Source: an uncultured Dongia sp.
Lineage (GTDB): Bacteria; Pseudomonadota; Alphaproteobacteria; Dongiales; Dongiaceae
Assembly: GCF_936916975.1 (NCBI RefSeq)
Contig: NZ_CAKZGO010000043.1
Coordinates: 62,001 to 126,000 of the forward strand
Reading direction: 5' to 3'
DNA length: 64,000 nucleotides
Shown here: positions 1 to 64,000 of the stretch, one piece after another
How the letters are laid out: every line of letters starts with the position of its first letter
Numbering within the stretch: position 1 is the stretch's first letter
Position numbers and translations under genes: made by a program
Notes under the pieces: model-generated
The model's input: only the letters and a program-made list of their open reading frames with translations
What the model was told of the DNA's origin: nothing
The model's database searches: none

Positions 1-315
1 CGAGAGCTGGAACACGATCCGGACCGGCGCCTTGGAGCGCTGCATGATCGCATAGGGCGTGCCGAAGCCAATATTCATCTGCCCGCTGAGCACGGCCTGG
101 ATGGCCAGCTCTTCATCGGCAAAAGCCGTCCATTCATAATCGAGCCCGTTGGCTTTTGCCCGGTCCAGCGCCACAAAGAATGCGGCCATCTCGTCCGACG
201 GTGTTTCCGCCAGCGCAATCTTGAGTGTTTCGGCGTGCGCCGACGACATCATCAGGCCGACCGCAAGTGCGGTTGCGCTGACGAAACCCGCGAATCTCTT
301 CGATAGACTCTTCAT
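1..315 (-). CDS. ABC transporter substrate-binding protein, N-terminal part (cut by window edge)
   Basis: The first 105 codons of a periplasmic binding protein are visible; the rest lies outside the window. The start ATG (313-315) is preceded by a strong GGAGGATGAC ribosome site. The N-terminus is a classical Sec signal peptide (KSLSKRF, a hydrophobic stretch, then SSAHA), followed by a mature start ETLKIALAE and a motif GQMNIGFGTPYAIMQRSK. These resemble NMT1/SsuA-type binding proteins for taurine, nitrate, thiamine-precursor or aromatic ligands. It diverges from the GntR regulator at 490 across a region with two palindromic operators, so it is probably the first gene of an operon controlled by that regulator. 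The ligand cannot be told from this fragment. Confidence 0.75.
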   Translation of the reverse strand, partial: MKSLSKRFAGFVSATALAVGLMMSSAHAETLKIALAETPSDEMAAFFVALDRAKANGLDYEWTAFADEELAIQAVLSGQMNIGFGTPYAIMQRSKAPVRIVFQLS

Positions 316-365
316 GTCATCCTCCCACGGACGGTTTAGCGCCTTGATGGCGGTGGTTCTTTCTG

Positions 366-384
366 AACCAATTGCAGATTGGTT
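366..384. promoter_or_regulatory. palindromic operator 1 for the GntR-type regulator
   Basis: AACCAAT (366-372) and ATTGGTT (378-384) form a perfect inverted repeat with a 5-nt spacer. It lies about 50 bp upstream of the binding-protein gene. The same half-site occurs in operator 2 (462-483), and a further TTGGTT half-site follows at about 389-394. Placement between a regulator and its divergent neighbour suggests it is the operator of the GntR protein encoded at 490-1227; this is inference. Confidence 0.6.
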
Positions 385-461
385 ATATTTGGTTCTGGAG
401 AAGAGTCAACCCGCCGCCAACAAATCTCTTGAAACCCAGCGGCGTTTCAGGGATATTCGCC

Positions 462-483
462 AAACCAATCACTAAATTGGTTT
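462..483. promoter_or_regulatory. palindromic operator 2, just before the GntR start codon
   Basis: AAACCAAT (462-469) and ATTGGTTT (476-483) form a perfect inverted repeat with a 6-nt spacer, ending 6 nt before the ATG of the regulator. The half-site matches operator 1. Occupancy here would block translation initiation or transcription of the regulator gene, which fits negative autoregulation. Confidence 0.6.
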
Positions 484-489
484 TGATCG

Positions 490-1227
490 ATGAATACCAT
501 TTTTGCCGAAGATGGTGGGGCGCTGACCCAGCTGCGGGCTTATCTCGCCCAGATGGAACTGCCCCCCGACAGCCGCCTGCCGCCGGAACGCGACCTCGCC
601 TTGACGCTGGGGGTGAGCCGCGCGGAGCTGCGCAAGGCGCTCTCCACGCTGGAAAGCGAGGGCCAGCTGTGGCGCCATGTCGGCAAGGGCACCTTCATCG
701 GCAGTCGGCCGATCGACACGCTGGCCGACATCGCCGCCATCACCCGCCGCACCAACCCGACCGAGGTGATGCGCACGCGCCTGCTGCTGGAACCGGAGGT
801 AACGCGCGCCGCGGCCCTCATGGCGACATCCGGCCAGATCGCCGAGATGCGCATTTGCCTTGCCAAGATGAAGAGCGCGCAGACCTGGCGGCAATATGAG
901 GCGTGGGACACACGCCTGCACCGCGTGGTGGCAGAGTCCAGCCAGAACTCGCTGCTCCTCGCTCTGCTGGACACGCTGAACGCCGTGCGCCGTGCGGTGG
1001 TGTGGGGGCGCTTACGCGCCAACAAGGTGAAGCCCGATCCCGATCACCACAGTTTTGCCGAACATGAAGCGATCGTGGCCGCGATCGAGGACCGCGACAT
1101 GGACCGCGCCGCCGGCGCCATGCGCCGCCATCTGCAAAGCGTCGAGCGCAAGCTGATGAAAACGGACAGCGACGCGGATCACGCCAGCAGCGAAACTGCC
1201 CGCGCCGATCTGGTGCTCGCGCGCTAG
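490..1227 (+). CDS. GntR family regulator, FadR/FCD subfamily
   Basis: A 245-residue transcription factor. Residues 15-70 form the winged helix-turn-helix, with the GntR signature DSRLPPERDLALTLGVSRAE followed by LRKALSTLESEGQLWRHVGKGTF. Residues 90-225 are an all-helical FCD effector domain, including the metal/ligand-binding pattern D-x3-H (DTRLH), a conserved HHSFAEHEAIVAAIE and a final RRHLQSVERKL. It diverges from a binding-protein gene and is convergent with the ammonia-lyase-like gene, overlapping it by 4 bp at the stop codons. It probably represses the transporter through the two AACCAAT/ATTGGTT palindromes. The effector is unknown. No clear Shine-Dalgarno precedes the ATG. Confidence 0.85.
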   Translation: MNTIFAEDGGALTQLRAYLAQMELPPDSRLPPERDLALTLGVSRAELRKALSTLESEGQLWRHVGKGTFIGSRPIDTLADIAAITRRTNPTEVMRTRLLLEPEVTRAAALMATSGQIAEMRICLAKMKSAQTWRQYEAWDTRLHRVVAESSQNSLLLALLDTLNAVRRAVVWGRLRANKVKPDPDHHSFAEHEAIVAAIEDRDMDRAAGAMRRHLQSVERKLMKTDSDADHASSETARADLVLAR

Positions 1228-2753
1228 AGATCTTTCGGCAAGCTCGCGGCGACAGCTGCGCCCCAGGCGCTCTCGCCCATGCGCTTTGCCACCAAAGCGA
1301 TGTCAGGCGACAGGAAGCGATCCTGGTTGTAGGGCGCGATCTCCTGGCGCAGGACGGCATAAGCCGCCTCGGTGCCGTGACCGCGCTTCAGGCCGGGATA
1401 GAACTCCATCGCCTGGGCCGCCAGCAGATATTCGATGGCGAGGATGTGGCGCGTATTGGCGATGACCTGCAGGCATTTCAGCGCTGAGGGTGTCCCCAGG
1501 CTGAGGTGATCCTCCTGCTGCGCCGAGGTGATGTAATTGTCGGTGACGTAAGGATGCGAGAGCAGCTTGTTCTCGGCCGCCAGCGACGCCGCCGCATATT
1601 GGGCGATCATCATGCCGGAATTGACGCCGCCTTCCGCCACCAGGAAGGCCGGCAAGGTGCTGACCGCCGGATTGATCAGCCGGTCGAGGCGACGTTCTGC
1701 GACGGAGCCCAGTTCAGCACTCGCCATGGCGAGGAGATCCATCGCCATCCCCAGACTTTGCCCATGCGGATGTGCATTTGAAATGACGCGGTAATCCTCC
1801 GGCGTGCCGATCACCAGCGGGTTGTCGGTGGCGGAGCCCAGTTCCACCTCGATCTGGCGGCGGACATGGTCGATCTGGTCGCGCGTGGCGCCATGGATCT
1901 GCGGGATCGAGCGGATCGAGAGCGCGTCCTGGGTGCGGAAACCCTTGAAATGGGCAACAATCTCGCTCCCCGCCAGCAACGCTCGCAACCGCCTGCCGAC
2001 ATGGAGGAGGCCCGGATGCGGCTTCAACGCCAGCACCGCTTCGTCATAGGCGGCGAGCTGGCCCTTCAGCGCTTCGAAGCTCAGCGCGCCGATGACATCG
2101 GCCCAATCGGCGAGCTGTTCGGCCTCCGCCAAGGCAAGGCAGGCGAGCCCGGTCAGGCAGCGCGTGCCGTTGACGAGGCAAAGGCCATCCTTCGCACCAA
2201 GTTCGATGGGAGCTAGGCCCGCGGCCTTCAGCGCATCATTGGCCGGCATCTGCTTGCCATCGACGATCACGTCACCGATGCCGATCAAGGCGAGGCCGAT
2301 ATGCGCACCATGAACGATGTAGCCGACCGACCCCTGGGACGGCACCACCGGTGTGATGTTGTGATTGAGCAACGCTGCCAATTGGCCGACCACCGCAACA
2401 TTGACGCCGGATTTGCCATGACACAGATCGTTGACGAGCGATGCCATGATGGCGCGCGTGGCCGTGATGGAAAGCGGTGCGCCGATGCCGCAGGCATGGC
2501 TCATCAGCGTGTTGCGCGACAATTGCGCCTGCTGCGCCCCGGTCAGCATGATCTCGGACAGCGCGCCAAGGCCGGTGCTGATGCCATAGGCGCGCTCGCC
2601 GCCCGCGATGATGCGCTCAACGATGGCGCGGCCGTTCTTAAGGCGGGCGGTGGCTGCGGCGCCGATGCTGATCTTGGCCGCGCCTTGGGCCACGGCAACC
2701 AATTGCCGATAGCTGAGCGCGCTGTCGCCTCGTTCCACCGTCATCGCCGCCAT
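1224..2753 (-). CDS. histidine/phenylalanine ammonia-lyase family protein lacking the MIO triad
   Basis: About 509 residues, homologous over its whole length to the HAL/PAL lyases. It shows AYGISTGLGALS (catalytic Tyr loop), SRNTLMSHACGIG, LVNGTRCLTG, GSATDNPLVIG, GVNSGMMIAQYAAA and AQQEDHLSLG. The cofactor-forming segment is abnormal. Where HAL has GSVG-ASG-DLAPLAH this protein reads GSVG-YIVH-GAH, so the Ala-Ser-Gly triad that cyclises to methylidene-imidazolone is absent and three residues are missing. Ordinary ammonia elimination is therefore unlikely; another lyase, isomerase or binding role is possible. I prefer the start at 2753 (GGAGCGG upstream). The longer frame to 2801 would run through a promoter palindrome. 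Confidence 0.8.
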   Translation of the reverse strand: MAAMTVERGDSALSYRQLVAVAQGAAKISIGAAATARLKNGRAIVERIIAGGERAYGISTGLGALSEIMLTGAQQAQLSRNTLMSHACGIGAPLSITATRAIMASLVNDLCHGKSGVNVAVVGQLAALLNHNITPVVPSQGSVGYIVHGAHIGLALIGIGDVIVDGKQMPANDALKAAGLAPIELGAKDGLCLVNGTRCLTGLACLALAEAEQLADWADVIGALSFEALKGQLAAYDEAVLALKPHPGLLHVGRRLRALLAGSEIVAHFKGFRTQDALSIRSIPQIHGATRDQIDHVRRQIEVELGSATDNPLVIGTPEDYRVISNAHPHGQSLGMAMDLLAMASAELGSVAERRLDRLINPAVSTLPAFLVAEGGVNSGMMIAQYAAASLAAENKLLSHPYVTDNYITSAQQEDHLSLGTPSALKCLQVIANTRHILAIEYLLAAQAMEFYPGLKRGHGTEAAYAVLRQEIAPYNQDRFLSPDIALVAKRMGESAWGAAVAASLPKDL

Positions 2754-2780
2754 GATCCCGCTCCGCTTGTCTTGACTGTA

Positions 2781-2794
2781 CCTGTATATACAGG
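2781..2794. promoter_or_regulatory. palindromic operator upstream of the ammonia-lyase-like gene
   Basis: CCTGTATATACAGG is a perfect 14-bp palindrome about 28 bp upstream of the proposed start (2753). It extends imperfectly to 20 bp. A TGTATATACA core is common in operators of GntR/FadR-type repressors. It differs from the AACCAAT operators at 366-483, so a different regulator may bind here. Confidence 0.5.
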
Positions 2795-2852
2795 CACCCA
2801 AATCGCGGCAAGCCCGGCCGGATGAGCTTTCGGAACGTCGTGATGAAATTGG

Positions 2853-3743
2853 CTACTTGCCGGTCGCGAAAGCCACGAAGGCAGCGGCCAAGGGCGATTG
2901 GCGCGCGGCGTCCAACTGGGCCAGCACGACCCGTTGCGGCGCCAGCTTTTCGGTGATCGGGCGGCAGGCGATGGCAACACCGTCATAGCTGCGGTCGCCG
3001 GCGGGCCGCGTACAGGAAAGTGCCACGCCGGCGCCATGGGCCACCAAGCCGCGCTGCATCTCGAAGGTCTGGGTGTATTGGCTGACCCGGGGCTGGTGGC
3101 CATGGGCCCAGAACAGCGACATGAAATATTCCCGCGATTGCGCCATGTCCTCGAGGATCAGCTTCTCTTTCGCCAGCGCCGCCAGCGAGACGCTGCGGCG
3201 CTTGGCCAGGGGATGGTTCGCCGGCAGCAGCGCGTAGGGCGGCAGCTCCGCCAGCACCCAGCGCTTGATGTCGGCTTCGATACCCAGCTCATAGGTAACG
3301 GCAAGCTCGCTGCGGCCACCGACCAGGCTTTCGCGCACCGCGGTAAAATCGCCTTCGAACAGATCGACGACGGCATCGGGATGCAGCTTGCGAAAACCGG
3401 CGAGCAGCCGCGGCAGGATATAGGGGGCGAGGTCCTTGAAGCAGCCGACCGTCAGGCGCCCTTTGAGCGGGCCCACCGGCGGAATGGCAGCACTCGACAT
3501 CTGTGTGGCCAAGGCCAAGAGCGCGCGTGCCTGGTCGAGCAGGATGCGGCCGGCCGGGGTCAGGGTCAGGCCGTGCCCCGCGCGGCGATGGAACAGTTTC
3601 TCGCCCAGCAAGGCTTCCAACTGGCCGATCGCCATCGACATGGCCGGCTGCGCCACGCGCCGCGCGCGGGCGGCAGCGCTGACATTGCCATGCTCGGCGG
3701 TGGCGACGAAGTAATCGATCTGGCGGAAGGTGAATGGTATCAT
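2853..3743 (-). CDS. LysR family transcriptional regulator
   Basis: A 296-residue LysR-type regulator. The N-terminal HTH reads FTFRQIDYFVATAEHGNVSAAARARRVAQPAMSMAIGQ in two overlapping stretches, with LFHRRAGHGLTLTPAGR as the wing. Residues 90-290 form the two-lobed effector domain, starting GRLTVGCFKDLAPYILP. I chose the ATG at 3743 (AAGG shortly upstream, standard LysR N-terminus) over the longer frame beginning at 3773. It diverges from the phytanoyl-CoA dioxygenase-like gene at 3836, with under 100 bp between them, the classic arrangement of a LysR regulator and its target. The co-inducer is unknown. Confidence 0.85.
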   Translation of the reverse strand: MIPFTFRQIDYFVATAEHGNVSAAARARRVAQPAMSMAIGQLEALLGEKLFHRRAGHGLTLTPAGRILLDQARALLALATQMSSAAIPPVGPLKGRLTVGCFKDLAPYILPRLLAGFRKLHPDAVVDLFEGDFTAVRESLVGGRSELAVTYELGIEADIKRWVLAELPPYALLPANHPLAKRRSVSLAALAKEKLILEDMAQSREYFMSLFWAHGHQPRVSQYTQTFEMQRGLVAHGAGVALSCTRPAGDRSYDGVAIACRPITEKLAPQRVVLAQLDAARQSPLAAAFVAFATGK

Positions 3744-3835
3744 GAATACCTTATACATCTCTATCAACATCATCTATTTCTCATGATGCCCTGGATCTGG
3801 CAAGTCTGTTGCCCAGATGAATGGACGAGGTCGTG

Positions 3836-4642
3836 ATGAAAATCGGTGCGGATGAGGTCGCCAGTTACGCCAGGGACGGCGCCGTTGTGCTGAAGGGGGC
3901 GTTCAAGGAATGGGTCGAACCCTTGCGCGCCGGCGTCGCGCGCAACATGGCGGCGCCCGGCCCGTTCGGCACCGAGAATGTCCGCCCCGGCGATGGCGGC
4001 GGCAGCTTCTTCGACGATTACTGCAACTGGGAGCGCATCCCGGAATTCAGCGACTTCGTGACCAACTCGCCGGCGGCGAAACTGGCCGGGCAGCTGATGG
4101 CCAGCCGCACGTCGCAGATCTTCCACGACCATGTGCTGGTGAAGGAACCGGGCACGGCGAAGAAGACGCCCTGGCACCAGGACATGCCCTATTACTGCGT
4201 CGATGGCATGCAGACCGGCAGCTATTGGATTCCGCTCGACCCGGTGACCAGTGACAACACCTTGCGCCTGGTATTGGGCTCGCATCTTTGGCCCAAGCTG
4301 GTGCGCCCGAAGCGTTGGGCCGGCGGCGAGGATTTCTATGCCGACCAGGACCAGTTCATGGACATGCCGGATGTCGAGAGCAGCGCGTTCCGCATCCTCG
4401 CCCCAGCACTTGAACCGGGCGATGCGATCCTCTTCAACTATCGAACCGTGCACGGCGCCAACGGCAATAGCGGCACGAACCGTCGCCGCGCCTTTTCCTG
4501 CCGCTTTCTCGGCGATGACGCGGTGTTCATCCAGCGTCCCGGCCGTACTTCGCCGCCCTATCCCGGCATCAACCAGCAAAGCGGCGAACGCCTGCGCGAA
4601 GACTGGTTTCCAACGGTCTGGCGGCAGGATACTGCGGCGTAG
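3836..4642 (+). CDS. phytanoyl-CoA dioxygenase (PhyH) family Fe(II)/2-oxoglutarate oxygenase
   Basis: A 268-residue member of the PhyH family, which hydroxylates small molecules with Fe(II), O2 and 2-oxoglutarate. The iron triad is visible: His114 and Asp116 in TPWHQDMPYY, and His206 in NYRTVHGANG. An Arg-rich stretch (NRRRAFSCRF) just after it likely supplies the 2-oxoglutarate ligand. I chose the second ATG (3836), which has GAGG upstream, over the ATG at 3821. It diverges from a LysR regulator and may be followed by the binding-protein and VOC genes in one unit. The substrate is unknown; bacterial homologues act on varied metabolites. Confidence 0.85.
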   Translation: MKIGADEVASYARDGAVVLKGAFKEWVEPLRAGVARNMAAPGPFGTENVRPGDGGGSFFDDYCNWERIPEFSDFVTNSPAAKLAGQLMASRTSQIFHDHVLVKEPGTAKKTPWHQDMPYYCVDGMQTGSYWIPLDPVTSDNTLRLVLGSHLWPKLVRPKRWAGGEDFYADQDQFMDMPDVESSAFRILAPALEPGDAILFNYRTVHGANGNSGTNRRRAFSCRFLGDDAVFIQRPGRTSPPYPGINQQSGERLREDWFPTVWRQDTAA

Positions 4643-4675
4643 GGAGCGAGCGATTGTGTGCTCCCTCTCTCTTGC

Positions 4676-4704
4676 GTCATCCCCGGGTCAAGCCCGGGGA
4701 TGAC
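4676..4704. repeat. GTCATCCCCGGG hairpin repeat
   Basis: GTCATCCCCGGG (4676-4687) pairs perfectly with CCCGGGGATGAC (4693-4704) around a 5-nt loop. It lies between the PhyH-like gene and the binding-protein gene. Short GTCATCCC-type palindromes of this kind are dispersed intergenic repeats in many alphaproteobacteria. There is no T-run, so a role as a simple terminator is uncertain. Confidence 0.7.
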
Positions 4705-4807
4705 GGTTTATGACAGGTACACTCGCATCCTTGCCCCGCGCCGGGGAGTCGGGCAAGCTCACCCGCATCCGCGTACCGATGAAGGACGCTGCCTTGCAGG
4801 TGTGGGA

Positions 4808-5599
4808 ATGTCATTTCGATCGCTGATCCTGGCTTGTGTTGTTGCCGGCTTCTGCGCAGCATCGGCACAGGCAGATCCAGTGACCCTGCGGCTCGGCTAT
4901 TCCGACAAGGAATCCGCCTATTTCCTGACCGGCAATGGCGCCGCCATCCCGGAAAGGCCGGGCGTTGCAATCGAGATGGTGCAGACGGCGGCGGCGAGCT
5001 GCGATGTCGCGCCGGAATTCGCGCGCTATCCCGGCGGGCGGCTGGTGGCCCTCGCGACCGACAATACCATCGACGCAGTTGTGCTGTTGTCCTTCAGCCC
5101 GGAGCGCCTCGCGATGGGCGCCTATCCGATGAAGGGCGACAGTGCCGACCCGGATTTCCAGATCGCCACGCTGAGCTACGCCTTCTATGTGCGCAGCGAC
5201 AGCAACATCGCCTGGGATGGCAAGGCAATGACCGGCCTCGCCCGGCCGATCGGCGCCAATCTCGGCTGGTCCATCGTGCAGGACCTCATGAAGATGAACC
5301 TGCCGGTGGAGCCCGCCAAGGACACACAGAACAACTTCAACAAGCTGTTACTGGGCCGCATCGATGCCGTCGCCATGCACACCACGATCGGCGATGCCTA
5401 TCTTGAGGAGCACGCTTTGGGCACCAAGGTGAAGCTGCTGCACCCGCCGATCACCAGCAAGCCCTATTACCTGGTGTTCAGCCACACCTGGCACGACCAG
5501 CATGCAGCCCTCGCCGAGTGTCTGTGGCAGTCGATCGCCACCCAACGCCAGACGGTCCTGCCGGCACTGCTGGCGCGGTACGGCGACACCATCAATTAG
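4808..5599 (+). CDS. periplasmic substrate-binding protein, family 3-like
   Basis: A 263-residue secreted protein with a clear signal peptide (MSFRSLILACVVAGFCAASA then QADP). The mature part begins VTLRLGYSDKESAYF and has the two-lobed pattern of family-3 solute-binding proteins: GVAIEMVQTAAASC near residue 60 and LGRIDAVAMHTTIGDAYLEE near residue 195. No permease or ATPase is adjacent, so it may serve a distant transporter or act as a sensor-type binding protein. The start at 4808 is chosen because the signal peptide begins there; the longer frame upstream reads through the hairpin repeat. Confidence 0.7.
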   Translation: MSFRSLILACVVAGFCAASAQADPVTLRLGYSDKESAYFLTGNGAAIPERPGVAIEMVQTAAASCDVAPEFARYPGGRLVALATDNTIDAVVLLSFSPERLAMGAYPMKGDSADPDFQIATLSYAFYVRSDSNIAWDGKAMTGLARPIGANLGWSIVQDLMKMNLPVEPAKDTQNNFNKLLLGRIDAVAMHTTIGDAYLEEHALGTKVKLLHPPITSKPYYLVFSHTWHDQHAALAECLWQSIATQRQTVLPALLARYGDTIN

Positions 5600-5660
5600 A
5601 CCAAGCTGCCTTTACTTTGCATCATATGGGCCCTCTGAACGTCATGGGAGCTTTCCGCGC

Positions 5661-6299
5661 GTGTTGAAGCTTGACCACCTCACCGTCATAGCCCCGACGC
5701 TGATCGAGGGGGCGTTGCATGTCCGACATTGCCTCGACCTCGACGTGCCATTCGGGACACGCCATGATTACATGGGCACCCACAATCACCGACTTCAACT
5801 CGGCAATAATGTCTATCTCGAGATCGTAGCACTCGACCCGGACGGTGCCGACCCTGGCCGGCCGCGTTGGTTCGGTCTCGACAATCAGGAAAAGGTGAGG
5901 TCCGACTGGAACGAAGGCCGGCGCTTGCGCGGGTGGGTTGCCAGCACCGATGCGATCGATTTCGTCATTTCAACCCGCCGCGCGATCTTCGGCGACAGGG
6001 TTTCTCTTCCGACCGCCAACCCGACTTTCTACTTTGCCATCCCCGCGGACGGCTCGCTCCCCCACGACGGCGCCGCCCCCTCGCTCATCGACCACCGGGG
6101 CGATCCCACATCAATGGCCTCAATTCCTGATCTGGGTGCGCGCTTGCGTTCACTTACCCTCGAACATCCAGATCCAGCTGTCATCCAGGCGCTGTATCAT
6201 GAACTCTGCATCGATCGGCCGCCCGCGATCATCACGGGCCGAACCGTCCGCTATCGGGCCCAAATCGAGACGCCGACCGGTTTGAAAGAACTGACCTGA
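5661..6299 (+). CDS. glyoxalase-like (VOC fold) protein
   Basis: About 212 residues with the layout of Glyoxalase_3/VOC-like proteins. The N-terminal strand is LKLDHLTVIAPTL, followed by GTRHDYMGTHNHRLQLG and NVYLEIVALDPDG, then an arginine-flanked RWFGLDNQ. Family members bind a metal or small ligand; no specific reaction can be assigned. No ATG is in frame at the right place. I chose GTG 5661, with GGGAG about 10 nt upstream, because the first VOC strand follows at once; TTG 5664 is an alternative. Confidence 0.65.
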   Translation: MLKLDHLTVIAPTLIEGALHVRHCLDLDVPFGTRHDYMGTHNHRLQLGNNVYLEIVALDPDGADPGRPRWFGLDNQEKVRSDWNEGRRLRGWVASTDAIDFVISTRRAIFGDRVSLPTANPTFYFAIPADGSLPHDGAAPSLIDHRGDPTSMASIPDLGARLRSLTLEHPDPAVIQALYHELCIDRPPAIITGRTVRYRAQIETPTGLKELT

Positions 6300-6374
6300 C
6301 CCGGTCACGAGTTCCCCCATTGACGCTTGGCGCGGTCAATGAGTTCTGACCCTATATATCAATAACTTAAGGCC

Positions 6375-6404
6375 AAAGCCGTGCGCGTCACGCCGGCTTT
6401 TTCT
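6375..6404 (+). terminator. rho-independent terminator before the kdp operon
   Basis: AAAGCCG (6375-6381) pairs with CGGCTTT (6394-6400), with an inner GCG/CGC extension, followed by TTTTTCTTT. This is a good intrinsic terminator for transcription from the VOC-protein gene, and it isolates the kdp operon downstream. Confidence 0.75.
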
Positions 6405-6501
6405 TTATGCGTCCTTTATGTGGCGGCGGCGCAACCCGTCTCGAATCTTTATGCCGAAAAGCCGATCTTCAGGCGGATGAAACTTCCGCATGGGATGCGC
6501 C

Positions 6502-6585
6502 ATGGTTGATGTCTTTTATACGGTGATCGCGGCCGGCCTGTTTATCGCCGCCTGCTTTTATGCCCGCGCCTGCGCGCATATTTGA
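6502..6585 (+). CDS. small membrane protein upstream of kdpF
   Basis: A 27-residue ORF, MVDVFYTVIAAGLFIAACFY followed by ARACAHI, with one hydrophobic segment and a short basic tail. Its stop is 12 bp before the kdpF start. A GGGA element lies 6-7 nt before the ATG at 6502; an in-frame ATG at 6490 is the alternative. From general knowledge, similar tiny ORFs occur ahead of kdpF in other alphaproteobacteria. It may be an additional KdpF-like stabilising subunit; this is inference from position and shape. Confidence 0.55.
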   Translation: MVDVFYTVIAAGLFIAACFYARACAHI

Positions 6586-6597
6586 AAAGGTAGACCG

Positions 6598-6687
6598 ATG
6601 ATCCTCGATTTTGTGCTGGGTGGCGCCGCCGCCCTTTTGCTGCTCGGCTATATGACTTTTGCGATCATCTGGCCCGAGAAATTGTAG
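6598..6687 (+). CDS. kdpF: KdpF, small subunit of the K+-transporting ATPase
   Basis: A 29-residue peptide, MILDFVLGGAAALLLLGYMT followed by FAIIWPEKL. It consists of a single transmembrane helix ending in the typical KdpF tail (YMTFAIIWPEKL resembles the Y-x-x-x-x-x-x-PE-x-F/L pattern). KdpF stabilises the KdpABC complex in the inner membrane. It sits 44 bp upstream of kdpA, the normal position. Confidence 0.9.
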   Translation: MILDFVLGGAAALLLLGYMTFAIIWPEKL

Positions 6688-6731
6688 TCCTGGGAAGCTT
6701 TAGACCCAAAACTCCAAATTGGTGAACTGAT

Positions 6732-8429
6732 ATGACTGCCAACGGTCTTCTGCAGATCGCTTTGTTCTGCATCGTCATCATCGCGCTGACCAAGCCTGTG
6801 GGCGCGTTCATGACACGCGTCTTTGCGGGTGAGGTCAGGTTCCTCGCACCCGTCGAGCGCGTGATCTATCGCCTGTGTGGCATCAATCCGCGCGAGGACC
6901 AGCATTGGACGGTCTACGCGCTCTCGATGCTTTTGCTCAACGGAGCAGGCTTTGCCTTCCTCTATGCGCTGATGCGATTGCAGGACGTGCTGCCGCTCAA
7001 CCCGCAAGGCTTCGGCGCAGTGGCGCCGGATCTCAGCTTCAACACCGCGATCAGCTTTGTCACCAACACCAACTGGCAGAACTACGCCGGCGAATCGACC
7101 ATGAGCTATCTGACGCAAATGGCCGGTCTCACCGTGCAGAACTTCCTCTCCGCGGCGACCGGTATTGCGCTCGCCGTGGCGCTCATTCGTGGCTTCGCGC
7201 GTAAATCGGCGAGCGGCATCGGCAATTTCTGGGTCGATCTCACGCGCTGCACGCTCTACATCCTGCTGCCGCTCTCCTTCGTCATCGCCTTGTTCCTGGT
7301 GACCCAGGGCATGCCGCAGAACCTCAACGCCTATGTCGACGCGACGACCGTGGAGGGCGCGCATCAGACCATCGCGCAGGGTCCGGTCGCGTCGCAGGTT
7401 GCCATCAAGATGCTGGGTACAAATGGCGGCGGCTTCTTCAACGCCAATGCGGCACATCCCTACGAGAACCCGACGCCGCTCTCGAACTTCGTACAGATGG
7501 TGGCGATCTTCGTGCTGGGTGCGGGCCTCACCAATGTGTTCGGCCGCATGGTCGGTGACCAGCGCCAGGGCTGGGCGATCTTCTCGGCCATGGGTGTCCT
7601 GTTCCTGATCGGCGTCGGTGTCTGCTATTGGGCAGAATCCCAGGGCAATCCGGCGCTTGCCGCTCTCCATCTCGACCAGGGCCTCGGCAATATGGAGGGC
7701 AAGGAGGTGCGCTTCGGCATCGCCAATTCCGCGCTCTTTGCCACCATCACCACGGCGGCGTCCTGCGGTGCGGTCAACGCGATGCATGACAGCTTCACGG
7801 CACTGGGCGGCATGGTTCCCATGATCAACATGCTGCTGGGCGAGGTCATCATCGGCGGTGTCGGCGCCGGCCTCTATGGCATGCTGCTGTTCTGCATCAT
7901 GGCGGTGTTCATCGCCGGGCTCATGGTCGGCCGCACGCCGGAATATGTCGGCAAGAAGATTGAGGCGCGCGAGGTCAAGATGACCATGCTGGCCATCCTC
8001 TGCATCCCGCTGGTGGTGCTGGGTTTCAGCGCGGTGGCAACGGTGCTGCCCGATGCCCTCAAAAGCATCCAGGACGGCGGCCCGCACGGCTTCTCGGAAC
8101 TGTTCTATCTCTACACCTCCAGTGCCGCCAACAATGGCAGTGCGTTCGGCGGCTTCACCGGCAACACGCCCTACTACAACGTGACCGGCGGCATCGCAAT
8201 GTTCATCGGCCGCTTCTTCGTGATCCTGCCGGCGCTGGCCATCGCCGGATCGCTGGCTTCCAAGAAAAGCGCCCCGGTCAGTGCCGGCACTTTTCCGACC
8301 CACGGCCTGCTGTTCATCGTGTTGCTGGTGGGCGTGGTGCTGATCGTCGGCGGCCTCACCTATTTCCCGGCCCTCGCCTTGGGTCCGGTGGTCGAGCATC
8401 TGATGATGCAATCCGGCCAGTTGTTCTAA
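6732..8429 (+). CDS. kdpA: potassium-transporting ATPase subunit A
   Basis: A 565-residue polytopic inner-membrane protein, the K+ channel-like subunit of the high-affinity Kdp pump. It has about ten transmembrane segments and the selectivity-filter repeats typical of the superfamily of K+ transporters: [10 protein letters not shown] near residue 115, [19 protein letters not shown] near residue 230, [11 protein letters not shown] near residue 345 and [13 protein letters not shown] near residue 465. The length matches the family (about 555-570). It is followed 11 bp later by kdpB. It is part of an operon normally induced by low K+ through KdpDE. Confidence 0.97.
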
Positions 8430-8440
8430 GGAATATGTAA

Positions 8441-10486
8441 ATGACCTCTCGTAAAACGACCTTGTTCGATCGCCAGATCCTGGGCCAGGCTTCGATAGCC
8501 GCCTTCCGCAAACTGGATCCACGCCAGCTCTACACCAATCCGGTGATGCTGGCGGTGGAACTGGTCGCCTTCGTCGCCACGATCCTGTTCGTCCGCGACC
8601 TGGTGACAGGTGCCGGCACGCCCTTTGCCGGGCAGATCGTGCTGTGGCTCTGGGTGACGGTGCTGTTCGCCAATTTCGCTGAAGCCGTGGCGGAAGGCCG
8701 CGGCAAGGCCCAGGCCGATGCGCTCCGCAAGTCGCGCATCAACGCGACGGCCAAGAAGCTCGGCGGCAACGGGAAGGCGTTCGAGATCGTCTCGGCCCTT
8801 TCCCTCGTCCCCGGCGATGTCGTGCTGGTGGAAACCGGCGACCTCATCCCCGGTGACGGCGAAGTCGTCGACGGCATCGCCTCGGTCGATGAATCGGCCA
8901 TCACCGGTGAATCGGCGCCGGTCATCCGTGAAAGCGGCGGCGACCGCTCGGCCGTCACCGGCGGCACCCGCGTGCTCTCCGACGAGATCAAGGTGAAGAT
9001 CACGGCGGCGCAGGGCTCGACCTTCCTCGATCGCATGATCGGCCTCGTGGAGGGCGCCAAGCGCCAGAAGACGCCCAACGAGATCGCGCTCAATATTCTC
9101 CTTGCCGGCATGACGCTCATCTTCCTGTTTGCGGTCGCCAGCATCCCGAGCTTTGCGCATTATGCCGGCGGCAGCGTCTCGGTCATCGTGCTCATCGCGC
9201 TTTTCGTGACCCTGATACCCACCACGATCGGCGCGCTGCTGTCGGCGATCGGCATCGCCGGCATGGACCGGCTGGTGAAGTTCAACGTCCTTTCCATGTC
9301 CGGCCGCGCGGTCGAGGCGGCGGGCGATGTCGATACACTCCTTCTCGACAAGACCGGCACGATCACGCTTGGCAACCGCCTGGCATCGGAATTCGTGCCC
9401 GTCACTGGCGTCACGGCGGAGGAGCTGGCCAATGCAGCCCAGCTCTCCTCCTTCAGCGACGAGACACCGGAAGGCCGCTCGATCGTCGTGCTGGCCAAGG
9501 AGAAATACGGCCTGCGTGGCCGCGACATGGCGCCGATGCATGCCGTGTTCGTACCCTTCACCGCCCAGACCCGCATGAGCGGCGTCGATGTCGACGGCCG
9601 GAGCATCCGCAAGGGTGCGGTCGATGCGGTCATGGAATTCGTGCGCGCCCAGAAAGGTGGCGTCAGTGCTGCCTCAGCGGAATTGACCCAGATCACCGAA
9701 CGCATCGCCAAGAGCGGCGGCACGCCACTGGCCGTGGCCGATGGCGACCGCATCCTCGGAATCATCCATCTCAAAGACGTGGTCAAGGGCGGCATCCGCG
9801 AGCGCTTCCAGGAACTGCGCCGCATGGGCATCCGCACCGTGATGATCACCGGCGACAATGCACTGACCGCCGCCGCCATCGCCGCCGAAGCCGGGGTCGA
9901 CGACTTCCTGGCCCAGGCGACGCCGGAGGCCAAGCTGAAGCTCATCCGAGAAGAACAGGCCAAGGGCAAGCTGGTCGCCATGTGCGGCGATGGCACCAAT
10001 GACGCGCCGGCCCTGGCGCAAGCAGATGTCGGCGTCGCCATGCAGACCGGCACGCAGGCTGCGCGCGAGGCCGGCAACATGGTCGATCTCGACAGCAATC
10101 CAACGAAGCTCATCGAGATCGTCATGATCGGCAAGCAGCTCCTGATGACGCGCGGCGCCCTCACCACTTTCTCGATCGCCAATGATGTGGCGAAGTATTT
10201 CGCCATCATCCCGGCGATGTTCGCGGCCTTCTATCCGCAGCTGGGTCTCTTGAACGTCATGGGATTGGCGACGCCGGAAAGCGCCATCCTGTCGGCCACC
10301 ATCTTCAACGCGCTCATCATCGTGGCCTTGATCCCCCTCTCGCTGAAGGGTGTCCGCTACCAGGCGAAGAGCGCCGGCTCGCTGCTGGCCAGCAATCTGG
10401 TGATCTATGGCTTGGGTGGGCTGGTCGTGCCGTTCATCGGCATCAAGCTCATCGACCTCGCCCTCAATGCGATCCATCTCGTCTGA
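8441..10486 (+). CDS. kdpB: potassium-transporting P-type ATPase subunit B
   Basis: A 681-residue P-type ATPase that energises K+ import by KdpA. The A-domain motif TGES ([10 protein letters not shown]) is present, as are the phosphorylation site [10 protein letters not shown] (Asp303), the nucleotide-binding domain and the hinge [16 protein letters not shown]. The phosphorylation-site position is close to that of the E. coli enzyme and the length is normal. The RBS (AAGGAATATGTAA) and the close spacing to kdpA and kdpC show translational grouping. Confidence 0.98.
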
Positions 10487-10498
10487 AGGAGATACATC

Positions 10499-11065
10499 AT
10501 GCTTGCCCAATTACGCCCGGCCCTCCTGCTGCTGATCCTGATGACCGTGATCACGGGCCTCGCCTATCCTCTGGCAGTCACCGGTACCGCGCAGCTGCTG
10601 TCGCCCGATGCCGCCAATGGCAGCCTCGTCACCCGCGACGGCCAGGTGATCGGCGCCGCCATGATCGGTCAGAAATTCACCGGCGAGACCTATTTCCACA
10701 GCCGCCCGTCGGCCGCCGGCGCCGATGGCTATGACGCCGCCGCCTCGTCCGGTTCCAATCTGGGCCCCACCTCAAAGGCGCTCATCGACCGCATCGCGCA
10801 GGCGACCGCGGCCGAGCAGGCCACTTCCACCGAGAAGGTGCCGGTCGATTTGGTGACCACCTCCGGCAGCGGCCTCGACCCCGACATCACCCCGGAAGCC
10901 GCCTATTTCCAAATCGACCGCGTCGCCTCGGCCCGTGGCCTCGACGCCGCCAAAATCCGCGACCTGGTCGAGGCTCATGTCACCGGCCGCACCTTCGGTA
11001 TTCTTGGCGAGCCGCGGGTCAATGTGCTAACGCTCAACCTGGCGCTGGACGACCTCGCCAAATGA
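10499..11065 (+). CDS. kdpC: potassium-transporting ATPase subunit C
   Basis: A 188-residue subunit with one N-terminal transmembrane helix ([20 protein letters not shown]) and a periplasmic domain. It shows the conserved [15 protein letters not shown] and [12 protein letters not shown]. It ends with the ligand-like tail [17 protein letters not shown]. KdpC assists assembly and K+ delivery in the KdpFABC complex. A strong GAAGGAGATACATC site precedes the ATG, and kdpD follows after 31 bp. Confidence 0.97.
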
Positions 11066-11096
11066 TGGACCGCCCCATGATGGACCGAAACAATCG

Positions 11097-13784
11097 ATGG
11101 CCAATGCGCCCGATTCCGTAAGCCGACCATCCGCCGACGCGCTGCTGGAATCGGCAACGCGCGAACAGCAGGGCCGCCTCAAGATTTTTCTGGGGGCGGC
11201 CCCTGGCGTTGGCAAGACCTATGAAATGCTGCTGGCCGGCCGCAAGCGCCGCGCCGACGGCATCGATTGCGTCATTGGCGTGGTCGAGACCCATGGCCGC
11301 GTCGAGACAGAGGCGCTGATCGAGGGCGCCGAGATCATCCCGCGCAAGCTGGTGAGCTATCGCGGTCGCGAGCTGCCGGAGATGGATATCGACGCCATCA
11401 TCAAGCGCCGGCCGCAGCTGGTGCTGGTCGACGAGTTGGCGCATACCAATGCCGAAGGATCGCGCCATACCAAGCGCTATCAGGATGTCGAGGAGTTGCT
11501 GACCCACGGCATCGACGTTTATGCGACGCTCAACATCCAGCATCTGGAAAGCCTCAACGATGTGGTGGCGCAGATCACCCATGTGCGGGTGCGCGAAACC
11601 CTGCCCGACCGTGTCGTCGACCGGGCCGACGAGGTGGAGCTCATCGATCTCACGCCCAAGGACCTCATCCAGCGCCTGAAGGAGGGCAAGGTCTATATGC
11701 GCGATGCTGCCGACCGCGCATTGCAGCATTATTTCTCCGAAGGCAATCTCACCGCCTTGCGCGAACTGGCCCTGCGCCGCACCGCGCAGCGGGTTGACGA
11801 CCAGATGCTCAATTACATGCAGGCCCATGCCATCGCCGGCCCTTGGGCCGCGGGCGAGCGCGTGCTGGTCTGCGTCAACGAACACCCGGCCTCCTTCGGC
11901 CTGGTGCGCTATGCCAAGCGCGCCGCCGACCGCATGCAGGCGCGCTGGAGTGCCGTTCATGTCGAGACCGTGCGCTATCACCACCTCTCGGAAAAGGACC
12001 GCGACCGCGTCGACGAAGCCTTGCGCCTTGCTGAACGCTTAGGGGGAGATGCTGTCACCCTGCCCGGCAATCATATCGCGACCGATCTCATCGATTACGC
12101 CCGCGCCAACAACATCACCCAGATCATCATCGGTAAATCGACCCGCTCCCGCTGGTTCGAATGGTTGCATGGCTCGGTGGTGCGGGACCTGGTGCGCGCA
12201 TCGGGCAATATCGGCATCCATGTCGTGGCCGGTGCGCAAGGCAAGGAAGAGCCCTCGGCACCGGACGAGGGCACCGCCGCGGCCCCTTTCAACTTCGCCC
12301 CCTTCATCGGCAGCGCTGTCACCGTGGGTCTCGCGCTGATCGTCAGCCTTGCCATCGACCAATTCATCGATCTCCCCAACATCTCCATGATGTTCCTGGC
12401 GGCAGTGCTGTTCTCCGCCGTGCAATACGGCTTGCTGCCATCCCTCTTTGCCTCGGTCCTCAGCACGCTCGCCTATAACTATTTCTTCCTGGAGCCGATC
12501 CATACCTTCACCGTGGCCGATCCCTCCAACGTCATCGCCCTCTTCTTCTTCCTGATGGTGGCGATCCTCACCAGCAATCTCACCGCCAAGGTCCGGGCCG
12601 AGGCGCGCGCTTCGCGCCAGCGCGCAGCCTCCACCGCCGCACTCTATAATTTCAGCCGCAAGGTCGCAGCGATCGGCGAGATGGACGATCTGCTCTGGGC
12701 GGTCGCGCATCAGATCGCCCTCATGCTGCGGGTCCATGTCATCCTGCTGCTGCCGGAAGACTCGGGCGAGATCGCCGTGCGCATCGGCTATCCGCCGGAT
12801 GACGAATTGAACGCCGCCGACCTCGCCGCCGCGCGCTGGGCCTGGGATCATGGCAAGCCCGCCGGACGCGGTGCCGAGACTTTACCCGGGGCCAAGCGCC
12901 TGTTCATTCCCCTTGCCACCGAACGCGGCAAGATCGGCGTCATGGGCCTCGACCGCGAAGAAACCGGCCCGATGTTCACACCGGAACAGAAGCGGCTGCT
13001 CGATGCGCTGTGCGATCAGGCGGCGGTCGCTATCGAGCGCATCAGCCTGATGCAGGATATCGACAAGGCGCGTGTGGTAAGTGAGACGGAGCAGCTGCGC
13101 ACCGCCCTCCTCAACTCGATCTCCCATGATTTCCGCACACCCTTGGCCTCCATCATCGGGTCCGTTTCCAGCCTGCGCTCGCTCTGGCAGAAATTTCCCG
13201 AAGAAACCCGCGAGGATCTGCTGCGCACGGCGCAGGAGGAAGCGGAGCGCCTCAACCGCTTCATCGGCAACATTCTCGACATGACGCGGCTGGAAGCGGG
13301 CGCGCTGGCGCCCCGCAAGCAGCCGGTCGATCTTGGCGATATCATTTCCGGCGCCCTCGGTCAGGCCAAGGCAATCCTGTCGCAGCATCGTATCAAGATC
13401 GATATTCCTGACAACTTGCCGATGCTGGCATTGGATGCGACCTTGACCGGGCAGATTCTCATGAACATGCTCGACAACGCGGCCAAATACGCGCCGCCGG
13501 GAAGCGAGATCAGCGTGACCATAGAAGAAGGCCCCGAGGCGATCACGCTCACGGTCGGTGACGAAGGGCCGGGCATTCCGCCCAACGACCTCGAGCGGAT
13601 CTTCGACCGCTTCTTCCGCGTCGAGGGCGGTGATCGCCGCCGCGCCGGCACGGGCCTCGGCCTGGCCATCTGCCGCGGCTTTGCCGAAGCGATGGGTGCC
13701 GGCATCGTGGCTGCCAACCGCACCGACCGGACCGGCGCCCTCCTCACTTTGCGTTTTCCGGCGAGCTTGAAGGTCGCGGCATGA
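11097..13784 (+). CDS. kdpD: osmosensitive K+ channel sensor histidine kinase KdpD
   Basis: An 895-residue membrane kinase. Residues 25-235 are the N-terminal KdpD domain with Walker A GAAPGVGKT and a VDELAHTNAEGSRH motif. A universal-stress-type domain spans about 250-375 (IIGKSTRSRWFEWLHGS). Four transmembrane segments follow near 400-500, then a GAF-like domain (about 520-660). The dimerisation domain carries His677 in NSISHDFRTPLASIIGS. The C-terminal ATPase domain has the N box (NMLDNAAKYAPPGSE), G1 (VGDEGPGIP) and G2 (GTGLGLAICRG). It senses low K+ or turgor and phosphorylates KdpE. Its stop overlaps the kdpE start. Confidence 0.97.
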   Translation: MANAPDSVSRPSADALLESATREQQGRLKIFLGAAPGVGKTYEMLLAGRKRRADGIDCVIGVVETHGRVETEALIEGAEIIPRKLVSYRGRELPEMDIDAIIKRRPQLVLVDELAHTNAEGSRHTKRYQDVEELLTHGIDVYATLNIQHLESLNDVVAQITHVRVRETLPDRVVDRADEVELIDLTPKDLIQRLKEGKVYMRDAADRALQHYFSEGNLTALRELALRRTAQRVDDQMLNYMQAHAIAGPWAAGERVLVCVNEHPASFGLVRYAKRAADRMQARWSAVHVETVRYHHLSEKDRDRVDEALRLAERLGGDAVTLPGNHIATDLIDYARANNITQIIIGKSTRSRWFEWLHGSVVRDLVRASGNIGIHVVAGAQGKEEPSAPDEGTAAAPFNFAPFIGSAVTVGLALIVSLAIDQFIDLPNISMMFLAAVLFSAVQYGLLPSLFASVLSTLAYNYFFLEPIHTFTVADPSNVIALFFFLMVAILTSNLTAKVRAEARASRQRAASTAALYNFSRKVAAIGEMDDLLWAVAHQIALMLRVHVILLLPEDSGEIAVRIGYPPDDELNAADLAAARWAWDHGKPAGRGAETLPGAKRLFIPLATERGKIGVMGLDREETGPMFTPEQKRLLDALCDQAAVAIERISLMQDIDKARVVSETEQLRTALLNSISHDFRTPLASIIGSVSSLRSLWQKFPEETREDLLRTAQEEAERLNRFIGNILDMTRLEAGALAPRKQPVDLGDIISGALGQAKAILSQHRIKIDIPDNLPMLALDATLTGQILMNMLDNAAKYAPPGSEISVTIEEGPEAITLTVGDEGPGIPPNDLERIFDRFFRVEGGDRRRAGTGLGLAICRGFAEAMGAGIVAANRTDRTGALLTLRFPASLKVAA

Positions 13785-14476
13785 GCGGCGCCCTGGAAAT
13801 CCTCATCATTGATGACGAACCGGCGATCCGCCGCTTCCTCAAGAGCAGCCTGCTCGCGCATGATTTTGCCGTGACTGAAGCTGGGACGGGTGCGGCCGGC
13901 CTCGCTGCTTTGGCGCGCGGCAATTTTGCGCTCGCCGTGGTCGATCTGGGCCTCCCCGATATGGATGGCCACGAATTGGTGCGCGCCATCCGCGCGCAAT
14001 CGCCGCTGCCGATCATCGTGCTCTCGGTGCGCGATGACGAGGCCGGCAAGGTCGCGGCCCTCGATGGCGGTGCGGACGATTACGTGACCAAGCCCTTCGG
14101 CATCGAGGAATTCATGGCGCGCATCCGCGCCGCCTTGCGCCACCGCCTGCAGCAGCAGGGTCGCGCCGCCGTCTTTCGCAACGGCGATCTTGCCATCGAC
14201 ATCCTCGCCCGCGAGGTCACCATGCGCGGCGAGGTGATCAAGCTGTCGCGGCGCGAATTTGATCTGCTGCTGTACTTGGCCGAACATGTCGGCAAGGTGG
14301 TGACCCACGGCCAGGCCCTGGGCCATGTCTGGGGTGCCGCTCATGGCGAAGATGTCGAATACTTACGCGTCTATATCCGCCAGCTGCGCCAGAAGATCGA
14401 AACCGATCCGCAACAACCGGCGCTGATCCTGACGGAACCGGGGGTTGGGTATCGGATGAAGTTGGTGGATAGCTAA
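13781..14476 (+). CDS. kdpE: KDP operon response regulator KdpE
   Basis: A 231-residue OmpR-type regulator. Receiver domain residues 6-118: acidic DDE at the start, phospho-acceptor Asp55 in VVDLGLPDMDG, and Lys near 104 in YVTKPFG. The C-terminal winged helix begins about residue 135 and includes LSRREFDLLLYLAEHVGKVV and the end DPQQPALILTEPGVGYRM. The ATG overlaps the kdpD stop (ATGA), so the pair is translationally coupled. It should activate the kdp promoter upstream of 6502. Confidence 0.97.
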   Translation: MSGALEILIIDDEPAIRRFLKSSLLAHDFAVTEAGTGAAGLAALARGNFALAVVDLGLPDMDGHELVRAIRAQSPLPIIVLSVRDDEAGKVAALDGGADDYVTKPFGIEEFMARIRAALRHRLQQQGRAAVFRNGDLAIDILAREVTMRGEVIKLSRREFDLLLYLAEHVGKVVTHGQALGHVWGAAHGEDVEYLRVYIRQLRQKIETDPQQPALILTEPGVGYRMKLVDS

Positions 14477-14490
14477 TTGCTACGAAACAT

Positions 14491-14580
14491 CGTCATGGTC
14501 CGCGAAGGCGGACCACCCACGAGTTTGTTGGCAACTGAAGAAAGCAATTCGTAGGTGGTCCGCCTTCGCGGACCATGACG
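14491..14580. repeat. double-stem inverted repeat element, copy A
   Basis: Arms at 14491-14522 and 14549-14580 are inverted copies of each other with one mismatch. They begin CGTCATGGTCCGCGAAGGCG. Each arm itself contains the small hairpin GGTCCGC-GAAG-GCGGACC. The central loop contains AACTGAAGAAAGC. Related copies lie at 25326-25415, 33710-33849 and 38013-38102. It follows kdpE and probably acts as a bidirectional transcription barrier. Confidence 0.85.
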
Positions 14581-14587
14581 GATAGAC

Positions 14588-15445
14588 CTATACCCCCACC
14601 GGCACGGCGCCCTTCACCGTCGTCCGGTGCAACAACCGCCGATGGCCGTCATAATCGTTGATCGCAAGATGCATCGTGCTGCGGTTATCCCACATCACCA
14701 GCATGCCGTCCCGCCAGGTGAGGCGGCATTGGAATTCCGGCCGCGTGCAATGCATGTGGAGAAAATCGAGCAGCGGTTTCGATTCTGCCGCACTCATCTC
14801 GGCAAAGCGTTGCGTATAGACCGGGTTGACGAACAGAGCCTTGCGGCCCGTCACTGGATGAATGCGCACCACCGGATGCAAGACTTCCCGATCAGCACTG
14901 GGATCGTTGCGGGTCATCTTGATCGATTTGCTGACCGCGGCGTCGGGCCCTGGACCCATCGTGCCATGCGGCCAGCCCGTATGAACGGCATGCAACGGAT
15001 CGAGCAGTTTCTGCATGCCGGCGGACAATGAGTCATAAGCCAGATACTGATTGGCCCAGATCGTATCGCCACCCACCGGCGGCAGCTCAACCGCCTGCAG
15101 CAACGTGGCATCCGGTGGTTCGGGCAGGAAGGAGAAATCCGTGTGCCAGGTCCCGCCGAAGGTTGAGATGCGTTTCTCATCGGCCTCCTTCAGCACGGCG
15201 ATGATGTCGGGATGGCTGTCCATGCCCTTCACATAGGGCACGAGCAGCACCTCGCCGAAGCGGCCCGTTACATGGAGGAGCTCATCCGGCGACAGCTTCT
15301 GGCCCGGAAAGAACAGCACCGAATGATCGGCAAAGGCTGTGCGAACGGTGTCCATCATGGCTTCGGGCGCGGCGCGGAGATCGATGCCGGTCACTTCGGC
15401 GCCGAGATGCGGGGTGATGGGGCGGATATGAAGATCGTTTCTCAT
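14588..15445 (-). CDS. TauD/TfdA family Fe(II)/2-oxoglutarate dioxygenase
   Basis: A 285-residue dioxygenase of the TauD/TfdA type. The iron ligands are His101 and Asp103 (TWHTDFSF) and His259 (NRSTMHLAIN), with the 2-oxoglutarate-binding Arg near 270-274 (HRRLLHRTTVKG). The N-terminal ITPHLGAEVTGIDL and DHSVLFFPGQ are family hallmarks. The substrate is unknown (taurine, aryloxyacetate and other sulfonates or ethers are known for the family). I chose ATG 15445; the longer frame needs a TTG. It lies 15 bp after the FGGY kinase stop on the same strand, so it is probably co-transcribed with it. Confidence 0.88.
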   Translation of the reverse strand: MRNDLHIRPITPHLGAEVTGIDLRAAPEAMMDTVRTAFADHSVLFFPGQKLSPDELLHVTGRFGEVLLVPYVKGMDSHPDIIAVLKEADEKRISTFGGTWHTDFSFLPEPPDATLLQAVELPPVGGDTIWANQYLAYDSLSAGMQKLLDPLHAVHTGWPHGTMGPGPDAAVSKSIKMTRNDPSADREVLHPVVRIHPVTGRKALFVNPVYTQRFAEMSAAESKPLLDFLHMHCTRPEFQCRLTWRDGMLVMWDNRSTMHLAINDYDGHRRLLHRTTVKGAVPVGV

Positions 15446-15460
15446 GCTGTCCAAGCCTAA

Positions 15461-16972
15461 TCAATCGCTGCTGAGCTTGTCGAGATCATCATAGAGCGCC
15501 TGGGAGTGCTGATAGAGCTTGTTGAAGACCGGCTGCATGCGGGCATAGGTCTCGGCCCATTTCGGATCGGGCAAGACCTCGCCGGCATAATTGACAAAGG
15601 CCGCCGCCGCATCCTCCGTCCGCGTGAAGCGGCCGGTCGCGGTGGCGGCGATGGCGGCACAACCGACCACACCGCATTCCGCTTCCTGCGGCACCAGGAT
15701 CGGGATGTTGTAGGCGCTGGCCTTGATCTTGAGCCAGAGCGGCGTCTTGGCGCCACCGCCCGATGCGATGACGCGCTCCAGCTTGCGCCCCGCCGCCTGT
15801 TCCATGATGCGCATCTGCCGTGTGACCGCGAAGGCCACCCCTTCCATCACGGCGCGGTGGAGATGGGCGGTGTCGTGTTCCGCGGTGATGCCGAAGAACT
15901 GAGCACGCGAGTTACGGTGCTGGCCGAAACGTTCGCCGGTGAGATAGGGGAGGAAGAACAGGCGGTCGGCTCCCGCCGGCGCCAGCGCCGCCTTGGTCAC
16001 GATCTCCTCATAGCTCAACGCCTTTTCGTGAAAGGCGCGCCTGGCCCAGCGCATGGAATCGCCACCGGATTCCAGCAGCACAAAACCGCCCCAGCCGCCC
16101 TCGACGGTGCCGATATTGGATATCTCGGGATCCAGCAGCGGCGTATCCGAGACCACAGTGATGATGGCGGACGTGCCGGTGACGTCGGAACAAAGACCCG
16201 CGCGTGAGACGCCGGACCCCAGCAGCGCCACGGGAAAATCGCCGCCACCCACGAGAACGGGAATGCCCGCAGGCAAGCCAGTCTCGATGGCCGCAGTCTT
16301 ACTGACAGCACCCAGAATGTCGGTGGGTTTGCGGATCGTGACCAGCTTTTTGATATCGAGGCCGAGGAGATCGCACATATGCGGCGACCAATTGCCGTCG
16401 GCCGGGTTCATCAGGAAGCTGCAGGCGGCTTCGGTGCGGTCCATGGCAATCTCGCCGGTCAGGCGGAAATTGACATAGTCCTTCGGCATCACCACGGCGG
16501 TGGCGGCGTCGTAAGCCGCGCGGTCATGGTCGCGCAGCCATTGCAGCTTGAAGCCGGGCCAGGCCGGCGTCGGTGGGTTGGCGGATTCGGCCAGATAGTC
16601 GGCGGGTCTATGCGCTGCTTCGAAGGCACTCACCAAGGCTGCCGTACGTTTGTCGTTCCACAGCGGCACGGTGTTGCGTGTCAGATTGCCATCCGCATCC
16701 AGCAGCACGGTGCCATGCATCTGACCGCAGGCGCAGATGGCGGCGATGCGCGAACCTGCATCGGTCTCTTTTGCCAGGAGTGCGCGGATCGCCAGCACGA
16801 CGCCCGACCACCAATCGAGCGGTCGCTGCTCCGACCAGCCATATTGCGGGACGATCTGGTCATATTCATGGGCGGCGATGGCGCGGATGCGGCCATTGAA
16901 ATCCACCAAGGCGGCGCGCGCGCTGCCGGTGCCGATATCAATGGCGAGGTAGAGATCCTGGGGCAAAGGCAT
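15461..16972 (-). CDS. FGGY family carbohydrate kinase, xylulokinase-like
   Basis: A 503-residue sugar kinase. The phosphate-1 motif DIGTGSARAALVDFNG is at residues 12-27. The family signature MDRTEAACSFLMNP lies near residue 180. The adenosine motif ASGGGAKTPLWLKIKASAYN is near 405. Best resemblance is to xylulokinases, but FGGY kinases act on many pentuloses, hexuloses and polyols, so the substrate is open. It diverges from the phosphoglucose-isomerase-like gene at 17134. The neighbours (isomerase, dehydrogenases, RpiR regulator) point to catabolism of a sugar or sugar acid. Confidence 0.88.
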   Translation of the reverse strand: MPLPQDLYLAIDIGTGSARAALVDFNGRIRAIAAHEYDQIVPQYGWSEQRPLDWWSGVVLAIRALLAKETDAGSRIAAICACGQMHGTVLLDADGNLTRNTVPLWNDKRTAALVSAFEAAHRPADYLAESANPPTPAWPGFKLQWLRDHDRAAYDAATAVVMPKDYVNFRLTGEIAMDRTEAACSFLMNPADGNWSPHMCDLLGLDIKKLVTIRKPTDILGAVSKTAAIETGLPAGIPVLVGGGDFPVALLGSGVSRAGLCSDVTGTSAIITVVSDTPLLDPEISNIGTVEGGWGGFVLLESGGDSMRWARRAFHEKALSYEEIVTKAALAPAGADRLFFLPYLTGERFGQHRNSRAQFFGITAEHDTAHLHRAVMEGVAFAVTRQMRIMEQAAGRKLERVIASGGGAKTPLWLKIKASAYNIPILVPQEAECGVVGCAAIAATATGRFTRTEDAAAAFVNYAGEVLPDPKWAETYARMQPVFNKLYQHSQALYDDLDKLSSD

Positions 16973-17133
16973 TTCCCTGACTTGGCGATCTTTTCAGTAG
17001 CATAATTACAGGAATTCAGTCGTCAATCCGCTTTTCCAGGATTGAGAGGCGCGATGCGGCAATATTTACCGCCGAATTCTTGATTCCCACACGCTCATTT
17101 GGTAGCAATACTACGGCAATTGGGAGAAACTTG

Positions 17134-17754
17134 ATGACTTTGATGGAACCGGCATCCTGCCGCGTCGATATTTCCGGCGGCACCATGTCCGGCGCTACCG
17201 GAAACTATCAGAAACGGCTGGGCGATCTTGCCGGACTTTACGCGGATGCGGCGGCATTTTCCGCGCAGCTCGCGGCTGAGGGCAACAAAATCGTCTATGA
17301 CGTCGCTGATTTCCGCCCCTCGGCCGCGGCCGGCGATCTCATCTTCGGCATCACGCGCATGTCGCCGGGCATGATCGGCGAGGAGTTCTATTTGACCCGC
17401 GGCCACATCCACGCTCAGGCGGACCGGCCGGAAATCTATTACGGCCAGGCCGGCGCTGGACTGATGCTGATGGAATCGCCCGAAGGCGAGACCCGCGTCG
17501 TGGAAATCGCCGCGCAGACCATCTGCTATGTGCCCCCTTTCTGGATTCATCGCTCGATCAACACCGGCAGCACAGACTTCATCATGGTGTTCAGTTATCC
17601 CGCCGATGCCGGGCAGGATTACGGCATCATCGAACAGTCGAACGGCATGCGGCAGCGCGTGATGCGCGGCGGCGACAACGGTTGGACGCTCGTCGAGAAC
17701 GCGGATTATCGCGGCCGCTCGGCCGATGCGATCGCCGGGCTGATGGCCCGATGA
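17134..17754 (+). CDS. cupin-type glucose-6-phosphate isomerase family protein
   Basis: A 206-residue protein of the cupin phosphoglucose isomerase family (the type first described in archaea, Pfam GPI). The metal-binding cupin motif reads TRGHIHAQADRPEIYYGQAG and is followed by GLMLMESPEG, with a second motif PPFWIHRSINTG. Members interconvert an aldose and ketose phosphate using a bound divalent metal. I chose the ATG at 17134, with GGGAG about 7 nt upstream, instead of the longer frame from 17080. It overlaps the next gene by ATGA, so the two are translationally coupled. The true substrate in this cluster may not be glucose 6-phosphate. Confidence 0.8.
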   Translation: MTLMEPASCRVDISGGTMSGATGNYQKRLGDLAGLYADAAAFSAQLAAEGNKIVYDVADFRPSAAAGDLIFGITRMSPGMIGEEFYLTRGHIHAQADRPEIYYGQAGAGLMLMESPEGETRVVEIAAQTICYVPPFWIHRSINTGSTDFIMVFSYPADAGQDYGIIEQSNGMRQRVMRGGDNGWTLVENADYRGRSADAIAGLMAR

Positions 17755-18701
17755 GTTGTCAGCCGGCCCAGCGCCCGACCCTCTATTTCATCGGCGTCAC
17801 CACCACCAAAAGCTCGATCATGCAGGTCTTTCCGGCCTGGGCGGCGCATCTGGGGCTGAAAGATGCCGCCATCGTCGGCATCGATTTCCCGCTCCACGCC
17901 GATCCCGCCGCCTATCGCGCGGCCGTGGAGTTCATCAAGCGCGACCCTCTATCTCTCGGTGCGCTGGTGACGACACACAAGATCGACCTCTACGCCGCCG
18001 CCCGCGACCTCTTTGACGAGATCGACCCCTATGCCGCCTTGATGAGCGAGACGTCCTGCATTTCCAAGCAGGACGGCAAGCTCATCTGTCATGCCAAGGA
18101 CCCGATCTCATCCGGTCTGACGCTGGATGGCTTCCTGCCGCCGGATCACTTCAAGACGACCGGCGCCGAATTGTTCTGCATCGGCGCCGGCGGGTCAACC
18201 ATCGCCATCACCTGGCATCTGATGCAGCCAAAGCGCGGCGCCAATGTGCCATCGCGCATCATCGTCTCCGACCGCGACCAGCACCGCCTGGATGAGATCA
18301 TCCGCATTCACCGCGACTTCAAAGGCGGCGTGGCCGTCGAATATGTGAAGGCCGACAGCGCTGAGGCCAATGATTCAATCGTCGGCGGATTGACGCCGCA
18401 CGCACTGGTGATCAACGCCACCGGCCTAGGCAAGGACCGGCCAGGCTCACCCCTCACCGACGCGGTACGCTTCCCGCAACAAGGCATCGTCTGGGACCTC
18501 AATTATCGCGGCGATCTCGTCTTCCTCGACCAGGCCCGGCGCCAGCAGCAAGCCCAAGGGCTGCAGATCGAAAATGGCTGGCGCTATTTCATCCATGGCT
18601 GGACCCAGGTGATTGCCGAAGTCTTCCATATCGACATCCCCACCGGCGGCGACGGCTTCGATGCCATCTCCCGCATCGCGCAACACGCTGCCAAAGGTTA
18701 G
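17751..18701 (+). CDS. shikimate dehydrogenase-like protein in a sugar cluster
   Basis: A 316-residue protein with the AroE fold. The substrate-domain motif LVTTHKIDLYAAA corresponds to the NVTxPxK loop, with its catalytic Lys conserved. The dinucleotide-binding motif is FCIGAGGSTIAITWHL, followed by VINATGLGKD. The N-terminal FIGVTTTKSSIMQVFP differs from the SxS shikimate-binding motif of true AroE, so another polyol or keto acid substrate is likely. The start overlaps the preceding cupin gene (ATGA) and the next dehydrogenase begins 3 bp after its stop. An ordinary aromatic-pathway role is unlikely in this context. Confidence 0.75.
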   Translation: MSCQPAQRPTLYFIGVTTTKSSIMQVFPAWAAHLGLKDAAIVGIDFPLHADPAAYRAAVEFIKRDPLSLGALVTTHKIDLYAAARDLFDEIDPYAALMSETSCISKQDGKLICHAKDPISSGLTLDGFLPPDHFKTTGAELFCIGAGGSTIAITWHLMQPKRGANVPSRIIVSDRDQHRLDEIIRIHRDFKGGVAVEYVKADSAEANDSIVGGLTPHALVINATGLGKDRPGSPLTDAVRFPQQGIVWDLNYRGDLVFLDQARRQQQAQGLQIENGWRYFIHGWTQVIAEVFHIDIPTGGDGFDAISRIAQHAAKG

Positions 18702-18704
18702 TTC

Positions 18705-19655
18705 ATGTCCGGTCGCATCCTCATCACGCCCCGCTCCCTCACCTCCGGCCCGCATCCCCAGGTCGAGCGCCTTCATGCGGCCGGCTTCGAGGTCATCACC
18801 TGCAAGCCCAATGCCCTGCCGACTGAAGACGAATTGGTGGCGCTGCTCCCCGGCTGCGTCGGCTGGCTGGCCGGGATCGAACCGGTCTCGCCCAAGGTCA
18901 TCCTGGCCGCGCAGGATTTGCGGATCATCAGCCGCAACGGCACCGGCATCGACAATTTGCCGCTGGATGTGCTGCAGAAGCGCGGCATCAAAGTCGCCAT
19001 CGCCGGCGGCGCCAATGCGGTCGGCGTCGCGGAACTCACGGTGGCGCTCATCTTCAGTGCATTGCGGCACATTCCGCAGGCGGATTTCGGCATCAAGACC
19101 GGTGCCTGGCCGCGTCGCCGCGGCCGGGAACTCCGCGACCGCAACGTGGCCGTGATCGGTTGCGGCTCGGTCGGCAGCGAAGTGGCGCGAATGCTGAGCT
19201 ATCTCGGCGCCAGGGTGCTGGCCAATGACCCGCTGCGGCCCGATATCGGTCTTGGCCCGGACAAGTTCCACTGGGTCGATCTGCCGACCGCCTTGCGCGA
19301 GGCGGATGTGCTGACCCTGCATTGCCCCTTGCTGCCCGATGGCAAGCCGATCCTCGACCGTGCCGCCATCACCGGGTTGCGGCGCAGCGCCATCATCGTC
19401 AACACCGCCCGCGCTGGCCTGGTCGACGAAGCCGCGGTGCTGGCCGCGTTGCGGACCGGCCATCTCGAAGGCTATGCCACCGACGTGTTCGAGCAGGAAC
19501 CGCCCATGGATCTCACCTTGGCCGAACATCCCCGCGTCATCGCCACCAGCCATATCGGCGGCTTCACCGATGAAAGCGTCGACCGTGCCACCTCGATCGC
19601 CATCGATAGCCTGCTCGCTGAATTGCAGCCGGCACCTCAAGTCCATGTCGGCTGA
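18705..19655 (+). CDS. D-isomer-specific 2-hydroxyacid dehydrogenase
   Basis: A 316-residue NAD-dependent dehydrogenase of the phosphoglycerate/glyoxylate dehydrogenase type. Rossmann motif VIGCGSVGSEVARML near residue 145. The catalytic triad is present: Arg in RAGLVDEAAV, Glu in DVFEQEPP and His in SHIGGFTDE. SRNGTGIDNLPLDV is the typical substrate-domain segment. It sits 3 bp after the AroE-like gene and 4 bp before the RpiR gene. It probably oxidises or reduces a hydroxyacid made from the cluster's sugar. Confidence 0.88.
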   Translation: MSGRILITPRSLTSGPHPQVERLHAAGFEVITCKPNALPTEDELVALLPGCVGWLAGIEPVSPKVILAAQDLRIISRNGTGIDNLPLDVLQKRGIKVAIAGGANAVGVAELTVALIFSALRHIPQADFGIKTGAWPRRRGRELRDRNVAVIGCGSVGSEVARMLSYLGARVLANDPLRPDIGLGPDKFHWVDLPTALREADVLTLHCPLLPDGKPILDRAAITGLRRSAIIVNTARAGLVDEAAVLAALRTGHLEGYATDVFEQEPPMDLTLAEHPRVIATSHIGGFTDESVDRATSIAIDSLLAELQPAPQVHVG

Positions 19656-19659
19656 GTTC

Positions 19660-20514
19660 ATGACCGACGCGCATCAGAACATCCTCGAGATCGTGCGCGT
19701 GATGCAGGACACCTTGCGGAAATCCGACCGCAAGGTCGCAGCCGTGATCCTCGCCGATCCGTCCCGGTTCCTGAGCGCCACGGTCGCCGAGACGGCGATG
19801 ATCGCCAACGTGAGCCAGCCCACGGTGATCCGCTTCTGTGCCGCGATCGGCTGCAGCGGTTTCCAGGATTTCAGGTTGCGTCTCGCGCAGGCTTTGGCGC
19901 TGGGAACGCCTGCCACCCATTCCGTGCTGCTGGAGAGCGACGGGCCGGCAACGGTGTTCGACAAAATCTTCGACTACACCATCACCAGCCTCGACTGGGC
20001 CAGGAATCGGATCGACAAGGAAACGCTCTCCCACGCGGTCGAAATGCTGGTCGCAGCCAAAGGTATCGAGTTCTTCGGCTTTGGTGCGTCGGGCATCGTG
20101 GCGCAGGACGCGCAGCAGAAGTTTCCGCTGTTCGGAATCCCCTGCGGTGCGCAGACGGATGCGCATCAGCAGATCATGACGGCGAGCCTGATGGGGCCGG
20201 GCCAGGTCGCGGTCGTCATCTCCAACACCGGCAGCACGCGGTCGATCATCGAGATCGCCGATCTGGCCCGCGGCACCGGCGCCAAGGTGATCGGTCTCAT
20301 CGGCAACACCTCGCCGCTGATGGCGCATTGCGACGTCACCATCCTCATCGAGACCCTGGACAATACCGACGTCTACACACCCACCATCTCGCGCATCGCC
20401 GCCTTGACCGTGATCGACGTGCTGTCGACGGCGGTCGCCATGCGCCGCGATCCAGCGCAGCGTACCCGCATCGCCGCCATGAAGCAGCAGCTGCGCGACC
20501 TGCGCAGCGCTTAG
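19660..20514 (+). CDS. RpiR family regulator (HTH plus SIS domain)
   Basis: A 284-residue regulator. The N-terminal HTH_6 domain (residues 1-80) contains ATVAETAMIANVSQPTVIRF followed by CAAIGCSGFQDFRLRLAQ. The C-terminal SIS domain (about 120-260) has FFGFGASGIVAQDAQQKF and VAVVISNTGSTRSIIEIADL, the phosphosugar-binding pattern. RpiR proteins respond to sugar phosphates, so this one likely controls the flanking kinase/isomerase/dehydrogenase genes. Its 3' end overlaps the convergent isochorismatase gene by 4 bp. ATG 19660 is preferred; ATG 19645 overlaps the previous gene. Confidence 0.88.
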   Translation: MTDAHQNILEIVRVMQDTLRKSDRKVAAVILADPSRFLSATVAETAMIANVSQPTVIRFCAAIGCSGFQDFRLRLAQALALGTPATHSVLLESDGPATVFDKIFDYTITSLDWARNRIDKETLSHAVEMLVAAKGIEFFGFGASGIVAQDAQQKFPLFGIPCGAQTDAHQQIMTASLMGPGQVAVVISNTGSTRSIIEIADLARGTGAKVIGLIGNTSPLMAHCDVTILIETLDNTDVYTPTISRIAALTVIDVLSTAVAMRRDPAQRTRIAAMKQQLRDLRSA

Positions 20515-21191
20515 ACCTTCGCCATCTCCGCCAGCAGCTCCTCGGTCGAGCGTTGCCGGCAATAGCCTTTGATCGCCTGTTCGGAGAAGGCCTGCCGCTC
20601 CGGCGTATAGGTGGCGCAGGCATCCGGCACCAAGGTCACCAGATAGCCGAGATCGCCACCGCCGCGCACCGTGTTCTCAACGCATTGATCCGACAGCACG
20701 CCGAACACGATCAGCTGCTCGAAACCCATATTGCGCAGGATATAGTCGAGGTTGGTCGTCCCCCACGGCCCCGAGGCGGTCTTCCGCACGATGATGTCGT
20801 CATCTGCCGGCGCCACCTCGTCGATCACCTGGGCCTCCCACGAGCCACGCGGATTGTTGAGAAAAGATGCCTTATGGTCGATGCCGCGGTCGCGGCCGTC
20901 CTTGGTCAGGCTCTCGATGACGACGAAGATGTTCTCGATCCCGAGCTTGCGCGCGGCCGCATGCAGGCGCTGCTGGTTGGGAATGGCCAGGTTCTCGAGC
21001 CGGTCATAGAAATACCGGTACTTGGCGCTGTCCGGCGTGTCGGCATGGCGCTTTGTGACAGCGCAATCAGCGTTCTGCATGTCGACGCTGATGAGCGCCG
21101 TCTTCGCCGGCACGATCGCGCGCTGGCGGTAAGCGGGGCCAAGAATTTCGGGCCGATCGGCGGTGCCAGCCGGGGTTGTAATCAAAGACAT
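20511..21191 (-). CDS. isochorismatase-like cysteine hydrolase
   Basis: A 226-residue member of the isochorismatase/nicotinamidase/ureidohydrolase fold. The catalytic triad is visible: Asp37 in ISVDMQNADC, Lys137 in IVRKTASGPWG and Cys170 in VLSDQCVENTVRGGGDLGY. These enzymes hydrolyse amides or ureido compounds such as N-carbamoyl derivatives. It stands alone on the minus strand, convergent with the RpiR gene and divergent from the large aminotransferase fusion at 21282, with 90 bp between the two starts. The substrate is unknown. Confidence 0.85.
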   Translation of the reverse strand: MSLITTPAGTADRPEILGPAYRQRAIVPAKTALISVDMQNADCAVTKRHADTPDSAKYRYFYDRLENLAIPNQQRLHAAARKLGIENIFVVIESLTKDGRDRGIDHKASFLNNPRGSWEAQVIDEVAPADDDIIVRKTASGPWGTTNLDYILRNMGFEQLIVFGVLSDQCVENTVRGGGDLGYLVTLVPDACATYTPERQAFSEQAIKGYCRQRSTEELLAEMAKV

Positions 21192-21281
21192 GGCATTGAT
21201 CCTTTGCGGTCGATGGCATAAGAGGTAAGTCGGTCGCAGCGATACTACCGAGCAACCACCCTCACCCGAAGCAGAAAAACC

Positions 21282-24200
21282 ATGTCCGTCCTCACCGTCC
21301 TGCCACCAACCTTTTCAACGGAAAAGGTGGAAGCCATCATCCGCGACCTCTATGGAATCGGCGGCGCGTTCACGCCCCTCAACAGCGAGCGCGATCAGAA
21401 TTTCCGCCTGACGGAACCGGGCGGGCAAAGCTGGGTGGTGAAGATCGCCAACCAGGCCGAGGATCTGCAGGCGCTGGACTTCCAGGCGGGACTCCTGCGC
21501 CATGTGGCGGATATCGATCCCAGCCTGCCCTTGCCGCATCTGAAATTGACTCGCGCCGGTGAAATCCTGGGCCAATGCCAAGGCGATGATGGCAGGTCGC
21601 ATTTCGTCCGCATCGTCAACTATTTGCCCGGCAAACCCTTCGCCCAGGGTCACAAATCGCCGGCCCTGTTCAGAAGCTTCGGCGATGTGCTGGGTCGCCT
21701 CACCCGCGCGCTGCAGGGCTTCGGCCATCCGGGTGCCGCCCGCGTGTTCGATTGGGACGTGGCCCAGGCCGGCCGCTCACGTCTGCGTGCGCCCTTCATC
21801 GACGACCCCATTCAGCGCGAGATCGTCGAGTATTTCCTGGGCCGCTTCGACCGCATCGTGGCGCCCGCCTTGCGCCGCTGCCGCGCCCAGGTGATCCATG
21901 GCGATGCCAATGACTATAACGTGCTGGTCGATGAAGCGACCGGTGAGCGCATCGCCGGTGTCATCGATTTCGGCGACGCCATCCATTCGCCGCTGATCAA
22001 CGAGCTCGCGGTCGCTGCCGCCTATGCCATCATGGACCGCGACGCGCCGATCGACGATGCCGGCATTATCGCCGCCGCCTTCCACGCCGCCAATCCGCTG
22101 CTGCCCTCGGAACTCGATCTGCTGTTCGACCTCATCGCACTTCGTCTCGTCATCAGCGTCACCATGTCGGCCTCTCGCCGTGACCGGGTGAAGGACAATC
22201 AGTATCTGGGCATCAGCGAGGCGCCGGCCTGGAATCTGCTGAAGCGCCTGCGCGCCATGGACCCGATGATCGCCGGCGGCATCCTGCGCCAGGCGTGCGG
22301 CTTTGAAGCAGCTCCCGGCGCCCGCGCGCTCATCAACTGGATCGACGCCAATCACCGAAGCTTCGCCCCCGTCCTCGACCGCGCACCGGCCGTGCAGGCC
22401 AAAGGCCTGGTCCCCTTCGGCGACAAGCAGCACCCCATCGCGATCGCCTCCGCCGCGCGCAAACCTGAGGAAGCGGAAAAACTCTGGCTGGCGGATTGCG
22501 CGAAGAACGGTGTCGAGCTTGGCATCGGCCCCTGGGGCGAGGACCGGCCGGTCTACACCGCCGATGCCTTCGCCTCGACCCTCATCCCCGGCGCCCGCCG
22601 CTCGCTGCATCTCGGCCTCGATTTCTTCCTCGCCGCCGGATCAAATGTCCGCGCGCCGATCGCAGGCCGTGTGGCCGAGGTCTTCGTCTCCGATTTGCCG
22701 CTCGATTACGGCCACGCCATCCTGCTCGAACACAATCCGACACCAGCGATCACCTTCTACAGCCTGTGGGGCCATCTCTCCGCCGCGACCGCCAAGGCAC
22801 GCAAGGTCGGCGAAATGCTGCAGCCCGGCGATGTCGTGGGCCAGCTCGGCACGCATCGGGAAAACGGCGGCTGGCAGCCCCATGTGCATCTGCAGCTCAT
22901 CGCCTTCCGGCCGCAGGGTGGTGCCGCGGATGTCATCGGCGCCGGCGAACCCGGCTACCGCGCCATCTGGGCGGAGCTCTTCCCCGATGCCGCAGCCTTC
23001 GCCGGGCTGCCGCCGGAAACCTTCACCCACACCGGCCGCTCGAGCGACGATCTGTTGTCGGTGCGCAAGGAAAAGCTCATCCGCAACCTCTCCATCTCGT
23101 ACAAGACACCGATGAAGATGGTGCGCGGCGCTGGCGTCTTTCTCATCGACGATCGCGGCCGCGCCTATCTCGACTGCTATAACAACGTGGCGCATCTCGG
23201 CCATGCCAATCCGGAAATCGTGGCTGTACTCGCGCGCCAGGCGGCGATCCTCAACACCAACACCCGCTATCTCCACGACAACATCATCGCCTATGCCGAG
23301 AAGCTGACGGCAACGCTGCCCAAATCGCTCACCGTGGCGGCGTTTGTGTGCAGCGGCAGCGAGGCGAACGACCTTGCCTTGCGCATGGCGCGCAACCATA
23401 CCCAGGCGCAGGGTGTCGTGGCGCTGGACTGGGCCTATCACGGCCATGCCACCTCACTCATCGAGGTCAGTCCCTATAAATACAAGCGCAAGGGCGGCAA
23501 GGGCCGGCCGGCCAGCACCGGCGAAGCGATGCTGCCCGATGTTTATCGCGCGCCGACCGATTGGCCCGCAGCGGAAATTGCACAGCGCTACGCGGCCTCG
23601 GTGACGGCCGCTATCGCGCAGCTTGCCGAGGGCGGCCACAAGCCGGCGGCCTTCATCGCGGAATCATTGCCGAGTTCCGCCGGCCAGATCGTGTTGCCGG
23701 CAGGCTATCTCCCCGCCGCCTACGCCGCGGCACGCGCCGCCGGCGCTGTCGTCATCGCCGACGAAGTGCAGATCGGCTTCGGCCGCGTGGGCTCCCATAT
23801 GTGGGCGTTCGAGGCGGAAGGGGCGACACCCGACATCGTCACCATGGGCAAGCCGATCGGCAACGGTCATCCGATGGCAGCCCTCGTCACCACCAAGGAG
23901 ATCGCCGAGAGCTTCTATAACGGCATGGAGTATTTCAACACCTTCGGCGGCAACCCCGTTTCATGCGCGGTCGGCCTCAAGGTGCTGGAGATTCTGGAAC
24001 GCGACAATCTCCCTGCCAACGCGCTCCGCCTCGGCAACGACCTCCTCGCCCGCATGCGCAAGCTCATGGACAAGCATGACCGCATCGGCGACGTGCGCGG
24101 CCGTGGCCTGATGCTGGGGATCGAACTGGTCGAAGATCGTAAGACAAAGACGCCGGCCACCGCCTATGCCGGCCGCATCGTCGAAAAATGCCGCCAGCTC

Positions 24201-24329
24201 GGCGTGCTGCTCGGCACCGACGGCCCCTTTGACAACGTCATCAAGATGCGCCCCGCGATGGTGTTCACCGCGGCCGAAGCGGATTACCTGATGCAGGTGC
24301 TGGAGACAGCGTTCGCTGAGGTTGAGTGA
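21282..24329 (+). CDS. three-domain fusion: APH-type kinase, M23-like domain, class-III aminotransferase/phospho-lyase
   Basis: A 1015-residue protein with three recognisable parts. Residues 1-340 are an aminoglycoside phosphotransferase/homoserine kinase-like domain with the Brenner motif HGDANDYN (His206, Asp208, Asn213) and IDFGDAIHS. Residues 400-560 match the M23/LytM peptidase fold with HLGLD (His443, Asp447) and HVHLQ (His534, His536) zinc motifs. Residues 570-1015 are a PLP-dependent class-III aminotransferase with SGSEANDLALRMAR, DEVQIGFGRVG and Lys857 in TMGKPIGNGHPM. In animals, hydroxylysine or ethanolamine is phosphorylated by a kinase and then cleaved by an aminotransferase-fold phospho-lyase. 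The fusion may do both steps on an amino alcohol. No signal peptide is visible, so the M23 domain is cytosolic. Confidence 0.88.
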   Translation: MSVLTVLPPTFSTEKVEAIIRDLYGIGGAFTPLNSERDQNFRLTEPGGQSWVVKIANQAEDLQALDFQAGLLRHVADIDPSLPLPHLKLTRAGEILGQCQGDDGRSHFVRIVNYLPGKPFAQGHKSPALFRSFGDVLGRLTRALQGFGHPGAARVFDWDVAQAGRSRLRAPFIDDPIQREIVEYFLGRFDRIVAPALRRCRAQVIHGDANDYNVLVDEATGERIAGVIDFGDAIHSPLINELAVAAAYAIMDRDAPIDDAGIIAAAFHAANPLLPSELDLLFDLIALRLVISVTMSASRRDRVKDNQYLGISEAPAWNLLKRLRAMDPMIAGGILRQACGFEAAPGARALINWIDANHRSFAPVLDRAPAVQAKGLVPFGDKQHPIAIASAARKPEEAEKLWLADCAKNGVELGIGPWGEDRPVYTADAFASTLIPGARRSLHLGLDFFLAAGSNVRAPIAGRVAEVFVSDLPLDYGHAILLEHNPTPAITFYSLWGHLSAATAKARKVGEMLQPGDVVGQLGTHRENGGWQPHVHLQLIAFRPQGGAADVIGAGEPGYRAIWAELFPDAAAFAGLPPETFTHTGRSSDDLLSVRKEKLIRNLSISYKTPMKMVRGAGVFLIDDRGRAYLDCYNNVAHLGHANPEIVAVLARQAAILNTNTRYLHDNIIAYAEKLTATLPKSLTVAAFVCSGSEANDLALRMARNHTQAQGVVALDWAYHGHATSLIEVSPYKYKRKGGKGRPASTGEAMLPDVYRAPTDWPAAEIAQRYAASVTAAIAQLAEGGHKPAAFIAESLPSSAGQIVLPAGYLPAAYAAARAAGAVVIADEVQIGFGRVGSHMWAFEAEGATPDIVTMGKPIGNGHPMAALVTTKEIAESFYNGMEYFNTFGGNPVSCAVGLKVLEILERDNLPANALRLGNDLLARMRKLMDKHDRIGDVRGRGLMLGIELVEDRKTKTPATAYAGRIVEKCRQLGVLLGTDGPFDNVIKMRPAMVFTAAEADYLMQVLETAFAEVE

Positions 24330-24347
24330 GCGAATGGCTGCAAGAAA

Positions 24348-24472
24348 GCCCCCTCTCCCTAACCCTCCCCCACGTTGGGGGGAGGGAATACCAGCTAGTT
24401 TGAACGCCATCGGCGTAGTCAACTCGGTGAGCCCCCTCCCCCCAACGTGGGGGAGGGTCGGGGAGAGGGGGC
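24348..24472. repeat. GC-rich inverted repeat between convergent genes
   Basis: A segment beginning GCCCCCTCTCCCTAACCCTC (24348-24386) is repeated inverted at 24434-24472 with only a few mismatches. About 47 bp lie between. Each arm includes its own small hairpin (CCCTCCCCCACGTTGGGGGGAGGG-like). It sits exactly between the convergent fusion gene and the bicupin gene and probably stops transcription from both sides. Similar CCCTCTCCC repeats are dispersed in many proteobacterial genomes. Confidence 0.8.
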
Positions 24473-24490
24473 GGACCGACCAGACCCGCT

Positions 24491-25249
24491 CTACCCCCTC
24501 GGAATCATGATGCAATAATACTTCTTCACATACTCGCTGCTGTGCCATTCCACATTGGCGCCCATCGGCACGAAGAACGTATCGCCCGCACGGAACGTCT
24601 GCTGCCAGCCATCCGGGTCTGACAACGTTACCGACCCTTCCAACAGATGCATCAGCTCATGGCGCGGAAACGGTATTGCCTTGCGGCGATAGGGCGTCGA
24701 ATCCCAGACGCCCATGGTCCATTGACGGCTGCCATCCTCGAACCAGTTGCGCCCGCTCTGTTCCGGGCTGGGGCTGAGCAGCATGTTGGCGGCCGGTGAG
24801 TCGGTCTTCGTGCGCGGCAAGGACGCGTCGATCTTCAGGATTTGCTGCGCGCTGCCCTTGGCCGGGTCCGCGCCGGAGGCGTCATCGAAGATCACGTAGT
24901 ATTTCTTGATATAGCCGCTCTGGCGCCATTGGCAGACCAGCCCCTTGGGGATGACGAAGCTCTCGCCGGCCGATACCGTCGTCTCGCGGCCGTTCGCCTC
25001 AACCATGGTGACCGCGCCTTCCAGCACGATCATGAATTCGTTGACCGGATAGGGGCTCATTTTGCCGGTAAAGGCCGTGCAATCCCACACGCCCGCGGTC
25101 AAGCCGATCTTCGGATCGTGGAAATACTCGATGCCGCGCTGCACCGGCGTGCCGTCGACGAGTTCCGCCGCCGGAATCTCGCTCATCGAGGCGAGGCCTT
25201 CATTGTTGACGCCGTTTTCGGCGAATTTGATGACTCGTTGAATCGTCAC
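24491..25249 (-). CDS. bicupin protein (tandem Cupin_3/EutQ-like domains)
   Basis: About 252 residues with two similar cupin domains. The first is centred on TAGVWDCTAFTGKMSPYPVN and GESFVIPKGLVCQW, the second on TMGVWDSTPYRRKAIPFPRH and GDTFFVPMGANVEWHS. Each ends in an almost identical YIKKYYVIF / YVKKYYCIM strand, so it arose by duplication. The domain type resembles DUF861/ethanolamine-utilisation cupins and (S)-ureidoglycine aminohydrolase. The reaction is unknown. I chose GTG 25249, because GGGAGCGGGAC lies directly upstream, over the ATG at 25315, which would put repeat-adjacent sequence in the protein. Confidence 0.75.
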   Translation of the reverse strand: MTIQRVIKFAENGVNNEGLASMSEIPAAELVDGTPVQRGIEYFHDPKIGLTAGVWDCTAFTGKMSPYPVNEFMIVLEGAVTMVEANGRETTVSAGESFVIPKGLVCQWRQSGYIKKYYVIFDDASGADPAKGSAQQILKIDASLPRTKTDSPAANMLLSPSPEQSGRNWFEDGSRQWTMGVWDSTPYRRKAIPFPRHELMHLLEGSVTLSDPDGWQQTFRAGDTFFVPMGANVEWHSSEYVKKYYCIMIPRG

Positions 25250-25305
25250 GTCCCGCTCCCCTGCCCAAGTTCGGGGCGCATTTGACGCGGGAAAAGGTGG
25301 AGGGG

Positions 25306-26568
25306 TCAAGTCCACTGTACTTTACTGTCATGGTCCGCGAACGCGGACCACCCACGAATTTTTGGGGAACAGAAGAAAAAAAATAGTGGGTGGTACGCCA
25401 TAGCGGACCAAAAACAAAAAAAAAATAACAACACGAACCTCACCCACTTACCGCTAGTAGCTGATTCGGCAATCCCATGAATGACACGCTCGATATAAAG
25501 CCCACGCGCGAAATCGATGAGCGGCGTTTCACCCCCCGGCTCGCCTTGGGCCGTGATCACGCGCAGGAAATGCGCTGCTTCCATCACCTTAAGATCATTG
25601 AAGCCGAGACCATGGCCCGGCGCCGGGCAGAAGCGGTCATAAGGTTGATGTAGCGGCCCGGTGAGGATGGTTCGAAACCCGCGCGTCCCCTCCGCCCCTT
25701 CGGCGGTGAACAGCTGCAGTTCGTTCATGCGCTCCTGGTCGCAGATGAGATTGCCCCGGCTGCCATGCACTTCCCAGGCGAGATGATTCTTGCGACCCCA
25801 GGCGACCCGGCTCGCCGCCAGCACCCCGGTGAATCCGGATTTGAATCGCACCACGGCCTGGGCGATGTCCTCGTTCTCCACTTCGCCGGTCTTACCGGGC
25901 TCGTTAGGTACCGGGCGGCGCTTATACGCCGTATCTATGTCCGCCGAGACAGACTCGATCGGCCCCACGAGATGGAGCGCAATCGAGACCAGATGGCACA
26001 TGATGTCGCCCAGCACGCCGAGCCCCGCGGTTTCCAGGCGGCAGCGCCAGGACCAGGGCAGATCGCCATCGGCCATGTAATCTTCATCGACCGTGCCGCG
26101 GAAATGCAGCACGCGGCCGATCTCGCCACCTTCGATCAGGCGCTTGGCGTGGCCGATCGCCGGGTTCTGCGCATAATTATAACCAAGCAAAGTGCGGCCC
26201 TTGGCCTTCGCCGCAGCAGCAGCCATCGCCTCGGCATCCGCCAATGTCAGCGCCATCGGTTTCTCACACCAGACATGCTTGCCGGCCGCCAAGGCGGCCA
26301 GCGCCATCTCCCGGTGGTCGGAGTTGGGCGCGGTAATCGAGACGATGTCGACCTTGGGGTCATTGATGACGTCACGCCAATTGGCCGTGGCCCGGCCGAA
26401 CCCAAATTGATCGGCGCGCAACTTCGCCTGCTCGGCATCGAGATCGCAGAGGATTTCGAGGCGCGGCGTCGGTACGTCGCCGAAGGTGCCCTTGACCGCA
26501 TGCCAGGCCAGCGCATGGCACTTGCCCATGAAGCCCGTGCCGATGAGACCGATACCAAGTGATGTCAT
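25306..26568 (-). CDS. Gfo/Idh/MocA family NAD(P)-dependent oxidoreductase (C-terminal end doubtful)
   Basis: An inositol-2-dehydrogenase-like family oxidoreductase. The Rossmann motif GIGLIGTGFMGKCHALAW is at the N-terminus and the catalytic-lysine motif CEKPMALTLADAEAM lies near residue 100; a conserved region with GDIMCHLVSIALHL follows near 205. The start ATG 26568 has GGAAG at the right distance. The frame should end soon after SATSGKWVRF (about 25435). Instead it continues through a phenylalanine-rich tract into repeat copy B, giving about 40 extra residues. This tail is probably an artefact of base errors or a lost stop codon. It is the last gene after the sugar ABC transporter and probably oxidises the imported polyol. 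Confidence 0.8.
   Translation of the reverse strand: MTSLGIGLIGTGFMGKCHALAWHAVKGTFGDVPTPRLEILCDLDAEQAKLRADQFGFGRATANWRDVINDPKVDIVSITAPNSDHREMALAALAAGKHVWCEKPMALTLADAEAMAAAAAKAKGRTLLGYNYAQNPAIGHAKRLIEGGEIGRVLHFRGTVDEDYMADGDLPWSWRCRLETAGLGVLGDIMCHLVSIALHLVGPIESVSADIDTAYKRRPVPNEPGKTGEVENEDIAQAVVRFKSGFTGVLAASRVAWGRKNHLAWEVHGSRGNLICDQERMNELQLFTAEGAEGTRGFRTILTGPLHQPYDRFCPAPGHGLGFNDLKVMEAAHFLRVITAQGEPGGETPLIDFARGLYIERVIHGIAESATSGKWVRFVLLFFFCFWSAMAYHPLFFFFCSPKIRGWSAFADHDSKVQWT
25326..25415. repeat. double-stem inverted repeat element, copy B (degraded)
   Basis: The left arm (about 25326-25357) matches copies A, C and D with few changes. The right arm (about 25384-25415) is recognisable (GTGGGTGGT-CGCC-GCGGACCA) but differs at many positions, nearly always by a change to A. 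The loop has the copy-A orientation (GGGGAACAGAAGAAA). A-runs occur at about 25374-25383 and 25410-25425. See the matching finding on a possible consensus error. Confidence 0.75.
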
Positions 26569-26599
26569 GTGTTCTTCCGAAAGGATCAACCAGAAAGAA

Positions 26600-27388
26600 T
26601 CAAACCGTGCCGGACAGCTCGGCCGAAAGGTCCTGCAACTCGCGCCCGCCGGCCATGAGGTTCTGGAGATCGTCGAGTTCGATCTCGCTTTTGGCATAGG
26701 TGCCCAATGTTTTGCCGCGATTGAGCACGGTGAAGCGGTCGCCCACCGCATGGGCATGGCGCACATTATGGGTGATGAAGATGACGCCAAGGCCCTTCTG
26801 GCGGACCTGGAAGATGTATTTCAGCACCATCGACGTCTGCCGGACGCCAAGCGCCGAGGTGGGCTCGTCGAGGATCAGCACCTTGGCACCGAAATAGACG
26901 GCCCGCGCAATGGCGACGCATTGCCGCTCGCCGCCCGACAGCGTGCCCACCGCCTGCTGCGGGTTGCGAATGTCGATGCCGATGCGCACCATTTCCTCGC
27001 GCGCCACCTTGTCGGCAAAGCCCATATCCATGAATTTCAGCGGACCGACGCGCTTCAGCGGCTCGCGGCCCATGAAGAAATTCCGCGTGATCGACATCAG
27101 CGGGATCATGGCGAGATCCTGATAGACCGTGGCGATGCCGGCATTCAAGGCATCGCGCGGACTTTCAAAGGCGATCTTCTCGCCATCGACCAGGAAGTCG
27201 CCTTGGCTCGGTTTGTGAACACCGGACAGCGTCTTGATCAGAGTGGACTTGCCGGCGCCGTTATCGCCCAGCAGGCACAGCACCTCGCCGGCATTGACCG
27301 ACAGCGAGACGCCATTGAGGGCGATGACGGGCCCGAAATTCTTGACCAGGTCGCGGACTTCGATGAGGGGCGCGTTTGACTTGCTCAT
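26600..27388 (-). CDS. sugar (inositol-type) ABC transporter ATP-binding protein
   Basis: A 262-residue ATPase: Walker [10 protein letters not shown] at residues 41-49, signature [14 protein letters not shown] near 150, Walker [13 protein letters not shown] near 170, and the H-loop FITHN. It has one nucleotide-binding domain. The classical RbsA/MglA ATPases have two, so this is the FrcA-like type. It begins 1 bp after the permease stop. With the permease (27390) and binding protein (28589) it forms a CUT2 importer. Position beside iolG/iolC suggests myo-inositol or a related polyol. Confidence 0.92.
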
Positions 27389-27389
27389 C

Positions 27390-28505
27390 TCAGCGCTCCC
27401 CTGTCACGCGGCGGCGGACAAAGTTGTTGAACAACACCGCGAACAGCAGCATGACGCCGAGGAAGACGCGGAACCAGTCGTTATTGATGCCGGTGAACAG
27501 AATGCCGATCTGCACCACGCCGAAGATGAGCGCACCGAGACAGGCACCGATCACCGAGCCATACCCCCCGGTAAGGAGGCACCCGCCGATGACCGCGGCG
27601 ATGATCGCCTCAAACTCCTTCAGCAAGCCGCGGTCGGCTGCGGCCGAGCCGAATTCGAACACCTGGCAGGCCGCATAGACCGTTGCGCAGAAGGCGGTCA
27701 GCATGAACATGGAAATCTTCACCGCATTCACCGGCACGCCGACATTGCGCGCGGCCTTCGCATCGCCGCCGCTGGCGAAGATCCAATTGCCGTAATGAGT
27801 GCGGCTGAGCACGATGCCGGCCAGGATGGCGATGACGACGGCCCAGACGATGACCATCGGGATGCCGGGCACCGACGGGGCGCCATTGGGCAGCTTGTTG
27901 ATGATGCCTTGTTCCGCCAGGAACACGAAGAAGGCGCCGCCGACCTTGCCGCCGAACAGCCAGCCGACAAAGGTGCCTTCCGCTGCCTCGCGCACGCCAC
28001 CGACGATGGTGCGGTTCGCAAACAGGATGGAGAGCGCGATAGTAAGGCCGCGCAGGATGAAGAGTGACGCGAGAGTGACGATGAAGGATGGCAGACCCGT
28101 GCGGACCACGATCAGGCCATTGAGGAATCCGATGCCGAGCGCGCCGGCAAAGGCAAGGACGACGGACAGCCAGACGGGGACGCCGAAATAGATGGTGGGG
28201 ATGGCGATCATCATGCCGGCAAAGCCGATCATCGATCCCAGCGACAGATCGAACTCGCCCGAAATCATCAGCAGCGCGGCACCGACCGCCAGGATCATCA
28301 GCTGCGCCGAGACGGTGGTCCAGTTGAGGATGCCGTCGGCTGCGAACATGCCGGAGCCTTGGGCGGTCATGCCGAAGAACAGGAATACCAGGATGGTCCC
28401 GGCAAGCGCGCCGAATTCCGGCTTCGACAGCAAGTGGCGCAGGGTCGATTCCTGCCCCAGTCTCTCGTCGCTCTTGACCTCAGCCGACATCGACAACTCC
28501 GTCAT
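27390..28505 (-). CDS. sugar (inositol-type) ABC transporter permease
   Basis: A 371-residue RbsC/FrcC-type permease with about ten hydrophobic segments. Family features include [20 protein letters not shown] near residue 90, the EAA-like [19 protein letters not shown] region and the late [20 protein letters not shown] segment. A long N-terminal cytosolic stretch ([20 protein letters not shown]-like) precedes the first helix. It is followed immediately by the ATPase gene and preceded by a GC-rich hairpin and the binding-protein gene. Together they form one importer for inositol or a related sugar. Confidence 0.92.
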
Positions 28506-28542
28506 GGCAACTCATATGAAAGATGGCCGTATGAAGAAAGTA

Positions 28543-28567
28543 GGCCCGGGAGCGGCGCTCCCGGGCC
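28543..28567 (-). terminator. intercistronic hairpin after the binding-protein gene
   Basis: GGCCCGGGAGC (28543-28553) pairs perfectly with GCTCCCGGGCC (28557-28567) around a 3-nt loop. It lies between the binding-protein stop and the permease start. On the minus strand only a short pyrimidine-rich stretch follows. Such hairpins commonly protect or partly terminate the message so that more binding protein than permease is made; this role is inferred. Confidence 0.65.
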
Positions 28568-28588
28568 CAATCTGACCGGATCAGATGA

Positions 28589-29536
28589 TCAGCGATATTC
28601 GCCGGCGAGCTTCTCGACCGTGCCGACATTGTCCTTGGTGACAAAGCCGGGGCCGGAATTGACGCTGTTGCCGGGCATGATGCCATAGCGATTGAAGAGT
28701 GTCAGGAACACCACCGGCAGATAGCCCTGCAGATAGGGCTGCTGGTCGATGGCGGATTCGATGACGCCGTCCTTGATCGCCTGGGCGATGTCGGGTGACA
28801 GATCGAAGGTGATGAAGTTGTACTTGGCAGCGCTGCCGCCATCCTTCAGCAGTTTAATGGTCGGTTCGGCGGAGTTCGGCCCGAGCGCCAGGATGCCGTT
28901 GGTATCCGGGTGGTTGGCGAGATACGCCTTCACCTTGTTGAGGACGTCGGTGGGATCCATGCCGGAATCCAGCATCTGGTCGCCAAGCGGCACGCCCAGA
29001 GCATCGGCATAGCCCTGGCAGCGTTCGACGGAGGCCGGGTTGGTGATGTAGTGGTTGATGCACAGGAACGATGTGACGCCCGCCGCCTTGGCGCGTTTGC
29101 CGGCACCCATGCCCGCGTCATATTCCGGCTGGCCGACATGCAGCATGGCGCCCAACTCTTCGCTCTGCTTGATGGTGCCCGAATTGACCGTGATCACCGG
29201 GATGCCCTTGGCGATCGCGTCCTTGATCGGCCCCTGCAGCACGTCGAAATCGGCGATCGTGGTGATGATGCCGTTGGGGTTCGAGGCCGCCGCCTGCTGG
29301 ATGATGCGCGCCATGTCAGCGAGATCGCCTGACGGCGGGTTGCGGTATTCGACCGTCACCTTCATGTCGCTCTCGGCGTTCTTGAGCGCCGTCTTGATGG
29401 TGTTCCACCACGAATCCGAATCCGGCGCATGGCTGACGAAGACGAAGCGCTCGCCCTCCGCCGCCGCCGGCCCGGCTAGCCCAACCGCAAACAGCGCGGC
29501 CACGGCAACCAGGGTCGATTTGAAAAGGGTCTTCAT
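28589..29536 (-). CDS. sugar (inositol-type) ABC transporter periplasmic binding protein
   Basis: A 315-residue binding protein of the RbsB/type-1 periplasmic fold. Signal peptide MKTLFKSTLVAVAALFAVGL then AGPAAAEG. The mature part starts RFVFVSHAPDSDSWWNTIKT. It contains IPVITVNSGTIKQSEEL and GILALGPNSAEPTIKLLKDG, typical of the hinge regions. The start has a strong GGGAGGAACGC site. It is the first gene of the importer operon. Two GGAA/TTCC palindromes lie upstream (29604-29660), indicating control by the adjacent RpiR/IolR-like regulator. Confidence 0.92.
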   Translation of the reverse strand: MKTLFKSTLVAVAALFAVGLAGPAAAEGERFVFVSHAPDSDSWWNTIKTALKNAESDMKVTVEYRNPPSGDLADMARIIQQAAASNPNGIITTIADFDVLQGPIKDAIAKGIPVITVNSGTIKQSEELGAMLHVGQPEYDAGMGAGKRAKAAGVTSFLCINHYITNPASVERCQGYADALGVPLGDQMLDSGMDPTDVLNKVKAYLANHPDTNGILALGPNSAEPTIKLLKDGGSAAKYNFITFDLSPDIAQAIKDGVIESAIDQQPYLQGYLPVVFLTLFNRYGIMPGNSVNSGPGFVTKDNVGTVEKLAGEYR

Positions 29537-29603
29537 TGTGCGTTCCTCCCGCAAGATGCTTCTTTTGATGGGCTTATCGGGAGATCGGCCTCTCCCAAAT
29601 CTG

Positions 29604-29660
29604 TTCCATTTCAGGAATGGATTGTTTATTTTTCGTTTCTTGTGGAATGGATTTTCCATT
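29604..29660. promoter_or_regulatory. paired IolR-like operators between the transporter and regulator genes
   Basis: Two inverted repeats of the half-site AATGGA/TCCATT occur here. The first has TCCATT (29605-29610) and AATGGA (29616-29621). The second has AATGGA (29646-29651) and TCCATT (29655-29660). The second also reads GGAA (29644-29647), six bases, then TTCC (29654-29657). I recall a GGAA-N6-TTCC element reported for IolR of Sinorhizobium. The AT-rich stretch between probably holds the divergent promoters for the importer and for the regulator. Confidence 0.65.
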
Positions 29661-29729
29661 TTTTGCAACCTGTGTCAATACTGAAATGGGGGCTATGGTG
29701 CCTCAAACTTGAATCGGGCGGGGGTTGGG

Positions 29730-30554
29730 ATGGTGGGGTTGCCGACGGATTTCGAGGCGTTGCGGACCTTGACGCTGGCGCGGCGGGAGGGGATGCCCAA
29801 GCGGCTGGCGCAGGTGGCGGAATATGCGCTGACGCATCCCGATGAGATCGCCTTCGGCACCACGGTCGAGATCGCGGCGAAGGCGGCAGTGCAGCCCTCG
29901 ACTTTGGTGCGCTTTGCCAAGACTTTGGGCTATGCCGGGTTTTCCGATCTGCAGGATGTGTTCCGCTCGCGCCTCAAGGATCAATGGCCGAACTACCAGG
30001 AGCGGCTTGCTGCGTTGCGGCAGAGCCATGACCCCAGGAGCGGGTCGGGTGCCCTGCTGGACGGATTCGTGGGGGCAGCCGCGGCCTCGCTGCAGCGCCT
30101 CCACAAGACCATGGACCCGGCCCTCATCGACCAGGCGGCGGATATCCTGGCGAAGGCCGAGACGATCTATCTCATTGGCCAGCGCCGCGCCTATCCGATC
30201 GCCTCATACCTTGCTTATGCGTTTTCGAAGCTGCGCATCCGCACCGGTCTCATCACCAATATCGCCAGCCTGGGGAATGAGGAGGCAGCCTTCGCGGGCC
30301 CCCGCGATGCCGCCATCGCCATCAGCTTCACGCCCTATACGCCGGTGACGATCGGCCTCGCCACGACGCTGCAGGAGCGGCAGGTGCCGGTGATCGCGAT
30401 GACGGATTCGCCGTTCAGCCCGCTCGCCCCCCTGTCCAAGGTGCTGTTCGAGATCGTGGAGACGGATTACGCCGCCTTCCGTGCCATGTCGGCGACGACC
30501 TGCCTTGCCATGACGCTGGCGGTCGCGGTCGGTGAGCGCCGCGACGCCAGCTGA
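29730..30554 (+). CDS. iolR: RpiR family regulator, probable inositol repressor IolR
   Basis: A 274-residue HTH_6 plus SIS protein. The HTH region includes GTTVEIAAKAAVQPSTLVRF and AKTLGYAGFSDLQDVFRSRL, and the SIS domain (about 120-265) includes YLIGQRRAYPIASYLAYAF and AIAISFTPYTP. It sits between the inositol-type transporter and iolG/iolC, with matching operator palindromes nearby. By analogy with alphaproteobacterial IolR it would repress the locus until an inositol breakdown intermediate is present. I chose ATG 29730 with GGGGGTTGGG upstream; a TTG at 29709 is in frame. Confidence 0.8.
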   Translation: MVGLPTDFEALRTLTLARREGMPKRLAQVAEYALTHPDEIAFGTTVEIAAKAAVQPSTLVRFAKTLGYAGFSDLQDVFRSRLKDQWPNYQERLAALRQSHDPRSGSGALLDGFVGAAAASLQRLHKTMDPALIDQAADILAKAETIYLIGQRRAYPIASYLAYAFSKLRIRTGLITNIASLGNEEAAFAGPRDAAIAISFTPYTPVTIGLATTLQERQVPVIAMTDSPFSPLAPLSKVLFEIVETDYAAFRAMSATTCLAMTLAVAVGERRDAS

Positions 30555-30561
30555 CGGTCCA

Positions 30562-31554
30562 TTATCCCAGGCGGACGGTCTTGCCTGATTTAGCGGATTC
30601 CGTTGCCGCATCAGCCAATTCCAGCGCTTTCAGGCCATCGATGCCGGTCGGATACAGCACGGAGCCCGCGAGAACACTTTCGATGAAGGTGTCGATCTCC
30701 GTCCGATAGGCGGCGGCATAGCGTTCCAGGAAGAACGGCAAGGCGGGTTCGGTGGTGAAGCCATGGGACCCCGCCTTCTCCACCGTGGTCAGCGGCACGT
30801 TATGGGCGCGCAGCATGCCGAGCGCACCGTGCACCTCGATCCGCTGGTCATAGCCGAAGGTGGCGCGGCGCGAATTGGAGATCTGGCAGAGCTTGCCACT
30901 CGCGGTCTTGAGGTTGACCACGGCGCTGTCGAAATCACCCGCCGTCCCGATGGCGGGGTCGACCAGGGCCGCCGCCATCGCCGAGACCTCGACCGGCTCC
31001 TCGCCCAGCAGATAGCGGGCGAGATCCAGGTCATGGATCATCATGTCGCGGAAGATGCCGCCCGACCGGGCGATGTAGGAGACTGGCGGTGGCGAGGGGT
31101 CCTTGGAGATGATGCTGACGATCTCCGGCGCGCCGATCTCGCCTTCCAGCAAACGCTGCTTCAGCGCGTGGAAATTGGGATCGAAGCGGCGGTTGAAGCC
31201 GATCATGAGCTTGCCGCCGGCGGTCGTCACGACATCAAGGCATTGGCGCACCCGCGCCGCCGACAGATCGACCGGCTTCTCGCAGAACACAGCCTTGCCC
31301 GCCTTGACGGCGAGTTCGATCAGGTCGGCATGGGTGTCGGTTGGCGTGCAAATGAGGACGGCACCGACCGAGCTGTCGGCAATCACCGCCTCGTTGCTGG
31401 CGAAGACTTTGGCGCCGGTTGCCTGCGCCAAACTGGCCGCGGCATCCGCGCTGACATCGGTCACCCCGACCAGCCGGGCCTTCGGATGAGCGGCTACATT
31501 GCGGGCATGAATCTGCCCGATTCGGCCGGCGCCCAACACGCAAATGCTAATCAT
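30562..31554 (-). CDS. iolG: inositol 2-dehydrogenase
   Basis: A 330-residue Gfo/Idh/MocA enzyme that oxidises myo-inositol to scyllo-inosose with NAD+. Rossmann motif ICVLGAGRIGQIHARNVAAH at the start, FCEKPVDLSAARV (catalytic Lys) near 95, GFNRRFDPNFHALK near 125 and GGIFRDMMIHDLDLARYLLG near 170. These match bacterial IolG. The ATG at 31554 has GGAG upstream; the frame extends to 31566 without need. It is convergent with iolR and divergent from iolC, with an IolR-like box between. Confidence 0.9.
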   Translation of the reverse strand: MISICVLGAGRIGQIHARNVAAHPKARLVGVTDVSADAAASLAQATGAKVFASNEAVIADSSVGAVLICTPTDTHADLIELAVKAGKAVFCEKPVDLSAARVRQCLDVVTTAGGKLMIGFNRRFDPNFHALKQRLLEGEIGAPEIVSIISKDPSPPPVSYIARSGGIFRDMMIHDLDLARYLLGEEPVEVSAMAAALVDPAIGTAGDFDSAVVNLKTASGKLCQISNSRRATFGYDQRIEVHGALGMLRAHNVPLTTVEKAGSHGFTTEPALPFFLERYAAAYRTEIDTFIESVLAGSVLYPTGIDGLKALELADAATESAKSGKTVRLG

Positions 31555-31579
31555 TCGCAACTCCAATCAAATCCAAAAG

Positions 31580-31593
31580 AGAATAAACATTCC
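31580..31593. promoter_or_regulatory. IolR-like operator between iolG and iolC
   Basis: AGAA (31580-31583), six bases, TTCC (31590-31593) differs at one position from the GGAA-N6-TTCC box found at 29644-29657. It lies just upstream of the iolG start (31554) and about 150 bp upstream of iolC, so one regulator could control both directions. Confidence 0.45.
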
Positions 31594-31739
31594 GTCATTG
31601 ACACAAGATAGAACGAGTGTTTCATTATCGCAAGCAAGGAAGCGGGCGCAAACCCGTGATTTCCGTCGTCGAAAATGTCCCTGTCTGCAGGTTCCGGGGG
31701 ATGTTTTAGAGTTTCGCGCCCGGTAGCTGGAGAGCATGG

Positions 31740-33668
31740 ATGACTACGGATCATAAAGCCAAGGATCTCGACGTCATCACCATCGGCCGGTCCTCGGTCG
31801 ACCTCTATGGCCAGCAGATCGGCGGCCGGCTGGAGGATATGGCGACCTTGGCCAAATCCGTTGGCGGCTGCCCCACCAACATCGCCATCGGCACGGCGCG
31901 CCTGGGTCTCAAATCCGCGCTCATCACCCGGGTGGGCGACGAGCATATGGGCCGCTTCATCCGCGAGCAGTCGGCGCGGGAAGGTGTCGAGATCGCCGGG
32001 ATCAAGACCGACCCTGCCCGGCTCACCGCCCTCGTCATCCTGGGTGTTCGCGACAGCGACAGTTTCCCGCTCATCTTCTACCGCGAGAATTGCGCCGACA
32101 TGGCGCTGGAACCCGCTGACATCGATCCGGCGCTAATCAAGCGCGCCAAGGCGATCGTCGTCACCGGCACGCATTTCTCCCGCGAGAATACGGCGGCCGC
32201 ACAGAACAAGGCCATCGAGCTTGCCCGCGCCCATGGCGGCAAGATCGTGTTCGATATCGATTACCGGCCGAACCTTTGGGGCCTGGCCGGGCACGGCGCC
32301 GGTGAATCGCGCTATGTTTCATCGGCTGCGGTGACCGAACGGCTGCAGAAGATTCTGCCGCTCTGCGATCTCATCGTCGGCACACTGGAGGAAATCCGCA
32401 TCGCCAGCGGCTGCGAAGATGAACTTGCCGCCCTGCGGCGCATTCGCGAACTCAGCCAGGGTACTATCGTTCTCAAGCGCGGGCCGATGGGCTGCGTGGT
32501 CTTCCCCGGCGCCATTCCGGCGACGGTCGAAGATGGTATCGTCGGCAAAGGCTTCCCGATCGAGGTCTATAACGTGCTGGGGGCGGGAGATGCCTTCATG
32601 TCCGGCTTCTTGCGCGGCTGGCTGCGCGACGAGCCGCACGGGACCAGCGCCACCTGGGCCAATGCCTGTGGGGCACTCACCGTTTCGCGCCTGCTCTGCT
32701 CGCCGGAGATCCCCACCTGGCCGGAACTGCAGTTCTTCCTGACACAGGGCAGCAGCTATCGGTCCTTGCGCCATGACCCTGCGCTCAATCATCTCCACTG
32801 GGCAACCACGCGGCAGGGTGAGTGGCCGAGCCTGATGGCCTTTGCCATCGACCACCGCGCCCAGCTCGACGTGATCGCGGACCGGGTCGGGGCACCACGC
32901 ACACGTATCAGCAACTTCAAGGTGCTGGCCGTGGAGGCTGCGGCCAAGGTGGCGGCCGGCCGACCCGGATTCGGCATGCTCATCGATGGCAGCTATGGCC
33001 GCGAGGCGCTGTTCCGCGCCGCGGACCATGGTTTCTGGCTGGGGCGGCCGGTGGAAAAACCGGGGTCGCGCCCCTTGCGCTTCGAGACCCATGATCTTGG
33101 CAGCCATCTGGCCGAATGGCCGTTGAGCCATACCATCAAATGCCTGTGCTTCTATCACCCGGATGATTCGGCAGAGTTGCGCGCCGAACAGGAAGAGCGG
33201 CTGCTGATCCTGCAGGATGCCGCCACCACCGCGGGGCGCGAATTGCTGGTCGAAATCATCGCCGGCAAGAACGGCAAGCTGGGCGACGGCACGGTGGCCG
33301 GCATCATTTCGCGGCTTTACGATCTGGGCCTGCGGCCGGATTGGTGGAAGCTGGAGCCGCACGCGACCAAGACCGCCTGGCACAATATCGGCGAGGTCAT
33401 CCGCGCACGCGATCCGCTGTGCCGCGGCGTCGTATTGCTGGGGCTGGAAGCCAGCGAAGAAGCGCTCAACGAAGGTTTTGCCCTTGCCGCCAGCGAGCCC
33501 ATCGTCAAAGGTTTCGCCGTCGGCCGCACCATCTTCGCCGATGCCGCGGAAGCGTGGCTTGCCGGCAAGATCGACGACGCGGCGGCGATTGCCGACATGG
33601 CCGGCCGGTTCGCACGGCTGATCCAGGCCTGGCAACGCGCGCTGGCACAGCATTCGCGCGCGGCGTGA
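31740..33668 (+). CDS. iolC: 5-dehydro-2-deoxygluconokinase fused to a DUF2090 domain
   Basis: A 642-residue fusion. Residues 1-325 are a PfkB kinase with the N-terminal VITIGRSSVDLYGQQIGGRL, GGCPTNIAIGTARLGL, and the catalytic motif NVLGAGDAFMSGFLRGW. Residues 340-635 are DUF2090, a TIM-barrel domain with MAFAIDHRAQLDVIADRVG, IDGSYGREALFRA and FAVGRTIFADAAEAW. IolC phosphorylates 2-deoxy-5-keto-gluconate; the DUF2090 part is probably aldolase-like and may cleave the product, as proposed for such two-domain proteins. GGAGAG precedes the ATG. It is the first gene of the iolCDEB run. Confidence 0.93.
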   Translation: MTTDHKAKDLDVITIGRSSVDLYGQQIGGRLEDMATLAKSVGGCPTNIAIGTARLGLKSALITRVGDEHMGRFIREQSAREGVEIAGIKTDPARLTALVILGVRDSDSFPLIFYRENCADMALEPADIDPALIKRAKAIVVTGTHFSRENTAAAQNKAIELARAHGGKIVFDIDYRPNLWGLAGHGAGESRYVSSAAVTERLQKILPLCDLIVGTLEEIRIASGCEDELAALRRIRELSQGTIVLKRGPMGCVVFPGAIPATVEDGIVGKGFPIEVYNVLGAGDAFMSGFLRGWLRDEPHGTSATWANACGALTVSRLLCSPEIPTWPELQFFLTQGSSYRSLRHDPALNHLHWATTRQGEWPSLMAFAIDHRAQLDVIADRVGAPRTRISNFKVLAVEAAAKVAAGRPGFGMLIDGSYGREALFRAADHGFWLGRPVEKPGSRPLRFETHDLGSHLAEWPLSHTIKCLCFYHPDDSAELRAEQEERLLILQDAATTAGRELLVEIIAGKNGKLGDGTVAGIISRLYDLGLRPDWWKLEPHATKTAWHNIGEVIRARDPLCRGVVLLGLEASEEALNEGFALAASEPIVKGFAVGRTIFADAAEAWLAGKIDDAAAIADMAGRFARLIQAWQRALAQHSRAA

Positions 33669-33709
33669 TGGGTTGGTTTGCGTTGGCGAACGGTGGTTTG
33701 GTGGATAAA

Positions 33710-33849
33710 AACTCGTGGGTGGTCCGCCTTCGCGGGCCATGACGAGTAAGGGATGCGGAAGGGTGCAAGTGAGTGGGTATGGACGACGCGCGCGTGACGT
33801 GGTGCGTTTTTCATCGTCATGGTCCGCGAAGGCGGACCACCCACGAGTT
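33710..33849. repeat. double-stem repeat element, copy C (arms separated and facing outward)
   Basis: A right-type arm (33710-33744, AACTCGTGGGTGGTCCGCC onward) is followed about 70 bp later by a left-type arm (33815-33849, CGTCATGGTCCGCGAAGGCG onward) plus the start of the element loop (TTGCTTTCTTCA). The order is reversed compared with copies A and D, so this looks like two half elements flanking unrelated sequence. It lies between iolC and iolD. Confidence 0.75.
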
Positions 33850-33891
33850 GCTTTCTTCACACACCCATAAATAAAGACTGGGCAGGGAACG

Positions 33892-35748
33892 ATGACAAAG
33901 ACCATCCGGCTGACCATGGCGCAGGCTGTGGCGCGTTATCTGGCAGCGCAGCGAACGATGCGCGGCGGGAAAGAGTTGCCGTTGTTCGCTGGCGTATGGG
34001 CGATCTTCGGGCATGGCAATGTGTCGGGGTTTGGCGAGGCGCTGTATCAGCAGCGCGCGCACCTGCCGACCTACCGGGCGCATAACGAACAGGGCATGGC
34101 CCATGCCGCCATCGCTTTTGCCAAGGCGGCGCGGCGGCGGCAGGTGATGGCCTGCACCACCTCGATCGGGCCGGGTGCCACCAATATGGTGACGGCGGCA
34201 GCACTTGCCCATGTCAACCGCTTGCCGGTTCTGTTCCTGCCCGGCGATGTGTTTGCCAACCGCCGTCCGGACCCGGTGCTGCAGCAGGTCGAGGATTGGG
34301 GCGACGGCACCGTGTCGGCCAATGATTGCTTCCGCCCCGTCTCGCGCTATTTCGACCGCATCGCGCGGCCGGAGCAGATCCTGGTAGCACTCCCACGCGC
34401 CATGTCGGTGCTGACCGACCCCGCCGAATGCGGGCCGGTGACCTTGGCGCTGTGCCAGGACGTACAGGCGGAAGCCTATGATTATCCTGAGACGTTTTTT
34501 GCGCCCAAGCTATGGCGGACGCGGCGGCCGGAGCCGGATCGCGATGAGCTGGCGGCAGCACTCGCGGCGCTTATGCGCGCCAAGAAACCGCTCCTGGTCG
34601 TGGGTGGCGGCGTGCTCTATTCGGAAGCGGAAACCGCGCTTGCAAAGTTCGCCGACCGTCACGGCATTCCGCTTGCCGAGACACAGGCCGGGAAATCATC
34701 CATCAGCATCGATCATCGGCTGAACATGGGCGCCATCGGCGTCACCGGATCGAGTTCGGCCAATGCGCTCGCCGCCGATGCCGACGTCATCCTGGCGGTC
34801 GGCACGCGGTTGCAGGATTTCACCACCGGATCGCGGGCGCTGTTCAAGCAGAAGGGCCGTACCATCATCGGGCTCAACACGCAGCCTTTCGACGCGGCGA
34901 AACACGGTGCGCTGTCCTTGGTGGCCGATGCAAAAGCGGGCTTGGCGGCGCTGGATCGGGCTTTAAGCGACTGGACAGCGCCCGGCGTGTGGCAGAAGCG
35001 CGCCAGATCGCTGCACAAGGTCTGGCTGGCGGAACATGCCGAAGCGGTTGCAGCGCCGACATCCAAGAAATCGCACCCCAGCGACGGCCAGGTGATCGGC
35101 GCCGTACAGCGCGCGGGAAAACCCAGCGATATCGTGGTCGGCGCCTCGGGCGGTTTGCCGGGCGAGCTGCACAAGCTATGGCAGTCAGGCGCTGCCGGCG
35201 GCTATCACCTGGAATACGGCTTCTCCTGCATGGGTTATGAGATCGCCGGCGGTGTCGGCGTCAAAATGGCGCAGCCTTCGCGCGAGGTCATCGTGATGGT
35301 GGGCGACGGATCCTACCTGATGATGAATTCGGAGATCGCGACCTCGGTCATGCTGGGGCAGAAGCTGATCATCGTGGTGCTCGACAATCGCGGCTATGGC
35401 TGCATCAACCGGCTGCAGCGCGCGACCGGCGGCGAGAGCTTCAACAATCTGCTGCGCGACACGCGGCATGAGACGCTGCCCGCGATCGACTTTGCGCAAC
35501 ATGCGGCGAGCCTGGGCGCGGTAAGTGAAACCGTTGCCACGACCGCAGAGCTTGAATCCGCCATGCAACGCGCGCGGAAGGCCGACCGGACGGCGGTCAT
35601 CGTCATCGAAACCGATCCGCTCATCACCACTGAGGCCGGCGGTGCCTGGTGGGATGTGCCGGTGCCGGAAGTTTCCGCCCGCCCCAAGGTCCGCGCGGCG
35701 CGCGAGAGCTATGTCAAAGCGACCAAACGTCAAATCATCGGAGACTGA
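33892..35748 (+). CDS. iolD: 3D-(3,5/4)-trihydroxycyclohexane-1,2-dione hydrolase
   Basis: A 618-residue thiamine-diphosphate enzyme that opens the ring of the inosose-derived dione to 5-deoxy-glucuronate. The cofactor-activating Glu is in RAHNEQGMAHAAIAFAKAAR near residue 65. The central domain has LLVVGGGVLYSEAE near 235. The C-terminal TPP-binding motif runs from VGDGSYLMMNSEIATSVMLG to VVLDNRGYGCINRLQ near 465-505. Length and motifs match IolD. It starts 223 bp after iolC, separated by repeat copy C, and is followed 5 bp later by iolE. Confidence 0.95.
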   Translation: MTKTIRLTMAQAVARYLAAQRTMRGGKELPLFAGVWAIFGHGNVSGFGEALYQQRAHLPTYRAHNEQGMAHAAIAFAKAARRRQVMACTTSIGPGATNMVTAAALAHVNRLPVLFLPGDVFANRRPDPVLQQVEDWGDGTVSANDCFRPVSRYFDRIARPEQILVALPRAMSVLTDPAECGPVTLALCQDVQAEAYDYPETFFAPKLWRTRRPEPDRDELAAALAALMRAKKPLLVVGGGVLYSEAETALAKFADRHGIPLAETQAGKSSISIDHRLNMGAIGVTGSSSANALAADADVILAVGTRLQDFTTGSRALFKQKGRTIIGLNTQPFDAAKHGALSLVADAKAGLAALDRALSDWTAPGVWQKRARSLHKVWLAEHAEAVAAPTSKKSHPSDGQVIGAVQRAGKPSDIVVGASGGLPGELHKLWQSGAAGGYHLEYGFSCMGYEIAGGVGVKMAQPSREVIVMVGDGSYLMMNSEIATSVMLGQKLIIVVLDNRGYGCINRLQRATGGESFNNLLRDTRHETLPAIDFAQHAASLGAVSETVATTAELESAMQRARKADRTAVIVIETDPLITTEAGGAWWDVPVPEVSARPKVRAARESYVKATKRQIIGD

Positions 35749-35753
35749 TCACC

Positions 35754-36644
35754 ATGGCCGTCCGTTTCGGCACCAACCCCATCGCCTGGTCGAATGACGA
35801 TCTGCGCAGCCTCGGCGGCGCCACGCCGCTGGAAACCTGTTTGAAAGAGGCGAAACAGGCCGGCTTCGAGGGCATCGAGCTGGGCCACAAATTCCCGCGC
35901 GAGGCTGTCGCCCTCAAAAAGGTGTTGGCGCCAAGCGGCCTCGATCTGGTGTCCGGCTGGTATTCCTGCGAGCTGCTGTTGCGCGATGCCAAAGAAGAAC
36001 TGACACATATCCGCGCGCATCTCGATCTCTTGAAGGCGATGGGCGCGACCGTGCTGATCATCGCCGAGACGTCGAATGCCATTCACGGCGATCTCGACAA
36101 GCCAATCTCGCAACGGCCGACACTGGAGCCCGGACAATGGGCGGAGTTCGGCCGACGCATGACCGAGGTGGCGAAGGGTGTGAAGGCCGAAGGATTGCGC
36201 CTCGTCTATCACCATCACATGGGCACCGTCGTGCAGAGTGCCGATGACATCCATGCCTTCATGGCGGCCACAGGGCCGGAGGTCGACCTGCTGCTCGACA
36301 CGGGCCATGCGACCTTTGCCGGGGCCGATCCGGTGGCGCTGGCGAGAGCATATGCCGCCCGCATCCGTCATGTGCATTGCAAGGATGTGCGGCTCGAGGT
36401 CCTGGCCGAGGTGCGCAAGAAGGATAAGAGCTTCCTCGGCGCTGTGGTCGATGGCTGCTTCACCGTGCCGGGCGATGGCGGGGTCGATTTCGTCACCGTG
36501 CTGAAACAGCTGCCGGGCTATCAGGGCTGGCTGGTGGTGGAAGCCGAGCAGGACCCGGAGAAGGCAAACCCGCTGAAATATGCCACCATGGGGGCCGCCA
36601 ATCTGAAGCGCTTTGCCGCGGCCGCCGGACTCGCCGCCGCCTGA
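35754..36644 (+). CDS. iolE: myo-inosose-2 dehydratase
   Basis: A 296-residue TIM-barrel enzyme (xylose-isomerase-like fold) that dehydrates scyllo-inosose to the trihydroxycyclohexane-dione. Typical segments: RFGTNPIAWSNDDLRSLGG at the start, EAKQAGFEGIELGHKFPRE near 40, LVYHHHMGTVVQSADDIHAF near 150, LLLDTGHATFAGADPVAL near 180 and RHVHCKDVR near 205, which supply metal ligands. The ATG at 35754 has GGAGACTGATCACC upstream. It is tightly spaced after iolD and 20 bp before iolB. Confidence 0.94.
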   Translation: MAVRFGTNPIAWSNDDLRSLGGATPLETCLKEAKQAGFEGIELGHKFPREAVALKKVLAPSGLDLVSGWYSCELLLRDAKEELTHIRAHLDLLKAMGATVLIIAETSNAIHGDLDKPISQRPTLEPGQWAEFGRRMTEVAKGVKAEGLRLVYHHHMGTVVQSADDIHAFMAATGPEVDLLLDTGHATFAGADPVALARAYAARIRHVHCKDVRLEVLAEVRKKDKSFLGAVVDGCFTVPGDGGVDFVTVLKQLPGYQGWLVVEAEQDPEKANPLKYATMGAANLKRFAAAAGLAAA

Positions 36645-36664
36645 TTGTCCTGGGAGATTTTCAA

Positions 36665-37471
36665 ATGCCGAAACTGCTGGTGAAACACCACGCCCCGGAC
36701 ATGACCGGCTGCACCTTGTCCGTGACGCCGGAAAGTGCCGGGTGGAAACATGTCGGCTTTGCTGCCTATCGCCGCAAGGCGGGTGAGACGGCGAAATGGC
36801 ATTTCAAGGACCGCGAGAGCTGCCTTGTCATCCTGTCCGGGACCGCGACGGTGAAGGCGCCGGGTGAGACCTTCGAGAAGATCGGCGCGCGGAAAAGCGT
36901 GTTCGAGGGCAATGCGGCCTCGGTCTATGCGCCCGCCGACACGCAGATGGCATTGACGGCGGAGACCGATCTTGAATTCGCCATCTGCTCGGCGCCCGGC
37001 ACGCAGAAATTTCCGGTGCGGCTGATTGCACCTGGCGATGTCGGCGAAGAGAAGCGCGGCCAAGGCACCAATACACGCTTCGTGCGCAACATCCTGCCCG
37101 ACACGGCGCCCGCCGATTCACTGCTGGTGGTCGAGGTGGTGACACCGGGCGGACATTGGTCGTCCTATCCGCCGCACAAGCATGACCGCGATGCACTGCC
37201 GGAGGAGTCGTATCTCGAGGAGACCTATTACCACCGCCTCAACCCGCCGCAGGGCTTTGCCTTCCAGCGGGTCTATACCGATGACCGCTCGCTCGACGAG
37301 ACGATGGCGGTCGAGGATGGCGATTGCGTGATGGTGCCGCGCGGCTATCACCCGGTCGGCGCGCCCCATGGCTATGACCTCTATTACCTCAATGTCATGG
37401 CCGGACCCACGCGCCGCTGGGTGTTCAAAAACGATCCGCAGCATGAATGGATGGTCAAACCGGCCGTTTGA
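36665..37471 (+). CDS. iolB: 5-deoxy-glucuronate isomerase
   Basis: A 268-residue bicupin isomerase converting 5-deoxy-glucuronate to 2-deoxy-5-keto-gluconate, the substrate of IolC. The metal-binding signature [20 protein letters not shown] followed by [13 protein letters not shown] is characteristic of IolB, as is [20 protein letters not shown] near the end. It follows iolE in the same direction and is probably co-transcribed with it. Confidence 0.95.
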
Positions 37472-37509
37472 TTCTAGGAATCTCCATCACACTGGATGGA
37501 GATCTCCCC

Positions 37510-37974
37510 ATGGACCGGCCGCCGCTGCCACCTTTCACTGCCGAAACCGCCGCACAGAAAGCGCGCCTTGCCGAGGATGGCTGGAACAGCCGCGACCCGG
37601 CGCGGGTGGCGCTGGCCTATACGCAAGACAGCCGCTGGCGCAACCGGGCCGAATTCCTGCAAGGGCGCGACGCCATCGAAGCCTTTCTGATGCGGAAATG
37701 GCAGCGCGAGCTGGATTACCGCCTGATCAAAGAGCTCTGGGCCTATCAGGGCAACCGCATCGCGGTCCGCTTTGCCTATGAATGGCATGACGATAGCGGG
37801 CAGTGGTTCCGCTCTTACGGCAATGAGAATTGGGAGTTCGATGCGCATGGCCTGATGCAATGGCGCATCGCCAGCATCAACGACGCGCCCATTGCCGAGA
37901 GTGCCCGGAAATTTCATTGGCCGCTCGGGCGCCGGCCGGACGATCATCCGGGATTGAGCGCGCTGGGGTTTTGA
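37510..37974 (+). CDS. DUF1348 (SnoaL-like) protein
   Basis: A 154-residue protein of the NTF2/SnoaL fold, DUF1348 type. It shows [20 protein letters not shown] and [20 protein letters not shown], then [20 protein letters not shown] and [20 protein letters not shown], hallmarks of that family. The function of DUF1348 is unknown. It begins 38 bp after iolB, with GGAG upstream of ATG 37510, and may be co-transcribed with the iol genes without being part of the known pathway. Confidence 0.85.
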
Positions 37975-38419
37975 GGGGCGCCGGGCAATATCTCGACGGC
38001 GGTTTTTTTAATCGTCATGGTCCGCGAAGGCGGACCACCCACGACTTACTTTCTTCAGCTACCCGCAAACTCGTGGGTGGTCCGCCTTCGCGGACCATGA
38101 CGAAGAATGTAACGCGTCAGCCGGAGTCCAAGACTAAAATCCCACACCAGTCGAACAGCCCACCAAAACTCCGATTTTTTCCTACTCTGATCAATGGGTT
38201 GGAAGACACTTTGACGCGACTCGGGATTTAAGGTTAATACTTCGTTAAGGGGAATGGGCGGATCTAACACGATCGGGCTGGGCAAACGGGCTGGATCTTG
38301 TTGGAGCTCCCCACCTTCAGAAGGACAGGACAACCCGGTTTGAGCCCGCCTCGGTCAGGTGCTTAGCCTGATTCGCTGCCCGTGCTCGGAGATGACACCA
38401 GGGCGATGATGGTCTGGCG
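37975..38419. other. 445-bp intergenic region
   Basis: No convincing gene. It contains repeat copy D (38013-38102), then about 300 bp of moderately AT-rich sequence including TTAATACTTCGTTAAGGGG near 38232-38250, which probably belongs to the promoter region of the histidine kinase gene at 38420. I see no strong intrinsic terminator other than the repeat. Confidence 0.6.
38013..38102. repeat. double-stem inverted repeat element, copy D
   Basis: Left arm 38013-38045 (CGTCATGGTCCGCGAAGGCG onward) and right arm 38069-38102 are inverted copies, separated by a loop containing TTTCTTCAGCTACCCGC. The loop is the reverse complement type of copy A, so the element is inserted in the opposite orientation. 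It lies downstream of the iol operon. Confidence 0.85.
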
Positions 38420-39778
38420 ATGAGCACCGCGCGCAGGTATTGGCTGGTCGTGATGGTCGTCATCACCTTCCTGGCCGCCATCGGCATCAGCGTCCAGATC
38501 CTGATATCGAGCGCCCTCGACGGGCATCGCAGCCTCAAGAATGTGGCCTGGGCGGCAGCGCAGCTGGAGATCGAATATCTGCAGTTCAAGCATGCCTTCA
38601 GCGGCTATGCCGGGGTCTCGCAATCGGTGCCGGCGACGTTCCTGGCGACCCGCCTCTCCGTGTTCCAGAACCGCATCCGCGTGCTGAAGCAGGAGACCGA
38701 CCCCACCGAGCTTGCCGCCGATCCCTCTTACGACAAGCTGATTGCCAATCTCGACCAGGCGGTCGAGGCCAATTCGCCGGTCCGCCTCGCACTGGCCAGC
38801 AAGGACGCCGAGACGCACCGGGCGGCGCTCAACAAGCTGGCGCAGCTTGACTCACCCATCCGCTCCTGGGTGCAGGATGTCATGCTGCACAGCAATCCCG
38901 ACCGGCAGAAGGAAGAGCTGATCGAGGCGGAACTGAAAGCCGCCGCCGTCATGTCGGTGGCGGTGCTGGCCGGCATCGCGCTCATCTTCATCCTGCTGCG
39001 CAGCATCAAGCGGCTGGAATCCTCGCGCGAACGGGAACGCGAGGCCAGGCTGCGCGTCGATCATGCCAGCCGCGTCAAGGACACGTTCCTTGCCGTGGTG
39101 ACCCATGAACTCCGCACGCCGCTCAATGCGGTGATCGGCTTCTCCGAGCTGATGAAATCGCGCGCGGGCAAGACACAGGACAAGGAATTCGATTCCTGGA
39201 CCGACGAAGTTCTGCTGGCCGGCAAGCATCTCCTCACTCTCGTCAACCAGACCATCGACATGTCGAAGATTTCCGCCGGCAAGCAGGCGCTGGCCCCGGC
39301 GCAGTTCGACCTCCGCGTGCTCATCGCGGACAGCATCAACAGCATCAAGCGGCAGATCAATCATGACCAGGCGGGGGCAGCACAGGAACTGACCACCGCG
39401 CTACCGGCGCAGGATGTGATGATCTGGGCGGATGAAGCCTGGCTGCGGCAGGCGCTGCTGAATGCCATCCTGCATGGTCGCCGCCACACGGCGGGCACGA
39501 GGCCGATCGAGATCTCGGTCTCGCATCTGGGTCAGCGTGCGAAGATCCATATCGGCAACGATCTGCGCGCCGGCACCGAGGGCGTGGCCACCACGGCAGC
39601 GTTCGATCCGTTCCTGCAGGGCGAGCTTGGCCTCAACCGCGGGAGCCATGGCCTCGGCCTCGAACTCCCCATCGCGAAGGCGATCGTCGAGGCGCATGAG
39701 GGTACCTTGCGCTATGAAACAGCCCCGAACTTTTTCCGGGTATTGATCGACTTGCCGCTGAAGGCGCGCGCTCTATGA
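38420..39778 (+). CDS. membrane sensor histidine kinase with degenerate ATP-binding domain
   Basis: A 452-residue protein. Transmembrane helix 1 is at residues 8-30, a helical sensor domain follows, and helix 2 is at about 172-193, then a short linker. The HisKA domain has His229 in VVTHELRTPLNAVIGFSELM. The C-terminal HATPase region keeps a G2-like HGLGLELPIAKAIVEAHEG. Its N box is altered (LNAILHGRRHT in place of N-x3-N-A-x-K-Y/F) and the DxGxG G1 box is replaced by HIGNDLRAG. Phosphorylation activity may be weak or lost, or the divergence may be tolerated. No response regulator is adjacent. Confidence 0.82.
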   Translation: MSTARRYWLVVMVVITFLAAIGISVQILISSALDGHRSLKNVAWAAAQLEIEYLQFKHAFSGYAGVSQSVPATFLATRLSVFQNRIRVLKQETDPTELAADPSYDKLIANLDQAVEANSPVRLALASKDAETHRAALNKLAQLDSPIRSWVQDVMLHSNPDRQKEELIEAELKAAAVMSVAVLAGIALIFILLRSIKRLESSREREREARLRVDHASRVKDTFLAVVTHELRTPLNAVIGFSELMKSRAGKTQDKEFDSWTDEVLLAGKHLLTLVNQTIDMSKISAGKQALAPAQFDLRVLIADSINSIKRQINHDQAGAAQELTTALPAQDVMIWADEAWLRQALLNAILHGRRHTAGTRPIEISVSHLGQRAKIHIGNDLRAGTEGVATTAAFDPFLQGELGLNRGSHGLGLELPIAKAIVEAHEGTLRYETAPNFFRVLIDLPLKARAL

Positions 39779-39808
39779 TAGCGCGATCATTCAGATGAGG
39801 ATTCGACG

Positions 39809-40846
39809 ATGCCCTATGTTGCCGCCGACGACCGCTATGAGAAAACACCCTATCGCCGCAGCGGGCGGAGCGGACTGAAGCTGCCGGCGATTTCGCTGGG
39901 GCTGTGGCAGAATTTCGGCGGCGTGGATGCGCTGGAAACGCAGCGGGCGATCATCCGGCGCGCCTTCGATCGTGGCGTCACCCATTTCGACCTCGCCAAT
40001 AATTACGGGCCGCCGCCAGGCTCGGCCGAGGAGAATTTCGGCGTCATCTATGCGCAGGATCTGAAACCCTATCGCGACGAGATCCTGGTCTCGACCAAGG
40101 CCGGCTACCTGATGTGGGACGGGCCCTATGGCGAATGGGGTTCGCGGAAATATGTGCTGGCGAGCCTGGACCAGAGCCTGAAGCGCATGGGCCTCGATTA
40201 CGTCGACATCTTCTATTCGCACAGGCTGGATCCGGAGACACCGCTCGAGGAGACGATGCGGGCGCTGGATCACGCGGTGCGGTCGGGCAAGGCGCTTTAT
40301 GTCGGCATCTCGTCGTATTCGCCGGACGCCACACGGAAGGCTCAGGCCCTGTTGAAGGAGATGGGGACGCCCTGCCTCATCCACCAGCCTTCCTATTCGC
40401 TGCTCAATCGCTGGGTCGAGGATGGCTTACTGGATACGCTCTCGGAACTCGGCATCGGGTGCATCGCCTTCTCGCCCTTGGCGCAAGGTTTTCTCACCAA
40501 CAAATACCTCAAAGGCGTGCCGGCGGATTCGCGGGCGGCGTTGAACGGGTCGTTCCAGCAGAGCTTCCTCACTGAGGCCAATCTGGGGCGCATCCGCGGT
40601 TTGAATGCGATCGCCGAGAAGCGCGGGCAGACTCTGGCGCAGATGGCGATCGCCTGGGTGCTGAAGGACCCGCGCGTCACCTCGGCGCTCATTGGGGCGC
40701 GCAATGTGGCGCAGTTGGATGACTCGCTGGGGGCGCTCAACAAGCTCAGCTTCAGCGAGGCTGAGCTCAAGGAAATCCACGCGCTCGCCACGGATGGCGG
40801 CATCGATCTGTGGCGCAAGGGGTCGGGCGACAAACCGCTCGTCTGA
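39809..40846 (+). CDS. aldo/keto reductase, YghZ-like (L-glyceraldehyde 3-phosphate reductase type)
   Basis: A 345-residue NADPH-dependent aldo/keto reductase of the Kv-beta/YghZ group. N-terminal YRRSGRSGLKLPAISLGLWQ is followed by GVTHFDLANNYGPPPGSAEE (catalytic Asp and Tyr). Lys lies in LVSTKAGYLMWDGPYGEWGS and the His-containing YVDIFYSHRLDP completes the catalytic site. A WDGPYG loop is typical of YghZ. Its stop abuts the convergent DUF72 gene. Physiological role probably detoxification or reduction of small aldehydes. Confidence 0.88.
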   Translation: MPYVAADDRYEKTPYRRSGRSGLKLPAISLGLWQNFGGVDALETQRAIIRRAFDRGVTHFDLANNYGPPPGSAEENFGVIYAQDLKPYRDEILVSTKAGYLMWDGPYGEWGSRKYVLASLDQSLKRMGLDYVDIFYSHRLDPETPLEETMRALDHAVRSGKALYVGISSYSPDATRKAQALLKEMGTPCLIHQPSYSLLNRWVEDGLLDTLSELGIGCIAFSPLAQGFLTNKYLKGVPADSRAALNGSFQQSFLTEANLGRIRGLNAIAEKRGQTLAQMAIAWVLKDPRVTSALIGARNVAQLDDSLGALNKLSFSEAELKEIHALATDGGIDLWRKGSGDKPLV

Positions 40847-41683
40847 TTACGTCAGGCGCTCGATGATCGCCATGGCGGCCGCAGGGTTCAACACCTTGTG
40901 GCCGCTGATGACATAGAGGAAGACATCGCGCGGCGTCTTGGCGGGTTTGGGCGGTGTCACATAACCCAGATCCTTCGGCGCGCCGCCGGCCGCCCATTCC
41001 GCGGCGCGGCTAGCCCAGAGATCGAGCGCTTTCTTGGGATAGCCGAGCTTTTCACCCTCCTGGGTGCCCATGATGCGGGCATAGACGAAGGGGCCGGTGA
41101 TGTCCGGAATGAGCGGATAGTCCGAATCCGCGCCGAGGATCACGGCAACGCCGTATTCTTTCGCCAGCGCGATGAAGTCCGGTGACTTGAAACTGTCATG
41201 GCGCACTTCGACGGCGTGCATCAGCTTGCGGCCGTCATGGGATTTCGGCAGCAGCTTCAGAAAAGCTTCGAAATCATCGGGGTCGAATTTCTTGGTCCCC
41301 ATGAACTGCCAATTGAGCGGGCCGAGCTTGTTCTTGAGTTCGGTGATACCGCTGGTCAGGAATCTCTCGATCGACGATCCGGCTTCGGCCAGCACGCGGC
41401 GGTTGGTGGCAAAGCGCGGGCCCTTCAAGGCGAAGATGAAATCCTCCGGCGTCTCATCATGCCATTTGGCGAAGCTTTCCGGCTTCTGCGAGCCATAATA
41501 AGTGCCGTTGACCTCGATCGAGGTCAGCTTGCTGCTGGCATATTCCAGCTCGCGCTTCTGGGCGAGGCCATCCGGATAGAAGACACCGCGCCAGGGCTCG
41601 AAGGTCCAGCCGCCGATACCGACATGAATGCCGTTCTTTTTTCCGGCCGGCTTTGGAATCGCCGCCTTGGATTGCTTCGCCAC
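40847..41683 (-). CDS. DUF72 (YecE-like) protein
   Basis: About 278 residues of the DUF72 family, a TIM-barrel of unknown function. The N-terminal HVGIGGWTFEPWRGVFYPDG is followed by TSIEVNGTYYGSQKPESFAK and FALKGPRFATNRR; later AVEVRHDSF and PFVYARIMG match conserved family positions. The longest frame starts with a TTG at 41713; I prefer GTG 41683, with GGGAG 9 nt upstream. It ends directly at the stop of the convergent reductase gene. Confidence 0.85.
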   Translation of the reverse strand: MAKQSKAAIPKPAGKKNGIHVGIGGWTFEPWRGVFYPDGLAQKRELEYASSKLTSIEVNGTYYGSQKPESFAKWHDETPEDFIFALKGPRFATNRRVLAEAGSSIERFLTSGITELKNKLGPLNWQFMGTKKFDPDDFEAFLKLLPKSHDGRKLMHAVEVRHDSFKSPDFIALAKEYGVAVILGADSDYPLIPDITGPFVYARIMGTQEGEKLGYPKKALDLWASRAAEWAAGGAPKDLGYVTPPKPAKTPRDVFLYVISGHKVLNPAAAMAIIERLT

Positions 41684-41808
41684 GTCCTGCCACTCCCGTT
41701 TCCGCCCAAACAATGCCGGGTCACAAGTGCCTCAATCGACTTGTTCGATCCTAGCGCCTGGGATGCATTTGTCACGGGCGGAACGGGATGCGGCAGTAAG
41801 TTCGGCGT

Positions 41809-42633
41809 TTAACCGACGGCGGCGGTATGGAGATGCGCCGCCCGGTAGCGGGCCGCCGGCTTGTCCTTGGAGAGATTGGGGCCGAGGGCCAGGCGGGCCG
41901 CACTGGCTGCATTCCAATCGGCGGCGGCAGGGAGCGAGGGAATGGTAATGACCTCGCCCTGATCGAGGCCGACCAAGGCCGCGTCCACCAGATCATCCAC
42001 CTCCATCACCATGGTCGGGTCGAGCTTGGCGATATCATGGCCGGCCCGCTCAAAGATTTCCGTGCGGGTATAGCCCGGCAGCACGGCCTGCAGGCGCACG
42101 CCGCTCTTGGCCGCCTCGCCGTGCAACGACAGCGTCAGGTTGAGCACGAAGGCCTTGGTGCCGCTATAGGTGCCCTGGAAGATTTCCGGCACCAGCGCCA
42201 CGGCGGAGGCGATGTTGACGATGGTGCCCTGGCCCCGCGCCGCAAAGACGGTGGCGGCCGCGACCGCCAAGCGATTGAGCGCCGTGATGTTGACGTCGAT
42301 CATCTGATCGAGCAGGTCGATATCGGCGCCGATCAGCGGCCCCGCCGGCCCGATACCGGCGTTATTGACCAGAAGTGAAATTGCCGGATCGGTGCGAATG
42401 CGCTGCTCGACCTTCTGCACATCGCCTTTCCGGCTGAGATCGGCCTTCAGCACATCTACCTTTACCCCTGCTTCGCTGCGCAGGCGCTGAGCCAGTGTCT
42501 CCAGGCGCTGCTGGTCGCGTGCCACGAGGACGAGGTCGTGGCCGCGCTTGGCGAGGCGGTCGGCATAAACGGCGCCAATGCCGGAGGAAGCGCCGGTTAT
42601 CAAGGCCGTGCCGTTATGATTATGCGTGGTCAT
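41809..42633 (-). CDS. short-chain dehydrogenase/reductase
   Basis: A 274-residue classical SDR. NAD(P)-binding motif ALITGASSGIGAVYADRLAK at the N-terminus and NNAG near residue 95. The catalytic residues are Ser in VNIASAVALVPEIFQ and Tyr-x3-Lys in GTYSGTKAFVLNL. Substrate unknown; similar to DltE/YqjQ-like SDRs. A GAGGAGAGTTCC ribosome site precedes ATG 42633. Its promoter region is AT-rich with a palindrome at 42672-42684. Confidence 0.88.
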   Translation of the reverse strand: MTTHNHNGTALITGASSGIGAVYADRLAKRGHDLVLVARDQQRLETLAQRLRSEAGVKVDVLKADLSRKGDVQKVEQRIRTDPAISLLVNNAGIGPAGPLIGADIDLLDQMIDVNITALNRLAVAAATVFAARGQGTIVNIASAVALVPEIFQGTYSGTKAFVLNLTLSLHGEAAKSGVRLQAVLPGYTRTEIFERAGHDIAKLDPTMVMEVDDLVDAALVGLDQGEVITIPSLPAAADWNAASAARLALGPNLSKDKPAARYRAAHLHTAAVG

Positions 42634-42671
42634 GGAACTCTCCTCGGTTCAGTGTTTGGTTTCTTTTATAT

Positions 42672-42684
42672 TATGATTATCATA
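42672..42684. promoter_or_regulatory. AT-rich palindrome upstream of the SDR gene
   Basis: TATGATTATCATA is a perfect 13-nt palindrome with a central T, in an AT-rich stretch (42660-42692) that stands out in this GC-rich region. It lies about 40 bp upstream of the SDR start and could be a repressor operator overlapping the promoter. No local regulator gene is adjacent. Confidence 0.45.
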
Positions 42685-42900
42685 TATAATGTCAAGAGCC
42701 CGAATGCGGGGAATTTGCGCATAGCACCTCACACCGCGCGGCGCATAACCGGTCGGACGTGTTAGAGACGCCCCGCTCATCGATGATAATTGCGTGACAC
42801 GGAGACTATGCTGTTTCCCTGGGCGCCCGCGTATATGAAAGTCTCATTCTCAGGTTGATGAAGTTGAGTGCGCTACTCGTTCAAGCAGCGGGAGGGTGAC

Positions 42901-45900
42901 ATGGCGGATGGCAATGGCGCAGGTGGCAATCGGACCTTCGCAGTGGCGCTCGGCAACAACCTCACTTTCGATTCCTTCGGCTTCTATGGTGCCGGCGTCG
43001 ATGTCGAGGAACCCGCTGAGATCGACACCCTGGTCTTTACCGGCGCGGGCCTGACCGCAGCCAACATGCAGCTGCGCCAGGTTGGCGCCGATGTGGTGAT
43101 CACGTTCATCGGCGTTCCTAACACCAGCGTCACCTTGACGGGTATGTCGATCGAACTGCTGGACAACACCGATGGCACCGGCAACTTCCAGTTCAACGGC
43201 GAAGCGGCACCCACCAACAGCGTCGATATCTGGAACGCGGAGCAAGGCGGCCTCCTTGAGAAACCGGGCACAGTGGCCTTCCTCAACGATTTGCCGAATT
43301 ACGTCGAGGGCTTCGACGGCAGCAACGAAGTCATCAACGGGCTGGGCGGAAACGACACGCTCAAGGGCCTTTCCGGCAACGACCTGCTGCGTGGTGGCGA
43401 CGGCAACGACCTGCTGGATGGAGGCATTGGTGGCGACCGCATGGAAGGCGGCAAGGGCAACGACGTCTATATAGTCGATTCGATCTACGACGTCGTCATC
43501 GAGAACGTGCCCAATTCCAACAATGGCGGCTGGTCGGATGAGGTGCGTAGTTCCATCACCTTCCACATGGGCACCCAGGTCAATATCGAGCGCCTGGTCC
43601 TGACCGGCACACAAGCGATCAACGGCGCTGCCAATTCCGGCCACAATTTTGTCGTCGGCAATAACGCCGCCAATAGCCTCGATGGCCGCGACGGCAACGA
43701 CACGCTCTTGGGTAATGGCGGCGATGACGCGCTGAACGGCGGCCGTGGCAATGATCTGTTGCGCGGCGGTAACGGCAACGACTATCTCGATGGCGGCACC
43801 GGCTGGGACGTCGCCGCCTTCTCCGGCATGCTTGCCGACTATTCCTTCGCGCAGGCCGGCGGCTCGCAATTCTTTATCACCGACCAGAACACAGCGAACG
43901 GCGATGACGGCACCGATCTGGGCGGCAATATTGAAATCCTGCGCTTCCAGGATGGCGATATCGGTATCGTTCGCCAGGTAAGCGACGCTGACGCCGATGC
44001 CAACCAGGTGGCCGAAGGTGCCGCTACGGGCACCGAAGTCCAGATCACCGCAACGGCGGTGCACTCCACCGGCGGCAGCGTCACCTACAGCCTGACCGAT
44101 AATTCTTTCGGCCGCTTTGCGATCGATCCCGTGACGGGCGTCGTCACGGTCGCCAATGGTCTGCTGATCGATTATGAAACCAATACCCAGCACAATATTA
44201 CTGTGCGAGCGACCGACCCGGTCACCGGGCTCTACCGTGAGCAGATCTTCGTCGTCAACGTCACCGACGTGCCGGACGCCCCCCTCGGCACGCTGGATCT
44301 CGCCACTTTCAATGCCAGCCAGGGTTTCCGCATTCTAGGCGCCGCAGGTAGCGACTATAGCGGACTGTCGATACATGCCGCCGGCGACGTCAATGGCGAC
44401 GGAATCGACGACATGATCGTCGCTGCCATCATACAGAGCGAGAATGCCGCTGGGCGTGCCTATCTGGTCTATGGACAGGGCGACGATGCGGTCGATATCG
44501 ACCTTGCCAGCATGACGCCAGCGCAAGGTATCGTCCTTGGCGGCGATACCGGCAACTATGCTGCCGGATTTGTGGTCAGCTCGGCCGGTGACTTTAATGG
44601 CGATGGTTTTGATGACGTCATCATCGGTGCGCGTTACGCCACGCCTGATGACCGCTTCGATGCGGGTGCCGCCTATGTCATTTTTGGCGGGGACAATCTC
44701 GCCAACATCGATCTCGCGGCATTGACGCCCGAACAGGGTTTCCGCATCGCCGGCGACACCTCCTCAGCTACCGGAAAGGCGGTGAGTGCCGCCGGTGACC
44801 TGAATGGCGACGGTGTCGACGACATCGTGGTCCTGACGCGGGGTGCCGCGAACGCGTATGTGATCTACGGCCATGGCGGTGAGCAGCCGGATATCGACAC
44901 CAAGACTGCGCTGACGCCGGAACAGGGCTTTACCATCGGGCGGTCTGACGGGTTGCTCGGCGCCTATTCGGTGGCACAGGCAGGCGATATCAACGGCGAC
45001 GGACTTGCCGATATCATTCTCGGCAGCCCCTTCGAAGCGGGTGCCGGGCGCCCCGATTCGGGTGTCAGCTACGTGATTTACGGGCGACAGGGCGATAGCA
45101 GCGACATCGATCTCGCCACGCTGACACCGGAACAGGGATTCAAAATTCTCGGCGCCAATCCTTCTGATATCAGCGGCAGCCCGGTGACGTCAGCCGGCGA
45201 TTTCAATGGCGACGGCATCAGCGACCTCCTGATCGGCGCACCGGCCGTTGAAAATGACCCGGGTGCCCGCGCCTATGTGATCTATGGCGGTCGCGAGGAT
45301 CTCGCGGATATCGATCTGGCAGACCTGACCTCGTATCAAGGCCTTGTCATTTCCGGTTCCGGTTCGGACCCCTCTGATGGCAATTCGATCAGTTTGGCCG
45401 GCGATATCAACGGCGACGGCATCGACGACATAATTGTCGGCGGCCGTCGGGCGGATCCGTCGGGCCGCATCGATGCCGGGCAGGCTTTCGTGGTCTTCGG
45501 CCAGTTGGGGCGACCCGACAATATCGACCTTGCCACGCTGACGCCTGCCCAAGGCTTCAAGATCATCGGCGCGGCAGCGGACGATCAGGCCGGCTTCGAC
45601 GTGAGTGCCGCCGGCGACGTCAACGGCGACGGCTTTGATGATCTTATGATCAGCGCGCTCGGCGCCGATCCGCTGGGCCGTCCGAATGCCGGGGAGACCT
45701 ATATAATTTATGGCAGCAACCTCACCAACGCGGTCACGCAGTTGGGAACGCCAGGTGATGACAATCTGGTCGGTGACTCGTCGAACGCGGTGCTGATCGG
45801 CGGGCTCGGCAACGACACGATGACGGCAAGCGGCAATGCGACGTTCCATGGCGGGGCCGGCGATGACCGGATGGTCATCGACGATTCCAATGGCGATCCG

Positions 45901-47877
45901 CAGCGGGTCGATGGCGGCAGCGGCACAGACACCGTGGCGGCGGACGGCTTCGACGGCCCGATGGACCTCAGCGGCGACTTCCGCAACTTCTTCCGCGAAG
46001 TGGAGATCATCGACCTGGGCGGCAGCAAAGAGAATACCCTTGTCTTGAACGTCGCCGCAGTAGCGGCCCTTGCCGGCTCCAATGGCGATCAATTTGGCGC
46101 CAATACGCTGCTGGTCAAGGGCGACGCAGCAGATCACGTCGACTTCGCCGAGCAGGGCTGGGTTCTCACCGGCAACATCACCGATCCGTTCGGACAGGCC
46201 GGCGAATATGCCGTCTGGCAAAACGGCGCGGCGACGGCACTGATCGAGACCGACATGGGCGTATCGACCAATACTTTCGATCTTGCCTATCTGCGGCCGG
46301 AGGATGGCATCACCATTACCGGCGCCGAAGCCTCTGATTCCGCCGGCCGCGGCCTCGCTTTCGCCGGCGATATCAATGGTGACGGGGTTGATGATCTCGT
46401 CGTGGCGGCGCCCAGCGCCGACAGTCTGGGCCGTGTCAATGCGGGTGCTGCCTATATCGTCTATGGCAAGGCGGATGGGCTTGGCGATATCGACCTTGCC
46501 ACCTTCGATGCGGATGACGGTTTCCGTGTCAACGGGGCAGCGGCCGGCAACAGCCTGGGGACAAGTGTCGCCAGGGCCGGAGACGTGAACGGCGACGGCA
46601 TCGACGACATCATCCTGGGTGCACCCGGTACGGACGCCAACAAGGGGACGACCTATGTCATCTATGGCCAGCTGGGCGGGCCCGGCGATATCGACCTCGC
46701 CACGCTGACAGCGGCGCAAGGCTTCAGCATTGCTGGTGTCGCAGCAGGCGATTTCAGTGCCTTTACGGTCAATTCCGCCGGCGATATCAACGGCGATGGC
46801 TATGACGACGTCGTCATCGGCGCGCTGAATGCTGACGGACTCGGCTACGATGCCGGCGAATCCTATGTCGTCTACGGCAGCGCTACCGGGCCCGGCAACA
46901 TCGACCTTGCTGCCCTGACAAGCGACCAGGGCTTTCGTATTTCCGGTACCCTGGAACACAACACGGGTCGCGCGGTCAGTTCGGCCGGCGACATCAATGG
47001 CGACGGCATCGACGATGTTATGGTGTCCGGCGTGCAAAGCACACGAGGCCAGGCCTTCATCATCTACGGCAAGGAGGAAGGCCTCGGCGATATCGACCTC
47101 GGCACGTTCACGCCAGCCCAGGGGTTCTCGATCCTCAGCACCAGCGATTATGATTCCGGCGGCTTTGCCTTGAGCTCGGCCGGCGACATCAACGGCGACG
47201 GTTTCGACGATATCCTTCTCGGCGGCGCTTCGGCACGGCCTCTTGTGGGACGGCATTATGCCGGCGAATCCTATGTCATCTACGGCTCGGATGGCGGACC
47301 TGTCGATATCGACCTCAACAACCTTCTCCCCACGCAGGGTTTCCGGATTTCCGGCGCCAATGAATATGATTTCAGCGGCATCTCGGTAAGTTCGGCCGGC
47401 GACGTCAATGGCGATGGTCTGGACGATCTCATCATCGGCGCCACGGAGGCAGACCCCTCCGACCGGCGCGATGCCGGGCAGAGTTATGTCGTGTTCGGCC
47501 AGGCCGGCGGGCTCGCCGACATCGATTTGCGGCACCTGACCGATGAACAGGGGTTCAAGATTTCCGGCGCGACGGCGGGCGACCGCGCCGGCGTCGAAGT
47601 AAGTGCGGCCGGCGATATCAACGATGACGGCTTTGACGATCTGTTCGTCGGTGCGCCATCGGCTGATCCCCACGGCGTGGCCAATGCAGGTGAGGCCTAT
47701 ATCATTTATGGCCGCGACTTCGGGGCCGGTGGCGGTGCGCTCACAGCACTGCAGTTGAACGATGTACTGGACGATGACGACGATCCGGGCTCTGATGGCG
47801 GACACGACAATGCTGCCATGCCGGTCGTCCTGCCCGCGGCATTCCAGCCGCCGCCTTTGGAGCCGGATCTGATCTGA
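42901..47877 (+). CDS. giant RTX / cadherin / FG-GAP repeat calcium-binding protein
   Basis: A 1658-residue acidic protein, probably secreted by a type I system (no signal peptide; glycine/aspartate RTX repeats). RTX nonapeptides GGxGxDxLx occur at about residues 146-190, 258-300 and 943-1005. A cadherin-like domain spans about 360-460. Two blocks of seven FG-GAP repeats (AGDxNGDGxDDxIxGA) lie at about 466-940 and 1123-1603, each the number needed for one seven-bladed propeller. Within the repeats the segments ITLPEQGF/DIDLATL also recur. I chose ATG 42901 (GGGAGGGTGAC upstream) over a GTG at 42868. No transporter genes are adjacent. Likely an adhesin or matrix protein. Confidence 0.9.
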   Translation: MADGNGAGGNRTFAVALGNNLTFDSFGFYGAGVDVEEPAEIDTLVFTGAGLTAANMQLRQVGADVVITFIGVPNTSVTLTGMSIELLDNTDGTGNFQFNGEAAPTNSVDIWNAEQGGLLEKPGTVAFLNDLPNYVEGFDGSNEVINGLGGNDTLKGLSGNDLLRGGDGNDLLDGGIGGDRMEGGKGNDVYIVDSIYDVVIENVPNSNNGGWSDEVRSSITFHMGTQVNIERLVLTGTQAINGAANSGHNFVVGNNAANSLDGRDGNDTLLGNGGDDALNGGRGNDLLRGGNGNDYLDGGTGWDVAAFSGMLADYSFAQAGGSQFFITDQNTANGDDGTDLGGNIEILRFQDGDIGIVRQVSDADADANQVAEGAATGTEVQITATAVHSTGGSVTYSLTDNSFGRFAIDPVTGVVTVANGLLIDYETNTQHNITVRATDPVTGLYREQIFVVNVTDVPDAPLGTLDLATFNASQGFRILGAAGSDYSGLSIHAAGDVNGDGIDDMIVAAIIQSENAAGRAYLVYGQGDDAVDIDLASMTPAQGIVLGGDTGNYAAGFVVSSAGDFNGDGFDDVIIGARYATPDDRFDAGAAYVIFGGDNLANIDLAALTPEQGFRIAGDTSSATGKAVSAAGDLNGDGVDDIVVLTRGAANAYVIYGHGGEQPDIDTKTALTPEQGFTIGRSDGLLGAYSVAQAGDINGDGLADIILGSPFEAGAGRPDSGVSYVIYGRQGDSSDIDLATLTPEQGFKILGANPSDISGSPVTSAGDFNGDGISDLLIGAPAVENDPGARAYVIYGGREDLADIDLADLTSYQGLVISGSGSDPSDGNSISLAGDINGDGIDDIIVGGRRADPSGRIDAGQAFVVFGQLGRPDNIDLATLTPAQGFKIIGAAADDQAGFDVSAAGDVNGDGFDDLMISALGADPLGRPNAGETYIIYGSNLTNAVTQLGTPGDDNLVGDSSNAVLIGGLGNDTMTASGNATFHGGAGDDRMVIDDSNGDPQRVDGGSGTDTVAADGFDGPMDLSGDFRNFFREVEIIDLGGSKENTLVLNVAAVAALAGSNGDQFGANTLLVKGDAADHVDFAEQGWVLTGNITDPFGQAGEYAVWQNGAATALIETDMGVSTNTFDLAYLRPEDGITITGAEASDSAGRGLAFAGDINGDGVDDLVVAAPSADSLGRVNAGAAYIVYGKADGLGDIDLATFDADDGFRVNGAAAGNSLGTSVARAGDVNGDGIDDIILGAPGTDANKGTTYVIYGQLGGPGDIDLATLTAAQGFSIAGVAAGDFSAFTVNSAGDINGDGYDDVVIGALNADGLGYDAGESYVVYGSATGPGNIDLAALTSDQGFRISGTLEHNTGRAVSSAGDINGDGIDDVMVSGVQSTRGQAFIIYGKEEGLGDIDLGTFTPAQGFSILSTSDYDSGGFALSSAGDINGDGFDDILLGGASARPLVGRHYAGESYVIYGSDGGPVDIDLNNLLPTQGFRISGANEYDFSGISVSSAGDVNGDGLDDLIIGATEADPSDRRDAGQSYVVFGQAGGLADIDLRHLTDEQGFKISGATAGDRAGVEVSAAGDINDDGFDDLFVGAPSADPHGVANAGEAYIIYGRDFGAGGGALTALQLNDVLDDDDDPGSDGGHDNAAMPVVLPAAFQPPPLEPDLI

Positions 47878-47895
47878 CTGTATAGGTGACCTGAC

Positions 47896-48954
47896 TTGGA
47901 TATTGCGACCACCGCTGCAGCGCCCCCCAAGTTCGAGCTGCTGCCATCACGGCAATTCCCGGAATGGCTGGCGGAGCATCACCTGTCGCTGGCCTTCACC
48001 ACCTATCAGGCGGGGAAGCTGTTCCTGGTAGGCCTGCAGCCGGACAATCGTCTCTCGGTGTTCGAACGCACCTTCAGCCGCTGCATGGGATTGTGGTCGG
48101 ATGGCCAGACCATGTGGATGTCGACGCTCTACCAGCTGTGGCGGTTCGAGAATGCGCTGGCGCCGGGCCAGCTGTCGCAAGGCTATGACCGGCTGTTCGT
48201 ACCGCAGGCGGCCTACACCACCGGCGATCTCGATGCCCATGATCTTGGTATCGACGCGGCCGGACGGCCGATCTTCGTCAACACGCTTTTTTCCTGCCTT
48301 GCCACGGTGTCGGAGACGAAGAGCTTCAAGCCATTGTGGCAACCACCTTATATTTCACGGCTTGCGGCGGAGGATCGCTGCCACCTCAATGGCCTTGCCA
48401 TGCAGGACGGCAGCCCAGCCTATGTCACCGCGGTCGGCGAAAGCGATGTCGCCGACGGCTGGCGCGATTGGCGTCGCGATGGCGGCGTGGTGATCGACGT
48501 GCCGACGAAAGAGATTGTCGGGCGCGGCTTCTCCATGCCGCATTCGCCACGCATCCATGACGGCAAGCTCTATCTCCATGATTCCGGCACCGGCCGTTTC
48601 GGCACGCTTGATCCCGCATCCGGCACGTTCACGGAAATCGCCTTCTGCCCCGGCTATCTGCGTGGCCTCGCCTTCCAGGGGGATTTTGCCATCGTCGGCC
48701 TGTCGCAGCCGCGCGAGAACCGGACCTTCAGCGGCCTCGCCCTCGACGATGCCTTGGCACAGCGCAAGGCATCACCGATCTGCGCGCTGATGGTGATCGA
48801 TCTCAGGTCGGGCGGAATCGTGCATTGGCTTAAGATCGAGGGTGTCCTGCAGGAACTCTATGACGTCGTCGTCTTGCCACAGACGCGTCGTCCGCAGGCG
48901 CTCGGCCTCAAGACCGACGAGATCCGGCGCGTGATCACGATCGAGGATGCGTAG
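47896..48954 (+). CDS. TIGR03032/DUF4915-like protein
   Basis: A 352-residue protein beginning TTG with AGGTGAC about 5 nt upstream. It resembles the TIGR03032 family: FTTYQAGKLFLVGLQPDNRL, ERTFSRCMGLWSDGQTMWMS, DLDAHDLGIDAAGRPIFVNT, DRCHLNGLAMQDGSPAYVTA and MPHSPRIHDGKLYLHDSGTG, a beta-propeller-like pattern. The family's function is unknown. It starts 18 bp after the FG-GAP/RTX protein and is very likely co-transcribed. A role in modifying or handling that protein is possible but unproven. Confidence 0.78.
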   Translation: MDIATTAAAPPKFELLPSRQFPEWLAEHHLSLAFTTYQAGKLFLVGLQPDNRLSVFERTFSRCMGLWSDGQTMWMSTLYQLWRFENALAPGQLSQGYDRLFVPQAAYTTGDLDAHDLGIDAAGRPIFVNTLFSCLATVSETKSFKPLWQPPYISRLAAEDRCHLNGLAMQDGSPAYVTAVGESDVADGWRDWRRDGGVVIDVPTKEIVGRGFSMPHSPRIHDGKLYLHDSGTGRFGTLDPASGTFTEIAFCPGYLRGLAFQGDFAIVGLSQPRENRTFSGLALDDALAQRKASPICALMVIDLRSGGIVHWLKIEGVLQELYDVVVLPQTRRPQALGLKTDEIRRVITIEDA

Positions 48955-48972
48955 TCGGGTGCCGTCAGCTGT

Positions 48973-49740
48973 TCAGGCGACCGACCAGCCGCCATCGACG
49001 AGCAGGTCCGCGCCGTTGATCAGGGAAGCTGCCGGCGATGCCAGAAACACCACGGCGCCGGTGACATCCTTGGTTTCGCCGACGCGGCCGACCGGGATGT
49101 GCGCCACCGTCTGCCGGAAGGAATCGGGATCGCTCAAGTAGGGCCGCGTGCCGTCCGTCCAGATGAAGGTCGGCGAGACACTGTTGACGGCCAGCCCCAA
49201 GGGCGCCCACTCCACCGCCAGGCAACGCGTCAGATGATTGATCGCCGCCTTGGTCATGCAATAGACCGCTTCGCCGCGCAGGGTGACTGTGCCGGCCTGC
49301 GAGCTGATGTTGACGATGCGGCCGGATTTCCGCGCGATCATGGTCTTGGCGACCGCCTGGGTCATGAAGAAGGTGCCCTTCACATTGGTCGCCAGCACCA
49401 GGTCGAAATCCGCTTCCTTCACGTCCTGCGCCAGGTCATCGCGGGCGATGCCGACATTGTTGACCAGCACATCGATGCGCCCGAAATGGGCGATCGCCTG
49501 TTGCACAATGCTCTCGATTTCCGATGTCTTGGTGATGTCCAGCTTGAGGAGCAACGCGCGACGCCCGAGCGCCTCGATGATGGCGCCGAGATCGCCACCA
49601 TCATCGCGCACGATGGCGATGATGTCGGCGCCTGCGGCGGCGCAGGCCAGGGCACAGGCACGGCCGATCCCCCGCCCGGCGCCGGTGACCATCGCCACCT
49701 TGCCTTGCAGGCTGAAATCCGGTGCAAAATTTTCGCTCAT
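48973..49740 (-). CDS. SDR oxidoreductase, FabG-like
   Basis: A 255-residue classical SDR. TGAGRGIGRACALACAAAGA cofactor motif, NNVGIARDDLAQD, catalytic Ser in NISSQAGTVTL and Tyr-x3-Lys in YCMTKAAINHLTR, and the closing VVFLASPAASLINGADLLVD. ATG 49740 (GGAG upstream) is preferred to the GTG just before it. It lies 30 bp after the permease gene of the second sugar transporter on the same strand, so it probably oxidises the imported sugar or polyol. Confidence 0.9.
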   Translation of the reverse strand: MSENFAPDFSLQGKVAMVTGAGRGIGRACALACAAAGADIIAIVRDDGGDLGAIIEALGRRALLLKLDITKTSEIESIVQQAIAHFGRIDVLVNNVGIARDDLAQDVKEADFDLVLATNVKGTFFMTQAVAKTMIARKSGRIVNISSQAGTVTLRGEAVYCMTKAAINHLTRCLAVEWAPLGLAVNSVSPTFIWTDGTRPYLSDPDSFRQTVAHIPVGRVGETKDVTGAVVFLASPAASLINGADLLVDGGWSVA

Positions 49741-49770
49741 CACCTTGCGCTCCGATAATGGCGGCGCGGT

Positions 49771-50772
49771 CTAGTCGCTTTGCCGGAAGTTGCGCACCCG
49801 GTCGAACAGAACCGCGAGGAGAATGGCACCGCCGATGAAGCAACCCTGCCAGAAGGCATCGATGCCGAGCAGGCCTAAGCTGTTGCGGATGACTTCGATG
49901 AGGGCCGCACCCACCAGGGCGCCCAGCGCCGTGCCGACACCGCCAGCGAGCGCCGCCCCGCCGATGACCGCCGCGGCGATCACCTGCAGTTCCAGGCCTG
50001 CGCCGATATTGGTGGTGATGGCGCCGAGCCAGCCGGTCTGCACGATGCCGGCGATGCCGGCCGTCAGCGACGAGATCATGTAGACCGCGACCTTGATCGG
50101 ACGCACCGGCACACCGGTCAGGCGCGCTGCATGCTCGTTGCCGCCGATCGCGAAGATATGACGGCCGAACTTGGTCCAGCGCAGCACGAAGCCAGTGATC
50201 AGCGCCAGTACGATCATGTAGAGCACCGGATTGGCGATGCCGAAGAACCAGGCGCCGCCACCCAGCGCCAGCAAGGCGTTGTGATCCGGGCCGAACTCGT
50301 AGACGACCGTGTTGTTGGAGGCGACCATCGCCAGGCTGCGGGCGATCGACAAAGTTCCCAGCGTCACCACAAAGGGCGGAAAGCGCAGATAGGCGATCAA
50401 GATGCCATGCACGGCACCGACCGCGAGTGCCGCGGCCAGCGAGGCCGCGATACCCACTTCGATGCTGTAGCCGGCATGCATGACGACGCCCAGGATCATG
50501 CTGCACAGGCACAGCACCGAGCCCACCGACAGATCGATCCCACCGATGATGATCACCAAAGTCATGCCGAGCGCCACGATGGCGACGAAAGTGACGTTGC
50601 GGGTGATGTTGTAGAGATTCTTCGATGTCGCGAAGGAATCGGTGCTGATCGTCAGGAAAAGGCAGGCGAGCAGGACGGCAATCAGGACCCAGAAGGTCTG
50701 ACTGGCAAAGACCGAGGCGAACCAGCTTTGCTGTTTCTGCTCAATCGTCTGGTCCAGAGTGGTTGCCATCAT
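49771..50772 (-). CDS. sugar ABC transporter permease, RbsC-like (second system)
   Basis: A 333-residue CUT2 permease with about ten membrane segments. It shows the family motif IIIGGIDLSVGSVLCLCSMI near residue 82, FPPFVVTLGTLSIARSLAMV near 130, and AAAVIGGAALAGGVGTALGA near 270. It is distinct in sequence from the permease at 27390. It forms an importer with the ATPase at 50809 and the divergently encoded binding protein at 51933, and is followed by an SDR gene. Confidence 0.92.
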   Translation of the reverse strand: MMATTLDQTIEQKQQSWFASVFASQTFWVLIAVLLACLFLTISTDSFATSKNLYNITRNVTFVAIVALGMTLVIIIGGIDLSVGSVLCLCSMILGVVMHAGYSIEVGIAASLAAALAVGAVHGILIAYLRFPPFVVTLGTLSIARSLAMVASNNTVVYEFGPDHNALLALGGGAWFFGIANPVLYMIVLALITGFVLRWTKFGRHIFAIGGNEHAARLTGVPVRPIKVAVYMISSLTAGIAGIVQTGWLGAITTNIGAGLELQVIAAAVIGGAALAGGVGTALGALVGAALIEVIRNSLGLLGIDAFWQGCFIGGAILLAVLFDRVRNFRQSD

Positions 50773-50808
50773 CGACCTTCAATCAATTGCAATGTTAGAG
50801 AGCCCGGA

Positions 50809-51549
50809 TCAGACCTGTTCAATGGCACCGGTGATGAGCCCGGTCACTTCTTCCGGCGAGCTCGCGGCGATCTGCTTGTCGGCGACCTTGCGGCCGCGGC
50901 GCATCACGATCACGCGATCGGCCACGGTGAAGACGTCGGGCATGCGATGGCTGATCAGCACGACAGCGATGCCGCGGTCGCGAAGATGGCGAATGAGGTT
51001 AAGTACCTCAGCCACCTGCCGCACCGAGATGGCGGCGGTCGGCTCGTCCATCAGCACGATCTTGGCTTCCGACAGCATGGTGCGCGCGATCGCGACTGCC
51101 TGGCGCTGGCCGCCGGACATTTGTTTAACAAGGTCGCGGGGGCGCGTTTCGGACTTCAATTCCTTGAAGATTTCGCCGGCCCGCCGATACATGCGCGCGT
51201 AGTCGAGCACCTTGAACGGCCCGACACCGCATTTGAGCTCGCGACCGAGAAAGACGTTCGCAGCTGCGGTCAAATTGTTGCAGAGGGCGAGATCCTGGTG
51301 AACGATTTCAATGCCATGGCGGCGCGCTTCGACTGGGCGGTGCAGCACAAGTTCAGCACCATCCATGCGCAGACTGCCATGGCTTGGCAGGAAATTGCCG
51401 GCAATCATCTTCACCAAGGTCGACTTGCCGGCGCCGTTGTCACCCATGAGGCCAACCACCTCACCGGCTTCAATCGAGAACGACACATCGTTGACGGCCT
51501 GGATGGCGCCGAAATGCTTTGAGATGTTGGTGAGCTCGAGAACCGCCAA
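50809..51549 (-). CDS. sugar ABC transporter ATP-binding protein (second system)
   Basis: A 246-residue single-domain ATPase. Walker [18 protein letters not shown] near residue 35, signature MSGGQRQAVAIART near 140, Walker B IVLMDEPTAAISV near 160, and H-loop LISHRMPDVFTVADR. The protein family begins at AVLELTNISKHFG, and the only plausible start there is TTG 51549, with AGGGGG about 7 nt upstream. The open frame continues to 51975 but that part is the divergent promoter region. It precedes the permease gene by 36 bp. Confidence 0.88.
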   Translation of the reverse strand: MAVLELTNISKHFGAIQAVNDVSFSIEAGEVVGLMGDNGAGKSTLVKMIAGNFLPSHGSLRMDGAELVLHRPVEARRHGIEIVHQDLALCNNLTAAANVFLGRELKCGVGPFKVLDYARMYRRAGEIFKELKSETRPRDLVKQMSGGQRQAVAIARTMLSEAKIVLMDEPTAAISVRQVAEVLNLIRHLRDRGIAVVLISHRMPDVFTVADRVIVMRRGRKVADKQIAASSPEEVTGLITGAIEQV

Positions 51550-51932
51550 CGCTTTGCCCCCTGCTAGACATTTCCGCACGTGCGAAAGAGCGGCGATGTC
51601 GTGCGTTACTCCCGTCGTGTCTTCTTTTTTGTTGTGACGATTTAGGCAAACAGCATCGCATGCGTCAAGCGCGTTTACCGAATAAGTACTACAAATAGCG
51701 ATTGACGGTCTCGCGACCTCGTTGTTAGCTGACCGTGCGAAGTTGGATGCTGGTCTTCTATCTTTTCGCGTCACACGCGTGAGCTGGAGCCGGCTACTGC
51801 TTCGCACTAAAAAAATGTTCGTTGGCCTTTGCTGGTGATGCGAGCGTCTTTGAGAATGATCCTCGCTCATCGGCATAAGTCTTCGACCACGGAGCAGACA
51901 CGCCGTGTCTGCCTGTTCACGGGGAGGAATGC
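51550..51932. promoter_or_regulatory. 383-bp divergent regulatory region of the second sugar transporter
   Basis: No convincing gene. The region separates the ATPase (minus) and binding-protein (plus) genes, so it must contain both promoters. The palindrome CGCACGTGCG lies at 51575-51584, with partial extension (TTTC...GAAA), just upstream of the ATPase start. A second short palindrome, CGCATGCG, lies near 51656-51663. AT-richer stretches occur at about 51610-51640 and 51670-51700. No regulator gene is adjacent, so the controlling protein is unknown. Confidence 0.6.
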
Positions 51933-52922
51933 ATGAAGAAGTATCTATTGCTCGCTGCCATGGCTGCACTGACATTCAGTGCGGAACCGGCCTTTGCCAA
52001 GAAGCAGCTCGTGATCGTCGTCAAAGGTTTGGACAATCCTTTCTTTGAAGCGATCAACCAGGGCTGCCAGAAATGGAATGCCGAGAACGCCAACTCCGAA
52101 TATGAGTGCTTCTACACCGGCCCGGCATCGACATCCGATGAAGCCGGCGAAGCACAGATCGTTCAGGACATGCTCGGCAAGGCCGACACGGTGGCCATGG
52201 CGATCTCGCCATCCAACGCCAAGCTGATCGCGCAGACGATCAAGACCTCGGGCGCCACGATTCCAATCATGACGCTCGATGCCGATCTCGCGGTTGAGGA
52301 TGCGGCTTTGCGCAAGACCTATCTCGGCACCGACAACTACCTGATGGGCTATCGCATCGGCGAGTACATCAAAGAGAAGAAGCCCAATGGCGGCACGGTT
52401 TGCACGATTCAGGGCAATCCTGGCGCCGACAACATCCTGCGCCGTGCGCAGGGTACCCGCGATGCGCTGAGCGGGCAGAAGGGTCTGCCGGCATTGAAGG
52501 GTGAAGGCGGCTGGACCGAAGTCGACGGTTGCCCGGTCTTCACCAACGATGACGGCGCCAAGGGCGTGCAGGCGATGACGGATATCCTTGCCGCCAACCC
52601 GAAGCTCGATGCGTTCGCGATCGAGGGCGGCTGGCCGCTGTTCGGCGCCCCGCAGCCCTACCGCGATCTGTTCAAGCCGATGGCCGACAAGATCGCCAGC
52701 GGTGAATTCGTCATCTCGGCTGCCGACACGATCGGCGACGAAGTGGCGATCGCCCGGGAAGGCCTGGTCACCGCACTGGTCGGCCAGCGTCCGTTCGAGA
52801 TGGGCTACAAGGCCCCCTCGGTCATGATCGATCTGGTTGAAGGCAAGACCGTCGCCGATCCGGTGTTCACCGGCCTCGACGAATGCACCAAGGACACGGT
52901 CGACACCTGCATCCAGAAGTAA
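51933..52922 (+). CDS. sugar ABC transporter periplasmic binding protein (second system)
   Basis: A 329-residue RbsB-type binding protein. Signal peptide MKKYLLLAAMAALTFSAEPA then FAKKQ. The mature part contains LVIVVKGLDNPFFEAINQGC, ADTVAMAISPSNAKLIAQTI, LGTDNYLMGYRIGEYIKEKK and TVCTIQGNPGADNILRRAQG, typical of the two sugar-binding lobes. Several Cys residues (positions near 46, 59, 164, 205 and the C-terminus) may form disulfides. A GGGGAGGAATGC ribosome site precedes the ATG. It is divergent from its ATPase and permease genes. Confidence 0.92.
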   Translation: MKKYLLLAAMAALTFSAEPAFAKKQLVIVVKGLDNPFFEAINQGCQKWNAENANSEYECFYTGPASTSDEAGEAQIVQDMLGKADTVAMAISPSNAKLIAQTIKTSGATIPIMTLDADLAVEDAALRKTYLGTDNYLMGYRIGEYIKEKKPNGGTVCTIQGNPGADNILRRAQGTRDALSGQKGLPALKGEGGWTEVDGCPVFTNDDGAKGVQAMTDILAANPKLDAFAIEGGWPLFGAPQPYRDLFKPMADKIASGEFVISAADTIGDEVAIAREGLVTALVGQRPFEMGYKAPSVMIDLVEGKTVADPVFTGLDECTKDTVDTCIQK

Positions 52923-52932
52923 CTAGTGCGCG

Positions 52933-52964
52933 GCCGCGTGATGCCAGACATGGCGTCACGCGGC
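52933..52964. terminator. bidirectional hairpin terminator
   Basis: GCCGCGTGA (52933-52941) pairs with TCACGCGGC (52956-52964), and inside it GCCA/TGGC extends the stem around a GACA loop. It lies between the convergent binding-protein and SDR genes and is the obvious shared terminator, although only a weak T-stretch (CTTATT) follows on the plus strand. Confidence 0.75.
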
Positions 52965-52971
52965 TGCCATC

Positions 52972-53853
52972 TTATTCAGGCTTAGCCAGACGCGCGTCCC
53001 GACTGAAGGCATCGAATGCCTGTTGATAGTCCGGATGCCAGCGCGACAGCGGCGGCCGATTTTCCACGATGTCACCTGCCGCCCAGAGAATGCGACGTTC
53101 GTCGAGCGCTCGGGGCACATCGTTGTCCGGACATAGAATATAAAAATCCCCCGCCTGCAGCCGCGTCATCATGAACTCGACCGTCTGATCGGGTGTCCAG
53201 GCCGCGGCCGGCTTCTCCGTGCGACCCTGTGCGGCGAGTTCGGTGAAAACGAATCCCGGTATCAGAAGATGCGCGCTCAACTGGCAGCTCGGCGTGTTGC
53301 GCAATTCATGCTGCAGGGCCTCGGTCACCGCCTTCACGCCGGTCTTGGAGACGTTATAGGCAGGATCGCCGGGCGGCGTGGTGATGCCCTGCTTCGAGCC
53401 GGTGTTGATGACGAGGCCGGGCCTGCCGCGCGCGATCATGCCGGGCACGAAAGTCTGTACGCCGTGGATGACGCCCCACAGATTGACACCAAGTATCCGC
53501 GCCCAGTTTTCCGCCAGATTTTCCGGGGGGCCGAATATCTTGCTGCCGGGTTGGATACCGGCATTGTTCATCAGCACATCCGTGCCGCCAAACCGATCGC
53601 GCACGGCCGCCTCAAGGCGCTGCACGTCTCCAACTTGGGAGACATCCGTCTCCAGCGTCAGCACTGCCGTGGCGGCGGTCTTCCCTGCTGCCGCGATTTC
53701 AGCAGCTGCCTTGGCAAGCCTGTCGACGCCCAGATCGGCAATGCAGACCTGCATCCCCGCCTGCGCAAACGCCTTGGCCGCGGCAAGGCCGATACCAGCG
53801 GCACCACCTGTCACAACGGCGACCGACCCCGAAACAAGTGCTGGATGAATCAT
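52972..53853 (-). CDS. short-chain dehydrogenase/reductase
   Basis: A 293-residue SDR. TGGAAGIGLAAAKAFAQAGM cofactor motif, NNAGIQPGSKIFGP, NTGSKQGITTPPGDPAYNVS with Tyr-x3-Lys (YNVSKTGVKAV). The C-terminal 60 residues (PDQTVEFMMTRLQAGDFYIL and the final RWHPDYQQAFDAFSRDARLA) are longer than in standard FabG. ATG 53853 has AGGAG upstream. It is convergent with the second transporter's binding-protein gene. Substrate unknown. Confidence 0.88.
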   Translation of the reverse strand: MIHPALVSGSVAVVTGGAAGIGLAAAKAFAQAGMQVCIADLGVDRLAKAAAEIAAAGKTAATAVLTLETDVSQVGDVQRLEAAVRDRFGGTDVLMNNAGIQPGSKIFGPPENLAENWARILGVNLWGVIHGVQTFVPGMIARGRPGLVINTGSKQGITTPPGDPAYNVSKTGVKAVTEALQHELRNTPSCQLSAHLLIPGFVFTELAAQGRTEKPAAAWTPDQTVEFMMTRLQAGDFYILCPDNDVPRALDERRILWAAGDIVENRPPLSRWHPDYQQAFDAFSRDARLAKPE

Positions 53854-54025
53854 GGATGGGACTCCTGGAAACTGATGATGATCGTTGTCGAACGAGGTGA
53901 TGCTACTGCACCTTCGTGGTCGTGGCATGGTCGAGCAACGCAGGCGGGAAGCGAGGAGAATTGTCTAGGGATTGTCCGAGACCTGCAAAAAATGCTGTCG
54001 AGAATAGTTTATTGACGTTACTCGA

Positions 54026-54709
54026 TTACGCCCATTCAAGCGGCTTATGAATTGGTCCTGCCGGAGTTACGACAGGATCGGGAAACTGCGAAGTCGCAAG
54101 ATAATGGACTCGAGGGGCAATCTTGAAATCTGCGAGCGCTTTGAGTTCAAGGCTGCCTTTCTCTCTAGGCGGGACAAGTCCGATTGTTGTTCCGCAGTCC
54201 GCTTTGACCATCCGGATAGGTGTCAGAAGGTCTGAGTCGTTGGAGACGATAACCGCGCAGGCGCAGCTGCGTTGATAAGCATCGCGTAGCAAATGCGCCG
54301 CCAGATTGACATCAGAACCTTTCTCTTCAGATTTCAGTGCCCATGCCTTGATCAGCGCACCAGCAGGGTCCGTCTTTGGTATCGGCTTGCCTTTAATGCG
54401 AAGATATCGGCCGGTAACTGGATCTGTGTCGACAAGGACTTGACTAACAACCGAGGTCAGGAAGTTGCCGTAGTGAATTTCTACCCGCGGCAATGTTGAT
54501 AGAGCCTGAAAGTATGCTGATTGCCGATTGGGCTGATCAGGGTCGTGAGGACGCGCGTCTACACGGGCGGTGAAATAATATATTTTCGTAACGTTATTCT
54601 TTGGGAGCAGTTGGTCGCACCAGAGTTCAAGGTTAAGCCATTTGAATGGCGACCCTCGAAGGAGACCGTAATACAGGTTGAAGCCGTCGATATAGACGTG
54701 AGTATCCAA
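54026..54709 (-). CDS. NYN domain (LabA-like PIN fold) protein
   Basis: A 227-residue protein of the NYN/PIN nuclease-like superfamily. N-terminal VYIDGFNLYYGLLRGSPFKW (conserved Asp8), central KGSDVNLAAHLLRDAYQRSC (acidic), and VIVSNDSDLLTPIRMVKADC with two Asp residues complete the typical metal site. NYN proteins are putative RNases with varied roles. Base composition is visibly less GC-rich than the neighbours, and it lies just beyond the 3' end of tRNA-Ser, which suggests horizontal acquisition. No antitoxin-like partner is seen. Confidence 0.82.
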   Translation of the reverse strand: MDTHVYIDGFNLYYGLLRGSPFKWLNLELWCDQLLPKNNVTKIYYFTARVDARPHDPDQPNRQSAYFQALSTLPRVEIHYGNFLTSVVSQVLVDTDPVTGRYLRIKGKPIPKTDPAGALIKAWALKSEEKGSDVNLAAHLLRDAYQRSCACAVIVSNDSDLLTPIRMVKADCGTTIGLVPPREKGSLELKALADFKIAPRVHYLATSQFPDPVVTPAGPIHKPLEWA

Positions 54710-54940
54710 ATCGCGACCCCAGAAAGAGCTACGGCGGGCTCTCGCCCGCCGCGCGCCCGGTAGCCGAAGCTAACCGGGGGAGTAGTACTCTTTAGATAGA
54801 ACCTTCCTAGGAAAATTCCAAGGAGGGAAATTGCCCATACTCAGACAAGACAATACGTCCTCTAACCAGCATGTGAATGTATGTTGGCGTGGCTGACTAG
54901 GGAATTTTAAGAGCTTGAAAACAAAGATAAATAGGAGAAT
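54710..54940. other. intergenic region between NYN gene and tRNA
   Basis: No gene is supported. It contains the hairpin GGCGGGC-TCTC-GCCCGCC at 54733-54750, enclosed by GCTAC/GTAGC, and then an AT-rich tract with small palindromes (TTCCTAGGAA near 54807). I found no copy of the tRNA 3' end that would mark an integration site. Confidence 0.5.
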
Positions 54941-55032
54941 TGGCGGAGGGGATGGGATTCGAACCCACGATAGGGTTTAACCCCTATAACGGTTTAGCAA
55001 ACCGTCGCCTTCAGCCACTCGGCCACCCCTCC
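54941..55032 (-). tRNA. tRNA-Ser (anticodon GCU)
   Basis: A 92-nt class II tRNA on the minus strand. It starts GGAGGGGTGGCCGAGTGGCT, pairs its acceptor with CCCCTCC, and ends GCCA (CCA encoded). The anticodon stem-loop is ACGGT-TTGCTAA-ACCGT, giving anticodon GCU. A long variable arm (TATAGGGGTTAAACCCTA) and the TTCGAATCC T-loop complete the structure, as expected for serine. Confidence 0.97.
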
Positions 55033-55083
55033 GCGCTCCGTAAACAATCGAGTGGCGCGTGTTTCACGACGTATGCGGGGCCT

Positions 55084-55112
55084 TTACTAAAGGTGACATG
55101 GGGGATTGTCAA
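55084..55112 (-). promoter_or_regulatory. possible promoter of tRNA-Ser
   Basis: On the minus strand TTGACA (55107-55112) is followed after 17 nt by TAGTAA (about 55084-55089), about 50 bp upstream of the mature tRNA 5' end. The -35 hexamer is perfect; the -10 is weak. Confidence 0.45.
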
Positions 55113-55190
55113 ACCATCGTCGCGGGTCCCACCCAGATCCGGCTCGGTCTGCAAAAATAAACGCCGGATCAAGGGTTTGGCAAACTCGAT

Positions 55191-55898
55191 TCAGGACCTG
55201 CGCTCTAGCTGGCCAGCGCCGAACAGGATGTTGCGTTCCTGGTCGGTGAAGGGCTTGGTGCGGCTGCGATCGGCCAGCACCTGGAGGCCGCGGATGACGG
55301 CCGGGCGCTCGGCGATGGCATCGAACCAGCGTTTGAGGTTGGGATGGGCGCCGAGATCCTGGCCCTGCTTGTCCCAATAGCGCAGCCACGGCCAGGTCGC
55401 GATATCGGTGATGCTGTAGTCGGCGCCGGCGAGATAAGGGCTTTCACCCAACCGTGCATCCAGCACCTTGTAGAGCCGCGTCGTTTCGTCGGTATAGCGC
55501 TTGATGGCGTAAGGTAGCTGTTCCGGCGCGTAATTGCGGAAATGATGGTTCTGGCCGAGCATCGGTCCCACGCCACCCATCTGGAACATCAGCCATTGCA
55601 AAGCGGACATGCGGCCATGTGGGTCGGCCGGCATCAGCTTGCCGGTCTTCTCCGCCAGATAGATCAGCATGGCACCGGATTCCATCAACGCGATCGGCTG
55701 CCCGTCCGGACCTTCGGGATCGACCATGGCCGGGATCTTGTTGTTGGGGCTGATTTTCAGGAAGGCCGGCTGGAACTGGTCGCCGGACCCGATGTCGATC
55801 GCATGGGCGACATAAGGGAGTTCCATTTCCTCAAGGGCGATATGGATCTTGTGCCCGTTCGGCGTGGGCCAGGTGTAGAGCTCGATCGGTGCCGTCAT
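55191..55898 (-). CDS. glutathione S-transferase family protein (YghU/YfcG-like)
   Basis: A 235-residue GST. N-terminal thioredoxin-fold half: IELYTWPTPNGHKIHIALEE, ISPNNKIPAMVDPEG, ESGAMLIYLAEKTG, with the Thr/Asn-Gly active-site pattern of disulfide-bond oxidoreductase-type GSTs (YfcG/YghU). C-terminal helical half: YLAGADYSITDIATWPWLRY. The ATG at 55898 (GAGGGGAG upstream) is preferred; a longer frame overlaps the upstream gene. It follows the second GST gene on the same strand, 14 bp apart. Confidence 0.9.
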   Translation of the reverse strand: MTAPIELYTWPTPNGHKIHIALEEMELPYVAHAIDIGSGDQFQPAFLKISPNNKIPAMVDPEGPDGQPIALMESGAMLIYLAEKTGKLMPADPHGRMSALQWLMFQMGGVGPMLGQNHHFRNYAPEQLPYAIKRYTDETTRLYKVLDARLGESPYLAGADYSITDIATWPWLRYWDKQGQDLGAHPNLKRWFDAIAERPAVIRGLQVLADRSRTKPFTDQERNILFGAGQLERRS

Positions 55899-55912
55899 CT
55901 TGCGCTCTCCCC

Positions 55913-56542
55913 TCACGCTGCCGCGCTGAGCGCGTTGAGACCGCGCTGCACTGCCGGCCGCGCCGCGATGGTGTTGATCCAGCGCGTGACGTTGGGGAAG
56001 TCGCGCATGTCCTGGCCATATTTCTCACTGCCTTTGACCCAGGGCCAGGCGGCGATATCGGCGATCGAATATTCGGCGTCGCCGAGATAAGCGCTGTCCT
56101 TCAGCCGCTGCTCCATCACGCGGAGGAGCCGCGTCACTTCATTGGTGTAGCGGTCGACCGCATAGGGCAGGCGGTCGGGTGCGACGCTGCGGAAATGCCA
56201 AGCCTGGCCGTACATCGGGCCGATGCTGGACATCTGGAACATCAGCCATTGCAGCACGTCATAGCGGCGGCGCGGTGACGTGGGCAGAAACTTGCCGCTC
56301 TTCTCGGCGAGGTAGATGAGGATGGCGCCGGATTCAAAGATGGTGATGGGCCGCCCATCGGGTCCGTCCTCATCCACGATGGCCGGGATCTTGCTGTTGG
56401 GATTGACCTTCAGATATTCCGGGCGGAACTGCTCGCCCTTGCCGATATCGACCTTGTGCAGCCGATAGGGCAGGCCCGTTTCCGCCAGCATGATATGGGC
56501 CTTGTGCCCGTTGGGGGTGGCCCAGGAATAGAGGTCGATCAT
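55913..56542 (-). CDS. glutathione S-transferase family protein (paralogue)
   Basis: A 209-residue GST closely similar to its downstream neighbour: IDLYSWATPNGHKAHIMLAE, VNPNSKIPAIVDEDGPDGRP, ESGAILIYLAEKSGKFLP, LGDAEYSIADIAAWPWVKGS. The shared motifs and tandem position indicate a local duplication. It is the first gene of the pair. Probably uses glutathione to reduce disulfides or conjugate electrophiles; substrates unknown. Confidence 0.9.
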   Translation of the reverse strand: MIDLYSWATPNGHKAHIMLAETGLPYRLHKVDIGKGEQFRPEYLKVNPNSKIPAIVDEDGPDGRPITIFESGAILIYLAEKSGKFLPTSPRRRYDVLQWLMFQMSSIGPMYGQAWHFRSVAPDRLPYAVDRYTNEVTRLLRVMEQRLKDSAYLGDAEYSIADIAAWPWVKGSEKYGQDMRDFPNVTRWINTIAARPAVQRGLNALSAAA

Positions 56543-56758
56543 CTATCGAATCCGCTCAAAAAGGTCGGCCGTACCGCGACTGTCATACCGGCAAAGCTGG
56601 CTGGATCGGCACTGTCGCGGGAAAAATCGGCCCATGCAAGAGCGCTTTACCCATGCGGTGCAAACAGGCAGTGTGGCCCCACCCTGCCAGCCCAGCCGGG
56701 TACAGCGGGGCTGGGTGCAGCGGGCAGCCTTCTAACAATCATGTGTGACGGATCGACG

Positions 56759-57154
56759 ATGGAAAGACCCTACAGCGGCTATGCTGAATTGATCGGCTAC
56801 CAATTGGTCGACAAGGCCAAGGATTTCGCCCGCCTCACTTTGCTCATCGGGCCGCAGCATCTCAACCGCATGGAAGTGCCCCATGGTGGGGTGCTGGCAA
56901 CCTTGCTTGATTCCGCCACCGGCTTTGCGGTGGCTTTTGCCGACGGGCCGGAGCGGGTGCTGAAGGCCGTGACACTCTCCATGAACGTGCAGTTCATGGG
57001 CCAGGGCAAGGTCGGCGAGACGATCATCGCAGAAGGCCGGCGCACGGGCGGCGGCAGGACGGTGGCCTTTGCGACAGGGGAATTGCGCACCGAGGCGGGT
57101 CTGGTGCTGGCGCGCGGCGACGCCGTCTACCGCTTCCTCGACAAGCGAGGTTGA
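56759..57154 (+). CDS. PaaI/4HBT hotdog-fold thioesterase
   Basis: A 131-residue hotdog-fold protein of the PaaI type: IGPQHLNRMEVPHGGVLATL followed by LDSATGFAVAF holds the active-site Asn/Gly/Asp region, and SMNVQFMGQGKVGETIIAEG and GELRTEAGLVLARGDAVYRF complete the sheet. Such enzymes hydrolyse aromatic or short acyl-CoA esters. ATG 56759 is the likely start; an in-frame ATG at 56741 is possible. The upstream 200 bp carry a weak hairpin (CCCAGCC 56691-56697 with GGCTGGG 56709-56715) and no gene. Confidence 0.85.
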   Translation: MERPYSGYAELIGYQLVDKAKDFARLTLLIGPQHLNRMEVPHGGVLATLLDSATGFAVAFADGPERVLKAVTLSMNVQFMGQGKVGETIIAEGRRTGGGRTVAFATGELRTEAGLVLARGDAVYRFLDKRG

Positions 57155-57175
57155 TCAGGCGCAGCTAGTGGCGCG

Positions 57176-57625
57176 TTACTCCGCCGGCTGGCTGTGCTGG
57201 CGCGGAGCCGGGCTGCCGAGACCGAGGCGCGCATATTCGGCCGTGATGCGGCCGGTCAAAGCGAGCCAGCACATCCGGAGATCGGCCAGTGCGCCATAGA
57301 AGGCGTTGACGCGGATCAGCGGCTGGTTGTGTTCTACCCACCAATGCGAGGTCACCGCCATCACCACCGCAAAGGCGATGCCGGCAGCACAGAACAGCGG
57401 CTGCTGATGGAGGATGGCCAGCGCCGTGGTGACGATGCCGACGATGGTCGCCGAATAATGCATGCCGCGTGTGACCGGATGGCGATGCGCATCAAGATAG
57501 AGGCGCCAGAATTCCGCGAAAGACATCTTGAGGCCGTCTTGGAAAGTCTTGTCCGTCAAAACGCCTCGCGCCACCTGAGGCCGCCCTGTCGCCTGTAGCC
57601 TTCTCGCCGCTGATTTAGGTTCCAT
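57176..57625 (-). CDS. Mpo1-like (DUF962) membrane protein
   Basis: A 149-residue protein of the DUF962/Mpo1-like family. It shows SFAEFWRLYLDAHRHPVTRG then MHYSATIVGI, two hydrophobic segments around residues 55-95, and HWWVEHNQPLIRVNAFYGAL DLRMCW. The His-containing motifs HRHP, MHY, HWWVEHN are the family's conserved metal-site candidates; yeast Mpo1 oxidises 2-hydroxy fatty acids. ATG 57625 with GGGAG upstream is preferred over 57643. Confidence 0.82.
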   Translation of the reverse strand: MEPKSAARRLQATGRPQVARGVLTDKTFQDGLKMSFAEFWRLYLDAHRHPVTRGMHYSATIVGIVTTALAILHQQPLFCAAGIAFAVVMAVTSHWWVEHNQPLIRVNAFYGALADLRMCWLALTGRITAEYARLGLGSPAPRQHSQPAE

Positions 57626-57740
57626 AAAGTATCTCCCGTCCAACAGAGGCTAATATGAGCCTCCCACCGCATCCCTGAATATGATCTTAACGCCCTTTTC
57701 TGACACGTGTCTAACATTCCTGTATGTTTTTTGTTCCACC

Positions 57741-58529
57741 TCACTCGCCTGTGAAGTCGGGTCTGCGTTTGCCCAGAAAGGCGGCAATTCCCTCGCGATA
57801 GTCGGCGCTGGCGACGGCAGCGTAGCTTTCCAGGAGGTCCGCCTGATCCGGCGGCCCCTTCGCCAGGCAGCGCAAAGTGAACTTCTTATGGTTTCGATGG
57901 CTCTGGGGTGAGCCGGTGGAGATGCGCGCCACCAGCGCCTGGAGAGCGTCCGACAGTGCGTCTGCGGCCACCACCCGTGTCACCAGACCCTGGCGGAGAG
58001 CCCAGGCGGCATCATGGAGTTCGCCTTCCAGCAACAGCTCAAGGAGCGCCGGGCGACCGATGAGGTCGACCAGCATGCCGAGTTCGGGATAGGGCATGGT
58101 AATGCCGACGCGTTGGATCGGGATACCGAATTTGGCCGTGTCGGCGGCGAGGCGCAGGTCGCACATGGCGGCGAGCTCCAGCCCACCCCCGATGCAATTG
58201 CCCTCGATCCTGGCGACGGTGGGATGCGGCAGTTCGCGAATGTGCCGAAGTGTTTCCAGCATCATCTCGCCATAGCCGCGGGCGGCGTCCGGTGTGGCGC
58301 GCAATGCCGCGAATTCGGCCATGTCGGCACCGGCGGCGAAGTGACCGCCCGCCCCTTGCAGCACGACGCAGCGCAGTGTTGGATCCGCAGCCAGGTCGCG
58401 CAGGATTGCTGCCAGGCCGCGCCACATCTCGACATTGAGCGCGTTGCGTTTTTCCGGCCGGTTGAGCGTCAGGGTGGCGACGGCCCCCTGGCGATCGAGT
58501 TGAACAAGCTGGGCTCCAAGCTGGGTCAT
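57741..58529 (-). CDS. enoyl-CoA hydratase/isomerase family protein
   Basis: A 262-residue crotonase. LTLNRPEKRNALNVEMWRGL at the start, the oxyanion-hole motifs GGHFAAGADMAEFAAL and EGNCIGGGLELAAMCDLRLA, and the C-terminal HRNHKKFTLRCLAKGPPDQA helix region. In the second motif the position of the catalytic Glu (E. coli-type E-x-x-G) is not clearly conserved beyond the GGG-ELA stretch, so the exact reaction (hydration, isomerisation or hydrolysis) is open. ATG 58529 with GGAAAG upstream is the start; a longer frame reaches 58601. It diverges from the redoxin fusion gene. Confidence 0.88.
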   Translation of the reverse strand: MTQLGAQLVQLDRQGAVATLTLNRPEKRNALNVEMWRGLAAILRDLAADPTLRCVVLQGAGGHFAAGADMAEFAALRATPDAARGYGEMMLETLRHIRELPHPTVARIEGNCIGGGLELAAMCDLRLAADTAKFGIPIQRVGITMPYPELGMLVDLIGRPALLELLLEGELHDAAWALRQGLVTRVVAADALSDALQALVARISTGSPQSHRNHKKFTLRCLAKGPPDQADLLESYAAVASADYREGIAAFLGKRRPDFTGE

Positions 58530-58720
58530 GGTGGGTGCTTTCCGTCTTGCCACGCATAGCTGGCCAAAGCGTAAGCGATTCGGCCGTGCCATGGTTAACA
58601 TTCGCGTGACGGAACCTGGCGCCGGCGGCCGACGGCTTGCCGAACAAAGCGGTTTCCAGCATGTTGGCGCCGCGCCCGACCGGCAGAGCAGTACGACACC
58701 CAGCAGAGCAGCACGATATC

Positions 58721-60037
58721 ATGAGCACCGGCAAGTCAACCCTGACCCTTGGCCAAGCCAGTACCCCGCGCGTGGTCGATCCCCGCCTGCAGGTCGGCGA
58801 TCCGGCGCCCTGGTTCACCTGCGCCAGCAACGTCAATCCGACCTTCGACTTCTCGACCACCGCCGGGCGCTATCTGGTGCTGTCCTTTTTCGGCTCGGCC
58901 GCCAATCCGGTCGGCAAGGGGCTGATCGAAACCTTCATCGCCGCGCAGGATGTTTTCGCCGATCCGGAATTCTATTTCTTCGGTGTCTCGGTCGATGCTG
59001 CCGATCGCAACCTCGCCGGCCTCACCCAGGTACGGCCGGGCATCGACATCTTTTGGGACGCTGAGCGCAAGGTGGCGGCACGCTACCAGTTTGCACTGGC
59101 CGATACGCCGGTTCAGGCGTTGCAGCCGGTCACCTTCCTGCTCGACACCGCCCTGCGCGTGATCGGCATCTTTGCCACCCAGGACGGCCGCGTGCAGGCG
59201 GAATCGGTCCTGCAGGTGCTGAAGCGCCTGCCCAAGCTGGGCGCACCGCGACCGGGGCAGATGCAGGCGCCGGTCCTGTTGCTGCCCAATGTGTTCGAAC
59301 GCGATCTGTGCCAGCGCATGATCGAGGGCTATCGCAACGGCAACCCCGCTGAATCCGGCTTCATGGTCGAGCGCGATGGCAAAACGGTGCAGCAGCACGA
59401 CCACCGCCACAAGCGGCGCAGCGATTGGAACATCAACGATCGCACGCTGATCGAGGCGGCGCAGGAACGCATCCGCCGCCGGCTGGTGCCGGAGATCAAA
59501 AAGGCCTTCGCCTTCGACGTCACCCGCATGGAGCGCCATATCGTGGCGAGCTATGACCAGAGCGGTGGCTATTTCCGGCCACATCGCGACAACACCACCA
59601 AGGGCACGGCGCATCGCCGCTTTGCGGTCACCATCAATTTGAATGCCGAGGAATATGTCGGCGGCGACCTGATGTTCCCGGAATTCGGCCGCGCCACCTA
59701 CCGGGCACCCACCGGCGGCGCGGTGGTCTTCTCCTGCTCCCTTTTGCACGAGGCGCTGCCGATCCTGCGCGGCCAGCGCTTTGCCTATCTGCCCTTTCTC
59801 TATGACGAGGCGGCAGCGGCGATCCGCCAGGCCAATAACCCGCATCTGGGCGACGGCGTCCAGGTCTACCAGATGGCAACGCCGCGCCCTGCCCTGGCAC
59901 CCCAGGACAAACCGAGGGGGGACAAGCCGAGGGGCAAGCCACAAGGGAAACAGGGTCGTCGGCCCCCCGGAAAAACAGGTGGGGGGAAAGCAGGTGGCAA
60001 GTCCGGCCGCCCGCAACCAGGGAATCGAGGGCGATAA
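58721..60037 (+). CDS. redoxin-like domain fused to a 2OG-Fe(II) prolyl-4-hydroxylase-like oxygenase
   Basis: A 438-residue fusion. Residues 20-165 resemble a peroxiredoxin (AhpC/TSA) fold: VGDPAPWFTCASNVNPTFDF, YLVLSFFGSAANPVGKGLIE, EFYFFGVSVDAAD. The PxxxTxxC peroxidatic motif is missing; the equivalent segment has no Cys. Residues 185-400 are a 2OG-Fe(II) oxygenase with His288 and Asp290 (YFRPHRDN), His343 (SLLHEALP) and Arg353 (RGQRFAYLPF). The last 45 residues are a basic Pro/Gly/Lys/Arg-rich tail, suggesting nucleic-acid or ribosome contact. The start ATG 58721 lacks a strong Shine-Dalgarno. Substrate probably a protein; unproven. Confidence 0.85.
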   Translation: MSTGKSTLTLGQASTPRVVDPRLQVGDPAPWFTCASNVNPTFDFSTTAGRYLVLSFFGSAANPVGKGLIETFIAAQDVFADPEFYFFGVSVDAADRNLAGLTQVRPGIDIFWDAERKVAARYQFALADTPVQALQPVTFLLDTALRVIGIFATQDGRVQAESVLQVLKRLPKLGAPRPGQMQAPVLLLPNVFERDLCQRMIEGYRNGNPAESGFMVERDGKTVQQHDHRHKRRSDWNINDRTLIEAAQERIRRRLVPEIKKAFAFDVTRMERHIVASYDQSGGYFRPHRDNTTKGTAHRRFAVTINLNAEEYVGGDLMFPEFGRATYRAPTGGAVVFSCSLLHEALPILRGQRFAYLPFLYDEAAAAIRQANNPHLGDGVQVYQMATPRPALAPQDKPRGDKPRGKPQGKQGRRPPGKTGGGKAGGKSGRPQPGNRGR

Positions 60038-60118
60038 GAGCCCCCACCCTACCCTTGCGGCCGGCGTCCGCTCTGCTAAAACCTCGCCAACAGAAACTAG
60101 GCAATTGGGGCAGTGGGC

Positions 60119-60799
60119 ATGGCGCAGACAACAAGCGTTTCCGGACCGATCGTGGCGCGAATCCTCCTGGAAATCGCCGCCGTGCATTTCCGGCCCGATG
60201 AACCCTTTACCTTGACATCTGGGCGCAAGAGCCCGGTCTATATCGATTGCCGTAAGATCATCGCCTTCCCGCGCGCCCGCGCCAAGGTGACCGAACTCGC
60301 CGCCGATCTGGTCGGCCGCGAGATCGGCTTCGAGAGCCTCGACGTGGTGGCCGGCGGCGAGACCGCCGGCATCCCCTATGCCGCCTGGCTTGCCGACAAG
60401 CTCGGCCTGCCGATGGCCTATATCCGCAAGAAGCCGAAAGGTTTCGGCCGTGGTGCGCAGATCGAAGGCGACATGAAGCCCGGTGCCCGGACATTGCTGG
60501 TCGAGGACCTCGCCACCGATGGCGGTTCCAAGGTCAATTTCATCAATGCCATTCGCCAGGCCGAATGCGAGGTGGCCCATGCCCTGGTCGTGTTCCATTA
60601 CGGCATCTTCCCGCAATCGCTGACCACGTTGGGCGATCTGGGGGTAAAGCTGCATGGCCTTGCCACCTGGTGGGACGTGCTGGAAGCGGCCCGCGATACC
60701 GGGCGGCTGGATGTCGGCGAGACCGCGAAGATCCGCGCCTTCCTCGACGATCCGGAAGGCTGGTCGACGGCCCGTGGCGGATCGGTCAAAGCCGAGTAG
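60119..60799 (+). CDS. pyrE: orotate phosphoribosyltransferase
   Basis: A 226-residue enzyme of pyrimidine synthesis that makes orotidine 5'-phosphate from orotate and PRPP. It shows FTLTSGRKSPVYIDCRKIIA, AGGETAGIPYAAWLADKLGL, YIRKKPKGFGRGAQIEGD and the PRPP-binding motif TLLVEDLATDGGSKVNFINA, which matches the VEDxxTxGxS pattern of type I phosphoribosyltransferases. ATG 60119 follows GGGGCAGTGGGC; an in-frame GTG at 60113 is possible. It stands alone, as pyrE often does. Confidence 0.94.
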   Translation: MAQTTSVSGPIVARILLEIAAVHFRPDEPFTLTSGRKSPVYIDCRKIIAFPRARAKVTELAADLVGREIGFESLDVVAGGETAGIPYAAWLADKLGLPMAYIRKKPKGFGRGAQIEGDMKPGARTLLVEDLATDGGSKVNFINAIRQAECEVAHALVVFHYGIFPQSLTTLGDLGVKLHGLATWWDVLEAARDTGRLDVGETAKIRAFLDDPEGWSTARGGSVKAE

Positions 60800-60862
60800 C
60801 GGCGGGCGATCCCACCGAACGGACCTTGACGAAGCCAACTTGGTCTGTTTTTGTCAGGTAAA

Positions 60863-60881
60863 TATTGTGCAGTGCACAATA
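60863..60881. promoter_or_regulatory. 19-nt perfect palindrome upstream of the acyltransferase gene
   Basis: TATTGTGCAGTGCACAATA, perfect around a central G, lies 32 bp before the acyltransferase start and 64 bp after pyrE. It contains the spaced TGCA-TGCA core seen in operators of phasin/PHB-type regulators (TGC-N3-GCA) in alphaproteobacteria. It is likely a repressor site overlapping the promoter; the regulator is unknown. Confidence 0.55.
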
Positions 60882-60912
60882 CCCGCACTTCAACGCCGAG
60901 AAACCCCCACGG

Positions 60913-61953
60913 ATGAACCAGCGCCTGGATTGGGTCGATATCGCCAAAGGGGCGTCCATCTTTCTGGTCGTCATCTACCACACATCATTTTACCTCCACG
61001 CCAATGACGCAATCCCGGATGCGGTGATCAAGGTCAACCTGATCCTCGCTTATTTCCGCATGCCGACCTTCTTCCTGATTTCCGGCATCCTTGCCGCGCG
61101 CGCCACGCGGTTGCCTTGGGGCAATCTCTTTGCCAACAAGATTGCGACGCTGATCTGGCTGCTGCTGCTGTGGACGCTCATCCGCTATGCGTTCTTTGGC
61201 CTGGTGATCGACAATGTCATCCTCCCGATCGAGGGGCATGATCCGAGCCTGCTGCTCTACAGCCTGATCAATCCGAGCACGGGATTGTGGTTCATCTGGG
61301 CGCTGGCGATCTTCTGTGCCCTGACAAAAATGGTATTCCTGTTGCCACGGCCGATGGTCCTTGGCGCACTCGGCATCGCGGCGGTTCTCGCGACCCTGGC
61401 CTATGCCAAGATCGTCAGCTTCGAGAATTTTGCCTTCAACAATCTTTGTCAGTATTTCTTCTTTTTCCTGCTGGGTGCCTCCCGGCAGGAGGATATCAAG
61501 GCGCTGTTGACAGAGCGGGCATGGCAGAAGGCGGGCCTCACCGCCGCGGCCTTTCTCGGCATCTTTGCGATCACGCGTGTCGATCCCGATCGCCTGCGAC
61601 CGCTCCTTGGCTTTGGCTTGGCCCTGTCCGGTTGCGCCTTCGCGCTCAGCCTTTCCGTCATCGTGTCGGGCAACCGGCTTGCCAGCTCGGTCCTGAAATA
61701 TCTCGGCGCCAACACCTTGCCGGTCTATGTCCTCCATGTGCTCGCCATTGCATTGATGAGCCACTGGATCGCCCAGATGGGGATGAGCAAGATGTTCAAT
61801 GCAGCGCTGGTGCCCGCGGTGGCGGTGATTGCAGTCCTTGTCTCGCTGGCAATCCGGGCGCTGGTGCGGCGCGCCGGTGTCGTCGGCCTTTACGAATTGC
61901 CGCGCCGGGTCGTCGCGCACCTTGCGCCGCTAGCCACCAAACCAAGTCCCTAA
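60913..61953 (+). CDS. acyltransferase 3 family membrane protein
   Basis: A 346-residue polytopic protein of the acyltransferase 3 (OafA/NodX/WecH-like) family. It begins RLDWVDIAKGASIFLVVIYH, with the catalytic His in the family's first motif, and has about ten hydrophobic segments, for example FRMPTFFLISGILAARAT, FFFFLLGASRQ and TLPVYVLHVLAIALMSHWI. These enzymes transfer acetyl or other acyl groups to surface polysaccharides or lipids. ATG 60913 is chosen because the conserved N-terminus starts there; the longer frame from 60865 would overlap the palindrome. Confidence 0.87.
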   Translation: MNQRLDWVDIAKGASIFLVVIYHTSFYLHANDAIPDAVIKVNLILAYFRMPTFFLISGILAARATRLPWGNLFANKIATLIWLLLLWTLIRYAFFGLVIDNVILPIEGHDPSLLLYSLINPSTGLWFIWALAIFCALTKMVFLLPRPMVLGALGIAAVLATLAYAKIVSFENFAFNNLCQYFFFFLLGASRQEDIKALLTERAWQKAGLTAAAFLGIFAITRVDPDRLRPLLGFGLALSGCAFALSLSVIVSGNRLASSVLKYLGANTLPVYVLHVLAIALMSHWIAQMGMSKMFNAALVPAVAVIAVLVSLAIRALVRRAGVVGLYELPRRVVAHLAPLATKPSP

Positions 61954-62039
61954 TACCCGAGCCCTGACACCTAAAACGCCCGCTTGATTAATCGATCCAG
62001 CTTGCTATTTATGCATTGGTAATCGAGAGGATCGATCAT

Positions 62040-62948
62040 ATGCGTGCGCTCCCCACCCTGAGACAGCTTCGCTACCTGGTTGCCCTGGCCGAACATAAGC
62101 ATTTCGGCCGCGCCGCGGAGGCCTGCTTTGCCACCCAATCGACCCTGTCGGCCGGCTTGCAGGAGTTGGAGCATCTGCTCGACGTAAAGCTGGTCGAGCG
62201 GTCCAAGCGCCGGGTCATGCTGACGCCCTTGGGCGATGCCATCGTGGCGCGGGCGCGGACCGTGCTGCGCGAGGCGGAGGATATCGCGGAGCTCGCCTCG
62301 GCGTCGAAGGACCCACTGTCGGGCGCCTTGCGGCTGGGGGTCATTCCCACCATCGGACCTTATCTGTTGCCCCGCGTGCTGCCGCCGCTGCGCCAGAGCT
62401 ATCCCAATCTGCGTCTCTATCTGCGCGAAGACATGACCGCGCGGCTGCTGGAGGCCTTGAACGAAGGCGATATCGACGTGGCCCTCATCGCCCTCCCCTT
62501 CCAGACCGACGAGCTGGAGGTGCAGGGGCTGGGCATGGACCCGTTCCTGCTCGCCTGCCGTGCCGACGACCCGCTTGCCAAGGCAAGTGCGCTGGAACTC
62601 GACGCCTTGCCCGACGACCGTCTTCTGCTGCTCGACGAAGGGCATTGCCTGCGCGAGCATGCGCTGGCCGCCTGCCGCCTGGAACCGTCGCGCCACCGTG
62701 ACGATTTCCGCGCCACCAGCCTGCCCACGCTGGTGCAGATGGTGGCCAACAACCTGGGCATCACCCTGCTGCCGAAGATGGCGGTGGATTCTGGGTTGCT
62801 CGCCGGCACGGGCCTGCTGGCCAAGCCACTGGCCGCCAGCGCACCGGCGCGGGAGATCGCACTGGTCTGGCGCAAAACGACGCCCCGCACGGTCGAGTTC
62901 AATCTGCTGGCTGATGTGCTGGCGAATTTTTCCGCGGCGGGCAACTAG
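62040..62948 (+). CDS. oxyR: hydrogen-peroxide-inducible activator OxyR
   Basis: A 302-residue LysR regulator. HTH region LPTLRQLRYLVALAEHKHFG and AAEACFATQSTLSAGLQELE. The redox pair is intact: Cys203 in DEGHCLREHA and Cys212 in ALAACRLEPS, nine residues apart as in E. coli OxyR (199/208). FRATSLPTLVQMVANNLGIT followed by LLPKMA is also typical. It should sense peroxide by disulfide formation and activate peroxide-defence genes; none are adjacent (the GSTs are about 5 kb away). ATG 62040 with GAGAGG upstream is preferred over 62016. Confidence 0.93.
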   Translation: MRALPTLRQLRYLVALAEHKHFGRAAEACFATQSTLSAGLQELEHLLDVKLVERSKRRVMLTPLGDAIVARARTVLREAEDIAELASASKDPLSGALRLGVIPTIGPYLLPRVLPPLRQSYPNLRLYLREDMTARLLEALNEGDIDVALIALPFQTDELEVQGLGMDPFLLACRADDPLAKASALELDALPDDRLLLLDEGHCLREHALAACRLEPSRHRDDFRATSLPTLVQMVANNLGITLLPKMAVDSGLLAGTGLLAKPLAASAPAREIALVWRKTTPRTVEFNLLADVLANFSAAGN

Positions 62949-62967
62949 CCGGCGCTTCCTTCGGCTG

Positions 62968-63429
62968 TCATTCCGGCGGCATCATGTAGAGATCGCGGTT
63001 GATCGAAAAGACCATGATCTTGTTGACCGTGACCCCATCGTCCGACAATGGCAGGAACAGGTTTTCCTCGCCGACATAGCGATCGACCACCTGGAAGTCA
63101 TCCCGCTCGTAAAACGGCTTCCGGGTCCGGTAGACGGTGTCGTATTTGGCCAGCACATTCTCGACTGAGGTCCCGAAGAAGGCTTCCGCGACCGATTTGC
63201 CGGTGGGATCCCGGCCGCGCAAGGCGACTTCCTGCGTGCCGACCAGACGGTAGACATATTGCCGTGCGTCGGCGACCACATCCACCAGGGTGATATAAGG
63301 CAGATAGCGGCGAATTTCGTCGGGATCTATATCGCTGCGCTGGGGCATGATCCGGCCAGCGCATTTCGCCTCCCAGAAGTTCAGTATCAACCGGATATCC
63401 GGATGACAATTATCAACCCAATCCTGCAT
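62968..63429 (-). CDS. PAS_5-type PAS domain protein
   Basis: A 153-residue single-domain protein. It contains LNFWEAKCAGRIMPQRSDID followed by PDEIRRYLPYITLVDVVADA and YVYRLVGTQEVALRGRDPTG, then KSVAEAFFG, VVDRYVGEENLFLPLSDDG and IMVFSINRDLY, the pattern of the alphaproteobacterial PAS_5 family. No output domain is present, so it may act through a partner or bind a ligand. A close paralogue lies 120 bp upstream on the same strand. Confidence 0.8.
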   Translation of the reverse strand: MQDWVDNCHPDIRLILNFWEAKCAGRIMPQRSDIDPDEIRRYLPYITLVDVVADARQYVYRLVGTQEVALRGRDPTGKSVAEAFFGTSVENVLAKYDTVYRTRKPFYERDDFQVVDRYVGEENLFLPLSDDGVTVNKIMVFSINRDLYMMPPE

Positions 63430-63495
63430 CTGTGTCGCCCCGGTGAACGTGCATTCTTTTCAGCCAGCATGTTGTGTGGCGGCAGGGCGGTCAAT

Positions 63496-63560
63496 GATTA
63501 TCGCCAGGGATTATCGCCAGGGATTATCGCCGGGGACTATTGCCAGGGATTATTGCGCGT
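63496..63560. repeat. five tandem 13-bp repeats
   Basis: GATTATCGCCAGG is repeated five times with a few changes (variants GATTATCGCCGGG, GACTATTGCCAGG and a final GATTATTGCGCGT). The last copy overlaps the stop codon of the upstream PAS gene; the rest lie between the two PAS genes. The period is not a multiple of three. Confidence 0.85.
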
Positions 63561-64000
63561 CGTCGCTGTCATCGCTGGGCCCGGACGTCTGATAGAGATC
63601 GCGGCTGATCGAGAACACCATGATCATGTTGACCTTCTGCCCATCGTTGGAGAGCGGCAGGAACAGATCCGCCTCGCCCACGAAGCGATCGACCGCCTGG
63701 AACGGATCGGCGATGTAATGCGGGGCGCGGGTATCGCGGGCGGCCTCGTAATGCTTCAGGGCCTCATTCGCCGAACTGGCAAAAAAGGCCTCGGAAACCG
63801 GCTTGCCGGTGGGATCATAGCCACGCAATTCGACCTCGTTGGTGCCCACCAGGCGATAGACGAAGCGGCGTTCGTCATCGACCACGTCAACCAGGGTGAT
63901 ATGCGGCAGGAAGCGGCGCAGGTCAGCGGGATCGATATCGCTGCGCGCCGGCATCTCGCGGCCGGCACATTTCTGCTGCCAGTATTCCAGCACCAGACGA
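63550..64000 (-). CDS. PAS_5-type PAS domain protein, paralogue (start beyond window)
   Basis: At least 150 residues, with the 5' end cut by the window edge: RLVLEYWQQKCAGREMPARS, DIDPADLRRFLPHITLVDVV, YRLVGTNEVELRGYDPTGKP, FQAVDRFVGEADLFLPLSND, IMVFSISRDLYQTSG. About half of the residues match the neighbour at 62968. The aligned homologue begins about 13 residues earlier, so the true start is probably just past 64000; a GTG at 63993 is in frame but cuts into the conserved start. It ends in a short acidic tail (SDDSDDAQ). Confidence 0.78.
   Translation of the reverse strand, partial: RLVLEYWQQKCAGREMPARSDIDPADLRRFLPHITLVDVVDDERRFVYRLVGTNEVELRGYDPTGKPVSEAFFASSANEALKHYEAARDTRAPHYIADPFQAVDRFVGEADLFLPLSNDGQKVNMIMVFSISRDLYQTSGPSDDSDDAQ

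Follow-up and report, generated by a model that had tools for sequence, protein, structure and literature searches.

The described proteins closest to the one studied here are canonical histidine ammonia-lyase (HutH or HAL; 1b8f and its mutants), whose cofactor MIO is formed from an Ala-Ser-Gly triad, ergothionase (ergothioneine trimethylamine-lyase; 6s7j/6s7q) and the Pseudomonas protein named HutH1, the second 'histidase' in the hut cluster of SBW25. The numbering of HAL residues used throughout and their roles (imidazole and carboxylate contacts, Tyr280, Phe329), together with the roles of the ergothionase residues, are as we assume them to be, and Lys383 of 6s7j we likewise take to be catalytic in ergothionase. 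For HutH1, the relevant part of a review places hutXWV and hutH1 as insertions beside hutH in the hut cluster of SBW25, and states that growth of this strain on histidine does not need hutH1 (PMC8871633). Ergothionase is described, in the part of PMC13405746 that deals with it, as structurally like HAL/PAL/TAL, lacking MIO and yielding trimethylamine.

We have analysed a stretch of 64,000 nucleotides from an uncultured Dongia sp. (contig NZ_CAKZGO010000043.1), here called the window. The original prediction was that the ORF at 1224-2753 encodes an ammonia-lyase homologue reading GSVGYIVHGAH at the cofactor site, with the MIO triad absent, and the ORF call, the translation and the alignment all confirm it. 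The ORF starts with an ATG at 2753 and runs for 509 aa without an internal stop. The features discussed below are the following (coordinates of single residues were counted from the start codon, and their equivalences come from the alignment).

1-315, minus strand: initial part of the gene for an NMT1-type binding protein; the other genes of this ABC importer lie before the window (L035:4937-8315)
490-1227, plus strand: GntR/FCD regulator, convergent neighbour of the lyase gene (ORF call, profile matches)
1224-2753, minus strand: MIO-less HutH-like lyase, 509 aa, PF00221 (ORF call, profile matches, fold)
1512-1514, minus strand: Glu414, equivalent to HAL Glu414, kept
1596-1598, minus strand: Tyr386, where HAL has Val386 and ergothionase Lys383
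1920-1922, minus strand: Leu278, in place of HAL Tyr280
2169-2171, minus strand: Asn195, equivalent to HAL Asn195, kept
2301-2333, minus strand: cofactor loop GSVGYIVHGAH, residues 141-151; Tyr145 at HAL Ala142, HAL 143-145 deleted, His148 at HAL Pro148
2496-2498, minus strand: His86, equivalent to HAL His83, kept
2586-2588, minus strand: Tyr56, equivalent to HAL Tyr53, kept
2853-3773, minus strand: LysR regulator (profile matches), which G006 and G001 likewise have next to the lyase
3821-4642, plus strand: PhyH-type dioxygenase (Pfam), which G006, G001 and G005 likewise have next to the lyase

PF00221 was the sole Pfam match of the window lyase (531 bits), and the NCBIfam hutH profile (TIGR01225) scored 525.6 bits, slightly below its curated cut-off of 539.15. 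LVNGT and QEDHLSLG, which had been named together with the Tyr loop as conserved blocks, are both found in the protein, and the equivalent of HAL Tyr53 is in place. It had also been proposed that three residues are missing and that the triad is exchanged for Tyr-Ile-Val. The deletion stands, the residues being HAL Ser143-Gly144-Asp145; the exchange does not, as it is Tyr145 that aligns with Ala142, and the Ile-Val-His of the loop is aligned to HAL Leu146-Ala147-Pro148. That the gene is no decaying pseudogene and has no frameshift agrees with the intact ORF and with dN/dS values of 0.13-0.28 against five orthologues (counting method, dS 0.77-0.98); between two of these orthologues the value is 0.075 by the same method. 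A sequencing error that restored the triad, named in advance as a possible refutation, is excluded by the presence of the same loop throughout the clade. More generally, the clade-wide change and the purifying selection rule out chance, a frameshift or a base error behind the altered loop, and the absence of the triad rules out an ordinary HutH. The window lyase has an intact HutH fold and lacks the Ala-Ser-Gly from which MIO forms.

Structure prediction, which had been suggested as a check, gave the HAL fold. The AlphaFold2 model, built from 36 sequences (32 of the clade and 4 canonical HutH), has a mean pLDDT of 89.2 and a pTM of 0.91, with the region of the MIO loop modest in confidence (mean pLDDT 74 for the block 141-150, and below 50 for residues 410-413). 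The top Foldseek match is the P. putida histidine ammonia-lyase (1gkj; TM 0.90, 38% identity), and ergothionase 6s7j comes at rank 19 (TM 0.86-0.88, 29% identity). When solved relatives are ranked by sequence, histidine ammonia-lyases again come first (341 bits), and 6s7j scores 193 bits.

We compared the active sites of 85 clade sequences (a set that excludes L061:2517-4049) with those of 83 canonical HutH. The Ala-Ser-Gly triad is present in none of the 85 and in all 83 HutH, these rows having been selected for having it. At the position of HAL 142 there is Tyr in 85/85 clade sequences and Ala in 83/83 HutH, and positions 143, 144 and 145 are deleted in the clade. Other positions have changed as well: that of HAL Pro148 is His in 85/85, that of Tyr280 is Leu in 84/85, that of Phe329 is Pro in 83/85 and Ala in 2/85, and that of Val386 is Tyr in 85/85 (Val in 78 of the 83 HutH). 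All 85 keep the equivalents of Tyr53, His83, Asn195, Gln277, Arg283 and Glu414. Judged from these alignments, the electrophile is gone from the clade, as are some of its near partners, and the residues that contact the imidazole and the carboxylate in HAL have been retained. An imidazole substrate is favoured over phenylalanine or tyrosine because the His83 and Glu414 equivalents are kept and the neighbours belong to the urocanate pathway (see below); a lyase acting on phenylalanine or tyrosine is disfavoured on the first of these grounds.

A search for homologues sharing the loop, the other check that had been suggested, returned seven full-length orthologues plus a fragment, and the loop in every locus of a wider scan. 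In the set of 61 genomes searched (own genome included), seven of the same family carry full-length orthologues with GSVGYI[VT]HGAH at 66-84% identity, an eighth (G002) has a contig-edge fragment with the same loop, and distant orthologues (49-51% identity) occur in two other families (G049, G055). In the wider genome scan GSVGY was present in 80/80 of the lyase loci, the best 80 of 585, and two further members of the clade have the loop GSAGYLTH. At E values up to 1e-110, the gene was detected in 6 of the 190 genomes sampled from the class and in 10 of the 200 from the phylum. Moreover, there are matches in 169 plasmid records, 139 of them Rhizobium, and among the 40 rows listed of these 169 all 26 annotated matches are labelled histidine ammonia-lyase. 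The loop was checked in three of the plasmid records: it reads GSAGYLVH in Rhizobium and GSVGYLTH in Erwinia, and in the Burkholderia copy the search with the loop pattern gave no match, this copy being without ASGD and having the QDPLS and MIAQY signatures. The altered loop is a conserved trait of the clade and not a peculiarity of the genome from which the window comes.

Trees were made from 52 non-redundant ORFs, minus L002 (the window gene again), L020 (a fragment) and L019 (a fused ORF), and include 7 of the best 80 of 585 loci; a second tree was also without the long branches L033, L034, L057 and L058. With the loop columns left out, the window clade forms one branch of 17 rows (support 100/100) with the Pseudomonas loci inside it, and separate branches are formed by the ergothionase-like proteins (9 rows, 97/94), by those with the loop GQGGAGEI (6 rows, 100/100) and by canonical HutH (24 rows, 94/91). 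The branch of 6s7j is long. The ergothionase-like clade and that of the window gene stand on separate supported branches, but forcing them together was not rejected (p-AU 0.171), so that a single loss of MIO behind both is possible.

Eight relatives have ergothionase-like proteins (L048-L055) with loops such as GSIGAS-DL and ASVGES-DL, and for one of them (L051) the nearest PDB entry is 6s7j (250 bits). Their substrate may not be ergothioneine, since HAL His83 is replaced in all eight rows. Further MIO-less PF00221 loops (GLGMAGEI, GSIGCA-DI) were seen in relatives at L056, L057 and L058, and one genome (G015) has two paralogues of the GQGGAGEI type close together (L061).

The neighbourhoods of the lyase in other genomes belong largely to the urocanate pathway. 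HutU was found in 72, HutI in 74, HutG in 74, HutC in 60 and HutF in 49 of the best 80 of 585 loci, counts that are not independent, as these loci come mostly from one genus (74/80 are titled Pseudomonas, and three are contigs of one P. costantinii assembly). Canonical HutH is present in 63 of the same 80, so that plain histidine would already be served. A glycine-betaine-type (OpuAC) binding protein occurs in 68 of these best 80 of 585, an SBP_bac_3-type one in 10 and either in 77, the type being assigned, here as in the further loci and the control below, by which of two phmmer queries (one OpuAC, one SBP_bac_3) matched best; in the eleven loci examined it was confirmed by Pfam. The commonest order (41 of the best 80 of 585) is HutF, HutC, HutU, importer, MIO-less gene, canonical HutH, HutI, HutG. 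As a control we took 20 of the 44 genomes positive for HutU and negative for the lyase, chosen for family spread (the L190 stretch is shorter than the others): none of the 20 HutU loci had an importer of either type, and 17 had canonical HutH. In the 200-genome sample, HutU was present in all 10 lyase-positive genomes versus 54/200 overall (Fisher p 1e-6, kinship ignored).

Eight further loci, some of which may be repeats of the best 80, had an importer in 7/8 and at least one hut gene in 8/8, with HutC alone in one. Within the searched set, three genomes have the lyase in a cluster with HutC, HutF, HutG, HutI and HutU (G013, G015, G009), in G012 it is adjoined by HutC and HutF, in G055 it stands between HutI and an importer that is followed by HutF, HutC and HutU, and in G049 it is flanked by an OpuAC importer and HutU. 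The HutU beside the lyase in G013, G049 and G055 is a urocanate hydratase and scores below the thiourocanate hydratase cut-offs. A formate-tetrahydrofolate ligase was seen near the lyase in G012, G013, G015 and G009 (L040, L042-L044); perhaps it uses the formate released by HutG. The plasmid cassettes of Rhizobium, Erwinia and Burkholderia (L195, L196, L197) consist of a binding protein, two permeases, an ATPase and the lyase, with an importer of the SBP_bac_3 type. The link between lyase and hut genes is not universal, since no hut gene besides the lyase was found in the Erwinia plasmid stretch. The nearest solved relative of one of the OpuAC proteins is a glycine betaine/proline binder (76 bits), and for the SBP_bac_3 protein of L072 the closest ones are nopaline- and octopine-binding proteins.

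The situation in the genome of the window is different. No hut marker was found in the 19 kb read around the gene (L035). PF00221 genes number three in this genome, from four match pieces: the window lyase, a canonical HutH with the loop GSVGASGDLAPLAH on contig C15, and a second MIO-less paralogue (L003:1405-2835, loop GQGGAGEI) on contig C6, beside which lies an ORF that by eye looks thiolase-like. Its only HutU and only HutI above cut-off are on C6 too, with HutC, HutF and HutG. Counting the own genome, four members of the genus have PhyH next to the lyase and three have LysR there. In the window, the GntR and LysR regulators named by the original prediction are both present, the NMT1-type importer lies beyond the GntR gene, and the transporter component that it mentioned could be either the gene at 1-315 or the ORF at 4658-5599, which had no Pfam or NCBIfam match and by eye looks like a periplasmic binding protein. 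The NMT1-type importer was given no weight as cognate importer, because none of the nine other lyase neighbourhoods contains a homologue of its binding protein. Farther along, at 6732-14476, a run of ORFs resembles a kdpABCDE potassium uptake operon (a visual judgement based on one translation and on the sizes of the ORFs).

What could such a protein do? That it catalyses MIO-free elimination from some N-substituted histidine we consider probable, because the imidazole contacts are kept, the electrophile is lost, the gene sits in the urocanate pathway, often beside a working histidase, and the importers are of betaine type. As for the identity of the compound, we would give about an even chance to a MIO-independent lyase for which hercynine (histidine betaine) is the leading candidate, with urocanate and trimethylamine as products. 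The imidazole amino acid would be bound by the equivalents of HAL His83 and Glu414, and the substituted amine would be removed from the alpha carbon through acid/base chemistry. Hercynine is N-alpha-trimethylhistidine, and its nitrogen, being quaternary, lacks the lone pair that an attack on MIO requires; trimethylamine could leave without electrophilic activation, so MIO would be useless and could be lost. The conserved Tyr145 and Tyr386 may help to form an aromatic cage around the trimethylammonium, the importer directly upstream in most relatives would supply the substrate, and the urocanate would feed the hut pathway.

The points for hercynine are the kept residues, the linkage to hut genes and importers, the frequent presence of canonical HutH, the urocanate type of HutU, the kinship of the binding protein with betaine/proline binders, the stated dispensability of SBW25 hutH1 for growth on histidine and the precedent of ergothionase; in our judgement they leave the matter evenly poised. 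Counted against it are the position of the own-genome lyase, outside the hut cluster and with an importer of the NMT1 type, the resemblance of the second importer type to nopaline/octopine binders and not to betaine binders, and the absence from the clade of Lys383 and SCN of ergothionase. In the open-access papers covered by our search we found no hercynine lyase and no paper on hutX and proline betaine; a hercynine lyase may have been described elsewhere.

The lyase with different chemistry of the original prediction is probably right, and the isomerase and ligand-binding roles that it also offered survive only as rivals of low probability. Nearest to the preferred reading is a MIO-free lyase that also yields urocanate and acts on some other N-alpha-substituted histidine, such as histopine, an opine of histidine, or N-methylated histidines other than hercynine. 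Histopine-like substrates are kept open because the SBP_bac_3 variant of L072 is nearest to nopaline/octopine binders, and importers of this type occur in 10 of the best 80 of 585 loci and on the Rhizobium, Erwinia and Burkholderia plasmids; however, the OpuAC importer is commoner (68 of the same 80) and, by chemical reasoning, a secondary amine would be a poorer leaving group without MIO, which makes this alternative rather unlikely. A non-catalytic protein that binds histidine or urocanate, perhaps in a regulatory role, would account for a fold kept after the catalytic electrophile was lost. We regard it as decidedly unlikely, given that catalytic-site residues, among them the Tyr53 and Asn195 equivalents, are conserved in 85/85, that Tyr145, His148 and Tyr386 are new invariant residues, and that linkage to an importer fits a catabolic enzyme.

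Sharing of operons with HutH (63 of the best 80 of 585 loci) might instead suggest a helper of HutH, that is, a residual or conditional histidase acting on histidine without MIO. Some bearing on this comes from Pseudomonas aeruginosa. In the portion of PMC12772324 that concerns these genes, PA5093 is labelled hutG, and the delta-hutG mutant has growth defects on histidine and urocanate. The hutG label is doubtful, because the gene order of P. aeruginosa PA7 (L091), with the MIO-less gene between importer and HutI and with HutG after HutI, puts the MIO-less gene in that slot, and from this order we infer that PA5093 is the MIO-less gene. If the PA5093 label is right, the poor growth of the deletion on histidine speaks for the histidase; if PA5093 was truly deleted, it would count against hercynine and point to a wider role or a polar effect. 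On the other side stand the missing triad in 85/85 clade sequences and the dispensability of SBW25 hutH1 for growth on histidine, as stated in the review passage (PMC8871633), and a residual histidase seems to us quite improbable. Even less credit can be given to a cis to trans urocanate isomerase, for which the hut neighbours could be cited, or to a lyase whose amino acid substrate has no imidazole, for which we saw nothing specific: both leave the co-travel of the importer unexplained, and the kept His83 and Glu414 equivalents point to imidazole.

Returning to the preferred reading, a lyase on hercynine, its consequences would be several. Bacteria would possess a dedicated route for breaking down histidine betaine with release of trimethylamine, a group of proteins annotated as histidine ammonia-lyase would be misnamed, and the clade would illustrate how a self-made electrophilic cofactor is lost when the leaving group changes. 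Pseudomonas HutH1, whose role is left open in the relevant part of the review (PMC8871633), would gain its missing function. Whether the clade is a second class of MIO-free HutH-fold lyases, differing from ergothionase in loop and catalytic residues, through which hercynine or some other N-alpha-substituted histidine enters the hut pathway could in our view go either way, and the same balance applies to a further part of this proposal, namely that an importer-lyase cassette is carried on chromosomes and plasmids, hidden in databases under the name of histidine ammonia-lyase.

Among known systems, HutH1 of Pseudomonas belongs to the same clade and the same place: in the 74 Pseudomonas-titled loci among the best 80 of 585, the MIO-less gene usually has an OpuAC-type importer on one side and HutH or HutI on the other, and on this position rests our judgement that the Pseudomonas loci carry the gene named hutH1. 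The Pseudomonas members listed have 60-65% identity to the window gene, which differs in lying outside the hut cluster, with PhyH and LysR. Ergothionase resembles the window clade in being MIO-less, in its fold (TM 0.86-0.88), in the Leu at the position of HAL Tyr280 and in keeping the His83 and Glu414 equivalents. Unlike the clade, it has the loop SSIGEGDITTLSH, SCN in place of NGT and Lys383 where 85/85 clade sequences have Tyr386; identity is 29%, and in the tree it stands on another supported branch (97/94), with a forced union of the two groups not rejected (p-AU 0.171). Its partner thiourocanate hydratase is not matched either, the three HutU tested (G013, G049, G055) being urocanate hydratases. 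With canonical HutH the window lyase shares the fold (TM 0.90, 38% identity), and the clade differs from it in the loss of Ala-Ser-Gly and in the replacement of Tyr280 by Leu (84/85), Phe329 by Pro (83/85) and Val386 by Tyr (85/85).
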